Assembly: GCA_040881665.1 (NCBI GenBank)
Contig: JBBECT010000002.1
Span: 62,001-126,000 of the forward strand
Length of the DNA stretch: 64,000 bases
Direction: 5' to 3'
Source of the DNA: Actinomycetota bacterium
Lineage (GTDB): Bacteria > Actinomycetota > UBA4738 > HRBIN12
The position numbers were made by a program, and so were the translations under genes. The notes under the pieces are model-generated. The model was not told the DNA's origin, ran no database searches, and saw only the letters and a list, made by a program, of their open reading frames with translations. Below, piece by piece: positions 1 to 64,000 of this stretch (position 1 is its first letter; the number at the start of each line of letters is the position of its first letter).

Positions 1-543
1 GTCCCCGTCGACCACGACACCGGGCAGATCGTATGGGGACAGCCCGGCACGAACGGCCAACACGCCTTCTACCAGCTGATCCACCAGGGGACGCGCCTGA
101 TCCCGTGCGATCTCATCGGGTTCACCCGCACGCTGAATGAGGTCGGCAACCACCACGACCTCCTGACCGCGAACCTGATCGCCCAGACCGAAGCGCTGGC
201 GTTCGGCCGGAGCGCGGACGAGCTCCGGGCCGCCGGGGTTCCCGAGGCGCAGATCCCCCACCGGGTGTGCGAGGGGAACCGGCCCACCACGACCCTGCTC
301 GCCCGCGAGCTGACGCCCGAGACACTCGGCAAACTGATTGCGCTCTACGAGCACCACGTCTTCGTCCAGGGCACGATCTGGTCGATCGACTCCTTCGACC
401 AGTGGGGGGTCGAGCTCGGCAAGATCCTCGCGAACCGTGTGATCCCCGAGCTCGGAGCGGCCGAAGTTCCCGACCTGACGCACGACTCCTCGACGAACGC
501 CCTGATCCGCCGCTACCGCCGCGACAACGACCGCCCCGTGTGA
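1..543 (+). CDS. pgi: Glucose-6-phosphate isomerase, C-terminal part
   Basis: This is the 3' end of phosphoglucose isomerase, which interconverts glucose-6-phosphate and fructose-6-phosphate in the cytosol. The frame is open from base 1 to the TGA at 541-543, giving about 180 residues. The translation begins inside the conserved [18 protein letters not shown] segment, whose histidine is a catalytic residue of the family. The PGI signature follows downstream ([24 protein letters not shown]), and the protein ends in a charged tail. The start codon and N-terminal sugar isomerase domain lie outside the window. It converges on the next gene with only 10 bp between stops. Identification is secure because these motifs are specific to PGI. 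Confidence 0.96.
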
Positions 544-553
544 GCTGAGCGGA

Positions 554-1609
554 TCAGTTCGCGGGCAGCGGTTTCGCGCCCGAACGGCGCCGGGCGAGCC
601 AGTACGCGATGCCACCCACCGGCATCGGGAGCCAGTACGAGACCAAACGGTAGGCCAGGATCGCCAGGACCGCTTCCGCACCGCTGACTCCGGCCAGGGC
701 GAGGGTTCCCGTCAGCCCCGCCTCGACGAAGCCCAGCCCGCCGGGGGTGAGCGGGATCATGCCGAGGACCATCGACGACGCGTAGGCGAGCAGCACGAGC
801 GGCGGGTCCGGACGCGCGCCCACAGCGGTCAGCGCCGCGAGCAGCGCGAGGTAGTCCAGGAGCCAGTTCGCGAGGGAGGCCAAGACGGCCTTCCACCAGT
901 CCGAGCGCAGCGTCGTGCGCAGCAGATCCCGTTCGTCCACGAGCCGCTCCGCCAGCTGCTCGCCCGAGGCCGGACGACGCATCCGCCGGAGGACCCACGC
1001 GATCGCATGCCCGACCCGCTCGACCGGCCGGTCGCGGAACAGCAGCATCGCCCCCGCGGCGAACGCCAGCCCGAGCACGGCACCACCGAGCCACACCGCG
1101 TGGACGAGCCCGTCGGGGATCCCCGCGCTCGCGAGCACCGCGGGCACCGACAGCAGTGGGAGGGCGAAGATCGTCGCCGTGCTGATCAACGACGCGGCCG
1201 TGACGCCGGTTCCCACCCGCGTCGCCTCGACGCCGCCCTGGACCATCAGGGTGTACTGCGCCGCGGCGCCCGCGGCCGCGCCCCCGGGAACCACCCGGCC
1301 GACCGCGTTCCCCGCGAGCTGCGCCGTTCCGATCGCGAACCACTTGCGCGAGCGCAGCGTGATCGCGAGCAGCACCCACATCGCGGCGAAGCTCGCCGCC
1401 TCGAGGGCGAGCATCGCGAGGAACCACCCCGGGGCGATCTCGTCGAGGTCGGGCACCGCCGAGAACACCTTGGCGAGCGACGGCCACAGGATGTAGAGCG
1501 CTACCGCCGCCACGAGCAGGAATGCGACCCGCGTCAGGATCCGACGCCGCAGGGAGCCCGACGGTGCCGAGGCGGGGTCGGGCGGGCGGGGGGTGGTTCC
1601 GTCGCTCAA
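554..1609 (-). CDS. Lysylphosphatidylglycerol synthase-type TM protein (YbhN/UPF0104 family)
   Basis: A polytopic membrane protein of about 351 residues. It has 7-8 predicted hydrophobic segments and the family-typical glycine-rich stretch GMIPLTPGGLGFVEAGL near the C terminus, plus a second glycine/alanine-rich motif VVPGGAAAGAAAQY. Such proteins are flippase-like or unassigned integral membrane proteins, and no substrate can be named here. The chosen start is a TTG at 1609 that overlaps the ctaF stop as TTGA; an open frame extends further upstream but runs over ctaF. It is the last gene of the respiratory operon, so it is probably co-translated with the oxidase genes, though a functional link is only an inference. 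Confidence 0.75.
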   Translation of the reverse strand: MSDGTTPRPPDPASAPSGSLRRRILTRVAFLLVAAVALYILWPSLAKVFSAVPDLDEIAPGWFLAMLALEAASFAAMWVLLAITLRSRKWFAIGTAQLAGNAVGRVVPGGAAAGAAAQYTLMVQGGVEATRVGTGVTAASLISTATIFALPLLSVPAVLASAGIPDGLVHAVWLGGAVLGLAFAAGAMLLFRDRPVERVGHAIAWVLRRMRRPASGEQLAERLVDERDLLRTTLRSDWWKAVLASLANWLLDYLALLAALTAVGARPDPPLVLLAYASSMVLGMIPLTPGGLGFVEAGLTGTLALAGVSGAEAVLAILAYRLVSYWLPMPVGGIAYWLARRRSGAKPLPAN

Positions 1610-1998
1610 GCTCTGCTCTCGCGCATCAGCCCCAGCACCGCGATCGTCACGATCGCGAGACCCACCGGCGACAGGAGCAGCCCGAAGATCACCGCCGCTC
1701 CGAGCACCACGACCCCGGCAACGAACACGATGGGCCACATGCTCGAGAACGGGAACGCACCCACCTCGCGACCCGCCGCGTCCTCCGGCAGTGCGGTTGC
1801 ATCATCACCGGGCGCCGCCTGCCGGTCGCGGAAGACCCCGTGGTAGATCAGGTAACCGGCGACCGTCGCGGTCATCAGAACCCAGACGGCGAGCAGGACG
1901 CGCCCCTCCTCCTCGGACAGCTCCACGAACCAGTAGGCGACCGCGACGACGGTCGCGAACAAGCCGACGCCCAGGAAAGCCTTGGCCAGGGTCTTCAC
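1606..1998 (-). CDS. ctaF: Cytochrome c oxidase subunit IV (actinobacterial type)
   Basis: A small membrane protein of about 130 residues with four hydrophobic segments, arranged as two pairs around a charged loop (residues about 60-80). Size, topology and position directly after ctaD match the actinobacterial subunit IV of the aa3 oxidase, an accessory subunit of the bcc-aa3 supercomplex without redox cofactors. The GTG start at 1998 overlaps the ctaD stop as GTGA and is preceded by a near-perfect AAGGAGG ribosome binding site located inside ctaD. Sequence conservation in this family is low, so the call rests on topology and context together. Confidence 0.8.
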   Translation of the reverse strand: MKTLAKAFLGVGLFATVVAVAYWFVELSEEEGRVLLAVWVLMTATVAGYLIYHGVFRDRQAAPGDDATALPEDAAGREVGAFPFSSMWPIVFVAGVVVLGAAVIFGLLLSPVGLAIVTIAVLGLMRESRA

Positions 1999-3665
1999 GG
2001 GGAGACCTCCTTCCCGGCGCCGGGATCGGCGAGCTCGGGGTGGCGCAGGTCGAAGGTCGGACGGACCGAACGGATCGGCGGCACCCGGTCGAAGTTGTGC
2101 TCGGGAGGCGGCGAGCTCGTGGCCCACTCGAGCGAGTACCCGCCCCACGGGTCGCCCCCGGCCGGAACCCGGCGGCGCAGCGACACGACCAGGTCGATCA
2201 GGAACACGAGCACGCCGAGCGCGAGCACACCCGAGCCGATCGACGACACGAGGTTGGGGGTGTCGTAGCCGAGCGAGGAGGGATAGTCGACGATCCGCCT
2301 GGGCATCCCCCGCAGACCGACCACGAATTGCGGCCAGAACGTCAGGTTGAACCCGACGAACATCAGCGCGAACGTCAAGCGCCCGAGCGACTCCCGCAGC
2401 TTGATCCCCGTGAACTTCGGGAACCAGAAATAGATCGCCGCGAACACCAGGAACGCGGCACCTCCCATCATCACGTAGTGGAAGTGCGAGACGAGGAAAT
2501 AGGTGTCCTGCACGTGAAAGTCGATCGAGGGCGAGGCCAGGATCACCCCTGTCACACCCCCGATCAGGAAGTTGAACAGGAACCCCATCGCGAACAGCAT
2601 CGGCGTCTTGAACGAGATCTTCCCGCCCCACATCGTGAAGATCCAGTTGAAGAACTTCACGCCGGTGGGCACCGCGATCATCATCGACATCGCCGAGAAG
2701 AAGGGGTTGTCCACGGCGCCGGTCGTGAACATGTGGTGCGCCCACACCGTCATCGACAGCGCCGCGATCGCAAGCGTCGCGAGGATGAACCCGAAGTAGC
2801 CGAACAACGGCTTGCGCGAGAACACCGGGATGATCTCGGTGATCACCCCGAAGAACGGCAGGATCACGATGTAAACCTCCGGATGGCCGAGGAACCAGAA
2901 CAAGTGCTGATACAGGATCGGGTCGCCCCCGGTCGCGGCATCGTACACGTGTCCACCGAGCCGCCGGTCGATCAGCAGGAGCGAGAGCGCCGTCGCCACG
3001 GGTGGGAACGCCATCAGGATGATCACACTCGTGGTCAGCATGTCCCAGGTGAACACCGGCAGACGCCACATCGTCATGCCGGGCGCACGCAGCAGGGCGA
3101 CCGTCGTGACGAGGTTCAGCCCGGTGAGGATCCCCGAGATGCTCGTGAGCGTCAGTCCGATGATCCACAGGTCGATCCCGGCGCCGGGGGTCCATCGCAC
3201 CTCCGACAGCGGCGCGTACCCCGTCCACCCGGCGCCCGCCGCCCCGCCGGAGGCCCCGAACCCGAGGAATATCAACAGCCCGCCGGCCGCGAACAGCCAG
3301 TACGAGAGGGCGTTGAGCCGGGGGAACGCCATGTCCGGCGCGCCGATCTGCAGCGGAACGAGGTAGTTGGCCAGCCCGAGCCCGAACGGGGCGGCGAACA
3401 GGAAGATCATCGTCGTGCCGTGGATCGTGAACATCTGCGCATAGGTGTGGCTCGAGAAGAACTGCTGGCCGGGCTCCGCGAGCTCGAGCCGGATCCCGAG
3501 CGCGAGCAGTCCCCCGACCAGGAAGAAGAAGAACGCCGTGCACATGTAGAGGACGCCGAGCTTCTTGTGGTCGGTCGTCGTGAGCCACTCCACGATCGCG
3601 CCGCGGCGTCGGTGAGACGGATCGGGCGTGGCTCCCACCTTCGGCCGTTCGGCCGTGATGCTCAT
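1995..3665 (-). CDS. ctaD: Cytochrome c oxidase subunit I
   Basis: Catalytic subunit of the aa3-type terminal oxidase, about 556 residues with 12 membrane segments. It reduces O2 to water and pumps protons. Visible ligand motifs include FTIHGTTM (low-spin heme histidine), GHPEVYIVILP (CuB histidine, the cross-linked tyrosine and the D-channel glutamate), HHMFTTG (two CuB histidines) and SHFHYVMMGG (heme a3 and heme a histidines). The cytosolic tail is proline- and charge-rich. The ATG at 3665 overlaps the ctaC stop (ATGA) with AGGAGG inside ctaC, which favours this start over the longer open frame. It is co-transcribed with ctaC, ctaF and the bc complex genes. Confidence 0.97.
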   Translation of the reverse strand: MSITAERPKVGATPDPSHRRRGAIVEWLTTTDHKKLGVLYMCTAFFFFLVGGLLALGIRLELAEPGQQFFSSHTYAQMFTIHGTTMIFLFAAPFGLGLANYLVPLQIGAPDMAFPRLNALSYWLFAAGGLLIFLGFGASGGAAGAGWTGYAPLSEVRWTPGAGIDLWIIGLTLTSISGILTGLNLVTTVALLRAPGMTMWRLPVFTWDMLTTSVIILMAFPPVATALSLLLIDRRLGGHVYDAATGGDPILYQHLFWFLGHPEVYIVILPFFGVITEIIPVFSRKPLFGYFGFILATLAIAALSMTVWAHHMFTTGAVDNPFFSAMSMMIAVPTGVKFFNWIFTMWGGKISFKTPMLFAMGFLFNFLIGGVTGVILASPSIDFHVQDTYFLVSHFHYVMMGGAAFLVFAAIYFWFPKFTGIKLRESLGRLTFALMFVGFNLTFWPQFVVGLRGMPRRIVDYPSSLGYDTPNLVSSIGSGVLALGVLVFLIDLVVSLRRRVPAGGDPWGGYSLEWATSSPPPEHNFDRVPPIRSVRPTFDLRHPELADPGAGKEVSP

Positions 3666-4420
3666 AGGGTGGCCTCCTGCTCCGCCTGCGCGTCCGCCGC
3701 GGTTCGCAGCCACGACGCGTACTCGGCCGGCTCGACGACCCGGACGCTGAACCGCATGAACGCGTGGTTCAACCCGCAGAACTCCGCGCACGTTCCCTCG
3801 AACACGCCGGTCTCCGCGGGCGTGATGTCGAACTCCCAGACGTGACCGGGCACCGCGTCGCGCTTGAACAGGAAGTCGGGAACGTAGAACGAATGGATCA
3901 CATCGTCCGAGGTCAGGCGGATCCGGGTGGTGCGACCCACCGGCAGCACCATCTGCGGGCCTGCAGTGTCCGGCTCGCTGACGAGCTCGACTCCCTCCTG
4001 CGGATAGCCGAATCGCCATCCCCAGGCGAACGCCTCGACGTGCACGCTCACGTCCGGGTCGTCGGCCACGTCGAGCACCCGGTTCTCGGTCGTCATCGAC
4101 AACGACCACAGGACGATCACGATCGCGATCGGGATCGCCGTGTACACGATCTCGAGCGGAACGTTGCCCTCGGACTGACGGGGAAGCGCGTCGTCACCTC
4201 GGCGGCGCCGGAAGACCACGATCGCGATCACGATCAACGCGAGCGTGATCCCGCCGACGATCAACGAGGCGACGAAGAAGCGCCCCCACAGGTCGTTGAT
4301 GTCACGGCCCTGCTCGGTGGCTCCGTCGGGGATCCCGAAGCTCGACGCGCACCCGGAAAGCAGCGCCGCCCCGACCGCAACCACTAGGGCCGAGAGCACC
4401 CGACGCGCGTGAACGCTCAT
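3662..4420 (-). CDS. ctaC: Cytochrome c oxidase subunit II, lipoprotein
   Basis: CuA-bearing subunit II of about 252 residues, which accepts electrons from the bcc complex. The N terminus is a lipoprotein signal peptide with lipobox LSGC at about residue 24, followed by two transmembrane helices (about 45-70 and 90-112) and an extracytoplasmic cupredoxin domain. CuA ligands are visible as the histidine in DDVIHSFYVPD and in the cluster CAEFCGLNHAFM (two Cys, His, Met). The ATG overlaps the qcrB stop as ATGA, with GGAGG about 7 nt upstream. The contiguous arrangement with qcrB suggests coordinated synthesis of the two complexes. Confidence 0.96.
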   Translation of the reverse strand: MSVHARRVLSALVVAVGAALLSGCASSFGIPDGATEQGRDINDLWGRFFVASLIVGGITLALIVIAIVVFRRRRGDDALPRQSEGNVPLEIVYTAIPIAIVIVLWSLSMTTENRVLDVADDPDVSVHVEAFAWGWRFGYPQEGVELVSEPDTAGPQMVLPVGRTTRIRLTSDDVIHSFYVPDFLFKRDAVPGHVWEFDITPAETGVFEGTCAEFCGLNHAFMRFSVRVVEPAEYASWLRTAADAQAEQEATL

Positions 4421-5844
4421 ACGCGTTCCTCCGGACGGGTTCCCGGGGACCCGGCGCCGGGCGGCGCGTCATCCTCGACGTCGTCGAAGCCACCCTCGGC
4501 GTTCCACCGTACGCGGACCCGGCGCGGCCGCCGGATCGGGTGCTCGTCCCGGTCGCGAAGTTCGCGACAGATCCGGTAGGTCAGGTACCCGGCGGCCGGC
4601 GGCGCAAGCAGCAATAGCCACTTGAAAACCTCGTTCAGGGTGTCGACCTCGATCTGGAGGAACTTCGCCAGCACGTCGTTGCTGCCCGCAAGCGTGAGGA
4701 CCGCCATGATCGTGACCCCGGCCACGCCGAGCGCCGTGCGGATCGGCGCGTCACGCGGACGTTGCAGCAGGTTGTGCATCTCATGGTCGCCGGTGAACCG
4801 CCGCTCCAGCACCGGCCACAGGGCGACGATCGTGATGAAGATCCCCGGCAGCACGACCGCGGGGATGAACGGCTCTGCGACGAGGTAGCCGAACACCGAG
4901 AACTCGGTCCAGTTCGGCGCGAGGCGCACGAGGCCCTCGATCCAGCCCATGTACCAGTCAGGTTGGGCCGGCGAGCTCGCCGAGTACGGGACGAATGGGC
5001 CGTAGAGCCAGATCGGATTGACCTGGAACAGGCCTCCGAGCAGCGAGAGCGTGCCGAAGACGACGAACATCAACCCGAGCGCCTTCATCCCGTAGTTCGG
5101 CCACAGTCGCGTGCCGGTCACCGTGTGCTCGCTGCGGCCCGGACCGTCGAACTCGGTGTGCTTCTGGCGCCAAACGAGCATCAGGTGCACGGTCATCGCC
5201 CCGATCAGCAGTCCGGGGATGATCATGATGTGCAACGCGTAGAAGCGGCGGAGGAAGGCCGGCGCCGGGTACTCGCCCCCGAAGAACAGGAAGGCGGCCC
5301 ACTCCCCGATCACGGGGATCGACAGCAGGGCCGAGTACCCGATCCGGATCCCCGTTCCCGACAGCAGGTCGTCGGGCAGGGAGTAGCCCGTGAAGCCGGC
5401 GCCCATCCCGAGCAGCAGCAGCGTGAACCCGACCGTCCAGTTGATGTCCCGGGGCTTGCGGAACGCCCCGGTGAAGAACACCCGCAGCATGTGGACCAGG
5501 ATCGCCGCCACGAACACGAGCGCCGACCAGTGGTGGATCTGGCGCATCACCAGACCGGCGCGCACCTCGTAGGAGATACGCATCACCGACTCGTATGCCG
5601 CCGACATCTGCTCGCCCTGCAGCGGCGGGTACGGACCGTCGTAGGTCACCTCTCGGGTCGAGGGCTCGTAGAAGAACGTCAGGAACACGCCCGTCAGGAC
5701 CAGCAGCACGAACGAATATAGGGCGACCTCCCCGAGCATGAACGCCCAGTGGTCGGGGAACACCTTGCCGAGCGAACGCTTCAGGAAGCTCGCGCCGCCG
5801 ACGCGGTCGTCGATCTCCTCGACCCCCTTGCGCACGAGCTTCAC
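4417..5844 (-). CDS. qcrB: Menaquinol-cytochrome c reductase cytochrome b subunit
   Basis: Cytochrome b subunit of the bcc complex, about 475 residues, which oxidises quinol (menaquinol in actinobacteria) and carries two b hemes. Paired heme histidines are visible in QIHHWSALVFVAAILVHMLR and ALHIMIIPGLLIGAMTVHLM. The Qo-site region PDWYMGWIEG matches the PEWY-equivalent loop. About eight membrane segments are followed by an acidic, proline-rich cytosolic C terminus that is longer than in mitochondrial cytochrome b, as in actinobacterial QcrB. The GTG start overlaps the qcrA stop as GTGA. A longer open frame upstream lies over qcrA and is rejected. Confidence 0.96.
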   Translation of the reverse strand: MKLVRKGVEEIDDRVGGASFLKRSLGKVFPDHWAFMLGEVALYSFVLLVLTGVFLTFFYEPSTREVTYDGPYPPLQGEQMSAAYESVMRISYEVRAGLVMRQIHHWSALVFVAAILVHMLRVFFTGAFRKPRDINWTVGFTLLLLGMGAGFTGYSLPDDLLSGTGIRIGYSALLSIPVIGEWAAFLFFGGEYPAPAFLRRFYALHIMIIPGLLIGAMTVHLMLVWRQKHTEFDGPGRSEHTVTGTRLWPNYGMKALGLMFVVFGTLSLLGGLFQVNPIWLYGPFVPYSASSPAQPDWYMGWIEGLVRLAPNWTEFSVFGYLVAEPFIPAVVLPGIFITIVALWPVLERRFTGDHEMHNLLQRPRDAPIRTALGVAGVTIMAVLTLAGSNDVLAKFLQIEVDTLNEVFKWLLLLAPPAAGYLTYRICRELRDRDEHPIRRPRRVRVRWNAEGGFDDVEDDAPPGAGSPGTRPEERV

Positions 5845-6683
5845 AGCGGGTCGACCCCCGAGCCCTCGGGCCCCTTGTCGATCGTCCAGTAACCCGGACC
5901 GATCGGGCCGGTGAAGTCGCCCTGCGCGACGAGGTAGTCGTCGTCGTCGACCTCGAGCAACAGCTGCGGGAGCGGGCGGGCCGCCGGTCCGTACACGGGC
6001 TCGGCGCCGCTCAGCACGTCGAACGTCGACTGGTGGCACGGACAGCGGAGCTCATGGGTTGCAGCCAGATACAGCCCGATCGGACACCCCAGGTGCGTGC
6101 ACACCTTCGAGTAGCAGACGTAACCCTCGGGCGCCCCGTCCGCTCGATCGGCCGGGAGCCGGAGCGCGGAGGGGTCCACGCGGATCAGGACCGCCTGCCC
6201 GTCGGCCGACCCGGGTGCGGTCTCCGGGAACACCGTCGTGAACGAGTCCTGTTCGAGTTCGTCGACCTTGACGAGCCGGCCCGTCTCGTCGCGCAGCCGC
6301 ATCCCGGCGCGCCACGGCGTGCGGTAGAGCGTGTCCCCCGGGCTCGGTCCGAGCGAGCGGATCGGAAACAGGGCCGCCAGTCCCAGCGCTCCCGCCGCGC
6401 CGATCAACAGGCGCCCCAGCAGGGTGCGACGCGCGAGCCGTTCCTCACCTTCGGACAGGGAGCCTTCGACGGCCTCACGGTCCTCGTCCGCGGAGGGGCC
6501 GGTGTGACGCGGTTCGGTCACCTCGGCGGGTGGCATCAGCTGCTTGCTCCAGTAGATCAGTCCCCCGCCGATGCCGATCAGGGCGACGGCGAGCAGCGCT
6601 CCCTCGATCTGGGTTTGGCCCCCCCGCCAGTAGACGATCGCGAGCCCGAGCCCGGCGAGGATCGCGAGCGAGAAGGCCACCAC
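5841..6683 (-). CDS. qcrA: Rieske iron-sulfur subunit of the bcc complex
   Basis: Rieske protein of about 280 residues with three predicted N-terminal membrane segments (about 2-20, 27-45 and 88-106), typical of actinobacterial QcrA. The 2Fe-2S ligands are the boxes CTHLGC and CPCHQS in the C-terminal domain, which passes electrons from quinol to QcrC. The GTG at 6683 is the first standard start but has no ribosome binding site. An in-frame CTG at 6719 adds the basic segment LSPHRRRKDTP and has GGAG-TGAGG upstream, 8 bp after the qcrC stop, so the true N terminus may be there. It sits between qcrC and qcrB as usual. Confidence 0.94.
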   Translation of the reverse strand: MVAFSLAILAGLGLAIVYWRGGQTQIEGALLAVALIGIGGGLIYWSKQLMPPAEVTEPRHTGPSADEDREAVEGSLSEGEERLARRTLLGRLLIGAAGALGLAALFPIRSLGPSPGDTLYRTPWRAGMRLRDETGRLVKVDELEQDSFTTVFPETAPGSADGQAVLIRVDPSALRLPADRADGAPEGYVCYSKVCTHLGCPIGLYLAATHELRCPCHQSTFDVLSGAEPVYGPAARPLPQLLLEVDDDDYLVAQGDFTGPIGPGYWTIDKGPEGSGVDPL

Positions 6684-6726
6684 AACGGGTGTGTCTTTGC
6701 GACGGCGATGCGGGCTCAGGGGAACC

Positions 6727-7512
6727 TCACTCCTTCGTGCCCGTCAGGCGGATCACGAGCAGGATGATCCCCAGCCCCACGACGAACGCGGCGAGCCCCT
6801 CCGTCACCGGCCCGATCCGGCCGAGACCGAACCCGCCCGGATCGTCGCTGTCCCTCAGGAAGTCCACGTACCGCACGATCGAGTCCACCTCGTGCGGCGT
6901 GTAGGTCTCCTCGCTGAACGGCGGCATCAGGCCGGGACCGACCCTGATCGCCTCCGCGATCTGCACGTCGGTCAAGTCCTCCAAAGAAGGAGCGATCTGC
7001 CCGCCGCCCACCGAATCGCCCACCGCGGCGGCCCCGTGGCACGACGAGCAGGTGCTCAGCCAAAGCTGCTGGCCGAGCGAGACGCTGCCCGCGGAAGCGT
7101 CGACCGTGGGGATCTCGGGTCCGCCGGGCTGCAGGAGCGCGACGTAGGCGATCATCGCGTCCATCTCGGTCCGAGTGAAGGCGGGTTCCTGCCGTACGGG
7201 CTGCTGCTGGGGTTGGTTGAGGGGCATCCGTCCGCTCGAGAGCATGAAGTCCACCGCGGCGGGCCCGGAGCCCTCCAGCGACGGACCGTCCTCGGTCCCC
7301 TCGCCCTGGACCCCGTGACATGTCATGCAGTTCGTCTCGTAGAGCTGCTGGCCGTGTCGCTCCTCGTCGGTGATCGCCGCCGAGGTCGCCGCGCCGAAGA
7401 GCCAGAAGCCCACCTGCCCGGCGACGGCGATCAGCAGTCCCCAGCGGACGACGCGGGAGAACACGCGGGCGTCGCTGCGGCCCGTCGAGGCGCGCGGCGT
7501 CCGTCCCGTCAT
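6727..7512 (-). CDS. qcrC: Di-heme cytochrome cc subunit of the bcc complex
   Basis: About 261 residues. An N-terminal membrane segment (about 22-45) is followed by two cytochrome c domains with heme motifs CMTCH (C62-H66) and CSSCH, then a C-terminal transmembrane anchor ending in a short cytosolic tail. Two c-type hemes replace a soluble cytochrome c: QcrC wires the bc complex directly to CtaC in a III2IV2 supercomplex, as known for actinobacteria. The ATG at 7512 overlaps the ctaE stop as ATGA. A longer open frame upstream lies on top of ctaE in another frame and is not used. Confidence 0.96.
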   Translation of the reverse strand: MTGRTPRASTGRSDARVFSRVVRWGLLIAVAGQVGFWLFGAATSAAITDEERHGQQLYETNCMTCHGVQGEGTEDGPSLEGSGPAAVDFMLSSGRMPLNQPQQQPVRQEPAFTRTEMDAMIAYVALLQPGGPEIPTVDASAGSVSLGQQLWLSTCSSCHGAAAVGDSVGGGQIAPSLEDLTDVQIAEAIRVGPGLMPPFSEETYTPHEVDSIVRYVDFLRDSDDPGGFGLGRIGPVTEGLAAFVVGLGIILLVIRLTGTKE

Positions 7513-8087
7513 CGGATCAGGTAGATCACGGCGAACAGACCCACCCAGACCACGTCGACGAAGTGCCAGTAGTAGCCGATCGCGTGGGCGCTGCTGTGAT
7601 CGCCGGTCGCGTACGCACCCTGCGCGGCACGCCCCAACAAGACACCCATCAGCAGCAGCCCCGCGAACACGTGCAAGGCGTGGAAGCCCGTCATCGAGTA
7701 GAAGATCGTCCCGTACGCGTCGGTGTCCACGGCGAAATCCAGCCGGGTCCAGTCGTAGATCTGCGACGCGAGGAACACCGTCCCCAGCACGGCGGTCGCC
7801 GCGATCCACCGTCGCATCCGCCCGTGATCGCCGCGCTCGAGCGCATGCATCGCCCCCACGAACGTGGAGCTCGAGAGCACGAGCAGGGCGGTGGCCACCG
7901 ACGGGAGGAGCAGGTCCAGCTCGACGGCCTCGGGCGGCCATGGGTCGCTGATCGCGCGGAGGGAGAAATAGGCGGCGAACAGCCCGGCGAAGAACATCAG
8001 TTCCGACGCCAGGAACAGGATCGTTCCGAACCGGAGCGGGGTGACCCGCTGCCGGGAACCCTCGAGGGCGACCGCGCGCTCTGCCAT
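7509..8087 (-). CDS. ctaE: Cytochrome c oxidase subunit III
   Basis: Subunit III of the aa3 oxidase, about 192 residues with five predicted membrane helices, the short bacterial form lacking the first two helices. Typical segments are LFLASELMFFAGLFAAYF, the GFHALHVFAGL histidine motif and the C-terminal YYWHFVDVVWVGLFAVIYL. It stabilises subunit I and proton uptake. The ATG at 8087 is preferred because GGAGG sits 9 nt upstream; another ATG at 8096 is immediately next to GGAGG and too close. It is the first gene of the minus-strand respiratory operon, so the operon promoter should lie in the 83 bp between it and divergent ctaG. Confidence 0.95.
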   Translation of the reverse strand: MAERAVALEGSRQRVTPLRFGTILFLASELMFFAGLFAAYFSLRAISDPWPPEAVELDLLLPSVATALLVLSSSTFVGAMHALERGDHGRMRRWIAATAVLGTVFLASQIYDWTRLDFAVDTDAYGTIFYSMTGFHALHVFAGLLLMGVLLGRAAQGAYATGDHSSAHAIGYYWHFVDVVWVGLFAVIYLIR

Positions 8088-8169
8088 CGCGGTCATCCTC
8101 CCGGCCCGAACAGGGTGGGTCAACTTCCGTCGCAGGGTCGGCCGACCGATGCCGTGGCAGGATGGCCGG

Positions 8170-9087
8170 GTGGACATCTCCGTCGTCGTCGATCCGTCGA
8201 CGCTCCCACCCCCGTTCACCTGGAGCGCGCCGTGGACCGGATGGAACCTCGGTCCCGCCGCCGTGGTGCCGGTCGTCATCGCCGGGGCCGCGTACATCGC
8301 GGGGGTCCGCCGGCTCCGGCGCAACGGGTGGCGGTGGGACCCGGGTCGCACGTTCGCTTTCGCGTCGGGCCTGGTCGCGGTGCTGGTGGCACTGGCGTCG
8401 CCGATAGACGCGTACGCCGAGGTGCGGTTCTCGGTGCACATGGCCCAGCACGTGTTGTTGATGCTGGTGGCGCCGCCGCTGCTGGCACTGGGGGCTCCGA
8501 TCACCCTCGCGCTGCGGTCGGCGAGCCCGTCGGCGCGGCGCCGCCTCTGGCAGCCGTTGGTGCGCAGCCGGGCCGCGCGGGTGCTCTCGAACCCGGTCGT
8601 CGGGTGGGTGCTGTTCGCGACGGGTCCGTTCGCCTTGCATTTCTCGCCGATCTATCAGGCCTCGATGGAGTCGGCCTGGATGCACGCGATCGAGCACGGG
8701 CTGTTCCTCGGTATCGGGCTGGTCTATTGGTGGCCGCTCGTGGGCGCCGACCCGTCGCCGCATCGCGTGAGCTATCCGGCGCGGATCTTCTCCCTGCTGC
8801 TTGCGATCCCAGCCGGTGGGTTCCTCTCGCTCGCCCTGTTCTCGGAGGAGTCCCCGCTGTACGTCTGGTATGCGGCGCTACCCGCGCCGTGGGCGGGAGC
8901 TGTGGCCGATCAGCGCGACGCCGCAGCCCTGATGTGGGTGGTCGGAGGCGCGATCCTCGCGGTGGCCGTGTTGCTCGAGGCCACGGCGTGGAAGCGGAGC
9001 GAGGAGGCGCGTCAGCGGCGGATCGAAGCCTCGGACGCGGGGCGCGGCGGGGAACCGACCGCCGCGGTCGGGCCGGCGACCGAGTGA
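8170..9087 (+). CDS. ctaG: Cytochrome c oxidase assembly factor CtaG (caa3_CtaG family)
   Basis: Integral membrane protein of about 305 residues with about seven hydrophobic helices and the caa3_CtaG hallmarks: FSVHMAQHVLLMLVAPPLLALGAP, HAIEHGLFLGIGLVYWWPL, and a late DQRDAAALMWVVGG segment. Family members help deliver copper to the oxidase, although this type is not homologous to Cox11. The GTG at 8170 has AGGA 7 nt upstream; an in-frame ATG at 8152 would add six residues. It is divergent from the ctaE-qcr-cta operon, which fits a dedicated assembly role. The C terminus is charged and low in complexity. Confidence 0.9.
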   Translation: MDISVVVDPSTLPPPFTWSAPWTGWNLGPAAVVPVVIAGAAYIAGVRRLRRNGWRWDPGRTFAFASGLVAVLVALASPIDAYAEVRFSVHMAQHVLLMLVAPPLLALGAPITLALRSASPSARRRLWQPLVRSRAARVLSNPVVGWVLFATGPFALHFSPIYQASMESAWMHAIEHGLFLGIGLVYWWPLVGADPSPHRVSYPARIFSLLLAIPAGGFLSLALFSEESPLYVWYAALPAPWAGAVADQRDAAALMWVVGGAILAVAVLLEATAWKRSEEARQRRIEASDAGRGGEPTAAVGPATE

Positions 9088-9124
9088 CCGCGGGTGCGGT
9101 GGGGGTCCTCCCGGCTCGTACGCC

Positions 9125-9144
9125 GTACTAGTACCGCGTACTAG
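9125..9144. repeat. Nested palindrome after ctaG
   Basis: A perfect 7-bp inverted repeat CTAGTAC-CGC-GTACTAG occupies 9128-9144, and the first arm is itself part of the 10-bp palindrome GTACTAGTAC at 9125-9134. It lies 37 bp after the ctaG stop, between two convergent genes. The A+T-containing arms stand out from the GC-rich surroundings. It could be a protein binding site or part of the transcript end; nothing here decides which. Confidence 0.6.
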
Positions 9145-9167
9145 AACCGCGTCCTACCCAGGAGGAC

Positions 9168-9184
9168 ACCCCTCACGCTGGGGT
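9168..9184. terminator. Possible bidirectional terminator between ctaG and the M23-like gene
   Basis: A short hairpin, ACCCC at 9168-9172 and GGGGT at 9180-9184 with a 7-nt loop, lies between the convergent stops at 9087 and 9199. There is no T-tract, as is common for GC-rich actinobacterial ends, so the call is weak and rests mainly on position. Confidence 0.35.
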
Positions 9185-9198
9185 CGGACCTCACAGGA

Positions 9199-9990
9199 TC
9201 AGTTGTTCCCGCCGCCGTTGCCGCCGTTGCCGCCGTTGCCGCTCCGAGGCTCGGGGACCTTCACCTCGAGGTGCACGTGCGGGTTGCGGCCCGGGATGTA
9301 GTAGTCGACCTGCTGGGTGAACCCGAAGACGCGCGGGACGCCGAGCACCGACTCCCCCGCCATCAGCTGATCGCCCTCCCGGATCTGCACCTGGTCGACG
9401 TGGAGCATCACGACCCGTAGGTCGGGGGCGTCGGTGGGCGCGATCTCGATCCGCTGGTCGAAGGTTCCCTCGTACCGGTAGCGCTTCACGCGCGCGACGC
9501 GGCCGGTGGCCGGCGCCAGCACCCGCGTGCGCCCCTCCATCACGACATCGACCGCCGAAGTCGCCGGCGTCCCCCGTCCCCGGGAGCTCATCACGATGTA
9601 GGGCGGTCCCGGACGCTTCGGCGGCGGATCGAACTTCGTGCGGTTCCCGTTCCGCCGGCAGGTGCCGATCGGCTCCATCGTCTGGGCATCCGGGTAGACC
9701 GCCTCGTGGTAGCAGATCGCGATCTCCTTCTCCGACGGAACCACCAACTCGAGGTCGCGGAACGCGGCGAACGGCACGTTCCTCGGCTCGGGAACGACGA
9801 GCGGCTCGTCGCCGATCACCGGTTCGCGTGGCTCGCCGGAGCGCTCCCTCCCGCGGGCTCGGGCATGTTCCTCCGGGGTGCGGTTCCACCACGCGACCCC
9901 GCCGGCCGCGACACCCACGGCCGCCAGACCTCCCGCCATCAGGAAGCGGCGGCGGGTCCACCCCACGCGGTGGCGGCCCCGATAGGTCAC
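9199..9990 (-). CDS. Tat-exported M23-peptidase-like (LytM fold) protein
   Basis: About 263 residues. The N terminus has a twin-arginine signal (RRRFLMAGG at about 13-21 followed by a hydrophobic alanine/glycine stretch). The C-terminal half resembles the lysostaphin/M23 beta fold: an SAVDVVMEG region, VLAPATGRVARV, VVMLHVDQV and a terminal PHVHLEVK. M23 enzymes cleave peptidoglycan cross-bridges with zinc held by H-x(n)-D and HxH. Here HxH is present, but the first histidine position reads serine (TSAVD), so activity is doubtful. The tail is a Gly/Asn-rich repeat (GNGGNGGNGG). The GTG start overlaps the xthA stop as GTGA, so the two genes are coupled. Confidence 0.65.
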   Translation of the reverse strand: MTYRGRHRVGWTRRRFLMAGGLAAVGVAAGGVAWWNRTPEEHARARGRERSGEPREPVIGDEPLVVPEPRNVPFAAFRDLELVVPSEKEIAICYHEAVYPDAQTMEPIGTCRRNGNRTKFDPPPKRPGPPYIVMSSRGRGTPATSAVDVVMEGRTRVLAPATGRVARVKRYRYEGTFDQRIEIAPTDAPDLRVVMLHVDQVQIREGDQLMAGESVLGVPRVFGFTQQVDYYIPGRNPHVHLEVKVPEPRSGNGGNGGNGGGNN

Positions 9991-10772
9991 CGATCCGCCA
10001 GCGTCACGATCACCGGTGCGTGATCGCTCGGCTTCCCCTCGCCGGTCGAGGGCTTGCGTTCCTCACGGTCGACCTCGACGGCGACACATCGGTCCGCCAC
10101 GGTCTTCGTTCCCAGCGCGAGATCGATCCGCAGCCCCCAGCCCTTGTGGAACGCGCCCATCCGATAGTCCCACCAGGTGAACGGACCGGGTCCATCCGCG
10201 TGCAGTCGCTGCAGGTCCACCAACCCCCACTGCAACAGCGCGCCGATCCGCTCCCGTTCGGGCTCGCTCGCGAGGTTCTTGCCGCGCCAGAGGTCGGCGT
10301 CGTGCACGTCGCGATCGTCGGGAGCGATGTTGAAGTCGCCGGTCACGATCAGGGCGTCGTCGGGCGTGTAGGTGTCGCCGATCCAGTTCGCGAGCGCATC
10401 GAGCCACGAGAGCTTCAGCTCGTACGACGGCGTGGCGACCGCCTTGCCGTTGATCGCGTAGACGTCCACGAGGTGAAGCCCTCCCACCCGCGCGGCAAGG
10501 ATCCGCGACTCGGTCGCGACCGGATCGCCGGGAAACCCACGGACCACGTCTTCGACCGGGTCGCGGGCGAGGATCGCGACGCCGTTGTAGGACTTCTGTC
10601 CGAACGAGGCCGAGGTGTAGCCGGCGTCGGCGAACTCCGCGACCGGGAAGTCCTCGTCGATCACCTTGGTCTCCTGCAGGCACACGACGTCGGGCTCGTA
10701 GCGCTCGAGCAGGGCGAGCGCCCGCGGCAGGCGCTGGCGGATCGAGTTCACGTTCCAGGTGACGATCTTCAC
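9987..10772 (-). CDS. xthA: Exodeoxyribonuclease III
   Basis: About 261 residues of the exonuclease-endonuclease-phosphatase fold, a Mg-dependent 3'-5' exonuclease and AP endonuclease of base excision repair. Diagnostic motifs are IVTWNVNSIR at the N terminus, CLQETK, a tyrosine/asparagine active-site segment YNGVAIL, VTGDFNIAP, WWDYR and the final PSDHAPV histidine. The GTG at 10772 begins the conserved domain; the open frame continues upstream without homology. A -10-like TAGGCT at 10780-10785 lies 7 nt before the GTG, which suggests a leaderless transcript. Confidence 0.96.
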   Translation of the reverse strand: MKIVTWNVNSIRQRLPRALALLERYEPDVVCLQETKVIDEDFPVAEFADAGYTSASFGQKSYNGVAILARDPVEDVVRGFPGDPVATESRILAARVGGLHLVDVYAINGKAVATPSYELKLSWLDALANWIGDTYTPDDALIVTGDFNIAPDDRDVHDADLWRGKNLASEPERERIGALLQWGLVDLQRLHADGPGPFTWWDYRMGAFHKGWGLRIDLALGTKTVADRCVAVEVDREERKPSTGEGKPSDHAPVIVTLADR

Positions 10773-10779
10773 GACATCG

Positions 10780-10785
10780 AGCCTA
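10780..10785 (-). promoter_or_regulatory. -10-like hexamer TAGGCT before xthA
   Basis: TAGGCT on the minus strand, 7 nt ahead of the xthA GTG with no Shine-Dalgarno sequence between, fits a promoter whose start point is at or next to the start codon. No matching -35 box was seen. Confidence 0.5.
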
Positions 10786-10821
10786 GCGGAGGTCCGTCGC
10801 GGTTCCGGAAGGTGAGGGGCC

Positions 10822-11673
10822 TCAGCCCGGCTCGGGACCGGTGGCGGTCGGCCGCGTGCCGCCGGCGATCCATCCCGACCACGAGCCCTCGTACAGCCGT
10901 GCCCGCCCGAGCCCGGCGTAACGCAACGCAAGCACGTCGAGGGCTGCGGTCACGCCGGATCCGCAGAACGCGATGACGTCCTCGGCCCGGTCGATCCCGA
11001 GCTCCTCGAACCGCCGCCGCAGTTCGATCGCCGAGCGCAGACGCCCCGTCGCCGGATCGACGAGCTCCTCGAACGGCGCGCTGATCGCCCCGGGGATGTG
11101 GCCGGCGACCGGATCGATCGGCTCCTGCTCGCCGCGGTACCGGAACGCCGCCCGCGCATCGACCAAGGTCGCGCCGCCCTCGCGAACGATCGCCTCGACC
11201 TCGGGTGTTCGAACGACGCGTTCATGCGGCCAAGGACGACCCGAGAACCAGCCGGGCTCCGTGAAGTCCTGCGGGCCGGTTTCCAGCGGTCCGTCCCATC
11301 CTGCGAGCGATCCATCGAGGAGCGCGACCGGATGACCGATCGCATCGAGCAACCACCAGAGTCGCGAGGCTGACGAGCCGTCGTCGTCGTCGTAGACGAC
11401 CACGGCATCGTCTTCGTCGACCCCCGACCGGCGCATCGCCTCGGCGAACAGCTCCGGGTCCGGCAGCGGGTGCCGCCCACGATCGTCGCCCTCCGGCGGC
11501 GCCGACAGGTCCGCGTCCACGTCGAGGTAGACCGCGCCGGGGATGTGGCCCTTCTCGTACGCGGCCCGCCCGGCGCCATCAGCCACCATCCGAACATCGG
11601 CAACCACCAGATCGGGCGCGTCGAGGTTCGCACGCAGCCAGTCAGCGCTCACGAGCAGGCCGGGCAGCTCCAT
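10822..11673 (-). CDS. Thiosulfate/3-mercaptopyruvate sulfurtransferase (tandem rhodanese)
   Basis: About 283 residues with two rhodanese domains: a non-catalytic N-terminal one (ADVRMVAD, GHIPGAVYLDVDADL) and a catalytic C-terminal one (LVDARAAFRYRG, GHIPGAISAPFEEL). The active-site loop reads FCGSGVTA with the persulfide-forming cysteine; CGSGVTA resembles the mercaptopyruvate type more than the CRKGVTA thiosulfate type. Such enzymes transfer sulfane sulfur to cyanide or thiols. The ATG at 11673 starts the domain, while an upstream in-frame TTG at 11700 is possible; neither has a clear ribosome binding site. It is upstream of xthA with a 49-bp gap. Confidence 0.88.
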   Translation of the reverse strand: MELPGLLVSADWLRANLDAPDLVVADVRMVADGAGRAAYEKGHIPGAVYLDVDADLSAPPEGDDRGRHPLPDPELFAEAMRRSGVDEDDAVVVYDDDDGSSASRLWWLLDAIGHPVALLDGSLAGWDGPLETGPQDFTEPGWFSGRPWPHERVVRTPEVEAIVREGGATLVDARAAFRYRGEQEPIDPVAGHIPGAISAPFEELVDPATGRLRSAIELRRRFEELGIDRAEDVIAFCGSGVTAALDVLALRYAGLGRARLYEGSWSGWIAGGTRPTATGPEPG

Positions 11674-11744
11674 CGCTGGGAGGATACGGGCTACTCGCAA
11701 CAGCGTTCGCCCGGAACCCTTCCACTAGAGGAGGACCCTGGACG

Positions 11745-12398
11745 ATGGGGGATGCCACAGCCGGATACTCTGCCCGGATAGAGCCAGGCGAGCTCCTCCG
11801 GGCGATCGATCAGACGGACCGGACCCTCGGCCACATGGTCGACGCCGATTGGACCGTGCCTGCCGGTGATCTGTCGTGGTCATGCCGCCGTACCCTCGAT
11901 CACATCCCGGACGCCTTGCTCCTCTACGCGAGGTCGCTGGCGACGCGAGCGAACGATCGGCAACCGTTCCTACGAGACGGTGATCCGAAACGCTCGATCG
12001 AGGAGCTCCTGGCGGCAGCGGTCGGAGCGACGACGATCCTCGCCGAGGTGGCGAGGGCCGCCCCGCCCAGCGCGCGAGCTTTCCACCCCGCCGGCATGGC
12101 CGACTCGGAGGGGTTCGTCGCGATGGGATGCGACGAGATCCTCATCCATACCTCGGACATCGCCTCGGGGCTCGACGTTCCGTTCTCGCCTCCGCCCGAC
12201 CTCGCGGACGCGGTTCTTCGGCGTCTGTTCCCCTGGGCCCCGCAGGGGAACGATCCGTGGGACACACTCCGTTGGGCGAACGGTCGCGTCGCCCTTCCCG
12301 ACTCCCCTCGGCTCGACGAGCTCTGGTACTGGCACCCAGCACCTCTCGCCACGTGGGACGGCATCATCAAGCGCCGGGAACGACCGCCCGCCTGGTAG
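11745..12398 (+). CDS. Maleylpyruvate isomerase-family / DinB-like protein
   Basis: About 217 residues resembling the mycothiol-dependent maleylpyruvate isomerase N-terminal (DinB-type four-helix) family. The helical N terminus carries DRTLGHMVDADWTVPAGDLSWSC and LDHIPDALLLYARSL, followed by a metal-ligand-like ADSEGFVAMGCDEILIHTSDIASGL. DinB-type proteins bind a divalent metal through three histidines; the histidines in LDHI and LIHTSD are plausible ligands. The substrate is unknown. The ATG has AGAGGAGG upstream. The gene stands alone on the plus strand, divergent from the sulfurtransferase gene. Confidence 0.65.
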   Translation: MGDATAGYSARIEPGELLRAIDQTDRTLGHMVDADWTVPAGDLSWSCRRTLDHIPDALLLYARSLATRANDRQPFLRDGDPKRSIEELLAAAVGATTILAEVARAAPPSARAFHPAGMADSEGFVAMGCDEILIHTSDIASGLDVPFSPPPDLADAVLRRLFPWAPQGNDPWDTLRWANGRVALPDSPRLDELWYWHPAPLATWDGIIKRRERPPAW

Positions 12399-12492
12399 CG
12401 CACAGGTCGTGGGCGCAACACCGTAGGCTGGTCAGACCGAACGCTGGTCCCCACCGGCTTCCGTCGGGAATCATCGAGCAGAGGAGTCCCAT

Positions 12493-12927
12493 ATGGCCAC
12501 ACCCGTGCAGATCGTGATCGACAGCCACGATCCCGACGCGCTCGCCGGGTTCTGGGCAGAGGCGCTCGGCTACATCAAGCAACCGCCCCCGGAGGGCTAC
12601 GACTCATGGGACGCGTTGCTCGACGAACTCGGCGTCCCGGCGGACCAGCGCAACGCGCGATCGGCGATCATCGATCCCGACGGAGCGGGCCCGCGCATCT
12701 TCTTCCAGCGCGTGCCCGAGAAGAAGGAGGGCAAGAACCGCATCCACCTCGACATGAGCGTCGGCGGTCCTGCGGGGACCTCCGAGGACGAGCGCCGTCC
12801 GCGCGTCGACGCCGAGGTCACGCGTCTCGAAGAGCTCGGCGCGACCACCGTCCAGGCGTACGACGAACTCGGCGAGCACTGGGTCACGATGCGAGACCCG
12901 GAAGGGAACGAGTTCGACGTGCAGTAG
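12493..12927 (+). CDS. VOC-family (glyoxalase-like) protein
   Basis: About 144 residues with the two beta-alpha-beta-beta-beta modules of the vicinal-oxygen-chelate fold: VQIVIDSHDPDALAGFWAEALGY at the start, IIDPDGAGPRIFFQRVPE in the middle, NRIHLDMSV opening the second module, and HWVTMRDPEGNEFDVQ at the end. This matches the actinobacterial glyoxalase-like subgroup of unassigned substrate. Candidate metal or ligand residues include H85-equivalent in RIHLD and the final E in GNEF. GGAG lies about 8 nt upstream of the ATG, and a TAGGCT hexamer at 12424 may be its promoter with a roughly 55-nt leader. Confidence 0.8.
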   Translation: MATPVQIVIDSHDPDALAGFWAEALGYIKQPPPEGYDSWDALLDELGVPADQRNARSAIIDPDGAGPRIFFQRVPEKKEGKNRIHLDMSVGGPAGTSEDERRPRVDAEVTRLEELGATTVQAYDELGEHWVTMRDPEGNEFDVQ

Positions 12928-13050
12928 GGCTCGTTCTACTCGAGTCGGGTCTCACACGACCTTGAAAAGCGCCCACATCCAGTCGACCGCTTCCTCGAGA
13001 GACCCCGTCTGCCGGAACGTATCAGCGGCACGGGGGTCGCTCGGGAGTCG

Positions 13051-13940
13051 TCATGGATCCACCCCGCCGACGGCCCGCAGGTGGATCAGCTTCTCCGGGT
13101 TGCTCACCGCGTGCAGGGTCTGCACCTGGCCGTCGGCGATGTCGAGCGAGACGGCGACCACCGGCTTCCCCTCGGCGTCGAAGAACAGGGCCCCTGGCTG
13201 GCCGTTGATCTCGGCCAGCCGCATCTCCACCACGCCCGCACGTTTGCCCAAGGCGGCGCCCCCCTGCAGCAGCCGCGCCACCTTGTCCCGCCCGTGCACC
13301 GGGCGCGGGAAGGCCACGCCCTTGCCCCCGCCGTCTGCGTAGGCGACCACATCGGCGGCGAGCAGAGTCAACAACCCCTCCTGGTCGCCGGCTCCGGCCG
13401 CCTCGAAGAAGCGCCGGGCGAGCTCCTCGCGGCGCTCGCGCGAGGCCTCGAACCGGGGCGTCCCGTCCTGGACGTGCTTGCGGGCGCGCACGGCGATCTG
13501 GCGGCAGTTGTCCTCGGTCTTGCCGACGACCTGGGCGATCTCGTCGTACTCGTATGCGAAGACCTCGCGCAGCAGGAACACGGCTCGCTCGACCGGGGTG
13601 AGGTGCTCCAACAACACGAGGAAGCCCATCGAGAGCGAATCAGCCGTCTCGGCGTGCCGCGCGGCATCGGGCTCTGTGTCGGTCACGAGCGGCTCGGGGA
13701 GCCACGTGCCGACGTAGCGCTCTCGGCGCACCCGCGCCGAGCGCAGTGATCGATGCTCAGGCGCGTCGTGACCGCCGACAGATAGGCCTTGGGCTGCTCG
13801 ACCTCGGTGCCCGCGCGGGTCTCGCGATGGAAGCGCAGGAACGCTTCCTGCACGATGTCCTCGGCCTCCGAAGCGGCGCCGAGCATGCGGTAGGCGATCG
13901 AGAACATCAGCGGTCTCAGCTCGGTGTAGGACTCATCCAC
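13051..13940 (-). pseudogene. SigJ-type ECF sigma factor with a frameshift
   Basis: An ECF41/SigJ-like sigma factor (sigma-2, sigma-4 and a C-terminal SnoaL-like domain) split over two frames. The N-terminal part starts at GTG 13940 with AGGAGG 9 nt upstream and reads through sigma region 2 (FSIAYRMLGAASEAEDIVQEAFLRFHR) to RLSIDH. The rest continues in another frame from RSARVRRERYVGTWLPEPLV through region 4 (AVFLLREVFAYEYDEIAQVVGK) and the SnoaL-like domain to the TGA at 13051. The break is at about 13745/13746, where GATCACTGCGC stands in place of the expected GATCAC-CTGCGC, so one C is missing. It may be a real null mutation or a sequencing error. No anti-sigma gene is adjacent. Confidence 0.85.
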
Positions 13941-14074
13941 GTGCTGGTTCCTCCTGGAGCGTCGTTCCATCCTCCTCCTTCGACGAGGTAGCAGCTCACC
14001 CTGTGACATCTGCGCCATCTGTCACAGGCTCGCCGGCTCTCTCGTCTCGTGGGTGGAACCCGAGAGGAGGATCG

Positions 14075-14275
14075 ATGCCGAAGCACGCAGAAGAGACGAC
14101 GAAGGACTGGGTTGGTCCCGAGCTGCCGAGCCTGGGCGGCGTCGTGATCGGCTCCATCCTGTTCATGACGGGAGGCATGCTGATCTTCACCATCATCGGC
14201 ATCCCGCTCGGCATCCCGATGTTCGCGGCGGGCCTGGGCTTGATGCTCACCCCGAAGAAGCGTACGGAACGATGA
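14075..14275 (+). CDS. Small membrane protein of unknown function
   Basis: A 66-residue protein with a charged N terminus (PKHAEETTKDW) and one long or two short hydrophobic segments (GGVVIGSILFMTGGMLIF and IIGIPLGIPMFAAGLGLML), ending in a basic tail KKRTER. The ATG at 14075 has a strong GAGAGGAGG ribosome binding site 4-5 nt upstream, strong evidence that it is translated. Its stop overlaps the next start (ATGA at 14272-14275). Family unknown. Confidence 0.65.
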   Translation: MPKHAEETTKDWVGPELPSLGGVVIGSILFMTGGMLIFTIIGIPLGIPMFAAGLGLMLTPKKRTER

Positions 14276-14484
14276 TGTCGGCACTACGGGTCGCGAAGAC
14301 CCTTCGGCTTCAGGGGATGCCGATCGAGGAGATCCGAGTCGTGCTCACGGCCGACGATCCGGTGGTCGTGCACAGATACCTGGAGCTCCATCACGAGCGG
14401 CTGGACGAGCGGTTGGACGAGCAGAGGCGGAACCTCGCCTCGCTCGAGCGCTCGCTCTCGGGGATGCACGGCGAGGTCGCGTAA
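14272..14484 (+). CDS. Small MerR-effector-like helical protein lacking a DNA-binding domain
   Basis: A 70-residue, highly charged helical protein translationally coupled to the small membrane protein upstream (ATGA overlap). Residues about 5-62 read like the helical second half of a MerR-type regulator: ALRVAKTLRLQGMPIEEIRVVL, then ADDPVVVHRYLELHHERL and a coiled-coil stretch DERLDEQRRNLASLERSL. The winged-helix N-terminal domain is absent, because the bases upstream are used by the membrane protein in another frame. It could be a remnant or a stand-alone dimerisation helix; the MerR resemblance is by eye only. Confidence 0.45.
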   Translation: MMSALRVAKTLRLQGMPIEEIRVVLTADDPVVVHRYLELHHERLDERLDEQRRNLASLERSLSGMHGEVA

Positions 14485-14620
14485 CGGCCACACATCCTCA
14501 GCGTCCTGAGCGTCCTGCCGGTCGAGCTCTTCGTGCGCTGCGTTGTTGGTCGAGACTTTGGAAGGCCTCGCGCGAGTTGCTCCATGATGCGGCGGGCTCG
14601 GGCCAAGGCAAGCCCGATGG

Positions 14621-15169
<549 letters not shown>

Positions 15170-15210
15170 TGGCCGACTCTCACTGACTGCGGCACCAATG
15201 TCCACATGCC

Positions 15211-15828
15211 TCAGTCGGCCGTGGCCGTCTCGTACTGCGGGCGCCCGGTGGGCCGGTATATCTGGATCGTTACCCCCTTCGGGGTGAACCGCGATTCCAC
15301 CAGGTCGAGCGCTACGTCCGGGCCGGTGTCGGGGAACAGCCGCGTGCCCTGGCCGAGGACCACGGGGCAGACGAGCAGGGTGATCTCGTCGACAAGCTGG
15401 TTGTCGAGGAGCCAGCGGATCAGATCGCCACTGCCGTGCACCTGCAGCTCACCCTCCGGCTTGGCTTTCAGCTCGCCGACGGCCGCCGCGACGTCGCCGG
15501 AGAGGACGGTCGTGTTCGCCCACTTGGGGTCGAAGGGTGTGGTCGACGCGACGTACTTGGGCCGCGTGTTCAACGCCGTCCAGATCGGGCTGTCGCCCGG
15601 ATCGTCCCACGTTCCCCAGGAGCCAGCGAAGATCTCGTAGGTCCGCCGGCCGAACAGGAACGCGTCGGCGCACTCGTAGATCTGGTTGAGAAACGCCCCG
15701 CCCTCGTTGTCGAACAGCGGCGCGACCCATCCGCCGCGCTCGAATCCGCCCCTGCGGTCCTCATCCGGCCCGCCGAGTCCTTGCATCACGCCGTCGACGG
15801 TGACCATCGTGGTGGTCGTCAGTTTCAC
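15211..15828 (-). CDS. Dihydrofolate reductase-family protein
   Basis: About 205 residues of the same RibD-C/DHFR-like family as the downstream neighbour: TTTTMVTVDGVMQGLGGPDEDR, DAFLFGRRTYEIFAGSWGTW, KYVASTTPFD, then GELQVHGSGDLIRWLLDNQLVDEITLLVCPVVLGQG. The early GxxQGLGGPDED and GRRTYE motifs are well preserved. The GTG start at 15828 has AAAGGA about 8 nt upstream. Substrate unknown. Confidence 0.84.
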   Translation of the reverse strand: MKLTTTTMVTVDGVMQGLGGPDEDRRGGFERGGWVAPLFDNEGGAFLNQIYECADAFLFGRRTYEIFAGSWGTWDDPGDSPIWTALNTRPKYVASTTPFDPKWANTTVLSGDVAAAVGELKAKPEGELQVHGSGDLIRWLLDNQLVDEITLLVCPVVLGQGTRLFPDTGPDVALDLVESRFTPKGVTIQIYRPTGRPQYETATAD

Positions 15829-16177
15829 GGGTTCGTCCTTTCTCTCGTGGTGGTCTCCTCGTCATGACCGTATCGAGGCGCGGATCTCATCGGTCGACGT
15901 GGCTCCGTGCTGCAAGTTCACTCTGCCTCCCTCCCGAACACGGGCCGCACGTCGGCGACGTCGTGCTCCTGAACGGACACCGTGAGCACCGCCCGGCGCT
16001 GTTCCGTGTCAGGCCCGCTGCTGCTGAAGGTCTCCAGCGCCGCCTGCGCTCCAGGATGCTCGAGCGAGCGCTGCTGATCTAAGCCTGCTCAAGTGGGCAG
16101 CCACGCACAGGATGTTCGAGCGACGGGGATGAGCCGATATTCGCCGATCCGGGGATGCAAGACCACGTCGCGAAGGG
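15829..16177. other. Intergenic stretch without a recognised gene
   Basis: About 350 bp between the DHFR-like gene and tRNA-Asn. Short open frames exist on both strands, but none has a supported start and recognisable motif. A near-identical 15-bp direct repeat (AGGATG-C/T-TCGAGCGA) occurs at 16053-16067 and 16109-16123. The stretch may hold decayed coding sequence. Confidence 0.4.
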
Positions 16178-16250
16178 CTCCGGGGGTGGGACTCGAACCC
16201 ACAACCTACGGATTAACAGTCCGCCGCTCTGCCGGTTGAGCTACCCCGGA
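16178..16250 (-). tRNA. tRNA-Asn (anticodon GTT)
   Basis: A 73-nt cloverleaf on the minus strand. Acceptor TCCGGGG (16250-16244) pairs with CCCCGGA (16185-16179), with G as discriminator. The D arm contains AGCTCAACCGGCAGAGC, the anticodon loop CTGTTAA gives GTT for asparagine, and the T loop reads GGTTCGAGTCC. CCA is not encoded. No insertion or integrase is next to it. Confidence 0.95.
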
Positions 16251-16410
16251 ATGGGTGCCGGCCCAGGATACCAACGCTCCCTTGAGCACCTCGCCATGGG
16301 TGGTTGGTACGCGTCCTCCAGCCCCACTTCACGCGAGCGGGCCCAGTGCCGTATCGGCTAGGCTGTCCGGCGTCACGCGCACGGTGGACGCGATCAGAGG
16401 GGGTCCGAAC

Positions 16411-16653
16411 ATGTTCAAGTTCATCGCCGGGGTGCTCATCGGTCTCGCGATCGGCTACAAGCTGTTCCAGCGGATGCTCTCCGACGACCCGAACGTCGTG
16501 ACCGGCCCGCGCGACACGGGCGGCAGCGGGATGCTGGGGACGCAGGGCCGCCGAATCGCCGAACGCGCTCAGATCGCCGGGCTCGGCGCGATCCAACGCG
16601 CGCGGAGCTCGATCCAGGCCCGGCTGGGCGATCCCGACCCCACCTGGAACTAG
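16411..16653 (+). CDS. Small membrane-anchored protein of unknown function
   Basis: An 80-residue protein with an N-terminal hydrophobic helix (FKFIAGVLIGLAIGYKLF) that anchors a basic, helical tail (IAERAQIAGLGAIQRARSSIQ) ending in DPDPTWN. The ATG is preceded by AGAGGGGG, a good ribosome binding site, and a TAGGCT -10-like hexamer lies at 16359-16364. No family is recognised. It sits 25 bp ahead of the MOSC gene and may be co-transcribed with it. Confidence 0.6.
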   Translation: MFKFIAGVLIGLAIGYKLFQRMLSDDPNVVTGPRDTGGSGMLGTQGRRIAERAQIAGLGAIQRARSSIQARLGDPDPTWN

Positions 16654-16677
16654 GATCGCCGGGCGGTCGCTGCGGCC

Positions 16678-17466
16678 GTGATCGCTCGGATCGCCCGCAC
16701 CAACGTCACGCCGGTCAAGTCCACGGGACTGACCCACCCCGAACGGATCCGGCTCGATCGCCGCGGCGTTCGCGGCAACCGCGAGTTCGTCTTCCTCCAG
16801 TCCGACGGGGCTCGCGTGTCCGGGGTCTCCAAGGCCGCGCTGATGGGAATCCGCTCGACCTACGATCCCCACCGCGACAGGCTCACCCTGTCGATGCCCG
16901 ACGGCTGCACGGTCGAGGGAGACGCATCCGGCGCCGGCGATGCGCTCGACGTCGAGTTCTACGGCGGTATCACCCACCCCGTCCGGCTGCTCGAGGCACC
17001 GGCGCTCGTCGACGCGGCGTCGGGATTCCTGCAGCGTCCCCTGCGGCTCGGCCGCCTGGCCCGGCCCGGTCACGACACGATCGGCGAGCCCGTCAGCCTG
17101 CTCTCGCTCAGCTCGGTCCGGGAACTCGCGCGCCGGGCGGGAACCGGCGACATCGACTCCCGGCGGTTCCGCATGCTGATCGAGCTCGAGGAGACCGAGC
17201 CGTTCGCCGAGGAATCTTGGCTCGGCCGCACCCTCGTGGCCGGCGACGCGCAACTGCGCATCACCCGGCCCGTCTCACGCTGCGTGATGACGACGATGGA
17301 CCCCGACTCCGGCGCCCAGGACCTGCCCACCCTCGAGCTCCTCGCGACCCACAAGGGACGCTCGCCGGACGGAACCCTCACGCTCGGCGTGTACGCGGAC
17401 GTCGTCCGACCGGGAACGCTCACGATCGGCGACATGCTCACGCCCGCTCCCCCCTACTCGAGGTAG
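16678..17466 (+). CDS. MOSC-domain protein
   Basis: About 262 residues. The N-terminal MOSC_N-like beta barrel ([19 protein letters not shown]) is followed by a MOSC core with [42 protein letters not shown], and the signature region [19 protein letters not shown] with the conserved cysteine. MOSC proteins bind or transfer sulfur or the molybdenum cofactor (MoCo sulfurase C-terminal, YcbX, mARC type); the precise substrate is unknown. The GTG start at 16678 is the first good candidate after the preceding stop. Its 3' end overlaps the convergent rpoD 3' end by 13 bp. Confidence 0.83.
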
Positions 17467-18758
17467 TCGCGCAGCTTCTGTGACCGGGACGGGTGCCGCA
17501 GCTTCGATAGCGTCTTGCTCTCGATCTGCCGGATCCGTTCGCGGGTCACGCCGAACTCGCGTCCGACCTCTTCCAAGGTGCGCGGGTGCCCGTCCATCAA
17601 CCCGAACCGGAGCTGGATCACCTTCTTCTCCCGCTCGCTCAGCGTGTGCAGCACACCCTCGAGCTGTTCCTGCAACAGGATGAAGCTGGCCGCGTCGACC
17701 GGGACCACCGCGTCGGAGTCCTCGATGAAGTCGCCGAGGTGCGAGTCCTCTTCCTCACCGATCGGCGTCTCCAACGACACCGGCTCTTGCGACACCTTCA
17801 GGATCTCGCGAACCTTCTCCGCGCTGATCCCCATCTGCTTGCCGATCTCGTCCGGTGTGGGCTCGCGGCCGAGATCCTGCAACAGCTGGCGCTGGATCCG
17901 CACAAGCTTGTTGATCGTCTCGACCATGTGCACCGGGATGCGGATCGTCCGGGCCTGATCGGCGATCGCGCGCGTGATCGCCTGGCGGATCCACCACGTC
18001 GCGTACGTCGAGAACTTGAAGCCCTTCGAATGGTCGAACTTCTCCACCGCGCGGATCAGACCGAGGTTGCCCTCCTGGATCAGGTCGAGGAACAGCATGC
18101 CGCGTCCGACGTAGCGCTTCGCGATCGAGACGACCAGCCGCAGGTTCGCCTCTATCAGCTTCTTCTTCGCGAGCTGCCCGTCGCGCTCGACCACCCGAAG
18201 GAAGTCGAGCAGGTCCTCGCGCGTCTTCGGCTTGTAGCTCTTCGAGATCCGGCGCCGCCCGATGCCCTCGTTCTTGCCGAAGTGCTTGATCTGGTGGTCG
18301 CGGATCGCGATCACCTCTTCGACGACGTTGCGGAAGGCCTTCTGGTCGACCTTCTCCTCCTCGCCGGTGGAATACAGCAAGGCGGTGGAGAACTCCCCGG
18401 CCTCGATACGCCGAGCCAGGTCGACCTCCTGCGCGGCCGTCAGCAGGGGGACCTTCCCGATCTCCTTGAGGTACATCCGGACCGGATCGTTCGTGGGCGC
18501 CTTCAGCAGATCGACCTCGATGCGCGCCTGCGTGGCGGCATCGGTGTCGTCGCCGGGGACCTCGATCACCTCGATCCCCTCGCCGCGCAGGTGCTCCTCG
18601 ACGGCGGTGAGGAACTCCTCGACCTGTTCGGGGGTGAAGTCGTCGACCGGGACGGATTCGAGGAGATCCTCGGAGGTCACGAAGCCGCGCTCGCGGCCCC
18701 GGGCGGTGATCGCCTCTTTCGCCTCGTCCAAGCCCAGGTCACGGGCCACTTCGCTCAA
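17454..18758 (-). CDS. sigA: Primary RNA polymerase sigma factor (sigma-70/SigA)
   Basis: About 434 residues. Region 1.2 starts at [21 protein letters not shown]; region 2 contains [37 protein letters not shown] and the -10-binding helix [20 protein letters not shown]; region 3 follows; and region 4.2 reads [20 protein letters not shown] with the -35-binding helix. The acidic N terminus is short, as in actinobacterial SigA. The start is an unusual TTG at 18758 with a strong GAGGAGAACC ribosome binding site. It follows dnaG on the same strand, like the macromolecular synthesis arrangement, and its 3' end overlaps the MOSC gene. Confidence 0.97.
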
Positions 18759-18855
18759 CGGTTCTCCTCGATCACGGGGGGACGCAGGTGCCGGGGAAGT
18801 GTACGAAACACAGAACGGACTGACCCCCGTGGCCGGGGGTCGTGCCGTGCAACAG

Positions 18856-20655
18856 TCAAGCGCCGGTCGAAGCCGCCGGCTCGTGCCCGGCGCGGAGCTG
18901 TCGCAGCTGTCCGTCGAGGGTCACGAGCCGTCCGAACAGCTCGTCGTACTCCGGGTCGGTCGTGGGGTTCCGCTTCTGCAGCTCGAGCCGGAGCTCGTCG
19001 CTCTGGCGTTTCAACAACTGGTGCTGGAGGCTCGCCCACACGCCTTCGGCGTAGGCGAGGGTCGGCGCACCCTCGAGCGGCTCGACCGTGAGCGCCGTGA
19101 CCTTCGCGACGAGCGGGTCGCCCTCCTCGGCCGTCTCGACGATCCGCTGCACCTCTCCCCCGGCCGTCACGAGCGAGGAGAACAGCGAGCGTTGGGTGCT
19201 CGAGCGGAAGTGCTCGGGAACCAGCCGCGGCGCGAACGCGTCCCACAACGAGCGATCGCGTGCGAGCAAACGGAGCATCTCGCGCTCGACCCGCTCCTGG
19301 ACCGACCCGCGCTTGACCTGCTTCGCCGCCTCGACCGGCCTGCCTTGCATCGCACGGTCGAGGGCGATCAGCACCGAGCTCTCCGAAACTCCCGCGAGCT
19401 CGGCGAGCAGGTGCGCGTACTCGCGCTGTCGCACCGGGTCGGTCAATCCGGCCACGACGGGCAGCGCGGCCTGCACGGCCGCCGACTGCCCCTCGACCGT
19501 CGACCGGTCGTGGGCGGCCACGGTTCGCCGGATCATGAACTCCACGAGTGGGCGGGCCGACGACGCGGCCTCCTGCAGCGCTCCGGACCCGTGCTCGCGC
19601 ACGAAGTCCGCCGGGTCCTGACCGTCGGGAAGGATCATCACGACGGCCTGCACGGGGTAGTCCTGGTGGAACGCGTACGCCCGCTCGGCCGCGCGGGCCC
19701 CGGCCTCGTCCGAGTCGAACGACAGCACGATGCGCTGCCCGAACCGTGAGAGCAGCCGGAAGTGCTCGGCCCCGAGCGCCGTGCCGCACGTGGCCACCGC
19801 GCTCTCGATCCCGGCTTGGGCCATCGCGATCACGTCGGTGTAGCCCTCCACTACGAACGCCTCGCCGCTGCGGGTGATCGCGGCACGGGCGCGGGCGAGG
19901 TTGTAGAGGATCTCGCCCTTGCGGTAGATCGGCGTCTCGGCGGTGTTCAGGTACTTCGCCAGGTCGCCCGCCCGTGGATCGCTCGGGAGGATCCGCGCGC
20001 CGAACCCGATGTGCTTGCCCGCGAGGTCCTGGATCGGGAAGGTCACCCGGCCGCGGAACCGGTCGCGCACGCCGCCCTTGTCGTCCTTCGTCGCCAGTCC
20101 GGCCTCGAGCAGCGTCTCGGGCCCGAACCCCTCCGACAGCCGTCGGAGCAGGAAGTCGGGATACCCGGGCGCGTACCCGATCCGGAACGTATCGATCGCC
20201 TCGGACCCGATCCCCCGCGAGGTGAGGTAGTCGCGAGCCTCGGACGCCTCCTTGCCCTCGAGGAGCAAGCGATGGAACAGCCCGGCCGCCTCCTCGTTCG
20301 CGCGTTGCAACGCCGCGCGCCGCGATGCCGCCTTGCGGTCGGCCGGGCTCTCGCCCTCGTACCGCAGGGGCACGCCCGCCTCCTTCGCGAGGCGCTCGAC
20401 GGCCTCGACGAACGACAGCCCCTCGGTCTCCTGCAGGAACCGGACCGCGTCCCCGCCGGCGCCGCACCCGAAGCAGTAGTAGACCTGCTTGGACGGGGAG
20501 ACGGAGAACGACGGCGACTTCTCCGTGTGGAACGGACACAGCCCGGTCATCGAGTCGTGCCCGCTCTTCTTCAAGGTGAGGTAGTCCGAAACGACCTTCA
20601 CCAGGTCGGTGCGCTCGCGCACCACCTGCAGGTCGTCGTCCCTGATCCTCGGCAC
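18856..20655 (-). CDS. dnaG: DNA primase
   Basis: About 599 residues. The CHC2 zinc ribbon is complete (C40, H43, C61, C64 in [13 protein letters not shown] and [13 protein letters not shown]). The RNA polymerase core and TOPRIM domain show [15 protein letters not shown] (catalytic Glu) and [14 protein letters not shown] (DxD). The C-terminal region is an alpha-helical DnaB-binding domain, ending in a charged tail. It makes RNA primers at the replication fork. The GTG start has GGGAGA upstream. It lies 24 bp after dgt and 97 bp ahead of sigA, in line with the dgt-dnaG-sigA order of many actinobacteria. Confidence 0.97.
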
Positions 20656-20679
20656 CGGTGTCTCCCTCGCTGCGTCGTG

Positions 20680-21726
20680 CTAGCCGCGGCTGCCGCCCGG
20701 CCCGCCTTCGGGCCGGCTCGCGGGGAGGAAGAGCCGTTCGTAGGTGGTCAGAGCGTACCGGTCGGTCATCCCGGCGACGTAGTCGGCGACCCGGGTCGGC
20801 AGGTCGCCCGGCGCCCGATCGTACTCGCCCGGGATCTCGTCGGGGTGCTCGAGGAAGTAGGAGAACAACCGCCGGATCATCTCCATCGCCTCGTCTTGCT
20901 CGACCTGGGCCTCGGGCCGCAGGTAGACCTGCTCGAACATGAAGTCGCGAAGCTGGTCGAGCGCCCGGAACACCGGTTCGGTCAGGCGCACCTCCGGCGA
21001 GCCCTCGCTGGTCGCCACGAGGTCGGTCACGAGCGTGTTGATCCGCTCTGCGTGGGTGCCCCCGAGCACCTCGAGGGGTCCCGGCGGCAGCGTCGCGGCG
21101 TCGAGCACCCCCGCGCGGACCGCGTCGTCGACGTCGTGGTTGATGTAGGCGATCCGGTCGGCGAACCGGACGATCTGCGCCTCGGGTGTCGAGGGCGCCG
21201 GCATCGACCAGGGGTGGTGCACGATCCCGTCGCGCACCTCCCAGGTCAGGTTGAGTCCGTCGCCGTCGTTCTCCAGGTGATCGACCACCCGCAGGCTCTG
21301 TTCGCTGTGCCGGAACGGCCGGCCCAGGAACGGGGTGAGTGCCGTCTCGCCCAGATGCCCGAACGGTGTGTGGCCGAGGTCGTGACCGAGCCCGATCGCC
21401 TCGGCCAGGTCCTCGTTCAGCCGCAACGCGCGCGCCACGGTCCGCGCGATCTGGGTGACTTCGAGCGTGTGGGTGAGCCGCACCCGGTAGTGATCGCCCT
21501 CGGGCGCAAGGAACACCTGGGTCTTGTGCTTGAGCCGGCGGAACGCCTTCGCGTGCACGATCCGATCGCGATCGCGCTGGAAGCAGGTGCGCAACGGGTC
21601 GTCGGGCTCGGGTCGCTCGCGCCCCTTCGAGTCGGCTGCGAGCGTGGCGAAGCTCGAGAGCGTGTCTCGTTCGATCTGCTCTGTTCGTTCACGAGGGGTC
21701 TCACGGGGGGTGCTCACGCGTTCCAT
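20680..21726 (-). CDS. dgt: dGTP triphosphohydrolase-like HD protein
   Basis: About 348 residues of the dNTPase HD family: RTCFQRDRDRIVHAKAFRRLKHKTQVF, RLTHTLEVTQIARTVARAL (first metal His), GLGHDLGHTPFGHLGE (HD pair), and FADRIAYINHDVDDAVRAG. These enzymes hydrolyse dNTPs to nucleoside and tripolyphosphate and control dNTP pools or lesions. The ATG at 21726 or the GTG at 21717 (GGAA just upstream) could be the start. It is first in the dgt-dnaG-sigA group, and a strong inverted repeat lies about 47 bp upstream of the start. Confidence 0.93.
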   Translation of the reverse strand: MERVSTPRETPRERTEQIERDTLSSFATLAADSKGRERPEPDDPLRTCFQRDRDRIVHAKAFRRLKHKTQVFLAPEGDHYRVRLTHTLEVTQIARTVARALRLNEDLAEAIGLGHDLGHTPFGHLGETALTPFLGRPFRHSEQSLRVVDHLENDGDGLNLTWEVRDGIVHHPWSMPAPSTPEAQIVRFADRIAYINHDVDDAVRAGVLDAATLPPGPLEVLGGTHAERINTLVTDLVATSEGSPEVRLTEPVFRALDQLRDFMFEQVYLRPEAQVEQDEAMEMIRRLFSYFLEHPDEIPGEYDRAPGDLPTRVADYVAGMTDRYALTTYERLFLPASRPEGGPGGSRG

Positions 21727-21772
21727 GCTACCGGCGCCCGCCGACACGACCTCAGCGACCGAACAACCGGTA

Positions 21773-21802
21773 GGAGTAGGGGAACGTTTCCCCGCCTACT
21801 CC
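21773..21802. repeat. Strong inverted repeat upstream of dgt
   Basis: GGAGTAG (21773-21779) pairs with CTACTCC (21796-21802), and the inner GGGAA pairs with TTCCC across a CGT loop, with a 3-nt bulge on one side. It stands in the 5' region of dgt. It may be an operator, an attenuator hairpin, or a terminator of a plus-strand transcript. Confidence 0.55.
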
Positions 21803-22094
21803 ACCGAATCAGGGCTGGCCGCTGGCCATCGCGCCAGCCCGCCGCCCGGCAGGCTCACTGTCAGCTCACCAGCGGGACCGACGAGCTCCCAGGCTTCGAG
21901 TCCGGATCCGAGGGACACCTAAGCGTCTGAGCATTCGAGAACTCGAGCGCCAAGGCGCCAGAGGCCTCGATCGGTTGGCCGCACCACGCGATGATGTAGA
22001 AGGCCGAGCGCGGCGGGCGCACTCGAGCTGTCCCGGCGAGACGGGTTGAATCATGTATGGATGGTGGTGGGCTGCTCTCTTTTTGCATTGGTCG
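21803..22094. other. Intergenic stretch without a recognised gene
   Basis: About 290 bp between the dgt upstream hairpin and the Q-rich membrane protein gene. A minus-strand open frame spans 21861-22088, but it has no supporting ribosome binding site or recognisable motif. Composition is slightly less GC-rich near 22050-22090. No tRNA or repeat array was seen. Confidence 0.4.
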
Positions 22095-22436
22095 CTACGG
22101 ACCGGGCGTCGGCAGAGAGCACTTAGGGGGAAATCCCGACCACGTGCCGCCGAGGTCGGTGCACGTGCGTTGGGGGTCGTCGAACGCCGGAGCCGGGGAC
22201 GGATCGGGCAACGGGAAACACACCCCGTTGATCAACACGCCTCGGAGCGCGGTGCATGCGATCAAGTTGCGTTGGTCGGCTTCGACCTTTTGTTGCCTCT
22301 GCTGCTGTTGTTGCCTCTGCTGCTGGACGTGCCGGTTCCACAACACGCCGCCAACGGCTGCCGTCGCGATGACCACGACGATCGCCAGCGCCGCCCAAGC
22401 GCGGGTGCGACGCGGGTTGGATGGGTTGTCGACCAT
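22095..22436 (-). CDS. Q-rich membrane-anchored secreted protein of unknown function
   Basis: A 113-residue protein. A short basic N terminus precedes a transmembrane helix (about 15-32: ALAIVVVIATAAVGGVLW), then a glutamine/arginine-rich coiled stretch (VQQQRQQQQQRQQK), and an extracytoplasmic segment with four cysteines (ACTALRG, VCFPLP, TCTDLGG, PKCSLP) that could form two disulfides. The TCTDLGGTWSG segment resembles short disulfide-stabilised repeats, but no family is assigned. The Q-tract is written as CTG/TTG repeats on the plus strand near 22290-22325. Confidence 0.6.
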   Translation of the reverse strand: MVDNPSNPRRTRAWAALAIVVVIATAAVGGVLWNRHVQQQRQQQQQRQQKVEADQRNLIACTALRGVLINGVCFPLPDPSPAPAFDDPQRTCTDLGGTWSGFPPKCSLPTPGP

Positions 22437-22499
22437 ACGGAATCACTACCACACACCGATGGCACGTGGCGCCTTCGATGCACCCGACGGTCGCTCCTT

Positions 22500-23141
22500 T
22501 CACCAGCACAGAATCCCGTATTCCGGTGTCCTTTGGATGCAGTAATACATGTAGGCGAAGGTCTCCCGCAGGTATCCCGGAACCCGCGTTCGCTCCGACG
22601 TGGCGGCCGACTGCCAGGTGGCCGATGCGTATGCCTCGATCCCGAGGTCGGAGGCCATCCTCCGGATGCGCAGGTTGTGCCACGGATCGGACACGAGGAA
22701 CGCGGAGTCCAGGCCGGCGTCGCGCATCGTCCGGGCCGTGGACCGCAGGCTCTCGAAGGTCGTCGACCCCTCCCCGACCGCCAGCACAGAGGCTTCCGGC
22801 AGGCCGGCCTCGAGCAGGTAGCCGCGCCCTGCATCCGCCTCCGTGGTGCTGTCGCCGGGGGCGCCGCCGCCGATCACGAGCACGGTGTCGGCCCGGTCCT
22901 GCTCGTAGAGGAGCTGCGCGTGGTCGAGCCGGCCCGCGAACACCGGTGAGGGCTCCCCGTCGTACTGCGCGGCACCGAGGACGACGATCGCGTCGACCCG
23001 CTCGACGTGGCTCGCATCGTCGGCATGGGCCGCGCGCCAGACGGCGATGCCGGTGACCGCGATCACACCGACGACCAGCAGCAGCACGCCGACGATGACG
23101 GAGACGACCGGGTGGCGACGCAACGAGCCCACGCGGCCCAC
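22500..23141 (-). CDS. YdcF/SanA-family (DUF218) membrane protein
   Basis: About 213 residues. An N-terminal membrane helix (VVSVIVGVLLLVVGVIAVTGIAVW) precedes a DUF218 domain: DAIVVLGAAQYDGEPSPVFAGRLDHAQLLY, VLVIGGGAPGDSTTEADAGRGYLLEAGLPEAS, ESLRSTARTM and FLVSDPWHNLRIRRMA. DUF218 proteins (SanA, YdcF, ElyC) act in envelope processes, often linked to lipid carriers or vancomycin tolerance; the substrate is not known. The GTG at 23141 (or 23132) starts the basic N terminus. It lies downstream of the delta-60 repeat protein, separated from it by a strong hairpin. Confidence 0.85.
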   Translation of the reverse strand: MGRVGSLRRHPVVSVIVGVLLLVVGVIAVTGIAVWRAAHADDASHVERVDAIVVLGAAQYDGEPSPVFAGRLDHAQLLYEQDRADTVLVIGGGAPGDSTTEADAGRGYLLEAGLPEASVLAVGEGSTTFESLRSTARTMRDAGLDSAFLVSDPWHNLRIRRMASDLGIEAYASATWQSAATSERTRVPGYLRETFAYMYYCIQRTPEYGILCW

Positions 23142-23182
23142 CCTACTCGGGGCTGCCCTGACGCCCGGGCGCACCGAACGCC

Positions 23183-23215
23183 GAGGGCCCCGCCCGGCGT
23201 GCGGACGGGGCCCTC
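23183..23215. terminator. GC-rich terminator hairpin after the delta-60 repeat gene
   Basis: A perfect 10-bp stem, GAGGGCCCCG at 23183-23192 and CGGGGCCCTC at 23206-23215, with a 13-nt loop. It lies 19 bp past the stop of the repeat-protein gene and ahead of the DUF218 gene. No T-tract follows, as is usual in GC-rich genomes. Confidence 0.7.
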
Positions 23216-23233
23216 GAACGGCGCTGCTCTCGG

Positions 23234-25474
23234 TTAGGCGCCCGGGAAGACCGCGTAGCCGCGATGTCCCTTCGTCGCGATCCGCAGGCTGTCTCCGCCG
23301 ACGATCAGGCCCGCGGGTCCGATCGACATGTCGAAGATCCCGCGGTACCCGCCCGCGCCCGGGTCCCACGCGAGCGGAGCGCCGGTGCTCGGGTTCAGAG
23401 CCGCGAGCTGGAACCGGTCCACGCGCGGGTTCGCGCCGTCGGCCACGTCTTCGAAGTGGCCACCGATGTAGACCGCGTCGCTCCCGACCGCGACCGTTTC
23501 GATCGCGTCCTGCACGTCGTTCGACCACGACGGCGGGACGTTGCCGGTGCCCGTCGTGGGGAACTTCGCGATGTTCGAGGCCGGCGTGCCGGTCGGTCCC
23601 GCGGTGGTCACGTATACAGCCGAGTCGTCGGGGGAGACGTCGAGCTTCCGCCCGAGCGCTCCGCTGCCGGAGGCGAAGAAGGTCGGCGCCCACCCCGTCA
23701 CCGTGTTGTCGGTCGTGTTGATCTTCGCCGTGTCCGTCCGCACGAGTCCGTCGACGTCGGTGAAGTTGCCGCTGATGAACAGGCTCTGGCCGTTCGAGGT
23801 CAGGTCCACGTCGCGGACCCCGCCGTCGACGTTAAGCGTGAACCCGGGATCGACCGCGGCGGTCGTGGCATCGAGCTGCGCCAGCCGTCTGTGCACGACT
23901 CCACCGACCTTCGTGAATCCGCCGCCGACGAACAGCTTGTTGCCGGTGACGGCCAGTGAGTAGACCTCGAGCTTGTTCACCACAGGGTCCGCGAACGCGC
24001 CCACGAGCGCGCCCGTGCTGGCGTTGAACTTCGCCACGCGGGTACGCGACTGTCCACCCGCCTGCGTGAACGAGCCTCCGGCGAATAGCGACAAGCCGTC
24101 CGAGGATGCCGCGAGGGCGTTCACCGGTCCGTTGACCACGGGGTTGAAGCCGGCCTCGAGCGCGCCGGTCGCTGCGTTCACCGCCACCAGGTACTGACGG
24201 TTCTCACCGCCGTAGGCGCGGAAGGCTCCTCCCATGAAGAGCTTGGTCCCGACGGTAAGCATCGTGTTGACGCCGGCCTTGGGGTTCGTCGAGAACCCGT
24301 TGAAGATCGGCGGCTGCCAATCCGTCGTTTTGCCGGTCGTGAGGTCGACCTGCGCGATGAGGCGAAGGGCCTGCTTGCTCTTGTGGTTGAACGTCCCGCC
24401 GTACCACAGCTTGTCGGCGGCGGCCTCGATCGTGAAGACCGTTCCGGACGTCTGGGAGTTGTTCAGCGCGGTGATCGCCCCGGTGCTGGGGTTCAATCCC
24501 ACGATGCCGCGTACGGCCCCGCCGGCGATGTTCTTGAACGCGCCGCCGGCGTACAGCGTGTTCCCGTTCGGCGAGCGCTCAAGGTCGTAGATCGTGTTGT
24601 CTGCCTGCCCGTTCAACGGCTGGATCGCCCCGGTGCTGATCAGGAACGACGCCAGCCGGCCACGGTTCTGCCCGGCGAACTGCTGGAACGCGCCGCCGAC
24701 GTACATCTGGATCCCGTCGCCGCTGATCTCGAGGTCGTACACCGTGCCGGTCGGGCCGGGGTTGAACGCGGTGGCGTTGCCGCTGGTGATCCCCACCGAG
24801 CCTAGGCGCGCTCGCGACTGCCCCTGCAGGGTCGTGTACTCACCGCCGACGAACAGGGTGGTTCCCGACAGCGCGAGGGCGCGGACCACACCACCGGCGT
24901 TCGTTACGCCGTTCCAGTTCAGGCTGCCGCCGGTGGAGTTCACGCGCGCCAACCCGATGCGGGGCTGCCCCGCGACGGTGTCGAAGTCTCCGCCGATGAA
25001 GACGTTGCCCGTTCCCGCGTCGCGCTGGAGAGCGTAGACGGGGCCGTCGGGGTTCGGAGCGAACGCCGTGACGGAGTTGTTCGACGCGACCTGCGCGACG
25101 TTCGCGCGTGCCTGGCCCCCCACCATGGAGAAGCTGCCGCCGATGATGACACCACCGGACCCGTCGGGGATCGCGACGTTGATCGTGCCGTTGACCTCCG
25201 GGAACTGCGTCATCGCCCCGAGGCCGTTCGGGTCGGCGTAGCCACCGGCGCCATTGAACGCGGGACCGACCCAGCGGAAGTTGCCGCCGAGGTAGATCCT
25301 CGTGCCGACCTGCAGGACGGCCTTGACCTCGCGGTCGCCGATCTGCAGCGGGGTCGGGTTCGGCGTCGCGGACGCGACCGCGAAGGCCGTCGAGGGAAGG
25401 GCGAGGATCACGAGCGACGCGGCGACGAGCGCGGTCAACGTTCGCCTCGCGATCCGGGGGGTGGCTACGTGCAC
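23234..25474 (-). CDS. Secreted delta-60/propeller-repeat protein
   Basis: About 746 residues with a Sec signal peptide (LTALVAASLVILALPSTAFA). The rest is built of 12-13 units of about 50 residues, each with a [FY]-x-GG-x-F-x-x-[VA]-G-G-x-x-R core such as IIGGSFSMVGGQARANVAQV, FIGGDFDTVAGQPRIGLARV, FVGGEYTTLQGQSRARL and FAGGSFTQAGGQSRTRVAKF. This is the DUF5122/delta-60 beta-propeller repeat of secreted proteins. No catalytic domain, LPXTG or membrane anchor is seen. The GTG start has AAGGAGG 7 nt upstream. Function is unknown; adhesion or polymer binding is only a guess. Confidence 0.85.
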   Translation of the reverse strand: MHVATPRIARRTLTALVAASLVILALPSTAFAVASATPNPTPLQIGDREVKAVLQVGTRIYLGGNFRWVGPAFNGAGGYADPNGLGAMTQFPEVNGTINVAIPDGSGGVIIGGSFSMVGGQARANVAQVASNNSVTAFAPNPDGPVYALQRDAGTGNVFIGGDFDTVAGQPRIGLARVNSTGGSLNWNGVTNAGGVVRALALSGTTLFVGGEYTTLQGQSRARLGSVGITSGNATAFNPGPTGTVYDLEISGDGIQMYVGGAFQQFAGQNRGRLASFLISTGAIQPLNGQADNTIYDLERSPNGNTLYAGGAFKNIAGGAVRGIVGLNPSTGAITALNNSQTSGTVFTIEAAADKLWYGGTFNHKSKQALRLIAQVDLTTGKTTDWQPPIFNGFSTNPKAGVNTMLTVGTKLFMGGAFRAYGGENRQYLVAVNAATGALEAGFNPVVNGPVNALAASSDGLSLFAGGSFTQAGGQSRTRVAKFNASTGALVGAFADPVVNKLEVYSLAVTGNKLFVGGGFTKVGGVVHRRLAQLDATTAAVDPGFTLNVDGGVRDVDLTSNGQSLFISGNFTDVDGLVRTDTAKINTTDNTVTGWAPTFFASGSGALGRKLDVSPDDSAVYVTTAGPTGTPASNIAKFPTTGTGNVPPSWSNDVQDAIETVAVGSDAVYIGGHFEDVADGANPRVDRFQLAALNPSTGAPLAWDPGAGGYRGIFDMSIGPAGLIVGGDSLRIATKGHRGYAVFPGA

Positions 25475-25511
25475 GGTGTTCCTCCTTGATTCGAGGGCAC
25501 AGAACCCCGGC

Positions 25512-25529
25512 CTGTCCGGCACCGGACAG
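25512..25529. repeat. Inverted repeat upstream of the delta-60 gene
   Basis: CTGTCCGG (25512-25519) and CCGGACAG (25522-25529) form a perfect 8-bp inverted repeat with a 2-bp centre, 38 bp before the start codon of the secreted repeat protein. The position fits an operator or a leader hairpin. Confidence 0.45.
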
Positions 25530-25697
25530 CGGTCGGAGTCGCCCGAGGGGCCTACGACGAGCTGGATACTACTCGTCCCCCGGGGCGCGGGACCATACGG
25601 CGAACGCTCGCTTGCACTACACCGAAAGCCCTAGGCGTCGCACCCAGGTGCCCCGCAACGGGTCGCGAGCACCACGACCTCCGGGGGCGGCGCCGAC

Positions 25698-28406
25698 CTA
25701 CTTCGAGGCGACCTCGGCATCCCCGACCGCCGCCTGGCCGGCGGCCAGACGCGCGGTCTCCACGCGGAACGGCGAGCAGCTCACGTAGTCGAGCCCCAGC
25801 TCGTGGCAGAAGAACACCGACGCCGGATCACCCCCGTGCTCGCCGCAGATGCCCAGGTGCAGGTGACCGTTCGCGGCGCGGCCCTCGTCGGCCGCGATCC
25901 GCATCAGGCGGCCGGTACCCGCGCGATCGATCGTCACGAAGGGATTGGCGGGCACGAGCTTGCGCTCCTCGTACATCGCCACGAACTTCCCGATGTCGTC
26001 GCGGCTGAACCCGAACGCGGTCTGGGTCAGGTCGTTCGTCCCGAACGAGAAGAAATCGGCGACCTCGGCGATCTCCCCCGCGGTCACCGCGGCGCGGGGC
26101 AGCTCGATCATCGTTCCCCACTCGAGGTGGCTGAGCGTCACCCGTTCGCGTTCGAGGATCTCGGTCGCGATCGGCTCCAGCTCGGCGCGCATCTGCTCCA
26201 GCTCGGGCCGGGTCGCGACGAGCGGGATCATGATCTCGACCTTCGGGTTGCCGCCGGACGCCTGCACACGCACCGCGGCCTCGACGATCGCGCGGACCTG
26301 CATCGCGTACAGCCCGGGCTTGACGATGCCCAGCCGCACGCCACGCAGACCGAGCATCGGATTGGCCTCGTGCAACTCACGCACCTTCTGCAGCACCAGC
26401 CGCTGCTCGTCGAGCTCGGGACCAAGCTCTCCGCGGACCTCGGCTGACGCGACCTCGACCGACAGCTCCGTCATGTCGGGCAGGAACTCGTGCAGCGGCG
26501 GGTCGAGCAGCCGGACCGTCACCGGGAGCCCGCTCATCGCCGTGAAGATGCCGACGAAGTCCTCACGCTGCAGCGGGAGGAGCGCATCGTAGGCCTCCTG
26601 CTCCTCGTCCGCGCTCTCCGCGAAGATCATCTTCCGCACCGCGAGCACCCGCTCCGATCCGAGGAACATGTGCTCGGTGCGGCACAGGCCGATCCCCTCG
26701 GCGCCGCGTTCGCGGGCGTTGGTCGACTGGTCGGGTGTGTCGGCGTTCGCGCGTACCCGAAGGCGACGTCGTGCGTCCGCGTGCCGCATCAGCCGTTCGA
26801 ACGCCTTCCAGATCTCCTGCTGCCGTGCGTCCACGTCGCCCGCTCGCGCCTTCTCGAGCACGGACTCCTCGAGCGGAAGCTCACCGAGGTACACGTTGCC
26901 GGTGAAGCCGTCGATCGTGATCACGTCACCTTCGGCGACCTTCACCCCGTGCGCGGCGAACGTCTTCGACGCCATGTCCAGCTTGATCGCGTCTGCGCCG
27001 CAGACGGCGGGGATCCCCTCACCGCGCGCGACGACCGCCGCGTGGGAGTTCGTTCCGCCGGCCGAGGTCAGGATGCCCTGTGCGGCGATCATGCCGTGGT
27101 AGTCGTCGGGCGTGGTCTCGCGTCGGACGAGGATCACGCGCTCACCGTTCTCGCCCTGTGCGGCGGCGTCGTCGGCCGTGAACACGACCGTCCCGGTCGC
27201 GGCTCCCGGGCTCGCGTTCAGGCCGGTCGCGATCGGCTCGGCGTCCGACCCCTCGGCGATCACCTGCTTGAACAGCTCCTCGAGACGGTTCGCGTCGACG
27301 CGCTGCAAGGCGGTGTCCTCGTCGATCATGCCCTCGTCGAGCATCTCGTAGGCCATCACCCACTCGCCGAAGGCCGTTCGCTTGCCGATCCGCGTCTGCA
27401 GGATCCACAAGCGGCCCTTCTCGATCGTGAATTCGATATCGCACATGTCGCGGTAGTGGTTCTCCAGCGTCGTCATCATCTCGCGGAGCTTCGCGTAGCT
27501 GTCGGCATCGAGCTTCTCGAGGTCGGTCAGCGGCAGTGTGTTGCGGATGCCCGCGACGACATCTTCGCCCTGCGCGTTCTGCAGGTAGTCGCCGTAGGGC
27601 ACCTTCTCCCCGGTCGAGGGATCGCGCGTGAACGCCACCCCCGTTCCCGAGTCCATCCCCCGGTTGCCGAACACCATCGCGACGATGTTCACCGCCGTCC
27701 CGAGGTCGTCCGAGATCTTGTTCTGGCGGCGGTAGTCGATCGCACGCCTGCCGTTCCACGAGGAGAAGACCGCCTCGATCGCGAGGAACATCTGGCGACG
27801 TGGATCGGTCGGGAAGTCCTCGCCCACGCGGGATCGGTAGACCCCCTTGAACACCTCGACGAGCTTTTTGAGATCGTCGGCATCGAGGTCGGTGTCCTGG
27901 GCGCCGGAGAACTTCGCTTCCTTCGCCTTCTCCAGCTCGTCCTCGAAGGCGTCGGCCGGCACGTCCATCACGATCTTGCCGAACATCTGGATGAAGCGCC
28001 GGTAGGAGTCCCACGCGAAGCGCCAGTCGCCCTCGGTCTGCTTCGCGAGACCCTGGACCGAGTCGTCGTTCATGCCGAGGTTCAGGACCGTGTCCATCAT
28101 CCCCGGCATCGAGAACTTCGCTCCGGAGCGCACCGAGACGAGCAGCGGGTCGTCGGCGTCCCCGAGCTTCTTGCCCATCGCCTGCTCGAGGGTCTGCAGA
28201 TGGATCTCGGTCTCCGCCTCGAGCGCGTCGTCGATCGTTCCCCCGCCGCCGGCCAGGTAGGCCAGGCACGCCTCCGTGGTGATCGTGAACCCGGGCGGCA
28301 CCGCCAGGCCCATGTTCGTCATCTCCGCCAGGTTGGCGCCCTTGCCACCCAGCAGATCCTTCATGTCCTTGTTACCTTCACTGAAGTCGTACACGTACTT
28401 CGTCAT
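25698..28406 (-). CDS. ppdK: Pyruvate, phosphate dikinase
   Basis: About 902 residues, full length. It converts pyruvate, ATP and Pi to PEP, AMP and PPi, reversibly. The N-terminal ATP-grasp part begins YVYDFSEGNKDMKDLLGGKGANLAEM. The swivelling domain carries the phospho-histidine motif GGTNSHAAVVARGEGIPAV, and the C-terminal TIM barrel carries GLCRTEHMF and the catalytic cysteine region ICGEHGGDPASV. The ATG at 28406 is preceded by GGAGGAGAGG. No regulatory protein gene (PEP synthetase regulatory type) is adjacent. It stands alone, with 222 bp of downstream noncoding sequence before the delta-60 gene. Confidence 0.97.
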   Translation of the reverse strand: MTKYVYDFSEGNKDMKDLLGGKGANLAEMTNMGLAVPPGFTITTEACLAYLAGGGGTIDDALEAETEIHLQTLEQAMGKKLGDADDPLLVSVRSGAKFSMPGMMDTVLNLGMNDDSVQGLAKQTEGDWRFAWDSYRRFIQMFGKIVMDVPADAFEDELEKAKEAKFSGAQDTDLDADDLKKLVEVFKGVYRSRVGEDFPTDPRRQMFLAIEAVFSSWNGRRAIDYRRQNKISDDLGTAVNIVAMVFGNRGMDSGTGVAFTRDPSTGEKVPYGDYLQNAQGEDVVAGIRNTLPLTDLEKLDADSYAKLREMMTTLENHYRDMCDIEFTIEKGRLWILQTRIGKRTAFGEWVMAYEMLDEGMIDEDTALQRVDANRLEELFKQVIAEGSDAEPIATGLNASPGAATGTVVFTADDAAAQGENGERVILVRRETTPDDYHGMIAAQGILTSAGGTNSHAAVVARGEGIPAVCGADAIKLDMASKTFAAHGVKVAEGDVITIDGFTGNVYLGELPLEESVLEKARAGDVDARQQEIWKAFERLMRHADARRRLRVRANADTPDQSTNARERGAEGIGLCRTEHMFLGSERVLAVRKMIFAESADEEQEAYDALLPLQREDFVGIFTAMSGLPVTVRLLDPPLHEFLPDMTELSVEVASAEVRGELGPELDEQRLVLQKVRELHEANPMLGLRGVRLGIVKPGLYAMQVRAIVEAAVRVQASGGNPKVEIMIPLVATRPELEQMRAELEPIATEILERERVTLSHLEWGTMIELPRAAVTAGEIAEVADFFSFGTNDLTQTAFGFSRDDIGKFVAMYEERKLVPANPFVTIDRAGTGRLMRIAADEGRAANGHLHLGICGEHGGDPASVFFCHELGLDYVSCSPFRVETARLAAGQAAVGDAEVASK

Positions 28407-28510
28407 CTGGGTGCCTCTCCTCCGGCGCCTGGGAACGTCTCACGGGTGGGGTTCGACCCAGTCTACGGAACGACGGCGACCGCCCCTCCACCGTCGCGGC
28501 GCCGACTCCT

Positions 28511-29920
28511 CTAAGGCGTGGCCGCGGGCCGGGCCGACGCGCTCCACTCGCGCAACGAGGCGACCAGGGTGGGGATGCGCTCCTCGCCGGCGCCACCCGG
28601 CGACCAGAACACGACCGAAACGGCGCCCGTCGGTTCCTCGACGACCTCGCCGGCCTGCCCTGCCTCGGCGAGCCACCGGCGAACCGCCCCGGCGAACGCC
28701 GCCGCGTCCTCGGGCGTGTCCCAGACCGTGCGCAGCACCGTCACCGCGTCCTGGCCCGCGCCCCACGAGCGAGCGACACCGCCGTCCCATCCGGCCGCGG
28801 CGGCATCCGCATCGGCGGCGTCCAGGCGGAGACCGAGCATCGTCGCGAGCCAGGCCTCCCCGACGTCCTCCACGTCGAGGTCGCTCCAGCCCTCGCCGAG
28901 CGCCGGTGAGAGATCCGGCACCTCGACCTGCTGCGGGGCATCGTCGGGGAAGCGCTCGGGGTGCAGCACCTGCTCGGTCGACACCGGCGGGTTGCGCAGC
29001 ACGTCCTCGATCGCGGCTTCCCCGTCCGCCTGCGCGAGCCCGGTCACGAACCCCTGTCCGGCGGTGTAGGACCACAGCTGCATCTCCACCACGAACGGAG
29101 GCACGTCCTCGAGCGAACCACCCTGCTGCTCGAGCGCGAGGGACCCGAGCTCGGCGAGGTCGAGGTGCTCGACCACGTAGCGGGTCATGAAGTGCTGGGC
29201 GCTCCCCTCGACCGTCGCGCGCATCGCCTGGGCCTGCTCGTCCTTGCACCTCGCTCCCAGGGACGCGATCCGTCCGATGTCGAAGTGCTGATCGTCGAGC
29301 GCGTGCGTCAGCTCGTGGGCGAGCGTCGCCTCCCCGAGGGCGTCCAGCTCGCCGCCACCGCCGTCGGAGACTACGACGAGCTGGCCGGTCTCGGGCACGT
29401 AGTACCCGGCCACCTGGCCACCGAGGAAGGACCGCAGCGCCTCCCCCAGGGACGCATCCTCCGGCAGCACGCCGATCGTGCGGTAGACGATCGTCTTGCG
29501 TTCCAGGTAGTCCGCCGGCGCGGAGCGCTCCAACTCGCGGCCTGTCGCGTCGGCGACCTCCTCCCGCGTGAGTTGGCGTACCGGCACGGGATCGAGGAAC
29601 CGCAGCCCTCGGATGTCCGCGATCCTCTGCTCGACCTCGCGGACCGACGCGGGGACCGGGCCCTCGTCCGGCACGGATCCGCCCTCGGCCGAACCCGGAG
29701 CCGGGCAGAGGGTCCGGCGCGCCTCGGCAGTCGTGACCTCGCCGACCGGGAGCGCCCGGACCTGCGATGCCTCCGGCGTCGGCACCGGCGTGAGGGAGGC
29801 CGCCGCCTCGCGGAGAGGACGGTCACCCGTGCACCCCGCCAGGAGCGCCACACCGACGAACGCCGCGACCCCGGCCACGATCGTCCGCCTCGTCCGAGAC
29901 GGGCGTTGCCTGCGGCTCAT
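28511..29920 (-). CDS. Lipoprotein with a HELTH zinc-metallopeptidase motif
   Basis: About 469 residues. A lipoprotein signal peptide (lipobox VALLAGC at about 23-29) is followed by a low-complexity linker and a domain with the zincin motif HELTH (residues 202-206) in GEATLAHELTHALDDQHFD. Preceding segments such as VAGYYVPETGQLVVVSDG are typical of bacterial HExxH proteins. The second half has EDVPPFVVEMQLWSYTAGQGFV and a C-terminal domain without motifs. A surface peptidase role is inferred from the motif only. The ATG at 29920 overlaps the small upstream membrane protein stop as ATGA, and that gene in turn overlaps glyS, so all three are coupled. Confidence 0.72.
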   Translation of the reverse strand: MSRRQRPSRTRRTIVAGVAAFVGVALLAGCTGDRPLREAAASLTPVPTPEASQVRALPVGEVTTAEARRTLCPAPGSAEGGSVPDEGPVPASVREVEQRIADIRGLRFLDPVPVRQLTREEVADATGRELERSAPADYLERKTIVYRTIGVLPEDASLGEALRSFLGGQVAGYYVPETGQLVVVSDGGGGELDALGEATLAHELTHALDDQHFDIGRIASLGARCKDEQAQAMRATVEGSAQHFMTRYVVEHLDLAELGSLALEQQGGSLEDVPPFVVEMQLWSYTAGQGFVTGLAQADGEAAIEDVLRNPPVSTEQVLHPERFPDDAPQQVEVPDLSPALGEGWSDLDVEDVGEAWLATMLGLRLDAADADAAAAGWDGGVARSWGAGQDAVTVLRTVWDTPEDAAAFAGAVRRWLAEAGQAGEVVEEPTGAVSVVFWSPGGAGEERIPTLVASLREWSASARPAATP

Positions 29921-30168
29921 CGCCTGTGAGGCAGGAACACCGCAGCGACGGCGCTCACGACCGCGAGCGCCGACAGCACGATCGACAGCCAGAAGTGCGA
30001 CGTCGAGAACCCCACGATCGCCCCGAGTCCGATCACCACGACGGAAGCGATCAACAGCGCGAACGCGATCAGGTACAGGACGATCGAACGCGGCGTCGTC
30101 GATCCCTCGTCCACTTCGGTCACCTCGTCTACCTCGGTCACCTCGTCTACCTCGGTCACCTCGGTCAC
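29917..30168 (-). CDS. Small two-helix membrane protein with TEVDEV repeats
   Basis: An 83-residue protein. The N terminus consists of acidic TEVDEV repeats (about residues 2-20) encoded by an 18-bp tandem repeat, followed by two transmembrane helices (about 29-52 and 56-78) with a short loop and a basic end PHRR. The GTG at 30168 overlaps the glyS stop as GTGA, and its own stop overlaps the lipoprotein start as ATGA. Function unknown. The acidic repeat faces the cytosol or outside depending on topology, which is not decided here. Confidence 0.6.
30119..30163. repeat. 18-bp tandem repeat (2.5 copies)
   Basis: Units GTCACCTCGTCTACCTCG occupy 30119-30136 and 30137-30154, with a half copy at 30155-30163. 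They encode the acidic TEVDEV N terminus of the small membrane protein on the minus strand. An 18-bp unit keeps the frame, so copy number could vary without a frameshift. Confidence 0.85.
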
Positions 30169-31493
30169 AGACGCTCCCGGAGGTAGCCGACGAGCGCGTC
30201 GATCCCGATCCGGTCCTGCTGCATCGTGTCTCGCTCACGGACCGTCACCTGCCGGTCCTCGAGGGAGTCGAAGTCGACCGTCACGCAGAACGGCGTGCCG
30301 ACCTCGTCCTGGCGGCGGTACCGCCGTCCGATCGCGCCCGCGTCGTCGTAGTCGCACATCCACTCCGGTTTCACGAGATCGAATACGCGTCGCGCCTCGG
30401 GCACCAACGTGTCCTTGCGCGAGAGCGGGAGCACCGCGACCTTGATCGGTGCGAGATCGCGGTGCAGTCCGAGGACGGTACGCGTGTCCGTGTCGCCCTT
30501 CGCGGTCGGCGCCTGCTCCTCGCGGTACGCATCGAGCAGGAACGTGAGCAGCGCCCGGTCGACGCCCACGGCGGGCTCGACGACGAACGGCGCGTACCGT
30601 CGTTCGTGTTCCTGATCGAAGTAGGACAGATCCTGTCCACTCGCCTCACTGTGGTGGCGAAGGTCGTAGTCGGTCCGGTTCGCGATCCCCTCGACCTCGC
30701 CCCAACCGAACGGGAACTCGTACTCGACGTCGGTCGCCGCCTTGGCGTAGTGCGCGAGCTCGTCGGGATCGTGCGGCCGCAGCCGCAACCGGTCCTTGCG
30801 CACCCCGAGGTCGAGGAACCACTGGAGCCGTTCGTTCACCCAGTAGTCGAACCACTCGTCGTCGGTGCCGGGCTCGACGAAGAACTCCATCTCCATCTGC
30901 TCGAACTCGCGGGTCCGGAAGATGAAGTTCCCGGGCGTGATCTCGTTGCGGAAGCTCTTGCCGATCTGTGCGATCCCGAACGGGATCTTCTTGCGAGAAG
31001 CCTGCTGGACCGTGGCGAAGTCGACGAACATCCCCTGCGCCGTCTCGGGACGAAGGTACGCGACGTGCTCGTCGTCGGCGACCGGTCCGAGATGCGTTGA
31101 GAACATCAGGTTGAACTGCTTCGGCTCGGTGAACGCGGTGCCACCGCAGTTGCCGCACACGCGCTCGGCGAGCTCGTCCTCCCGGTACCGGCGATGGCAG
31201 TTCGTGCATTCGATCAACGGGTCCGAGAACCCCGACACGTGCCCGGAGGCCTCCCACACCTTCGGGGAGGAGATCACCGCAGCCTCGAGCCCGACGATGT
31301 CGTCGCGCAACTGCACCATCGACCGCCACCAGGCGTCCCGGATGTTCCGCCGGAACTCGACGCCGAGGGGTCCGTAGTCCCAGCTCGAGCGCAAGCCCCC
31401 GTACAGCTCGGAGGACTGGAACGCGATCCCCCGGCGCTTGGCCAACGAGGTCACGGCCTCCATGCGCTCGGTCCCGTTCGATCGGTCGGTCAC
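30165..31493 (-). CDS. glyS: Glycyl-tRNA synthetase (alpha2, class II)
   Basis: About 442 residues of the single-chain GlyRS type, charging tRNA-Gly with glycine. Class II motifs are present: [42 protein letters not shown] (motif 2), and the motif 3 region [16 protein letters not shown] zinc-like insertion reads [10 protein letters not shown] and [11 protein letters not shown]. The C-terminal anticodon-binding domain contains [13 protein letters not shown] and [25 protein letters not shown]. The GTG at 31493 is chosen; an in-frame ATG lies 10 codons on. Long upstream open frame is unsupported. Downstream two small envelope genes overlap it. Confidence 0.96.
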
Positions 31494-31747
31494 GGGCAGT
31501 TCACCGCTCTCCCTCGTGTGTGGCCTCGTGCCTCGAGCCCCGCGTCTCCGTACGCACGACGCGCGGGGCACCCGCTGCCTCGGCGCTCCGGCGCACCCAT
31601 CGTACCCGCGCCGAACGGCGCCCCCGAACCGACCGATGGCCTCTTGCGCAGGCGGTTCCCGCGGGGGTACGTTCGGGCCCCCTCTGGGAGCCCCCGGGCA
31701 ACGGGCGCCCGGATAACCGGCCCCCCGGGACGTGGAAAGGCGGCGAC

Positions 31748-32317
31748 ATGTCCACGTGCAGCGTGTGTGGGGCTGCGCTCTCTCCGCAGCTCGCGTGGTG
31801 CGGACAGTGCTTCTCACCGGTCGCGAACATGCGACCGGATCGCTCGTACCGGCGGACCAGCGAGCGGCCGGGAGACCCGGTCATCACCCTTCCGGCGACG
31901 ACGACGATGCCCGAACGGACCGCGGGCGGCCTCGTGATCGTCCCGCCGACCCCGACCGTCGGCTTCCGTCCGACGGCCGGTCCCCGGCCACAGGTCGAAC
32001 CCCAGAGCGCGAGCCTCGGCGTGGTCGGCAAGCTCGTGGTGACCGCGATCGTCCTCGGGACGGGGGCGGCGATCACGCTCGGACTCGAGGGGTTCCGCGA
32101 CCAGCTGGGCGATCTGGCCGGCGCGATCGAGCTGGTCGTGCTCGGGGCGTACACGATCCTCGCGGCGATCGTGCTGTGGTTCACCTGGCGTACCTCGCCG
32201 CACTCGCGGGTCGCGGAACGCAGCGGATCGATCGCGACCTACCGGTCCGCGATGCCCCGGCCGGACGTGGTGCGGATCGACGAGGCGCCCGTCGATCGCG
32301 ACGCCGGCCGCCGGTAG
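31748..32317 (+). CDS. Zinc-ribbon membrane protein of unknown function
   Basis: About 189 residues. The N terminus has a zinc ribbon ([21 protein letters not shown], two CxxC pairs), a proline-rich disordered linker, and two transmembrane helices (about 95-115 and 122-145: [18 protein letters not shown] and [20 protein letters not shown]), followed by a short cytosolic tail. It may be an envelope or phosphate-type accessory protein, but no family is identified. The ATG has a weak GGAAAGG upstream. It converges with uppS with 18 bp between stops. Confidence 0.65.
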
Positions 32318-32335
32318 CGGCGGGGGCGGCCCGCC

Positions 32336-33073
32336 TCACTCCTCGACGACCTGGCCGAACCGCCGGGAACGCTTCTGGTAGTCGCGCAGGGCCTCGTACA
32401 GATGCTCGCGATCGAAGTCGGGCCACAGCACCGGCGTGAACCACAGCTCGGCGTAGGCGACCTGCCACAGCAAGAAGTTCGAGATGCGCTCCTCGCCGCT
32501 TGTGCGCACGAGCAGGTCGACGTCCGGGAGCTCGGGATCGTAGAGGCGCGACGCGATCGACTCGGGCGACAGTCGCTCGCCGTTGAAGACACCGAGCTCT
32601 TTCTCATCCAACAGTTGCCGTACGGCGTCCACGATCTCCATCCGGCCGCCGTAGTTGAAGGCGATCGACAACGTCATCCCCGTGTTGTCTGCGGTGAGCT
32701 CCTCCGCCTCGTCCATCTCCCGGAGCACGCCCCGCGGAACGCGCCAGTCGCGACGGCCGAGGAACCGTACGCGTACGTTCAGATCGTTCAGCTCGTCGCG
32801 GCGGCGACGGAGCAGGCCGCGGTTGAACTCCATCAGGTACTTCACTTCGAGGATCGGACGCCGCCAGTTCTCGGTGGAGAACGCGAACATCGTGAGCCAG
32901 TCGAGGCCGACCTCCACACCGCCCTTGACCGTGTCGAACATCGCCTCCTCGCCCGCCGCGTGTCCTTCGGTCCGCGCGAGTCCGCGCGCCTGCGCCCACC
33001 GGCCGTTGCCGTCCATCACGACACCGACGTGACGGGGTAGGTTCTCGCGGTCGAGGTCGGCGAGGTAGCTCAC
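32336..33073 (-). CDS. uppS: Undecaprenyl/polyprenyl diphosphate synthase (cis-prenyltransferase)
   Basis: About 245 residues of the cis-prenyltransferase family, making the C50/C55 polyprenyl diphosphate carrier for cell-wall synthesis from farnesyl diphosphate and IPP. Motifs: HVGVVMDGNGRWAQARG with the catalytic Asp, LTMFAFSTENWRRP, IAFNYGGRMEIVDAVRQL, and DLLVRTSGEERISNFLLWQVAYAELWF. The GTG at 33073 overlaps the recO stop as GTGA. In actinobacteria the long-chain enzyme is often this one, so chain length is not certain. Confidence 0.95.
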   Translation of the reverse strand: MSYLADLDRENLPRHVGVVMDGNGRWAQARGLARTEGHAAGEEAMFDTVKGGVEVGLDWLTMFAFSTENWRRPILEVKYLMEFNRGLLRRRRDELNDLNVRVRFLGRRDWRVPRGVLREMDEAEELTADNTGMTLSIAFNYGGRMEIVDAVRQLLDEKELGVFNGERLSPESIASRLYDPELPDVDLLVRTSGEERISNFLLWQVAYAELWFTPVLWPDFDREHLYEALRDYQKRSRRFGQVVEE

Positions 33074-33810
33074 GGAGCCAGGCTCCTCGCGAGGATCGGG
33101 AAGCTGCGCATCCGCCGCTCGAGGTGGTACTCGCAGAACCCGAACAGGAACGCCCGCGCCCCGCGTCGCACGCGGTCGTCGACCACCTGCGCGCCGGCGT
33201 CGGTCAGATCTGCGGTCGCCAGCGCCGCAAGCAGGGCGACCGTTCCGGCGGGCGCGTGTTCGGCATGCCCATCGGCGCAGGTCGCACACACGAGCCCGCC
33301 CTGCGCGGACGACCAACGATCCGCGGTGGTCGATCCGCAGATCGCGCACGCGTTCAGGCTCGGGTGGAATCCGGACAGCGACAGCAGCTTCAGCAGGAAC
33401 GACTCCGTCACCGCCGTCGGATCGGCGGGCCGGGTCTCGAGCGCGCGGAGCCCCGACAGCAACAAGAGGAACAACCGGACGTTGCGCTCGTGTTCCTCGG
33501 CGACCTTGTCGACCGCCTCGAGCATCGTCTCCCCTGCGCCGAACAGCCCGAGGTCCCCGCGCAGTGCACGATGGGACCCGAGGATGTCGGCCTGGGTGAC
33601 GGTGTCGAGCGATCCGCGACCCCGGTAGAGCATCAGATCGACGTGGGTGAACGGCTCGAGCCGGGCGCCGAACCGGGAGGTGGTCTTGCGGATACCCTTG
33701 GCCACGGCCCGGACCTTGCCCGAGCCCTGGGTCATGATCGTCACGATCTTGTCGGCCTCACCCAGCTTGACCGAGCGCAGGACGATCCCTTGTTCCTTCG
33801 TGAGCGGCAC
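33070..33810 (-). CDS. recO: DNA repair protein RecO
   Basis: About 246 residues. The N-terminal OB fold begins KEQGIVLRSVKLGEADKIVTIMT, followed by GKVRAVAKGIRKTTSRFGARLEPFTHVDLMLYRGRG. The C-terminal helical domain carries the zinc site ACAICGS and GLVCATCAD. RecO loads RecA with RecR and anneals ssDNA. The GTG start lies 72 bp after the deoC stop. Downstream uppS overlaps as GTGA, an arrangement common in actinobacteria. Confidence 0.95.
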   Translation of the reverse strand: MPLTKEQGIVLRSVKLGEADKIVTIMTQGSGKVRAVAKGIRKTTSRFGARLEPFTHVDLMLYRGRGSLDTVTQADILGSHRALRGDLGLFGAGETMLEAVDKVAEEHERNVRLFLLLLSGLRALETRPADPTAVTESFLLKLLSLSGFHPSLNACAICGSTTADRWSSAQGGLVCATCADGHAEHAPAGTVALLAALATADLTDAGAQVVDDRVRRGARAFLFGFCEYHLERRMRSFPILARSLAP

Positions 33811-33882
33811 GCTGGGATGGTACGCCCCGAGCAGGGGCGAAGTCCCGGTTCCCGCTGTTGCGTTTCCGTGAGGAGTGCCCGG

Positions 33883-34665
33883 TCACGGGGCCGAGCGCCG
33901 CCGCCGGTGCGCGTCGACGAGCGCGTCGAGCAGAGAGGAGGCTCCGATCCGGAACCGCTCCGGCGTCGCCGATCCGGGTCCGAGCACCTCCTCGACCAGG
34001 TCGAGGTAGGACAACGCCTGTTCGGGCGAGCCGATCCCGCCGGCCACCTTCACGCCCACCTGCCGTCCCTGCTCCATCGCGCGGAACGCCTCCTCGGTCA
34101 CCGTCCGAACCGAAGCCGGCGTCGCGCCCGGGGCGCTCGTCCCGGTCGAGGTCTTCAGGAAATCGGCTCCCGCTGCGACCGCGAGCCGGGCCGCGCGACG
34201 GATCGTGTCCTCTCCCGGCAATGCCCCGGTCTCGAGGATCACCTTCAGAACCGCCGGTCCCGCCGCCTCCCGCGAGGCGTGCAGCTGCTCGCTCACGGCG
34301 GCGTCGGCCCCGGTCAGCAGGATCGTGTGATCGAGGACCGTGTCGATCTCGACGGCCCCATCGACGCGGGCCTGACGGATCTGGGAGACCCGCTCCTCGG
34401 TCGAGGCGACACCCGAGGGGAAGCCGCCGGCAGCGGCCGCGAGCGCCACCTCCGTGTCGCCGAGCGCGTCACGCGCCACTCGGACGAAGCGCGGCAGCAC
34501 ACACACCGCAGCGACCGGAGCCAACCGTTCGTCCTCGGGGTCGGGCCGTCGCGCTCGATCGCAGAGGGTCCGTATCCCCTCCTCGGTGTCATCGTCAGAC
34601 AGCGAGGTGAGATCCAGGCAACGGAAGATCCGTTCGAGCCGCTCGAGATCCCGGTCGCCTCGCAC
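33883..34665 (-). CDS. deoC: Deoxyribose-phosphate aldolase
   Basis: About 260 residues of the DeoC TIM barrel, cleaving 2-deoxyribose-5-phosphate to glyceraldehyde-3-phosphate and acetaldehyde. The Schiff-base lysine is K171 in DFLKTSTGT, the second conserved lysine is K206 in VGVKVAGGI, and the acidic partner is D108 in EIDTV. It starts five bases after the cyclic-nucleotide-binding gene stop, at a GTG. Placement of deoC in the era-recO block is recurrent in actinobacteria. Confidence 0.94.
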   Translation of the reverse strand: MRGDRDLERLERIFRCLDLTSLSDDDTEEGIRTLCDRARRPDPEDERLAPVAAVCVLPRFVRVARDALGDTEVALAAAAGGFPSGVASTEERVSQIRQARVDGAVEIDTVLDHTILLTGADAAVSEQLHASREAAGPAVLKVILETGALPGEDTIRRAARLAVAAGADFLKTSTGTSAPGATPASVRTVTEEAFRAMEQGRQVGVKVAGGIGSPEQALSYLDLVEEVLGPGSATPERFRIGASSLLDALVDAHRRRRSAP

Positions 34666-34670
34666 CGCGG

Positions 34671-35066
34671 CTACCCGAGCAGGCGTTCGCGGCGCTCGAC
34701 CTCGGCGCGCAGGTCGACGGCGAGCTCCGGCATCTCCCGGGCGATCGATGCGAGGGCGTCGGAACCGAGCGTGACGGCGAGTACAGGGGTCGTCGCGCGG
34801 ACCGATGCCATCCGTCGCTGGAGCTTGATCGGTCCCATCTCGCCGACGACGTCCCCCGGGCCGAGCGTCGCGATCCGCTCACCGTCGCGCAGCACCTCCG
34901 CCGTGCCCGATTCGATCACGAACATCTCCGACGGGGGCGCTCCCTGCTCGATCAGCAGGTCGCCCTCGGCGATCTCGCTCTCGCCCGACGCGTGCGCGAC
35001 GATCGACAGGTCGTGCTGATCGAGTTCGGCGAACAGCGGCAGTCGCATCAACCGCTCGAGTTCCAT
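34671..35066 (-). CDS. Cyclic nucleotide-binding domain protein
   Basis: A 131-residue stand-alone cNMP-binding domain: LMRLPLFAELDQHDLSIVA, DLLIEQGAPPSEMFVIESGTAEV, GPGDVVGEMGPIKLQRRMASVRATTPVLAV. The phosphate-binding cassette region GEMGPIKLQRRMAS differs from the canonical GELAL-x-x-x-x-RxA form (proline and lysine inserts), so ligand binding is uncertain. No HTH or effector domain follows; the protein ends in a short helix. The ATG at 35066 has GGAG upstream; a GTG at 35096 is also possible. It lies between era and deoC and is likely cotranscribed with them. Confidence 0.8.
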   Translation of the reverse strand: MELERLMRLPLFAELDQHDLSIVAHASGESEIAEGDLLIEQGAPPSEMFVIESGTAEVLRDGERIATLGPGDVVGEMGPIKLQRRMASVRATTPVLAVTLGSDALASIAREMPELAVDLRAEVERRERLLG

Positions 35067-35100
35067 GGACCCGCTCCGTTCGCTCGTCGGTGCCACGATG

Positions 35101-35982
35101 CTACAGCCCGAGGCGCTGCAGGTGCTTCGGATCGCGTTGCCAGTCCTTCAGCACCTTGACCCGAAGGTCGAGGAAGACCTTCGTTCCGAGCAGCTGTTCG
35201 ATCTGGCCGCGTGCGGCGGTGCCGATCTGCTTCAGCATCTCGCCGCCCTTCCCGATCACGATGCCCTTCTGGGAGTCTCGCTCGACCACGACCGTCGCGA
35301 AGATGCGCGTGAGCTCTCCCTCCCGCTCGAGATCCTCGACGACGACGGCCAGCGAGTGCGGCACCTCCTCGCGGGTCCTGCGCAACGCTTGTTCGCGGAT
35401 CAGTTCGCCGACCCGGTCCTCGAGCCGCTGATCGGTGGCCTCCCCGGCCGGGTAGAACGCGGGACCCTCGCCGAGCGAGGCGAGCAGCACCTCGATCAGC
35501 TCGGGGACGCCCGTGCCCGTCGCTGCCGAGACGGGAACGATCTCGTCGAACGCGCCGAGCGCTCCCGCCGCCGCGAGCTGGGGGACCACCTCGTGGTGCG
35601 CGAGACGGTCGACCTTGTTCACGGCGCAGACCTTGGTCCCCGCGTGCGACTCGACCTGCCTGGCGTAGACGAACGCGTCGCCGCGTCCGACCCCCGCGTG
35701 CGCGTCGACCACCTGCACGATCGTGTCGACCCCCGCGACCGAGGCACCGACGAGGTCGTTCAGACGCTTGCCGAGCAGCGTCTTCGGCTTGTGGAACCCC
35801 GGCGTGTCGGTGAACACGATCTGGGAGTCGTCGGTGGAGCGGATCCCACGGATCTGGTTCCGTGTCGTCTGCGGCTTGTCCGAGACGATCGCGACCTTCT
35901 CGCCGACGAACGCGTTCACGAGCGTCGACTTGCCGACGTTCGGTCGTCCGAGCACCGCGACGAACCCCGAGCGGAACGTCAT
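35101..35982 (-). CDS. era: GTPase Era
   Basis: About 293 residues. The G domain shows FVAVLGRPNVGKSTLVNAF (P loop), the switch I region QTTRNQIRGI, FTDTPGFHKPK (G3), and AVNKVDRL (G4). The C-terminal KH domain reads FATVVVERDSQKGIVIGKGGEMLKQIG. Era binds 16S rRNA 3' end and assists 30S maturation. The ATG at 35982 starts the conserved domain, 14 bp after the corC-like gene. ybeY, era and recO together point to the RNA-maturation block of this operon. Confidence 0.97.
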   Translation of the reverse strand: MTFRSGFVAVLGRPNVGKSTLVNAFVGEKVAIVSDKPQTTRNQIRGIRSTDDSQIVFTDTPGFHKPKTLLGKRLNDLVGASVAGVDTIVQVVDAHAGVGRGDAFVYARQVESHAGTKVCAVNKVDRLAHHEVVPQLAAAGALGAFDEIVPVSAATGTGVPELIEVLLASLGEGPAFYPAGEATDQRLEDRVGELIREQALRRTREEVPHSLAVVVEDLEREGELTRIFATVVVERDSQKGIVIGKGGEMLKQIGTAARGQIEQLLGTKVFLDLRVKVLKDWQRDPKHLQRLGL

Positions 35983-35996
35983 CGGTGGCTCACCGC

Positions 35997-37292
35997 CTAC
36001 TCGGCGGCGACTTCCCGGCTCCCGGAGGCGGACTGAGCGTCCTCGTCGCCGGGCGAGGGTTCCGGGACGCGCGTGATCAACACCTTCGAGATCCTCCGGC
36101 CCTGGATCGCCTCGGCGCGGAAGTCCAGCCCGTCGAGCCGCGTCTGCTCTCCCTGTTCGGGGATCTTGCCCATGAGGCCCATCACGAGGCCGCCCACCGT
36201 GTCCCACTCCTCGTCCGGTAGCTCGACGTCGAGTCGGTCGTTCAGCTCGTCCACACCCATCTTGCCGCTGACGAGGTAGGAGCCCTCGGCGACCTCCTCG
36301 AGCTCGATCTCCTCGGTGTCGAACTCGTCGACGATCTCGCCGACGAGTTCCTCGAGCAGATCCTCGAGGGTGACGATGCCCGACACCGAGCCGTACTCGT
36401 CGGTGACGAGCGCGATGTGGAACTTCTCCTTCTGCATGTCCTTCAGCAGGACGGCGGCCTTCGCGGCCTCCGGAACCCAGTGTGGCTCGCGGACGATCTC
36501 CTCCAGAGGCATGTCAACCTTGCCCTGGTGCAACGCCTTCAGCACGTCCTTGGCGAACACGAAGCCGATCGTCTCGTCGAGGTCGTCTCGGAACACGGGG
36601 ATCCGCGAGTACCCGTGCTGCAGGACGAGCGCCTGCACGTCGCGGAGCGTCTCGTCCGCTTCGATCGCGACGATGTCGGGGCGCGGCACCATCACCTCGC
36701 GCACGATCGTGTCGCCGAACTCGAAGATCGAGTGGATCAGCTCCTTCTCTCCCTCCTCGATCGACCCCTCCTCGGAGCCGACCTCGGCCATCGAGCGGAT
36801 CTCTTCCTCCGAGACGAACGGGCCCTGCTTGAGTCCCCTCCCGGGGAGCAGCACGTTGGCCATGCCGATCAATGCGCGCGTGGGAAGGGCCAGCACGCGA
36901 CCCAGGAACCATACGATCGGCGCCAGCGCGAGGGCCACCCGGTCGCTGTGGAGTACCCCGTAGGTCTTGCTCATCGCCTCGACGATCACGAAGTAGAGCA
37001 GGGTGAACAACAGCGACAGGATCGTGACACCGAGTCCGCCGAAGGAGTCCTCAGCGAGGATCGCAACGAGGATCGCGGAGCCGTTCTGGACGAGCATCAC
37101 GGTCAGGTAGATCGAGTTCAGGTACCGGGGTGGGTCGCTCTCGATCCGCTCGAGGATCGGCGCGTTGCGGCGGCCTTCCTCGACGAGGGCCAGCGCCCGC
37201 ACGCGGGTCATCCTCGTGAGCGAGGACTCGGCGAGCGCGAGCACGGTGCCGAACACGATCAGCGCCACGACGAGCGCCCAGAGCCAGATCAC
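35997..37292 (-). CDS. HlyC/CorC-family membrane transporter-associated protein (DUF21-CBS-CorC)
   Basis: About 431 residues: an N-terminal DUF21 domain with four membrane segments (IWLWALVVALIVFGTVLALAE at the start), two CBS domains (IMVP-like motif REVMVPRPDIVAIEADETLRDV and FHIALVTDEYGSVSGIVTLEDLLEELVGEI), and a C-terminal CorC_HlyC FAD-binding-like domain (LDVELPDEEWDTVGGLVMGLMGKIPEQGEQ). Related to CorC/MpfA Mg-efflux-type proteins. The GTG at 37292 overlaps the ybeY stop as GTGA. Confidence 0.93.
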   Translation of the reverse strand: MIWLWALVVALIVFGTVLALAESSLTRMTRVRALALVEEGRRNAPILERIESDPPRYLNSIYLTVMLVQNGSAILVAILAEDSFGGLGVTILSLLFTLLYFVIVEAMSKTYGVLHSDRVALALAPIVWFLGRVLALPTRALIGMANVLLPGRGLKQGPFVSEEEIRSMAEVGSEEGSIEEGEKELIHSIFEFGDTIVREVMVPRPDIVAIEADETLRDVQALVLQHGYSRIPVFRDDLDETIGFVFAKDVLKALHQGKVDMPLEEIVREPHWVPEAAKAAVLLKDMQKEKFHIALVTDEYGSVSGIVTLEDLLEELVGEIVDEFDTEEIELEEVAEGSYLVSGKMGVDELNDRLDVELPDEEWDTVGGLVMGLMGKIPEQGEQTRLDGLDFRAEAIQGRRISKVLITRVPEPSPGDEDAQSASGSREVAAE

Positions 37293-37771
37293 GGCGTCCG
37301 CACCCCGCTGTAGCCCTCCTGCCGTTCCCACATGCTTGCGCGATCGATCTCCTCGTCGTGGGTATAGCCGAGGAGGTGGAGCACCCCGTGTGCGAGCAGC
37401 AGACGGACCTCGCCGGTCGGATCGTTGCCGTGCTCGGCGGCGTTGCGGACGGCGGTCGCCGGGGAGATCACGACGTCACCCAGCAGCGGAGCGCCGCCCG
37501 GTGCGCGATCGTCTTCGTCGTCGAACCCGAACGAGAGCACATCGGTGGGTCCGGGCTCGCCCATGAATCGCTCGTGGAGCTCGGCGATCTCGTCGTCGGC
37601 GACGAGCGAGATCGACAGCTCGCCCCGTTGCACCCCTTCGCCCCGGAGGCACGCGAGCGCGAGCGCCCGCAGATCATCGCTGTCGACGGGGAGGTCCTGC
37701 CGGTCGTCGAGCAGGATGTGAGGTCCGGCCGTCGCCGGATCGGGACTCGGAGGATGGCCGGCGTCGTTCAT
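37289..37771 (-). CDS. ybeY: Endoribonuclease YbeY
   Basis: About 160 residues. It has the metal motif LLAHGVLHLLGYTHD (HGxLHLxGYxH) and the upstream segments ELSISLVADDEIAELHERFMG and TDVLSFGFDDEDD. YbeY processes 16S rRNA 3' ends and polices 70S quality with era. The proline-rich N terminus (about 25 residues) is longer than typical. The ATG overlaps the phoH stop as ATGA. Confidence 0.95.
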   Translation of the reverse strand: MNDAGHPPSPDPATAGPHILLDDRQDLPVDSDDLRALALACLRGEGVQRGELSISLVADDEIAELHERFMGEPGPTDVLSFGFDDEDDRAPGGAPLLGDVVISPATAVRNAAEHGNDPTGEVRLLLAHGVLHLLGYTHDEEIDRASMWERQEGYSGVRTP

Positions 37772-38748
37772 CGAGCTGCCCGTTCCCGCCGCTCGCCGAA
37801 GCGACGGTAGGCCTCGACGATGTCCTGCACGATCTTGTGGCGCACCACGTCGCGCGCACCGAGATGGCAGAACTCGATCCCCTCGATGTCGGTGAGGATC
37901 TCCTCGATCACCTGCAGACCCGAGCGGCTGCCCGCCGGCAGGTCGACCTGGGTGGTGTCGCCGTTCACGACGGCCTTCGCCCCGAATCCGATCCGCGTGA
38001 GGAACATCTTCATCTGCTCGGGCGTCGTGTTCTGCGCCTCGTCGAGGATGATGAACGCATCGTTGAGCGTCCGTCCGCGCATATAGGCCAGCGGTGCCAC
38101 CTCGACGGTCCCGCGCTCCATCAACCGTGGGAGGGAGTCGGCCCCGGTGAACTCGAACAGCGCGTCGTAGAGCGGACGCATGTACGGATCGATCTTCTCG
38201 TAGAGCGTGCCGGGCAGGTAGCCGAGCCGCTCGCCGGCCTCGACGGCGGGCCGGGTGAGGATGATCCGTGAGACCTCGCGCTCCTGCAGGGCCTTCACGG
38301 CGATCGCGACCGCGAGGTAGGTCTTGCCCGTTCCGGCGGGACCGATCGCGAACGTGACGGTGTTGCGCCGGACCGCGTCGACGAAGCGCTTCTGCCCGAG
38401 AGTCTTGGGCGCGATGCCCTTGCCGCGACGGGTGAGGACCACGTCGCCGAGGACCTCGGTGGGCTTGGCCTCCTCGCCCTTGATCAACTCGATCGTCTGT
38501 CCGACCGAGGAGGGCGTCAACTCGTGACCTTTGTCGAGCAACTCGATCAGCTCCTCGAACAGGGTCCCGACCTTCTCGGCCTCCCGCTCGGGACCGCTGA
38601 TCGTTATCTCGTTGCCGCGAACGAGGATCTCGGAGGCGAACGCGGCCTCGACGAGCTTGAGGAAGGTGTCCTGCTGGCCGAGGAGGGCGACCATCGACTG
38701 GCTGCCGGGCACGAGGATCCTGACTTGCGTGGTGGCGCGACTCGCCAA
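37768..38748 (-). CDS. phoH: PhoH-family ATPase
   Basis: About 326 residues. The N-terminal KH-like domain (residues about 20-85) precedes a P-loop ATPase with Walker [12 protein letters not shown], Walker [12 protein letters not shown], and the motif [15 protein letters not shown]. PhoH/PhoL proteins are RNA helicase-like or RNA-binding ATPases that act with YbeY. The start is an unusual TTG at 38748 with a very good GGAGAGAGG ribosome binding site 3 nt away. It heads the phoH-ybeY-corC-era block. Confidence 0.94.
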
Positions 38749-38872
38749 GTGCCTCTCTCCGGGGTCGCCCCCGCCCTCCTGGTCGACGTCGGACGCGGCG
38801 ACGCCGGGTCCGTTGGGTGATTCTACCGCGCAGGCCCGCCGCGGCCCAGCCCTGTGTTCTCGCGGACGGGGA

Positions 38873-39232
38873 TCACCCGAGCGGCGCGAGCGGACGCCCG
38901 CCGAGCAGGTGGAAGTGCAGATGGAACACCGACTGCCCGGCGCCCTCCCCCACGTTCGTGAGCAAGCGCCAGCCCGACTCGTCGATCCGCTCGGTGCGAG
39001 CGAGGTGCGTCGCGGCTTGCATCAGGTCGGCGAGCATCCCGCCATGACGCTCCTCGACGACCGCGATCGACGCGATGTGCTCCTTGGGGATCAGCAGGAT
39101 GTGCGTCGGTGCTTTCGGGTTGATGTCGCGGAACGCCACGACGGTTTCGGTGGCGTGCAAGATCTCGGCCGGCACCTCGCGGGAGGCGATCTTGCAGAAC
39201 AGACACTCGGAATCGACGGCGAGTTCCCCCAT
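38873..39232 (-). CDS. HIT-family (Hint-type) nucleotide-binding hydrolase
   Basis: About 119 residues of the histidine-triad family: ECLFCKIASREVPAEILHATETVVAFRDINPKAPTHILLIPKEH followed by the catalytic triad QSVFHLHFHLLGG (HxHxH). It probably hydrolyses nucleoside phosphoramidates or AMP derivatives. TAGCAT at 39240-39245 lies 7 nt before the ATG, suggesting a leaderless transcript; an upstream in-frame ATG at 39262 is possible. It lies between phoH and the divergent metalloprotease gene. Confidence 0.93.
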   Translation of the reverse strand: MGELAVDSECLFCKIASREVPAEILHATETVVAFRDINPKAPTHILLIPKEHIASIAVVEERHGGMLADLMQAATHLARTERIDESGWRLLTNVGEGAGQSVFHLHFHLLGGRPLAPLG

Positions 39233-39358
39233 GGGGGCGATGCTACTCCTTCGGTGCGCCATGGCGTTCCCATGATGACCGCCTCGGCCAACTGGCTTCG
39301 GCCCGTGTCTCGGAGTAGGTTCCGCGTGGGTGCTTCCCGCGCCCGAGGGAGGCAGCCG

Positions 39359-40975
39359 ATGGGCAGGTTGCGTGCGGTCGTTCCGCTCGCGCTGTCCGGG
39401 TTCCTCGTGATCGGCACGACGTTGACCCTCGTGCCCGCCTCCGCGACCTCCGGCGGCAACGAGACACGAGCGGCCGAAACCTTCCGCGACGATCCGACGG
39501 TCCTCACCACGCCACAGCTGATCGACCGAGCAGCGGATCGCGGCCGCATCTCTCGGGCCCGCGGCAACCTGTTGCTCGCGTTCGCGTTCGCACGTCCCGA
39601 TCGCCTCCCCCCCGAGTACCGCAGCGACGCGCTCGCCGAGGGGACGATCCTGCTGTTGCGCCTGCACCGCGTGGCGACCCGTTCCACACCGATCGCGCGT
39701 CGGATCGCCGAGATGATCGGAGCCGGTACCCGGGCCGGGAACCGGCGCGCTCAGACCACACCGGGCTGCTCGAGCTCCACGACCCCCCTGCCGAGCACGA
39801 TCACCACCCCGCACTTCCTGATCTCCTACGACCCGAGCCGCATCGGCGCCGGCCTCACGCTGCAGGACTACGTTGCCGCGCTCGAGTCCGCCTGGGCGAC
39901 CGAGATCGACTCCTTCGGATGGGCCGCACCGCCGCCGGGAACCGGTGGAGGCCGCTACCACGTCCGGCTCGTCCGCCTGAAGGGGTTCTACGGGTATGTC
40001 TCACCCAGCGGCACCCACGCCGGCCTCGTCGGCGACAACCCGTCCACGTCGTGGGACGACGTCGACGCCTACGCCTCGTGCATGGTGCTCAACGCGAACC
40101 TGTTCGGCGTGTCGACACGCCCGCGCGAAGCTCTCGACGCGACCGCGGCTCACGAGCTCAATCACGCGATCCAGTTCGGCTACGGCGCCTTGATCGGCCC
40201 GGACCGACCCGACGACGTCTTCGTCGAGGGCGGCGCGACGTGGATCGAGGACGAGGTGGTCGACGCAGCGGACGACAACCACCAGTACCTGTGGCCCTCG
40301 TTCTACGATGCCATGGGCACCTACGCCGACAGCCCGTACGGGTACTGGGTCGTGTTCCGAGCATTGACCGAGCCGTACGGCGCCGGGGTCGTGGGAGGCG
40401 GCGAGGACGTGCTCCAGCGGTTCTGGCAATCGATCGGCAAGCGGAACGCCGAGAACCTCGATGCGCTCCGCGCCGGCGTCGGGGCCGAAGGCCACTCGCT
40501 CGGGGAGGCGTTCCACGCGTCTGCGATCCGGTTGCGAGTGCTCCGCACGTGCGGAGCACTGGCCTATGCCCCGCCGGTCTGCCTGGAGGAGGCCGGGGCG
40601 TACATGGCCGCGGCCGGCAAGCCTCCCCTGCACGGCAAGGTGACCCAGGTCGGCGAGAGCTACCGCGGCGGCGTCAAGGACGACTTCGGGCTGAACTGGG
40701 TGGGCATCCCGACCGGATCGATCTACCGGGTGCGCCTGGCGAACACCGCCGGTGGTGGCCAGCTCCGGATCAGCCTCGTCTGCGACGACGGCACCTCGGC
40801 GTCGGTCCGTCCCGCCTCGGAGGTCCTCGGCCCCGGGCAGGCAACCTCGATCCCGGACTTCGACGCGCGAGCATGCGCGTCGGCCTGGGCGGTGGTCACG
40901 AACCAGAAGCAGAACGGGCCGAACCCCTCCACCTCGGCGACCCGCACCTACGCCGTCGCGACCTCGCAGTCGTAG
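39359..40975 (+). CDS. Secreted zinc metalloprotease-like protein (HELNH)
   Basis: About 538 residues. It begins with a Sec signal peptide (residues about 4-29, ending ASA). After a helical pro-region and a linker with cysteines, the catalytic-type domain carries HELNH at 265-269 in ATAAHELNHAIQFGYG and a glutamate (E290) 21 residues later in VEGGATWIEDEVVD, a gluzincin-like pattern. The segment SYWVVFR-like (GYWVVFRALTEPYG) and C-terminal beta region (GLNWVGIPTGSIYRV) are shared with the next gene. The family resembles MXAN_6640-type putative metalloproteases; the substrate is unknown. The ATG is preceded by GAGGGAGG. It is divergent from the HIT gene. Confidence 0.72.
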   Translation: MGRLRAVVPLALSGFLVIGTTLTLVPASATSGGNETRAAETFRDDPTVLTTPQLIDRAADRGRISRARGNLLLAFAFARPDRLPPEYRSDALAEGTILLLRLHRVATRSTPIARRIAEMIGAGTRAGNRRAQTTPGCSSSTTPLPSTITTPHFLISYDPSRIGAGLTLQDYVAALESAWATEIDSFGWAAPPPGTGGGRYHVRLVRLKGFYGYVSPSGTHAGLVGDNPSTSWDDVDAYASCMVLNANLFGVSTRPREALDATAAHELNHAIQFGYGALIGPDRPDDVFVEGGATWIEDEVVDAADDNHQYLWPSFYDAMGTYADSPYGYWVVFRALTEPYGAGVVGGGEDVLQRFWQSIGKRNAENLDALRAGVGAEGHSLGEAFHASAIRLRVLRTCGALAYAPPVCLEEAGAYMAAAGKPPLHGKVTQVGESYRGGVKDDFGLNWVGIPTGSIYRVRLANTAGGGQLRISLVCDDGTSASVRPASEVLGPGQATSIPDFDARACASAWAVVTNQKQNGPNPSTSATRTYAVATSQS

Positions 40976-41083
40976 GTCCGACGGCCGATGTCGCGACCGG
41001 GAGGACCACCGGCCGGTTCGCAGAAGTCGGCATCGGTCGCTCAACCCGAACCCCCTGCCAGGCGATAACGTAGCCATCGGCGA

Positions 41084-41100
41084 GGGGCGTTGCCCGCCCC
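41084..41100. terminator. Possible hairpin between the two metalloprotease genes
   Basis: GGGGCG (41084-41089) and CGCCCC (41095-41100) form a 6-bp stem with a 5-nt loop, in the 186-bp gap between the tandem metalloprotease genes. It may end the first transcript or be in the leader of the second. No T-tract is present. Confidence 0.35.
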
Positions 41101-41161
41101 GCCTGCGACCGCCCGGATGACCGAGCGCTTGCCCCCGCAGCACGGGAGAGGAGAGAAGCAG

Positions 41162-42781
41162 ATGCGTCCCAAGTCCCGGTTCTTGCTCGTCGTGACGAGC
41201 GCCCTGATCGCCGTCGGGGTCGTGACCGCGCCCGCCCCGGCCGGTGCGTCTCCCGCGACCGTGGGAACGCCCGCCGCTGCAGAGGCATCCGCAGCCGAGG
41301 GTTCCACGCCGGATCTGCTCTCCGATGCCGTCCGCGACGGCCTCCTGTCCCAGGACGAGGTCGATCGGTACCTCGCGTCCGCCCTCTCCGGCGACGCGAT
41401 CCCCCCGCGGTTCCGCAGCGAGGTTCCGTGGGACGGCACGATGATCCTGCTCGCGCTGCAACGGCGCGCCGAGGCTGGCGACCTGCCCGCCGATGTCTCT
41501 CGGACGCTCGGGTTCGCCGGCACGTCGACGACCGAGAGGGCCGCAGGCGACAGCTCCAAGTGCGGCGGGACCGGGCCCTTCCCGAAGATCGCGAAGACGA
41601 AGTTCTTCAAGATCCACTTCGATCCGACGAAGATCCGCAGCCCGTTGAACATCGGTGACTACAAGGCCTCCTTGAACCGGGTGTACAGGTTCGAGGTCAA
41701 GCGGTTCGGCTGGTGGAAGCCACCGCAGAGGAACAACGCCGGCCCGAAATACCACGCGTACATCGCGAATCTCGGTTCGGGCCTCTACGGCTTCGCAACC
41801 ACCGGCGGCACCTACGGGGGGCCGGTGGGCAACAACCCGCACACGCCCTGGCCCGACGGGGACGCGTTCGCGAGCTGTCTCGTGCTCAACAGCGACTACC
41901 GCGGGTTCCCCTCCCGGCCTCGGGGCGCACTCGACGCGACATCCGCCCACGAGTACAACCACTCGCTCCAGTTCGGCATCGGCGGGCTCACCGGCTCCAA
42001 CTCCCCGACGATCGGCTGGACCGAGGGCGGCGCCACGTACATGGAGGACGAGGTCTGGGACACCGCCAACGACAGCTGGTACTACCTGTGGCCGCTCTTC
42101 AATCGTTCGATGTCGCGCTACGGCGATGCCCCGGCGGAGTTCCCCTACTCCTATTGGGTCGTGTTCCGGGCGATCGTGGAGCAGTACGGAACAGGAACGG
42201 CAGGTGGCGGCCAGCTCGTGATGCGCACGTTCTGGGAACTCGTGAGCAAGGAGACCGCGAGCAACCTCGGCGCGTGGGAGCAGGCGTTGTTCGACGCCCA
42301 TGGCGGAGACCTCGGCGAGGACTACCACGAGGCGTCGATCGCGCTGAAGTTCCTGAAGAAGTGCCGAGGCGGGTACGTCTATCCCTACTGCCTCCAGGAG
42401 GCGAACGGCTACCGGAAGACCACGGGGCCGAACCCGAACACGACCGTGATCGGCTCGGTCGGTGACGACTACGACGGCACCGTTCAGGACAACTACGCGC
42501 TCAACTGGGTCGGTCTGCCGGGCTCCGGCACCTACGACGTCGACGTCACGAACACCTCCGGAGAGGGAACGTTCGCAGTCAGCATCGTGTGCGACACGGG
42601 AACCGAGCTCGATCTCGTCGACACCGACGACGTGACCGACGGAGGGCCGCTGACGACATCGGTCGACGCCGACGGGTGCGTCACGCGCCCGGTCGCCGTG
42701 GTCAGCAACGTGACGCGAACCGGAGGGAACAACCCGATGCCCTCGAACATGACCTACTCCGTGGAGACCTCGCCCGCGTAG
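41162..42781 (+). CDS. Secreted zinc metalloprotease-like protein (HEYNH), paralogue
   Basis: About 539 residues, a paralogue of the preceding gene with the same layout: Sec signal (residues about 5-29), a helical pro-region (LLSDAVRDGLLSQDEVDRYLASAL), then HEYNH at 263-267 in ATSAHEYNHSLQFG and E288 in TEGGATYMEDEVWD, again 21 residues after the last His. Shared blocks include LVLNSDYRGFPSRPRGALDAT, YSYWVVFRAIVEQYG, and YALNWVGLPGSGTYDVDV. The cysteines around KKCRGGYVYPYCLQ are conserved in both. The ATG has GGAGAGGAGAG upstream. It converges on dnaJ with only 3 bp between the stops. Confidence 0.73.
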   Translation: MRPKSRFLLVVTSALIAVGVVTAPAPAGASPATVGTPAAAEASAAEGSTPDLLSDAVRDGLLSQDEVDRYLASALSGDAIPPRFRSEVPWDGTMILLALQRRAEAGDLPADVSRTLGFAGTSTTERAAGDSSKCGGTGPFPKIAKTKFFKIHFDPTKIRSPLNIGDYKASLNRVYRFEVKRFGWWKPPQRNNAGPKYHAYIANLGSGLYGFATTGGTYGGPVGNNPHTPWPDGDAFASCLVLNSDYRGFPSRPRGALDATSAHEYNHSLQFGIGGLTGSNSPTIGWTEGGATYMEDEVWDTANDSWYYLWPLFNRSMSRYGDAPAEFPYSYWVVFRAIVEQYGTGTAGGGQLVMRTFWELVSKETASNLGAWEQALFDAHGGDLGEDYHEASIALKFLKKCRGGYVYPYCLQEANGYRKTTGPNPNTTVIGSVGDDYDGTVQDNYALNWVGLPGSGTYDVDVTNTSGEGTFAVSIVCDTGTELDLVDTDDVTDGGPLTTSVDADGCVTRPVAVVSNVTRTGGNNPMPSNMTYSVETSPA

Positions 42782-42784
42782 CGA

Positions 42785-43891
42785 TCAGGGCTCGGACGGG
42801 TGGCGTAGCCGGCCGTCGACGACCGATCCCTTGCCCGCCGGCTCGCCGCGGAGGTCGGCGAGCCGGCGGAGCAGCTCGCGCTCGGCCTTGTCCTTGCCGT
42901 CCGGGATCCGGATCCGCACGCTGAGGAACAGGTCTCCGCGGCCCCGGCGGTGCAGGTTCGGGATCCCCTGGCCCTTCAGCCGGACGACGGTGCCGGCCTC
43001 GGTTCCGGGCTCGATCTTCACGCGCTCGCGCCCGTCGAGGGTATCGACCTCGACCTCGGCGCCCAGCGCCGCCTGGGTCATGTCGATCTCCAGGAGGGTG
43101 ACCAGATCCTGCCCGCGTCGTTCGAACAGCGGACTCGGTTCCACCCGCAGCGACAGGTACAGGTCGCCCGGCGGCCCTCCCGCGCGGCCCGCGTGGCCCC
43201 CCGATCCGACCCGGAGCTCGAGGCCGTCGGCCACGCCCGCGGGGACATCGATCGGGGCGGTCTCGGTCGCGAGGACCCGCCCGTGTCCCTCGCAGGTCGG
43301 GCAGGGCGAGGCGATCTGTCGTCCGGTCCCCTCGCACGTGCCGCACGGCCCGGCGCTCACGAGCTCACCGAAGATGCTCCGGCGCACCTGCTGGACCTGC
43401 CCCGAGCCACCGCAGACCTGACACGTCGTCGGCGCGGTCCCCGGCTCCGCACCCGAGCCCTCGCAGGTTCCGCAGACAACTGCCCGCTCGACCTCGAGGT
43501 CGCGATGCGCGCCGAACGCCGCCTCGGAGAAGGTGAGTTGGACGACCGCGAACAGATCCTCGCCGCGTTGGGTCCGGGTGCGCTGCTGCGTGCGACGTCC
43601 ACCGGATCCGCCACCGGTCCCGAAGAACATGTCGAAGATGTCCTGCACATCTCCGAACCGGAACCCGGGTCCACCCTCGGACCCGTAGGCGTCGTAGCGC
43701 TGCCGCCGCTGTGGGTCGGACAGGATCTCGTAGGCGCCCGAGACCTCCTTGAAGCGTTCCTCCGCCTCCGGAGTGGCGTTCACATCCGGGTGCAGCTCGC
43801 GTGCGAGTCTGCGGTAGGCGCGCTTGATGTCGTCCGGCGACGCGTCGCGCCCGACGCCCAGCAGCTCGTAGAGGTCGCGGACGGCCGCCAC
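42785..43891 (-). CDS. dnaJ: Molecular chaperone DnaJ
   Basis: About 368 residues. The J domain has HPD in [25 protein letters not shown]; a Gly/Phe region ([13 protein letters not shown]) follows, then four CxxCxGxG zinc motifs ([32 protein letters not shown]) and two C-terminal substrate-binding domains. It stimulates DnaK ATPase. The GTG at 43891 shares one base with the hrcA TAG (TAGTG). Being downstream of hrcA, it should be under HrcA/CIRCE control. dnaK and grpE are not in the window. Confidence 0.96.
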
Positions 43892-44949
43892 TACTGTTCC
43901 AGTTCCGCTGCCAGATCCGACAACCGCTTGGCGACCGCGCGCACCGAGGCCATCACGCTCAGGTAGTCCATCCGCGTCGGGCCGACGATCCCGATCGTGC
44001 CGACCTGGTTCTCGACGGTGCCGAACGGGGCCGTGACGAGCGAGGCATCCCATCCTCCGGTGGTCGGATGCTCGCCGCCGATCGTGACGGCGAGATCGCC
44101 CGCGGCGACGTCGCGCAGCAGCTTCAGCATCTCGGTCTCGCGCTCCAGCGCCTCGAAAAGCCGCCGGATCGTGTCGGCGCGCCACTTCGCCGCGTCGTCG
44201 GCGAGGTTCGCGACCCCACCGACGAGCACGTGCTCGGCTCCCTCGCCCATCTGGATCTCCCGAAGGGCCTCCGCGACGTCTCCGAGCACCCGTCGCTCGG
44301 CCCCGGGGCTCTCGGCGGCGAGCTGCAGCGCGCGCGCCTGCGCGTCGGGCAGGGTCAGCCCCGAGAACGCCCGCAGCCGCTTCTCGACCGCGGTCACACC
44401 TTGGGCGTCGAGCCGGTCGGGCCGATCAATCATCCGCTTGTCGACGCGGCCGTGCTGCCCGACGACCAGGATCATCAGGGCCGCGCCGCCGAGGTCGATC
44501 AGCTCGACCCGCAACAATGCCTCGTCCACGGGACCCGGAGGGACGGCGACTGCCGCGTACTGGGTCATGCGCGACAGCAGCTGGGTCGTGCCACGCAGCA
44601 CATCCTCGAGATCGAGCACGGTCTCGTCGAAGAACGCGGAGACGGCCTTGCGCTGCGCGTCCCGGAGCCGCCCGCCCGCGGGGAGCGTGTCGACGTAGCG
44701 GCGGTACCCGACGTCGGTCGGGATCCTTCCCGCCGAGGGGTGCGGGTGGCTCAGGTAGCCGAGCTCCTCGAGGGCGGCCATCTCGTTGCGGATCGTCGCC
44801 GACGACACGCCCAGACCCGAGCGCTCGGCGATCGTCTCGCTCCCGACGGGCTCACCGGACCGGACGTATTCTTCCACCACCGCGCGGAGCACGGCGAGCT
44901 TGCGTTCGCCGAGGGCGCCTGGCTGCGAGGGCGCGGAGTGGTCGCTCAT
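43891..44949 (-). CDS. hrcA: Heat-inducible transcriptional repressor HrcA
   Basis: About 352 residues. The N-terminal winged-helix domain reads [74 protein letters not shown] (split in family databases); the C terminus carries VILVVG-like [16 protein letters not shown] and [27 protein letters not shown]. It represses heat-shock genes by binding CIRCE. TATCAT at 44956-44961 lies 6 nt before the ATG, consistent with a leaderless mRNA, and CIRCE lies just upstream of it (autoregulation). Confidence 0.96.
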
Positions 44950-44962
44950 GCCCGCATGATAC

Positions 44963-44989
44963 CTAGCACTCTCTGGCTGGGAGTGCTAA
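44963..44989. promoter_or_regulatory. CIRCE operator (HrcA binding site)
   Basis: CTAGCACTC (44963-44971), 9-bp spacer, GAGTGCTAA (44981-44989): one base off the consensus TTAGCACTC-N9-GAGTGCTAA. It sits just upstream of the -10-like TATCAT of hrcA, so bound HrcA should block the promoter. The hemW stop codon (44986-44988) lies inside the right arm. Confidence 0.95.
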
Positions 44990-46155
44990 GCACCCGCGGA
45001 GCGTTCGCCGGTGATCGCCAGGACGAGCTCGTTCAACAGCAGCATGCCGCGCTCGGTGGGAACGACGGAGCCCTCACGTTCCTCGAGCAGCCCGCTGGCG
45101 AGGAACGGTCCGAGCCGGTCGGCCTCGACCCAGCTCGAGGGGATGCCGTGGAAGGTGCGCATCCGCAGGAACACCTCTTCGAGGTAGTCGTCGGCTGGGT
45201 CCAGGCCCTCCCCTCCGCCGGTGGGGAGGTCTCCTCGCTCCACGGTCTCGAGGTACTCCTGCGGAGGGCGGAGGTTCCACCAGCGGCGGCGGTCCCGATA
45301 GGAATGTGCCCCGGCGCCGAGCCCCAGGTAGGGACGACGTTCCCAATAGCCGAGGTTGTGGCGGCACTCGTACCCGGGACGCGCCCAGTTGCTCACCTCG
45401 TAGTGCCCGTAGCCCGCCGACGCGAGCATCCCGCACGCGAGCTCGAACATCTCGGCCTGCAGGTCGGGGTCGGGCGCCGGCACCTCTCCCGCCGCCACCT
45501 TGCGCCCGAGCGGCGTTGCGGGCTCGATCGTGAGCGCGTATGCACTGATGTGCTCCGGCCCGAGCGCGATCGTGCGTTCGAGCGTCGCGGCCCACGAGCC
45601 GGCCGTCTCCCCGTCCGCGCCGTAGATCAGATCCAGGTTCACGTTGTCGTAGCCGGCCTCGCGGGCGGCGTCGAACGCGCGCAGCGCCGCCTCAGGTGTG
45701 TGCAGACGCTCGAGAGCTCGGAGCACCGACGGGTCGAACGACTGCGCCCCCATAGACACCCGCGCGAACCCGGCGTCGAGCAGTGCGTGCAGCGATCCGG
45801 TGTCCACGGTGTCGGGGTTGGCCTCGACGGTGACCTCGACATCGCCGGCCGTCTCGAACACGCTCGCAAGATGCGCGAGGAGCCCGGCGAGCTCCTCGGG
45901 CGGACGGGTGGTCGGCGTTCCCCCTCCGAGGAAGACCGTCGAGACCACCTGCCCGTCCCAGGCCGAGGAGGCCAGGTCGGCCTCGCGCCGGAGCGCGTCG
46001 ATGTAGCGCGAGCCCAGGTGGTCCAGGCCCGAGTAGGCGTTGAAGTCGCAGTAGCCGCATCGGGTGAGGCAGAACGGGACGTGGACGTAGATCCCCGCCT
46101 CGGCCCGATCGCCTGGACCGAACGCATCGGGGCCCGCCGCCGCGCCGCCGATCAC
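44986..46155 (-). CDS. hemW: HemW-type radical-SAM heme chaperone
   Basis: About 389 residues. The radical-SAM cluster reads [18 protein letters not shown] (CxxxCxxC), followed by [32 protein letters not shown] and [17 protein letters not shown]. The HemW-type region [22 protein letters not shown] (HNxxYW) separates it from oxygen-independent coproporphyrinogen oxidase HemN. The C-terminal winged-helix-like domain has a LFHGIP-like [10 protein letters not shown]. It inserts heme into target proteins. The GTG at 46155 overlaps the lepA stop as GTGA. Confidence 0.93.
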
Positions 46156-47981
46156 TTCTTCTGTGCCTTCTGCTCGCCCTGGTCGACCCGCAGGGCGGTG
46201 ATGAACGCGTCCTGCGGAACGTCGACCTTCCCGACGCGGCGCAGGCGGTCCTTTCCCTTCTTCTGTTGCTCGAGCAGCTTGCGCTTGCGGGTGATGTCGC
46301 CGCCGTAGCACTTTGCCAGCACGTCCTTGCGCTTGGCCTTGACCGTCTCGCGCGCGATCACCTTGCTGCCGATCGAGGCCTGGACGGCGACGTCGAACAT
46401 CTGCCGTGGGATCAGTTCGCGCAGCCGTTCGGTCATGCGCCGGCCGTAGGCGTACGCCTTGTCCTTGTGGACGACCGAGCTGAACGCGTCCACCGGCTCG
46501 CCGTGCAGCAAGATGTCCACGCGCACGAGGTTCGCGGGCACGTAGCCCCACGGCTCGTAGTCGAGCGAGGCGTAGCCCTTCGTCCGCGACTTCAGTTGAT
46601 CGAAGAAGTCGAAGATGATCTCCGCGAGCGGCAGCTGATAGTGGACCTCCGCGCGCTGGGGCGACAGGTAGGTCATGTCCACCATCTCCCCGCGCCGCGA
46701 CTGGCACAGGTCCATCACCGCGCCGAGGTAGTCCTTCGGCACGATCACGGTCGCGAGCACGACCGGTTCCTCCACGCGTTCGTAGTCACCGCTCGGCGGC
46801 ATCTCGCTCGGGTTGTGGACGACGACGGGACCCTCGTCAGCCCCGTCTTGGCCGATCCGGAACAGATGGAACTCCACGTTCGGAGCCGTCGCGATCAGCT
46901 CGAGATCGAACTCGCGCTCGAGGCGTTCCTTCACGATGTCCATGTGGAGCAATCCGAGGAACCCGCAGCGGAAGCCGAACCCCAGTGCCTGCGACGTCTC
47001 CGGCTCGTAGTGCAACGCGGCGTCGGAGAGCTTCAGCTTGTCGAGCGCCTCGCGCAGGTCCGCGTAGTCCGCGCCATCGGCGGGGAACAGTCCACTCCAC
47101 ACCATCGGCTTCGGCTCGCGGTAGCCGGGCAGCGGCTCCGTGGCTCCGTGCTTGCCGGCCAGGGTGACCGTGTCCCCCACCTTGGCCAGGTGCACGTCCT
47201 TCAGCCCGGTCACGAGGTAGCCGACCTCACCGGGGCCGAGCACGGGGACGGGAGCCGGATCGGGCGAGAGCACGCCCGCCTCTTCCGCGTCGGTCTCGTG
47301 CGCTGCCGCCATCAGCCGGATCGCGGCGCTCGAGGGAAGGTGGCCGTCGACCACTCGCAGGTAGGCGATCACGCCACGGTACGGATCGAACATCGAGTCG
47401 AAGATCATCGCGCGCAACGGACCGCCGGCGTTTCCCTCGGGAGCCGGAACCCGCTCGATCACCGCATCGAGCAGCTCCCGTACGCCGGCTCCCGTCTTGC
47501 CCGACGCACGCAGGACATCGGAGGGATCGACACCGAGCAGATCAGCGAGCTCCTCGCTCACGGCGTCGGGATCGGCCGCCGGCAGGTCGATCTTGTTCAC
47601 CGCGGGAACGATAACGAGCCCGGCGTCGCGCGCTAGATGGTAGTTCGCGAGGGTCTGGGCCTCGATCCCCTGGGCGGCATCGACGAGCAGGACGGCTCCC
47701 TCGCACGCAGCGAGCGAGCGGGAGACCTCGTAGGTGAAGTCCACGTGGCCGGGCGTGTCGATCAGGTTGAGCACGTGACCGGCGTGGTGGAGCCGCACCG
47801 CCTGGGCCTTGATCGTGATGCCGCGCTCGCGTTCGAGATCCATCTTGTCGAGGTACTGCGCGCGCATGTCCCGGGCCGCGACGGCATGGGTCAGCTCGAG
47901 CACCCGGTCGGCCAGCGTGGACTTGCCGTGGTCGATGTGCGCGATGATGCAGAAGTTGCGGATCATGGACGTCTCGGTCAC
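46152..47981 (-). CDS. lepA: Translation elongation factor 4 (LepA)
   Basis: About 609 residues. The GTPase domain shows [66 protein letters not shown]. The LepA-specific C-terminal domain is present ([41 protein letters not shown]). It back-translocates or rescues ribosomes. TACGAT at 47988-47993 lies 6 nt before the GTG at 47981, suggesting a leaderless transcript; an ATG 5 codons on is also conserved. It is divergent from rpsT with a 46-bp gap. Confidence 0.96.
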
Positions 47982-48012
47982 CGCCCTATCGTACGGGCGC
48001 ACGAGGCGCTGG

Positions 48013-48018
48013 TAGGCT
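48013..48018 (+). promoter_or_regulatory. -10-like hexamer TAGGCT before rpsT
   Basis: TAGGCT ends 9 nt before the rpsT ATG, with no Shine-Dalgarno between them. It is consistent with a leaderless or nearly leaderless rpsT mRNA. No clear -35 box. Confidence 0.5.
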
Positions 48019-48027
48019 GTGGCGCTC

Positions 48028-48312
48028 ATGGCGAACATCAAGTCCCAGATCAAGCGGAACCGGCAGACCGAGAAGCGCAACGAGCGGAACAAGGCCGTGC
48101 GCTCTTCTCTGAAGACTTCGGCCAAGAAGGTGCAGCTTTCCTCGGCCGAAGGCGACGCGGACGCCGCGCGCGATCAGGCGCTGGCCACCTCGAAGGCGCT
48201 CGACAAGGCGGCCTCGAAGGGCATCCTGCACAAGCGCACAGCCGCCCGGCGCAAGTCCCGCCTGGCCAAGGCCGTCAACCGCGCGGCTGGCTCCTCCCCG
48301 TCAGCCTCCTGA
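48028..48312 (+). CDS. rpsT: 30S ribosomal protein S20
   Basis: A 94-residue, lysine/arginine/alanine-rich helical protein. It begins [30 protein letters not shown], the standard S20 N terminus, and has [21 protein letters not shown] near the end. It binds 16S rRNA. The last codons (PSAS) fall inside a 26-bp direct repeat that continues past the stop. Divergent from lepA, as in many actinobacteria. Confidence 0.97.
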
Positions 48313-48389
48313 CGATCGGTCAGGCTCCTGACGACCCTTGCCGAGTGCTGTTCGGTGAGATCGGTCAGCCTCCTTACGATCGGTCAGGC
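48300..48389. repeat. 26-bp direct repeat pair after rpsT
   Basis: A 26-bp element at 48300-48325 recurs at 48364-48389 with a single mismatch (G/T at the twelfth position), a 64-bp period. Each copy has the inverted core CCTGAC/TTTACGA-like CCTGAC-gatcg-GTCAGG (perfect in copy 1). A shorter related sequence GATCGGTCAGCC lies at 48359-48370. Copy 1 begins inside the rpsT coding sequence. The elements may form the terminator of rpsT or bind a protein. Confidence 0.8.
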
Positions 48390-48425
48390 AGTTGACGCCA
48401 TCGACGAGAGCGCTCCGTGGTTTGT

Positions 48426-48441
48426 CGTCAGGGAACTGACG
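48426..48441. terminator. Small hairpin CGTCAG-GGAA-CTGACG after the repeats
   Basis: A perfect 6-bp stem with a stable GNRA-like GGAA loop, 114 bp past the rpsT stop. It may end read-through from rpsT; it shares the GTCAG core with the direct repeats upstream. Confidence 0.45.
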
Positions 48442-48484
48442 GGCTGTCCTCGATCGGTTGCGGGACCCGGGCCCTCCCCGGCAC

Positions 48485-48490
48485 TAGGCT
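48485..48490 (+). promoter_or_regulatory. -10-like hexamer TAGGCT before the metallophosphoesterase gene
   Basis: TAGGCT lies 7 nt before the GTG at 48498 and no ribosome binding site is seen, again suggesting leaderless expression. Confidence 0.5.
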
Positions 48491-48497
48491 CCCCCAC

Positions 48498-49871
48498 GTG
48501 AGGAACACCGATCCGGACCCGGCGCCCACCACCACCGCCGCCGCCGACCCACCCACCTCACCGGTCGTGCCCGATGTCGAACTCGACATCCGCGTGCGCG
48601 CTCCCGGTTCGCAGCAGATCAGCGACGTCCTCGAAGTGCGCGTCCCAAAGGGACACCGGGTGTTCTGCGTGAGCGACCTCCATTTGCGCCCCAAGCGCAG
48701 CGAGGCGTCGGCGTGGGCGATCCCCGAGCTCGCGAAGGCGCTCGATGCGCTCGACGGTCCCGCAACGCTCGTGCTGATCGGCGACGTGCTCGAGATGTGG
48801 TTCGTTCAGCCGCCCGACGGCCTCGGCTCCCTCGACGCGCACCCGGACCTGACCGAGGCGGTCGAACGGTTCCGTGCGGGGCATCCGCAACGGCGTGTGC
48901 TGTATGCGATCGGGAACCACGACGGTCGTCTCGGATGGGACGGCGATCTGCTCGACGCGATCTCCGAGCGGCTCGGCTGCGAGTTCGCGTTCGCGATCGA
49001 GCTGATTCCCGACGAGGGGGACGGGGGCCGGGTCCGGATCGAGCATGGACACGCCTACGACCCGGCGAACGCGTTCGAGGATCCGCGCGACCCCGGGGAG
49101 TCACCCCTCGGCATGCATCTGGTCGAGGAGGTGATGCCCGAGCTCACCTTCGCCGAACACGGAGCGCTCGACGGCTTCGATCGCCTCGCGAACCCCAGGA
49201 CGTTCCTGGGCTTCATGTCGTCGCGCTACTTCTACCGCCGGGTGGTCGGCATCGCCGGGTGGATCGTGATCCCGCTCGCCCTGCTGTTCCTCGCGCGGAT
49301 CGTCACGGGTCTGCTGATCGTGCTCAGCGGCGATCCTCGCTCCGGGCTGGATGACGCCCTGCGAGCGCGTTTCATCGGGCTCGACACCGTCCAGCTGCTC
49401 GCCCTGATCGTTCTCGCGTTCACCGGCCTCGCATTCGCCCGGCGGGGATGGCACAGGGGAGAGGACCAGGTCGGCTCGTTCCGCGGGAAGACGCAGAACG
49501 CTCGAACCAAGGACGCCGCCCGCAGGCTCGTCGAGAACGGCTACGCCGGCATGGTCGCGGCGCACACCCACCACTGCGAGCTGTCGGAACTCGACACCGG
49601 GTTCTACGCGAACACCGGCTCGTGCTCGCAGGTGATCGACCGGGTTCCGGCTCGGTTGCGGCTCCCCCACGTCTACCTACCGAGGTTGCAGCTGTCCTGG
49701 GTGATGCTCGAGTTCACCAACGGCTGGACCGTCCGGCTGATCGCGGCTCGCCGCGGCGTTCCCGGCGCGTCACGTCTGGAACGGGCGGCCGCCGGCCGCG
49801 CCGAACGCCGACTCGAAACCGATCCCGTCCAGGTCGCTTCCTGGCCCAACGGACCGCTGCTGCCCGAGTAG
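48498..49871 (+). CDS. Membrane-embedded calcineurin-like metallophosphoesterase
   Basis: About 457 residues. After a threonine/proline-rich N terminus the metallophosphoesterase motifs appear in order: VFCVSDLHLRPK (DxH), LVLIGDVLEMW (GDxxE, where the usual Asp is Val-Leu-Glu), YAIGNHDGRL (GNHD), IEHGHAYDP (GH) and, far downstream, MVAAHTHHCELSEL (GHTH-equivalent AHTH). Between the last two motifs sit two transmembrane helices (about 260-285 and 310-330: IAGWIVIPLALLFLARIVTGLL, LLALIVLAFTGLAFA), an insertion that splits the catalytic domain. Substrate unknown. A longer upstream frame is not supported. It converges on holA with 4 bp between stops. Confidence 0.8.
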   Translation: MRNTDPDPAPTTTAAADPPTSPVVPDVELDIRVRAPGSQQISDVLEVRVPKGHRVFCVSDLHLRPKRSEASAWAIPELAKALDALDGPATLVLIGDVLEMWFVQPPDGLGSLDAHPDLTEAVERFRAGHPQRRVLYAIGNHDGRLGWDGDLLDAISERLGCEFAFAIELIPDEGDGGRVRIEHGHAYDPANAFEDPRDPGESPLGMHLVEEVMPELTFAEHGALDGFDRLANPRTFLGFMSSRYFYRRVVGIAGWIVIPLALLFLARIVTGLLIVLSGDPRSGLDDALRARFIGLDTVQLLALIVLAFTGLAFARRGWHRGEDQVGSFRGKTQNARTKDAARRLVENGYAGMVAAHTHHCELSELDTGFYANTGSCSQVIDRVPARLRLPHVYLPRLQLSWVMLEFTNGWTVRLIAARRGVPGASRLERAAAGRAERRLETDPVQVASWPNGPLLPE

Positions 49872-49875
49872 ACGC

Positions 49876-50823
49876 TCACGCGCCGACGAGGGCCGGCGCG
49901 CCGGCGATCTCGCCGACGAGGGACGCCAGGACGATCTCGCCGTCGGCCCCGGACTTCAACGAGCGGTCGGCGTCGACGAGCCGCCCGTGGATCGCGATCA
50001 GCTCGGCGATCGAGAAGCGGAAGGCCTGATCGCGGTAGCGGCGCGCCTGCCAGTCGAAGCGCAGACCCGCGGCCTTCGCGAGATCGGCCAGCGGCATCCG
50101 CTCGGGGAGCGAGCGCACCTTCAACAGGTCTCGCACCCGCGACGCGATGTAGCCGAGGATCATCAGCGGGTCGGCCCGTTGCTCGAGCAGCGACCGCAGC
50201 GCGACGATCCCTCCGGGCAGGTCCTTGCCGAACGCACGGTCGCACAGGTCCCACAGGTGCTGTTCCCCCAGCCCCCGGAATTGCGTCGAGACGAGGTCGG
50301 GGGTGATCGTCTGAGCGGGGTAGGCAGCTCCGAGCTGCACGACCGCCTGGTCGAGCGCCGCCGGCTCCTCGCCGAGGCGCTCCACGAGCGCGGCGGCGGC
50401 CGCCCCCGAAACATCGGTCCGGTGCCGCCGGCCTCGCTCGACGATCCATCCGGGGAGCTCCTTGCGAGCGAGCTTGACCTCGCGCACGGCCCCGACCGGC
50501 TTGACGGCCTTGACCAACGCAGCAGGAGGCTTGCCCCGCTCCGCGGTGGTGCAGTTCAGCACGAGGATCGCGTCGGGATCGGGCGCGCTCAGGTACGCGG
50601 TGAGCGCGGTCTGGGCCTCCTTGGTGAGCTTTCGGCAGTCGGTGACATGCAAGGCGCGCGGCTCGCCGAACAGCGACGGCGTCGCGAGGTCCGACAGCTC
50701 GGCGCCCTCCCATTCCGCTGCGTCGACCTCACGAGCTTCGACGTCTCCGAGCACCCGCAGGGCCTCATCCCGCAAGAGGAAGGGGTCCTCGCCCCACAGC
50801 AACACGATCGGTGAGCTCGCCAC
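49876..50823 (-). CDS. holA: DNA polymerase III subunit delta
   Basis: About 315 residues of the clamp-loader delta subunit: PIVLLWGEDPFLLRDEAL at the N terminus, LFGEPRALHVTDCRKL, AILVLNC, and a C-terminal helical domain (LWDLCDRAFGKDLPGGIVALRSLLEQ, DPLMILGYIASRVRDLLKVR). It opens the beta clamp. TAGGAT at 50833-50838 lies 9 nt before the GTG start, inside the 37-bp gap after comEC. It follows the comEA-comEC pair, an order common in actinobacteria. Confidence 0.92.
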   Translation of the reverse strand: MASSPIVLLWGEDPFLLRDEALRVLGDVEAREVDAAEWEGAELSDLATPSLFGEPRALHVTDCRKLTKEAQTALTAYLSAPDPDAILVLNCTTAERGKPPAALVKAVKPVGAVREVKLARKELPGWIVERGRRHRTDVSGAAAAALVERLGEEPAALDQAVVQLGAAYPAQTITPDLVSTQFRGLGEQHLWDLCDRAFGKDLPGGIVALRSLLEQRADPLMILGYIASRVRDLLKVRSLPERMPLADLAKAAGLRFDWQARRYRDQAFRFSIAELIAIHGRLVDADRSLKSGADGEIVLASLVGEIAGAPALVGA

Positions 50824-50860
50824 GACCCGCCCATCCTACGGGCGCCCGATCACCGACGAC

Positions 50861-53251
50861 CTAGGCGAGCCCGACGCCGCCGGGTCCGAGGGTGAGGACG
50901 ACATCCCCGTGCTGGTCGGTACGGACCACCTGCGCCCCCGTTGCCTCGAGCTCGTCGAGGACCCAGCCGACCGGATGCCCGTAGGGGTTCTCACCCACGC
51001 TGACGACCGCGATCGACGGCGCCACCGCCTCGAAGAACTCGGGAACGGAGGTCCCGCCGCCGTGATGCGGCACCTTCAACACGTCTGCCCGCAGATCGAG
51101 GCCGGCATCGAGCATCGCCTCCTGTGCGGGCTCCTCCGGTTCGGTCGCGAACAGCACCGTGCGGTCGCCCCAGCGGATGCGCAGCACGAGGGCGTCGTTG
51201 TTGAGATCGGACTCGGTCGAGGTGAAGCACTCGGCGGGAGACAGGACCTCGACCGTGAGATCGCCAACCCTGTAGGACGCCCCGGTTCGCGGATGCTGAA
51301 GGGGAACGCGTTCCTCGCTGATCGCGCGCAACAACTCCGGCCGCAGCGCTCCCCACTCGTCGGGGCACCCGGGCTCGAGGACGGTCCCCACCGGGAAGCG
51401 CGCCAGGACGGCGGGGAGCCCCACGATGTGATCGGCGTGTGGGTGCGATGCGACGACCAGGTCGAGCCGCCGGACCCCGAGCGCGGCCAGCTCGCCGGCG
51501 ACCTCGTCGGGATCCGGCCCGCCGTCGATCAGGATCCGCGCCCCACCCGGCGAGCTCACGAGCGCGGCGTCGCCCTGGCCGACGTCGAAGACACGAACCT
51601 CCAGCCCTCCGGGCGGACCCGCGCCGAGCGCGACCCACCACGCGAGCACCGGGACGATCGCCGCGGCGGCGATCGGGACGATGCGCGGGAACGGGCGCTG
51701 GGTCCGAAGGCGCCACACGATCGCGGCGACCAGCGCCGTCCCGGCGAGCAGCACGCCGATCCCCCCTCCCGACGCGAGCGCCGGCACCGGCGCTTTGGCC
51801 GCGCGATCGGCGACGACCTCCAGACCGCGGACCGGGACCAACGCCATGCCGGCGAGTAGGCGTCCGAGCGGTTCGAGAACCGCCCCGGCTGCGGCCGCAC
51901 CGAGCCCGAGCAGCATCGAGGGCGCGACGAGTGGGAACGCGGCCAGGTTCGCGAGGATCGTGGTCCCCGGCACCTCCCGGAAATGGAACAGCAGCAACGG
52001 GGTGACCCCGAGCTGGGCCGCGATGGTCGTTCCGACGGCGAGTGCCGCCGGGCGCGGCAGCCACGACAGGCGATCGGCCAGGGGCGCCGCGAGCGCAGCG
52101 AGCCCGGCCGTCGCCGCGACCGACAGCTGGAAACCGACCGACCAGACGAGCCAGGGGTCGAGCACGAGCAGGACCAGCACCGCACCCGCGACGAGCGCAC
52201 CAGTGGCTCTCGGCCGCCCCGACGCGACGCCGAGCAACGCGAGCCCCGCCATCACGCCGGCACGGAGCACGGATGGCTCGCCGCCCGTGACGAGCACGAC
52301 CGCGGCGACCAGCGCCACTCCCCCGGCGAACCGCACGGTCCGCGGCAACCGGAGCAGGCTCGCGAGCCAGAGTGCCGGAACGAGGACCATCGCGACGTTC
52401 CCGCCGGACGCCACGAGCAGATGACCGAGCCCGGCCGCGTCGAAGTCGCGCTCGAGCGCGGGATCGAGGTTCGCTCCGTCACCGAGCGCCAGCCCCATCA
52501 GAAGCCCTGCCTCGCGGGGCGGGAACAGCGCCAGGAGCGCTCGCGACGTCGCGGCGCGCACGCCCTGTGCCGCGCGCACGAACGTGTTGGCCGACGGCCC
52601 GATCCGTTCCAGCTCGTCGACGGTCACGAGCACGCCGATCCCACGCCGTCGCAACGACATGCGGAACCCTGGATCGTCGGGGACCTCGATGCTGCCCTCG
52701 ATCACGACCCGGTCGCCACGGACGACACCCGCAGGTGGATCACCCCGGCCGGAGATCCAGGCGCGCTCGCGCACCCCGACGACACCCTCGCCGCCGTCGA
52801 ACGAGCCGACGTCGGCGAGCGCCGACCATCCGTACGGTCCGAGGGTGGGATCGGTCCGGAGCGCGGCCTCCAGACGCCCCGAAGAAGGAGCCGCGCCGGC
52901 GAGCACGCCGTCGTCGAGCCGGGCCTCCCAGAGTCCTGCCCACCCGACCCCGAACAGGATCAGGCCCGCCAGGGCGAGCGCGGTCACACCCGGCTTCGTC
53001 ACGCGGCCCGGCGCAAGCGCTTCGAGCGCCGCGATCGCGTCGGACCCTCGCGGACGTTCCGCCCCGATCCTGCCTGAGAGGTCGATCTCATCGAACGACC
53101 GCGGTCCGGATGCACCGACCGCTGCGCCGATCAGACCCGCCGCCCCCAGGAGCAACCAGCCCCATTCCGGAACGGCGCCGCCAAGGATCGGCCACGCGAG
53201 CAGCCCAAGCGTGAACGCGCCGGCCGCCGCCGGCAGCAGCACGACGCCCAC
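50861..53251 (-). CDS. comEC: ComEC/Rec2 DNA-uptake channel protein
   Basis: About 796 residues. The N-terminal hydrophobic region and DUF4131-like part are followed by the Competence domain (ALLALFPPREAGLLMGLALGDGANL, AAGLGHLLVASGGNVAMV) with about ten membrane segments. The C-terminal metallo-beta-lactamase domain has FDVGQGDAALVSSPGGARILIDGG and VASHPHADHIVGLPAVL (HxHxDH), ending KVPHHGGGTSVPEFFEAV. ComEC moves ssDNA across the membrane in transformation. GTG at 53251 starts one base past the comEA stop. Confidence 0.94.
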   Translation of the reverse strand: MGVVLLPAAAGAFTLGLLAWPILGGAVPEWGWLLLGAAGLIGAAVGASGPRSFDEIDLSGRIGAERPRGSDAIAALEALAPGRVTKPGVTALALAGLILFGVGWAGLWEARLDDGVLAGAAPSSGRLEAALRTDPTLGPYGWSALADVGSFDGGEGVVGVRERAWISGRGDPPAGVVRGDRVVIEGSIEVPDDPGFRMSLRRRGIGVLVTVDELERIGPSANTFVRAAQGVRAATSRALLALFPPREAGLLMGLALGDGANLDPALERDFDAAGLGHLLVASGGNVAMVLVPALWLASLLRLPRTVRFAGGVALVAAVVLVTGGEPSVLRAGVMAGLALLGVASGRPRATGALVAGAVLVLLVLDPWLVWSVGFQLSVAATAGLAALAAPLADRLSWLPRPAALAVGTTIAAQLGVTPLLLFHFREVPGTTILANLAAFPLVAPSMLLGLGAAAAGAVLEPLGRLLAGMALVPVRGLEVVADRAAKAPVPALASGGGIGVLLAGTALVAAIVWRLRTQRPFPRIVPIAAAAIVPVLAWWVALGAGPPGGLEVRVFDVGQGDAALVSSPGGARILIDGGPDPDEVAGELAALGVRRLDLVVASHPHADHIVGLPAVLARFPVGTVLEPGCPDEWGALRPELLRAISEERVPLQHPRTGASYRVGDLTVEVLSPAECFTSTESDLNNDALVLRIRWGDRTVLFATEPEEPAQEAMLDAGLDLRADVLKVPHHGGGTSVPEFFEAVAPSIAVVSVGENPYGHPVGWVLDELEATGAQVVRTDQHGDVVLTLGPGGVGLA

Positions 53252-53252
53252 C

Positions 53253-53930
53253 TCAGATCGTCACGTGGTCGCGGATCTCCTCGAGGGTGGCAGGTCCGAT
53301 CCCACTGACGTCCTCCAGCTCGTCGATCGACGTGAACGGGCCGTTCTCGATGCGGTGGTCGATGATCTCCTGCGCCAGTACCTCGCCGATGCCCGACAGC
53401 TCCTCGAGCTCGATCGCGTCGGCGGTGTTGACGTTGATCGTGTCGCCCTCGCCGGCTCCGGGCGCCGCGGGCAACCCGCCCGGAGCCGTGGCGCCGCGCT
53501 CGGGAACGACGATCTGGGAACCGTCGGTGAGCAGCGCCGCGAGGTTGAGGCCGTCAAGGACCGCCCGCCCGGTGGGTCCGCGTGCCGCGTCGATCGCATC
53601 GATCACCCGATCACCCGGAACGAACTCGTACACCCCCGGTCGCCGAACCTCGCCGGCCACGTGCACGAAGATCGCCTGCGACCCCCCGGCGCCGGCGGCC
53701 GGGGTCGCGGATGCTCCCGGCGCGGTCAACCCGGAGCCCTGTGCGACGGCGGACGGCGAAGAGGATGGCGCGATGGCTCCGCCGACCTGCTGCACGGCCA
53801 CCGGCTCGGGCAACGAGCGGAGGTACCAGACCGCGACGGCGCCGACGAGCGAGGCGACGAGCACGAGCATCCCGATCAACTCGCGCCGCGACAGCGTCGC
53901 GAGGCGATCGCGCAACGACAGGTCGGACAT
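53253..53930 (-). CDS. comEA: ComEA-type helix-hairpin-helix DNA-binding protein
   Basis: About 225 residues. One transmembrane helix (about 18-38), a serine/alanine/glycine-rich linker, an SLBB-like domain (AIFVHVAGEVRRPGVYEFVPGDRVIDAI) and two C-terminal helix-hairpin-helix motifs (INVNTADAIELEELSGIGEVLAQEII and IDELEDVSGIGPATLEEIRDHV). It binds dsDNA outside the membrane and hands it to ComEC, whose gene starts one base after this stop. ATG at 53930 has GGGGAGGG upstream. ComEB and comF are not in view. Confidence 0.95.
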   Translation of the reverse strand: MSDLSLRDRLATLSRRELIGMLVLVASLVGAVAVWYLRSLPEPVAVQQVGGAIAPSSSPSAVAQGSGLTAPGASATPAAGAGGSQAIFVHVAGEVRRPGVYEFVPGDRVIDAIDAARGPTGRAVLDGLNLAALLTDGSQIVVPERGATAPGGLPAAPGAGEGDTINVNTADAIELEELSGIGEVLAQEIIDHRIENGPFTSIDELEDVSGIGPATLEEIRDHVTI

Positions 53931-54034
53931 GCACCCTCCCCCACGGTCGGAACGGATCGAGGGAGAGGAACGCAGGCGAGCCTAGTGGACACCCCGAGCG
54001 GGAGCCGTGACCCGCATCACAGCAGGACCGAGAT

Positions 54035-56491
<2,457 letters not shown>

Positions 56492-56614
56492 GATGTGCGC
56501 CATGCTACCGAACGCCCAACGACCGGACACGAACGCGACGATCCCGTTGCGGATCCGCCAGGACTTCGTCGCGATCCACGATCCGGCTCCCGCGACGCGA
56601 TACCGTCCGGCCGC

Positions 56615-57124
56615 ATGGAGACGACCGTTGAACGCACACGTCGGATGGAGCGCGCTGAGACCGCGACGACCCTGTTCGCGGCCGCCGGGGTCATCTTTAT
56701 CCCGGGATGCCTCGTCGCCGGCTACCAGATGCAGCGCCACGACTCGAGTTGGTGCCCGGATGGGCGGGCGGACTACCTCTGCGCCAACGCCCCGTTCAGG
56801 ACCGGTACGGCACTTGCGGGCGCCGTCGCGTCCGCCGTCGCGATCGCGGGAACGGTGTACTGGATGCGGGATGCATCGCGCGCATCGTCGATCGCGGTCG
56901 TGGTTGCCCTCTCCGGAGCGATCGCAGCCCTCGCCGTCTACTGGTTCGTACCCCTCTTCAACCCGGCGGGCCCCCTTCTCGGAGGCTTTGCCTGGCTCGC
57001 GGTCACCGCGATCGGGATCAGCCGGGAGGCCCTTTCCCCGACCCAGCGGCTCCGGATCAGCTGCACACTCGGAGCCGCGGCGGCGTTCGCGCTCGGGTTC
57101 GGACCCCAGTACTTCGGCGACTGA
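56615..57124 (+). CDS. Multispan membrane protein of unknown function
   Basis: About 169 residues with four to five predicted hydrophobic helices (TTLFAAAGVIFIPGCLVAGY, AGAVASAVAIAGTVYW, SIAVVVALSGAIAALAVYWF, GFAWLAVTAIGI, TLGAAAAFALGFG). The first loop has two cysteines (WCPDGRADYLCANAPF) that could form a disulfide. A TACCGT hexamer at 56601-56606 lies 8 nt before the ATG. No homologous family recognised; its 3' end stops 3 bp from the GGDEF-EAL gene. Confidence 0.6.
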   Translation: METTVERTRRMERAETATTLFAAAGVIFIPGCLVAGYQMQRHDSSWCPDGRADYLCANAPFRTGTALAGAVASAVAIAGTVYWMRDASRASSIAVVVALSGAIAALAVYWFVPLFNPAGPLLGGFAWLAVTAIGISREALSPTQRLRISCTLGAAAAFALGFGPQYFGD

Positions 57125-57127
57125 GCC

Positions 57128-59263
57128 TCAGCGCTTTGTGGGATCGGCTGCGATCGCCGGGACGTGGCCCTCGTTCTCGCGCCAGAGGGTCTCGAGCTCG
57201 GAGGCGACGACCGGGCGCGCCATGTAGAAGCCCTGGCCGAGCAGGCAGCCGTTGTCGACGAGGAACGACAGCTCCTCGACGGTTTCGATGCCCTCCGCGA
57301 GGGGGGTCATGCCGAGGGAGTGCGCGAGCTGGACCATCGCGGTCACCATGCTCGCGCCGTCCGCGTCAGAATCGACGTCGCGGACGAAGGTCCGGTCGAT
57401 CTTCAGGATGTCCACGGGCAGGTGGCGGAGCCGGGACAGGGACGAGTGCCCGGTTCCGAAATCGTCGATCGCCAGACGCAGACCCCACGCGTGCAGCTCG
57501 GTCAGCAGCCGTTGCGTTCGATCCGGATCGGTCATCGCCGTCGACTCGGTGATCTCTACGACGACGTTGCGGGGATCGATGTTGCAGGCGTTCAGTCGGC
57601 CGAGGATCTCCTCGCACAGGTTCGCCTGCCAGAGCTGGCGCGGCGAGAGGTTGAAGCTCGCCTCGAGATCGATGCCGGCGTCGGCCCACGTGCGCTGCTG
57701 ACGCGACAGTTCCTCGATCACCCAGTCGCCGATCGCGCCGATCAGGCCCATCTCCTCGGCAAGCGGGATGAACTCGCCCGGAGGGACCAGTCCGCCGTTC
57801 GGTTCGCGCCACCGAACGAGCGCCTCGATCCCCTGGATCCTTCCGGTGTCCAACTCGACGATCGGTTGGTAGTGCAGCTCCCAGTGCTGTTCCTCGACGG
57901 CGCGGCGCAGCCGGGTGGACAAGGACAGCTTGCTCGCGGAGTCCTCGCCGTGCTCGCGGAACACGAGGTAGTTCCCCGGCGCCGAGCGCTTCGACTGGTA
58001 CATCGCCTCGTCGGAGTTCTTCAGCAGCGCTTCCGCGTCGTTGGCGTCCTGTGGGAACAGGGAGATCCCGATCGAGGCCGAGGCGTAGAACTCCTGGTCG
58101 TTCAGATGGAACGGTGCTTCCAGCGCCTCCTTGACACGGGCGGCGACCGACTCGGCAACGAGCAGCGCCGCGTCGGTTCCCGGCATCGCACCGGTCCCGC
58201 GCTCGAGATCCGACAGCAGCATCAGGAACTCGTCGCCCCCCTGGCGCGCGACCAGGTCGGTCTCGCGCGTACACACCCGAAGGCGGTCGGCAAGCTGCTC
58301 GAGCAGCTGGTCGCCGGCGTGGTGGCCCAGCGAGTCGTTCACGAGCTTGAAGTTGTCGAGGTCGAGGAACAGCACCCCGACGCCGAGACCGTGGCGTCCC
58401 GCGCGCGCGAGTGCCATCTCGACCATCTCCTCGAACAACGCGCGGTTCGGAAGCCCGGTGAGCTTGTCGTGATAGGCGAGGAAAGCGACCTGCTCCTCCG
58501 CGGCCTTGCGTTCGCTGATGTCGAAGATCACGCCCTGGATCAGCCAGGGGTCGCCCGACTCGTTGCGGATGATCGAGGCCTGCTCCTGAACCCACTTGAC
58601 CGTGCCGTCCTCGTGCACCATCCGGTACTCGTGGTCGAGGAGCTCCTTCGCCTCGTACGCCTCGACGTACTCGTCCCACGCCGTCTCGATGTCGTCGGGG
58701 TGAACGTGGTGGCGCCACACGTACGGATCGGCGAGCCACTGGTCGGGCGTGACGCCGAGCAGCTGCTGGACCTGCGGGCTCACGTAGATGCTCGTCTCGT
58801 CCTCGTCGACCGGGTCGATATAGGTCAGGCCCGGGAGGTGTTCCACGAGCGCGCGGTACTTGGCCTCGGCCTCGAACTGCGCCTCCGACCCGGCGATCAG
58901 CTCGGTGATGTCGCGCAAGGTCACGACGACGAGTGCTCCCGAATCGGACTCGACCTTGCCGGTGTGGACCTCGACCGGCACGTCGGTGCCGTCCTTGCGA
59001 CGGCAGGCGGCGGCTCGTGGCTTGTCGTCCATCGCACCGAGGCCGTCGGGCAGCAGGGTCTCGATCGGGCTGCCGATCAGATCGGCGGCGGCGAACCCCG
59101 ACAGTTCCTGCGCGCGCCGATTCACGAAAACGATGCGCCGGTCGGGACCGGCGAGCACCAGGCACTCGGGTGTTCCCTCCAGCAGGCGATCGGGCGCGAC
59201 CGATCTCGGGAGACCGAGCGCGCTTTCCTCCGGCGCGCCGATCTCGCGGGCAGAGCTGACCAC
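57128..59263 (-). CDS. PAS-PAS-GGDEF-EAL c-di-GMP turnover protein
   Basis: About 711 residues. Two PAS domains (residues about 25-130 with LLEGTPECLVLAGPDRRIVFVNR; about 140-265 with YRALVEHLPGLTYIDPVDED) are followed by GGDEF (VLFLDLDNFKLVNDSLGHHAGDQLL; RQGGDEFLMLL, intact active site) and EAL (GRIQGIEALVRWREP with EAL intact; DDFGTGHSSLSRLRHLPVDILKID; VVVEITESTAM). Both catalytic motifs look intact, so it may make and degrade c-di-GMP depending on input. The GTG at 59263 has AAGGGGG upstream. No periplasmic domain or TM is seen, so it is cytosolic. Confidence 0.93.
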   Translation of the reverse strand: MVSSAREIGAPEESALGLPRSVAPDRLLEGTPECLVLAGPDRRIVFVNRRAQELSGFAAADLIGSPIETLLPDGLGAMDDKPRAAACRRKDGTDVPVEVHTGKVESDSGALVVVTLRDITELIAGSEAQFEAEAKYRALVEHLPGLTYIDPVDEDETSIYVSPQVQQLLGVTPDQWLADPYVWRHHVHPDDIETAWDEYVEAYEAKELLDHEYRMVHEDGTVKWVQEQASIIRNESGDPWLIQGVIFDISERKAAEEQVAFLAYHDKLTGLPNRALFEEMVEMALARAGRHGLGVGVLFLDLDNFKLVNDSLGHHAGDQLLEQLADRLRVCTRETDLVARQGGDEFLMLLSDLERGTGAMPGTDAALLVAESVAARVKEALEAPFHLNDQEFYASASIGISLFPQDANDAEALLKNSDEAMYQSKRSAPGNYLVFREHGEDSASKLSLSTRLRRAVEEQHWELHYQPIVELDTGRIQGIEALVRWREPNGGLVPPGEFIPLAEEMGLIGAIGDWVIEELSRQQRTWADAGIDLEASFNLSPRQLWQANLCEEILGRLNACNIDPRNVVVEITESTAMTDPDRTQRLLTELHAWGLRLAIDDFGTGHSSLSRLRHLPVDILKIDRTFVRDVDSDADGASMVTAMVQLAHSLGMTPLAEGIETVEELSFLVDNGCLLGQGFYMARPVVASELETLWRENEGHVPAIAADPTKR

Positions 59264-59353
59264 GGGTGAACCCCCTTGTGCTGCCGACTCGATGCTCGTT
59301 GCATCGGTCCGACGCAGACACGGCCTGAGCGCACAGCCGGGTGGTTCCCACAT

Positions 59354-59371
59354 CTACCTCGAACTAGGTAG
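59354..59371. repeat. Inverted repeat between the GGDEF-EAL and amidotransferase genes
   Basis: CTACCT (59354-59359) and AGGTAG (59366-59371) with a 6-bp centre form a perfect inverted repeat, 91 bp upstream of the GGDEF-EAL start. It could be an operator for the gene or a small terminator for the amidotransferase gene. Confidence 0.4.
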
Positions 59372-59415
59372 TCCGGACGAGGCACGCACGAGCGCGAACC
59401 GGACTTCCCTCGTGC

Positions 59416-60147
59416 TCAGCTCGTGCTCCGAGGCGATCCCTCGGCGACCACACGCGCGAACCGCCGAAACACCTCCGTTCCTGCGGTTCGGTGGGCGGCG
59501 AGGTGCCGGTCGGCCTCGGCGCCCAGCTGCTCTCGGCTCTTGCCCCACACCGCAGCGAGCTCACCCGGCGTGAAGTCGCCGGCCCAACGCGAGATCTCGC
59601 CGCGGTCGATCTCGAAGTGGAACTGGACCCCCCACGCCACCTCCCCCACCCGGAATGCCTGGACGGGCGTCGTCATCCCTCGCGCGAGCTGCAACGCGCC
59701 GTCGGGCAGCTCGACCATGTCCTCGTGCCAGTGGAAGACGCGATCACCCGGCCCGTAGACCGACAGCAGCGGATCGCCGGCCGCGTCGTCGGCGGGCTCG
59801 ATCGGCTCGAACCCGATCTCGCGCTCGGGCGCCCTCGGAACGGCAGCGCCGAGCGCCCGCGCGAGCAGCTGCCCTCCCAGACAGATGCCGAGGAAGGGGA
59901 TCTGCTGCTCGACCGCGCGTCCCGCGAGATCGCGGACCTCACGAAGGAACGGGAAGCCGCTCACATGATCGACGTTCATCTCGCCGCCGAACATCACCAC
60001 GCCGCCGAACCCTTCGAGCGGAGGGAGCTGCTGACCCGCGTGCGCCTCGACCGTCTCGAACGGGATGCCGTCGGCGGTGTACACCTCGGGCGCGATGCCG
60101 AGCGTGTCGCTGGGGTCGTTGCGCACGAACAGGATCGGTGGCGCCAC
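59416..60147 (-). CDS. Class I glutamine amidotransferase (GMP synthase-like)
   Basis: About 243 residues of the triad GATase family: VRNDPSDTLGIAPEVYTADGIPFETVEAHAG, FGGVVMFGGEMNVDH, the nucleophile elbow FLGICLGGQLLARALG (Cys), and WGVQFHFEIDRGE (His-x-Glu). It resembles stand-alone GuaA-amidotransferase-like or YfeJ-type proteins of unassigned acceptor. TAGGCT at 60153-60158 lies 5 nt before the GTG start. Located next to the sulfatase and GH26-like genes, but on the same strand only as the latter. Confidence 0.85.
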   Translation of the reverse strand: MAPPILFVRNDPSDTLGIAPEVYTADGIPFETVEAHAGQQLPPLEGFGGVVMFGGEMNVDHVSGFPFLREVRDLAGRAVEQQIPFLGICLGGQLLARALGAAVPRAPEREIGFEPIEPADDAAGDPLLSVYGPGDRVFHWHEDMVELPDGALQLARGMTTPVQAFRVGEVAWGVQFHFEIDRGEISRWAGDFTPGELAAVWGKSREQLGAEADRHLAAHRTAGTEVFRRFARVVAEGSPRSTS

Positions 60148-60181
60148 CGGCGAGCCTAGCAGCGGCCGTCGGGTCGGCGGA

Positions 60182-61084
60182 TCACGCGGTGAAGTACTCG
60201 GTGCGCGCGCTCGACTCGACGGCGGACATCGCTTGCGGAGACGACAGCAGCTGCCACGCGAACTCCCCTCCGTCGAAGAACACCAACGTCTCCATCTCGA
60301 TCTCTGTGGCCGTGGCCGCCGCCTCCCGGATCCAACGCCCCTTGCGATCGGGGTCGGCAGGATCCTCCATCGCGTTCGTCTCCCACACGCCGCAGCCGGT
60401 CCCCTGCCGGTCGGCGTAGGCGGCCATCGGCTCCACCAACTCGGCGAGGGACCGCCAGGTGTCGCCGTCGGCTCCCCAGCGGTTGTAGGGATCGGCGGCG
60501 TAGGAGCCCTCGACCCCCGCGTCCCACCGCTCCGGCCCTCCTTCGGCGCCCGCCTCGTAGCCCGAACCCATCAGGCACAGGGCGTAGGTGGCGCCCGTTC
60601 CTTCGACCGCGCGATCGACGAAGCGGCGGGTCGCGGCCCGGTACTGCTCCGCGGTTCCGGCGGGCGAAACCACGTTCGGGTGGCCCTCCTCGTCGTTCTC
60701 GGGCTCGTGATGGAACGTGATGTCCGCGACCCCGTCGATCTCCGAGAGCGCGGCGTTGATCAGGTCCAGGTCGGCGTCGGAGGCACCCGCGGCCACACCG
60801 GCCCACGGCTGCGACAGCTTCACGGACACGATCGGCCGCCGGCCGGCGGACAGAGCGGGACGAAGGTCGTCGGCCGTGAACGGTCCGCGGAAGAACATGC
60901 GCTCGGCGGTCGACCAGTCGGCGGTTTCGTTCCAACCCAGTCGGCCGCCCCGTCCGGAGCACCCGCTCGCGCCGAGGAGCAACCCGCCCGCGAGGAGGGC
61001 TCCTCCGACCAGCAGCTGTCGCCGCGTCAACACCGCCGGCTCGTCGCGGACGTCGTTCGCTCGAAGGGGAAACGTCGAGGGCAT
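60182..61084 (-). CDS. Lipoprotein with a GH26-like glycoside hydrolase fold
   Basis: About 300 residues. A twin-arginine-like, lipoprotein-type N terminus (TRRQLLVGGALLAGGLLLGASGC, split at the lipobox Cys) is followed by IVSVKLSQPWAGVAAG and DITFHHEPENDEEGH. The HHEPEND segment matches the acid/base Glu region of GH26-like/beta-mannanase-type lipoproteins, and METLVFFDGGEFAWQL near the end recalls the second catalytic region, though no clear nucleophile Glu is confirmed. TACGGT lies 7 nt before the ATG at 61084. It is divergent from the sulfatase gene, with 130 bp between starts. Confidence 0.6.
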   Translation of the reverse strand: MPSTFPLRANDVRDEPAVLTRRQLLVGGALLAGGLLLGASGCSGRGGRLGWNETADWSTAERMFFRGPFTADDLRPALSAGRRPIVSVKLSQPWAGVAAGASDADLDLINAALSEIDGVADITFHHEPENDEEGHPNVVSPAGTAEQYRAATRRFVDRAVEGTGATYALCLMGSGYEAGAEGGPERWDAGVEGSYAADPYNRWGADGDTWRSLAELVEPMAAYADRQGTGCGVWETNAMEDPADPDRKGRWIREAAATATEIEMETLVFFDGGEFAWQLLSSPQAMSAVESSARTEYFTA

Positions 61085-61177
61085 CGACACCACCGTACCG
61101 TCACGCACCGCGAACGTGCGCCGCGACGGCCCTCCGCGCACCGGACCACGAAGCGCGCCTGAGGCATCGGATGCCCG

Positions 61178-61206
61178 TTGTCCCTCTGGGAACCAACCGG
61201 TACCCT
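61178..61206 (+). promoter_or_regulatory. Sigma-70-type promoter of the sulfatase gene
   Basis: TTGTCC at 61178-61183, an exact 17-bp spacer and TACCCT at 61201-61206, 8 nt before the ATG at 61215. This is the clearest two-box promoter in the window and predicts a leaderless or near-leaderless mRNA. Confidence 0.6.
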
Positions 61207-61214
61207 CGCTGAGC

Positions 61215-62648
61215 ATGCGAATCCCCCCCGCGCGCCTGCGTCGCTCCCTGGCTGCGTTGCTGCTCCCGTTCCTGGTTGCGGCGACCGTGTTCATCGGCTT
61301 GCCGGTGTCGACACCCCACGACGCGCGTGCGGGCGAGCCCGCCCAGCCCGATGTCGTGCTCATCGTGTCGGACGACCAGCGCTGGGACACGCTCTTCGCG
61401 ATGCCGGAGACGCGCAACCTCCTCGGTCAACAGGGGGTGCGGTTCACGAACGCGTTCACCACCAACCCGCTGTGCTGTCCGAGCAGGGCGGGGATCCTCA
61501 CGGGTACCTACTCCCACACGAACGGCGTGTACGCGAACGGCGGGCCACGCGGGGGGTTCAAGGTGTTCGACGACACATCGACGCTCGCGACGTGGATGAA
61601 CGACGCCGGGTACCGAACGGGATTGATCGGCAAGTACCTCAACGGGTACACGTCGACCGGCGGCACCTACATCCCTCCGGGGTGGGATCGTTGGTTCGCC
61701 ACGTTCGCGGATGCCGCCTACTACGACTACCGAGCGAGCGACCAGGGCTCGCCGGTCCACTTCGGAACGAAGCCCCAGCACTACGGCCCCTCCGTCGTCG
61801 CCCGCGAGGCCGTGGCCTTCATCGAAGGAACGGAAGCGGACACACCACTCTTCGCCTACGTCGCTCCGTCCTCGCCGCACAGCCCCTCGACGGCCGCTCC
61901 CGGTGACGGGAACGCGTTCTCGGACCTGGAGCGATGGCGACCGCCCTCGTTCAACGAGCCCGACGTATCGGACAAGCCGAAATGGCTGCGCAACCGGGAG
62001 AAGTTCGACGCGGACCAGGTCCGCGCGATCGATCGCGCCCGGATCCGGCAGCTTCGAAGCCTGCTCGCACTCGATCGGCTCGTCGCCGACGTCGTTCAGG
62101 CGCTCAAGGACGAGGGTCGGCTCGACAACGCGATGATCGCGTTCGTCTCGGACAACGGGGTCCACTGGGGCGAACACCGCTGGCACTCGAAGCGCGTCCC
62201 GTACGAGGAATCGATCCGGATCCCGATGCTGATCCGCTACGATCCCTTGACCGCCACCGGGACGAAGCAGGACGCGCTCGCCGCGACGATCGATCTCGCG
62301 CCGACGATCGCCTCGATCGCCGGCGCTGCGACCCCGCCTCTCGACGGTCAAGACCTCAGTCCCTTGCTGAGCGGGGACAGCGCGGGATGGCGCGACGAGC
62401 TTCTCGTGGAACACCTCGGGAGCGAGAGCCAGGTGCCTACCTATTGCGCTCTGCGCACCGACCGCGATGAGCTCTACGTGCGCCACGCGACGGGCGAAGA
62501 GGAGTTCTACCGGATGGCCTCGGACCGCTACCAGCTGAGGAACATCGCGAACGACGGTCGCACCCGGCGGCGGCTGAAGGTCCTCAGACGACACACACGC
62601 GATCTGTGCGACCCACCCCCGAAAGGTCTGGTCTGGCGCCTGAGCTGA
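61215..62648 (+). CDS. Secreted type I sulfatase
   Basis: About 477 residues. A Sec signal (LAALLLPFLVAATVFIGLP, ends near ARAGE) is followed by the sulfatase fold: DVVLIVSDDQRWDTLFAMPETR (Asp pair for Ca), then the CxPSR sulfatase signature at 87-91 (CCPSRAGILTG) whose C87 must be converted to formylglycine by FGE or anSME. Further motifs are TGLIGKYLNGY, APSSPHSPSTA, MIAFVSDNGVHWGEHRWHSKRVPYEESIRIPMLIRYD and GWDLAP-like TIDLAPTIASIAG. It should desulfate a carbohydrate or other ester outside the cell. No FGE or anSME in the window. Confidence 0.92.
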   Translation: MRIPPARLRRSLAALLLPFLVAATVFIGLPVSTPHDARAGEPAQPDVVLIVSDDQRWDTLFAMPETRNLLGQQGVRFTNAFTTNPLCCPSRAGILTGTYSHTNGVYANGGPRGGFKVFDDTSTLATWMNDAGYRTGLIGKYLNGYTSTGGTYIPPGWDRWFATFADAAYYDYRASDQGSPVHFGTKPQHYGPSVVAREAVAFIEGTEADTPLFAYVAPSSPHSPSTAAPGDGNAFSDLERWRPPSFNEPDVSDKPKWLRNREKFDADQVRAIDRARIRQLRSLLALDRLVADVVQALKDEGRLDNAMIAFVSDNGVHWGEHRWHSKRVPYEESIRIPMLIRYDPLTATGTKQDALAATIDLAPTIASIAGAATPPLDGQDLSPLLSGDSAGWRDELLVEHLGSESQVPTYCALRTDRDELYVRHATGEEEFYRMASDRYQLRNIANDGRTRRRLKVLRRHTRDLCDPPPKGLVWRLS

Positions 62649-62929
62649 GGTGGTCGACCCGTACGCAAAGAATTCGAACCGCCGCTGAGCTGCCTGTTTC
62701 CGCATCTTCATTCGCTGGCCTGACTTGCGCGTCATTCCGAGCAAGGGCCCCGGGCCGTGTGCCCTTTCGTGGGCCTACAACCGAGGTCGAGAGGATGAAC
62801 GCGACACGGAGCGACAGAGGGGGCAGGAGCGGGCCGCGATGTTCGAGTCACTTGCGGAGGCGGAAGCAGAGGCTAAGGCGAGGGCGAGAGACAGGCCCGA
62901 GATCGAGGGGCCGTGGATGGCGCCAGGTC
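62649..62929. other. Intergenic stretch without a recognised gene
   Basis: About 280 bp between the sulfatase and the RTX-type gene (convergent). It contains purine-rich sequence (GAGGCGGAAGCAGAGGC and similar near 62860) and short open frames, none with supporting motifs. No repeat or tRNA seen. Confidence 0.35.
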
Positions 62930-63519
62930 TTAGCAGGAATCCCGATTGTCGTTCGGGTCGGTGTTGCAGCTGTCGTTGCCTTGATCGCCGAAGGCATCGT
63001 CGAGACCGTCACCGTCATCGACGTTGATGGTGTCGTCGCCATCGCCACCTGATGCGATTTCCCGATCATTGCCTTCGAGGTCCTTGATCAAGTCGGCGCC
63101 GTCGTTCCCCCTGAGGGCGTCACCGCCGGACACGCCCCCCGACCCACTGTCGCCCCCGAAGATGTCGTCGTTGTTCAAGCCCCCAGACACGGAGTCGTTC
63201 CCGGAGCCGCCACCGACGTCGTCGTTGTCGCCCTGGCCCTCGATACCGTTGACCACGTTGGTTCCGTCCGAGCAGGCGGCGATCGGGCGAAGTCCCGACC
63301 GGCGTGGAACTCCCAGCGATTGTCCTCGTCCTCACCGTCGTCCGTGTCACGGATGTCCTGCGGAGCGTCTCCGAGGTCGCGGTTCTCGATGTCACACGTG
63401 CCTGCGCTTGCCGACACCACGTAGGAACCGGAGAAGAGTCCGGCTGCGGCAGCCAGCGACAGGGCCGCCGCGACCCCCAACGGCCGCCTGAATCGCGTCG
63501 CACTCGCCAGCTGCGTCAC
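62930..63519 (-). pseudogene. Secreted RTX-type calcium-binding-repeat protein with a frameshift
   Basis: A signal peptide (RRPLGVAAALSLAAAAGLFSG) and CDIENRDLGDAPQDIRDTDD region start at GTG 63519 (GAGGAGGATTC ribosome binding site). This frame reads to about EFHAGRDFARS and then loses its character. In another frame, DGTNVVNGIEGQGDNDDVGGGSGNDSVSGG, NNDDIFGGDSGSGG and GGDGDDTINVDDGDGLDDAFGDQGND continue to the stop at 62930: nonapeptide-like GGxGxDxxx calcium-binding repeats. So one gene appears broken between about 63275 and 63335. Either an indel error or a true pseudogene. Confidence 0.65.
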
Positions 63520-63530
63520 ACGAATCCTCC

Positions 63531-64000
63531 TCAGTAGGCCCGGCAGCTAACGTCCTTGACGGGGTCAGCAGCCAGACCCGGGGGAAGGAGCACGTGAGCC
63601 TCTCCCCCGTCTGGCAGGGAAACATCGAATTCGTAGATCCGAGCGCCCTCGGACGTCGCGAAGACCGCTTCGCACCGCTGCACCTGAGGCGGCTCGTCGG
63701 TCGCCCAATCGGCCCGGAACGTGAGCCAGGGATCGTCGGTGTCAGCGTCCATCACCATGGGGTTGGAGATGACGTAGCCAGCCCTCTCGGACGGCTTGGA
63801 GGCGGGAGCACACGCGATCGAAGCTGACGCCGGAGTACCCGAGACCTCGACGTCGATCGCTCCATCCGTGGATGCACTGAAGCTCGCCAGCTCGAATCCT
63901 TGGATTCCCACGACGTTGCCCGCCGCGTCACTGACCGTCGCTTCGCACTCGGAATAACCAGGAAAGTCGCCGTGACTCCATGCGCCGCTGTATTCGACCA
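63531..64000 (-). CDS. Secreted protein of unknown function, N-terminal part missing
   Basis: The frame is open to the window edge; at least 156 residues are present. The visible sequence is extracytoplasmic in look: VEYSGAWSHGDFPGYSECEATV, then VGIQGFELASFSASTDGAIDVEVSG, RCEAVFATSEGARIYEFDVSLPDGG and DPVKDVSCRAY at the end. Four or more cysteines may form disulfides. No family recognised. It lies 11 bp before the RTX-type gene start, so the two are likely co-expressed. Confidence 0.6.
   Translation of the reverse strand, partial: VEYSGAWSHGDFPGYSECEATVSDAAGNVVGIQGFELASFSASTDGAIDVEVSGTPASASIACAPASKPSERAGYVISNPMVMDADTDDPWLTFRADWATDEPPQVQRCEAVFATSEGARIYEFDVSLPDGGEAHVLLPPGLAADPVKDVSCRAY

Follow-up and report, generated by a model that had tools for sequence, protein, structure and literature searches.

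Among the systems described so far, the nearest relatives with tested activity form the Svx/AvrXca group of secreted gluzincins with the arrangement HExxH-x22-E (PMC9266454, PMC10815107). Svx is a demonstrated zinc metallopeptidase, the activity of which is abolished by EDTA and is 3.1 and 3.5 times lower in two mutants of the motif Glu (PMC9266454). It also possesses an acyltransferase-like second domain. A similar gluzincin motif is present in clostridial-type collagenases (M9) and aminopeptidases (M1), while DUF6055 (PF19527) is assigned to MEROPS family M106 (PMC11241649). One more family, NF045524 of NCBIfam (MXAN_6640 family putative metalloprotease), has a curated cut-off of 140 bits for the whole protein and a motif criterion composed of HExxH and downstream E-x-x-A-x-W/Y-x-E-D. 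The name of this wider family rests on the motif alone: no paper mentioning MXAN_6640 was found in the literature searched, and sequence comparison gave no relative with a solved structure.

Two adjacent genes approaching the last family were studied within a window of 64,000 nucleotides, which corresponds to C2:62001-126000 of the 2.46-Mb genome of an uncultured bacterium (7 contigs, 96% complete), probably a member of Actinomycetota to judge by its relatives and homologues:

39359..40975, plus strand: protein 1, 538 aa, candidate secreted gluzincin-type metalloprotease (open reading frame, NCBIfam match, conservation, model)
41162..42781, plus strand: protein 2, 539 aa, paralogue of protein 1 (open reading frame, NCBIfam match, pairwise alignment)

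Both reading frames lie exactly where the original prediction, made from the DNA letters, had put them, have the lengths given there and are on the same strand. The two products share 40% identity over 496 aligned columns, and a whole-genome search with protein 1 returned exactly two copies, proteins 1 and 2. The HMM search suggested at that stage as a check led to a family of putative metalloproteases (E about 1e-32 and 1e-28) and to no non-peptidase family. This family is NF045524, with E 4.6e-32 and 111.9 bits for protein 1 and E 7.2e-28 and 98.1 bits for protein 2, so that by score neither reaches the cut-off of 140 bits. The motif of the family is present in the pair, and its catalytic region aligns with both proteins, including HExxH and ExxAxWxED. 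Close homologues from the phylum sample also score about 113–128 bits, likewise below the cut-off, and hence the group is a consistent subfamily lying outside the reach of the curated model. It differs from the bulk of NF045524 in the position of the downstream Glu, usually +16 or +17 there and +21 here, and in six conserved Cys, mostly absent elsewhere in the family. Judged by these comparisons, proteins 1 and 2 belong to an uncharacterised sister subfamily of NF045524.

Other profiles connect the pair with known enzymes only indirectly. No Pfam family matched either protein above its cut-off, and the Phage_tail_terminator and FYTT hits, being below it, were dismissed. DUF6055 is common to 60 of 83 wider relatives, where it covers a stretch spanning the region of the catalytic motif, but protein 1 scored 11 bits (E 0.2) against its cut-off of 27 bits and protein 2 gave no match. 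Weak similarity to Svx/AvrXca was registered for 31 of the same 83 relatives, whereas neither window protein matched the corresponding model NF040510 (cut-off 625 bits) at E up to 1. Peptidase_M1 and Peptidase_M9 had weak profile hits in four relatives each and no direct sequence match to the window proteins. Because the pair passes none of these models and is connected with them via other relatives, its link to the tested enzymes is remote.

The predicted zinc sites are located as follows:

40151..40165, plus strand: HELNH, residues 265–269 of protein 1, on helix 255–274 (sequence, alignment, model)
40226..40228, plus strand: putative third ligand of zinc in protein 1, Glu290, in helix 286–300 (invariant in 83/83; model)
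41948..41962, plus strand: HEYNH, residues 263–267 of protein 2 (sequence)
42023..42025, plus strand: putative third ligand of zinc in protein 2, Glu288, 21 residues past the last His (sequence, alignment)

Four positions, His265, Glu266, His269 and Glu290, are the only ones without variation in the alignment of 83 relatives, which come from several phyla. Such invariance is far beyond chance and agrees with the originally proposed pairing of HELNH or HEYNH with a Glu 21 residues further on (the Glu of EGGAT in both proteins). The neighbouring Glu297 and Glu299 are kept in 75 and 56 of the 83 rows, respectively, and Tyr327 in 82. Retrieval of the relatives relied on a pair of peptide patterns, drawn around HExxH and around the Glu, respectively; 47 rows match the first pattern but not the second and yet keep the Glu, while 16 rows match the second but not the first and yet keep HExxH. 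The joint invariance is, therefore, not an artefact of retrieval. Identity of the spacing in two proteins, emphasised in the original prediction, is real but not special to this pair: the last His and the Glu are separated by 15–17 residues in most of the wider family, whereas a gap of 20 residues, which places the Glu at +21, is seen in 18 of the 83 rows and almost exclusively in the close clade. Since it typifies the whole subfamily, the equal spacing was inherited. A departure from the motif was noticed in relative L017 (G078:C21), situated at a contig end, where AYEYNH replaces AHExxH, so that the first zinc His is lost and the downstream Glu is kept. By its sequence this is likely an inactive homologue, and not every member of the family need be active.

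Further arguments were obtained from the AlphaFold2 model of protein 1, in which the following parts can be delineated together with the N-terminus assessed by inspection:

39359..39445, plus strand: probable signal peptide of protein 1, ~residues 1–29 (PASA, a hydrophobic core and a basic start; residues 1–45 modelled with low confidence)
39509..39718, plus strand: N-terminal helical segment of protein 1, residues 51–120, possible pro-region (AlphaFold2 helices)
40631..40972, plus strand: C-terminal beta domain of protein 1, ~residues 425–538 (AlphaFold2 model; weak fold matches)

With the sequence of protein 1 alone pLDDT was 32; the model computed from all 83 aligned sequences reached pLDDT 89.9 and pTM 0.88. 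Disordered residues 1–45 are followed in it by helices 51–60, 66–78, 96–106 and 111–120, a linker of low confidence (~residues 121–140), a catalytic region (~141–420) and a beta domain starting from ~425–434, which supports the C-terminal beta region expected from the sequence. In gluzincins HExxH and the Glu serving as the third ligand lie on successive helices. The same arrangement is predicted here: HExxH, invariant in 83 rows, is on helix 255–274 and Glu290 is on the next one, 286–300, so that the outcome which had been named as fatal for the proposal, a Glu unable to reach zinc, was not seen in the model. The N-termini of both proteins look signal-peptide-like on inspection, in line with the shared signal peptide proposed originally, and each protein may thus be exported. 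The helical segment that follows carries a conserved TPxLI..A..G motif and might be a pro-region that is removed. Six Cys of protein 1 (137, 241, 398, 408, 475 and 506) correspond in position to those of protein 2 (134, 239, 401, 410, 477 and 506) and are kept in 17–19 of 19 close-clade rows, which fits the expectation for proteins residing outside the cell.

Foldseek comparison with PDB gave, among the best 50 of 1624 matches, no confident protease match to the catalytic domain. It found weak similarity (TM to target about 0.5) to the collagen-binding domain of clostridial ColG, the PPC domain of Bacillus collagenase and other beta sandwiches. Judging from their ~110–130-column length, these matches probably cover the C-terminal domain only, and likeness to M9 enzymes is limited to this part of the fold. 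In the viral fold library there was no protease either, and the short matches (~110–140 columns) have the size of the same beta domain. Sequence and profile searches gave no PDB match for either protein. Weak resemblance of this domain to binding modules, together with the lost His of L017, would suit non-peptidase homologues, i.e. zinc-binding or degenerate relatives acting as adhesins or binding proteins. Such a role is highly improbable for the window pair, since neither protein has lost any of the four catalytic residues, which do not vary among the 83 relatives.

Thus, prediction of the two proteins as secreted zinc proteases is sound, and they are enzymes of an ordinary kind. With good confidence one can assume that both genes encode secreted, disulfide-stabilised gluzincin-type zinc endopeptidases that form a six-Cys sister subfamily of NF045524 (MXAN_6640). 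Homology, residue conservation and predicted architecture of the pair underlie this assignment. In such an enzyme Zn2+ would be coordinated by His265, His269 and Glu290, and water would be activated by Glu266. Tyr327 is a candidate stabiliser of the transition state, and the C-terminal domain may position the substrate or serve as an extracellular anchor of the enzyme. Degradation of extracellular protein for nutrition is the most likely role. A bolder proposal, which seems rather unlikely, is that a distinct six-Cys subfamily of gluzincins, with members in Actinomycetota, Chloroflexota and Acidobacteriota, has a catalytic fold absent among solved structures and attacks a specific extracellular substrate, for instance a glycoprotein as proposed for Svx.

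Two different substrates or expression conditions were originally suggested on the basis of a tandem duplication plus a hairpin between the genes, the copies having diverged (AAHELNH and SAHEYNH). Across 83 rows the variable position of the motif is occupied by F (75), Y (4), L (3) or W (1), and the L/Y difference lies inside normal family variation. The hairpin corresponds to one feature:

40982..41039, plus strand: intergenic inverted repeat, imperfect, lacking a T-run and not significant (repeat search, folding versus shuffles)

It is a weak repeat of 12 nt (83%) with a 34-nt loop. A 77-nt stretch folds 1.84 sd better than its shuffled variants, 11 of 200 of which are equal or better, and for the whole 188-nt spacer the excess is just 0.73 sd. 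No T-run, terminator or promoter signal was detected in the spacer, and Rfam gave no match there. A hairpin so weak and devoid of a T-run provides no basis for separate regulation, and the suggestion of two substrates or conditions was left without support. Specialisation of two secreted peptidases for separate substrates or conditions after an old tandem duplication appears somewhat doubtful. With 40% identity and each on a long branch of its own (1.14 and 1.62), the two have had time to diverge, a purine-rich ribosome-binding-like stretch lies immediately upstream of each gene, and the composition of protein 2 is the more acidic one (42 K+R and 59 D+E versus 47 and 52 in protein 1); against this stand the ordinary variation of the motif and the lack of a significant hairpin, terminator or promoter signal.

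Tandem duplication as such, also part of the original prediction, could not be established and is only possible. In the subfamily tree, which is poorly resolved, the two copies occupy the above-mentioned branches and do not group. Forcing them to be sisters costs 6.1 log units (AU p 0.35), i.e. sisterhood is neither supported nor rejected, and protein 1 shares up to 48% identity with homologues from other phyla, more than the 40% it shares with protein 2. The pair lies in a segment of its own:

39233..42784, no strand assigned: segment holding the pair, between HIT (minus strand, start 39232) and dnaJ (minus strand, end 42785)

Being antisense to both flanking genes, it interrupts the conserved order hrcA-dnaJ-HIT-phoH-ybeY. 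Most same-family genomes have dnaJ directly followed by HIT and phoH on the same strand with a dnaJ-HIT gap of about 0–100 bp, and in families of the order that are further removed an RsmE-like gene (by inspection) can sit between dnaJ and HIT. Of the genomes of the class that were compared, no other carries the pair here; in two same-family genomes with a close homologue, the homologue and dnaJ are on different contigs. It is conceivable, if rather tentative, that the two genes entered the genome independently, or arrived from outside already as an old divergent pair, with no duplication in this lineage. The confinement of the pair to this genome at the dnaJ-HIT site, the patchy distribution in the class (homologues, remote relatives counted, in 11 of 27 genomes) and the higher identity (mostly 42–48%) of protein 1 with homologues from Chloroflexota, Acidobacteriota and other actinobacteria than with protein 2 speak in its favour, but the unsettled tree leaves sisterhood unrejected and the GC3 of the pair (0.90) is equal to that of its neighbours. 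A mobile carrier is not indicated, since searches against plasmid and phage proteins gave no match. The two edges of the inserted segment share just chance-level matches of 9–10 nt.

A scan of genome contigs revealed ~17 close homologues with 42–48% identity in Actinomycetota, Chloroflexota and one Acidobacteria genome, a few of them from genomes already found in another homologue search; the wider set includes Calditrichota, Geobacter-type and Nocardioides genomes. Of the 397 phylum genomes sampled, 36 contain a match of the NF045524 type at E <= 1e-10, which exceeds the cut-off in 17 of them; none of 14 control genomes contains one. Around 20 subfamily loci no neighbour gene recurs beyond antisense frames and closely related loci. 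On the sequence level, the expectation of an undercharacterised secreted metalloprotease is borne out by the NF045524 match, the invariant zinc-site residues and the literature search without MXAN_6640. The named family and the kind of enzyme are already known, and the broader biological surprise is small because secreted zinc proteases are common. With its intact sites, conserved Cys and confident model, the pair is a practical start for a first activity test and structure.

Tandem NF045524-type genes were also observed in two other genomes (G027:C19:170362-173138 and L069:4975-8871), hence side-by-side copies recur in the family. Two members of the subfamily (L003 and L009) carry long C-terminal extensions, FN3-type-like by inspection, which the window pair lacks.
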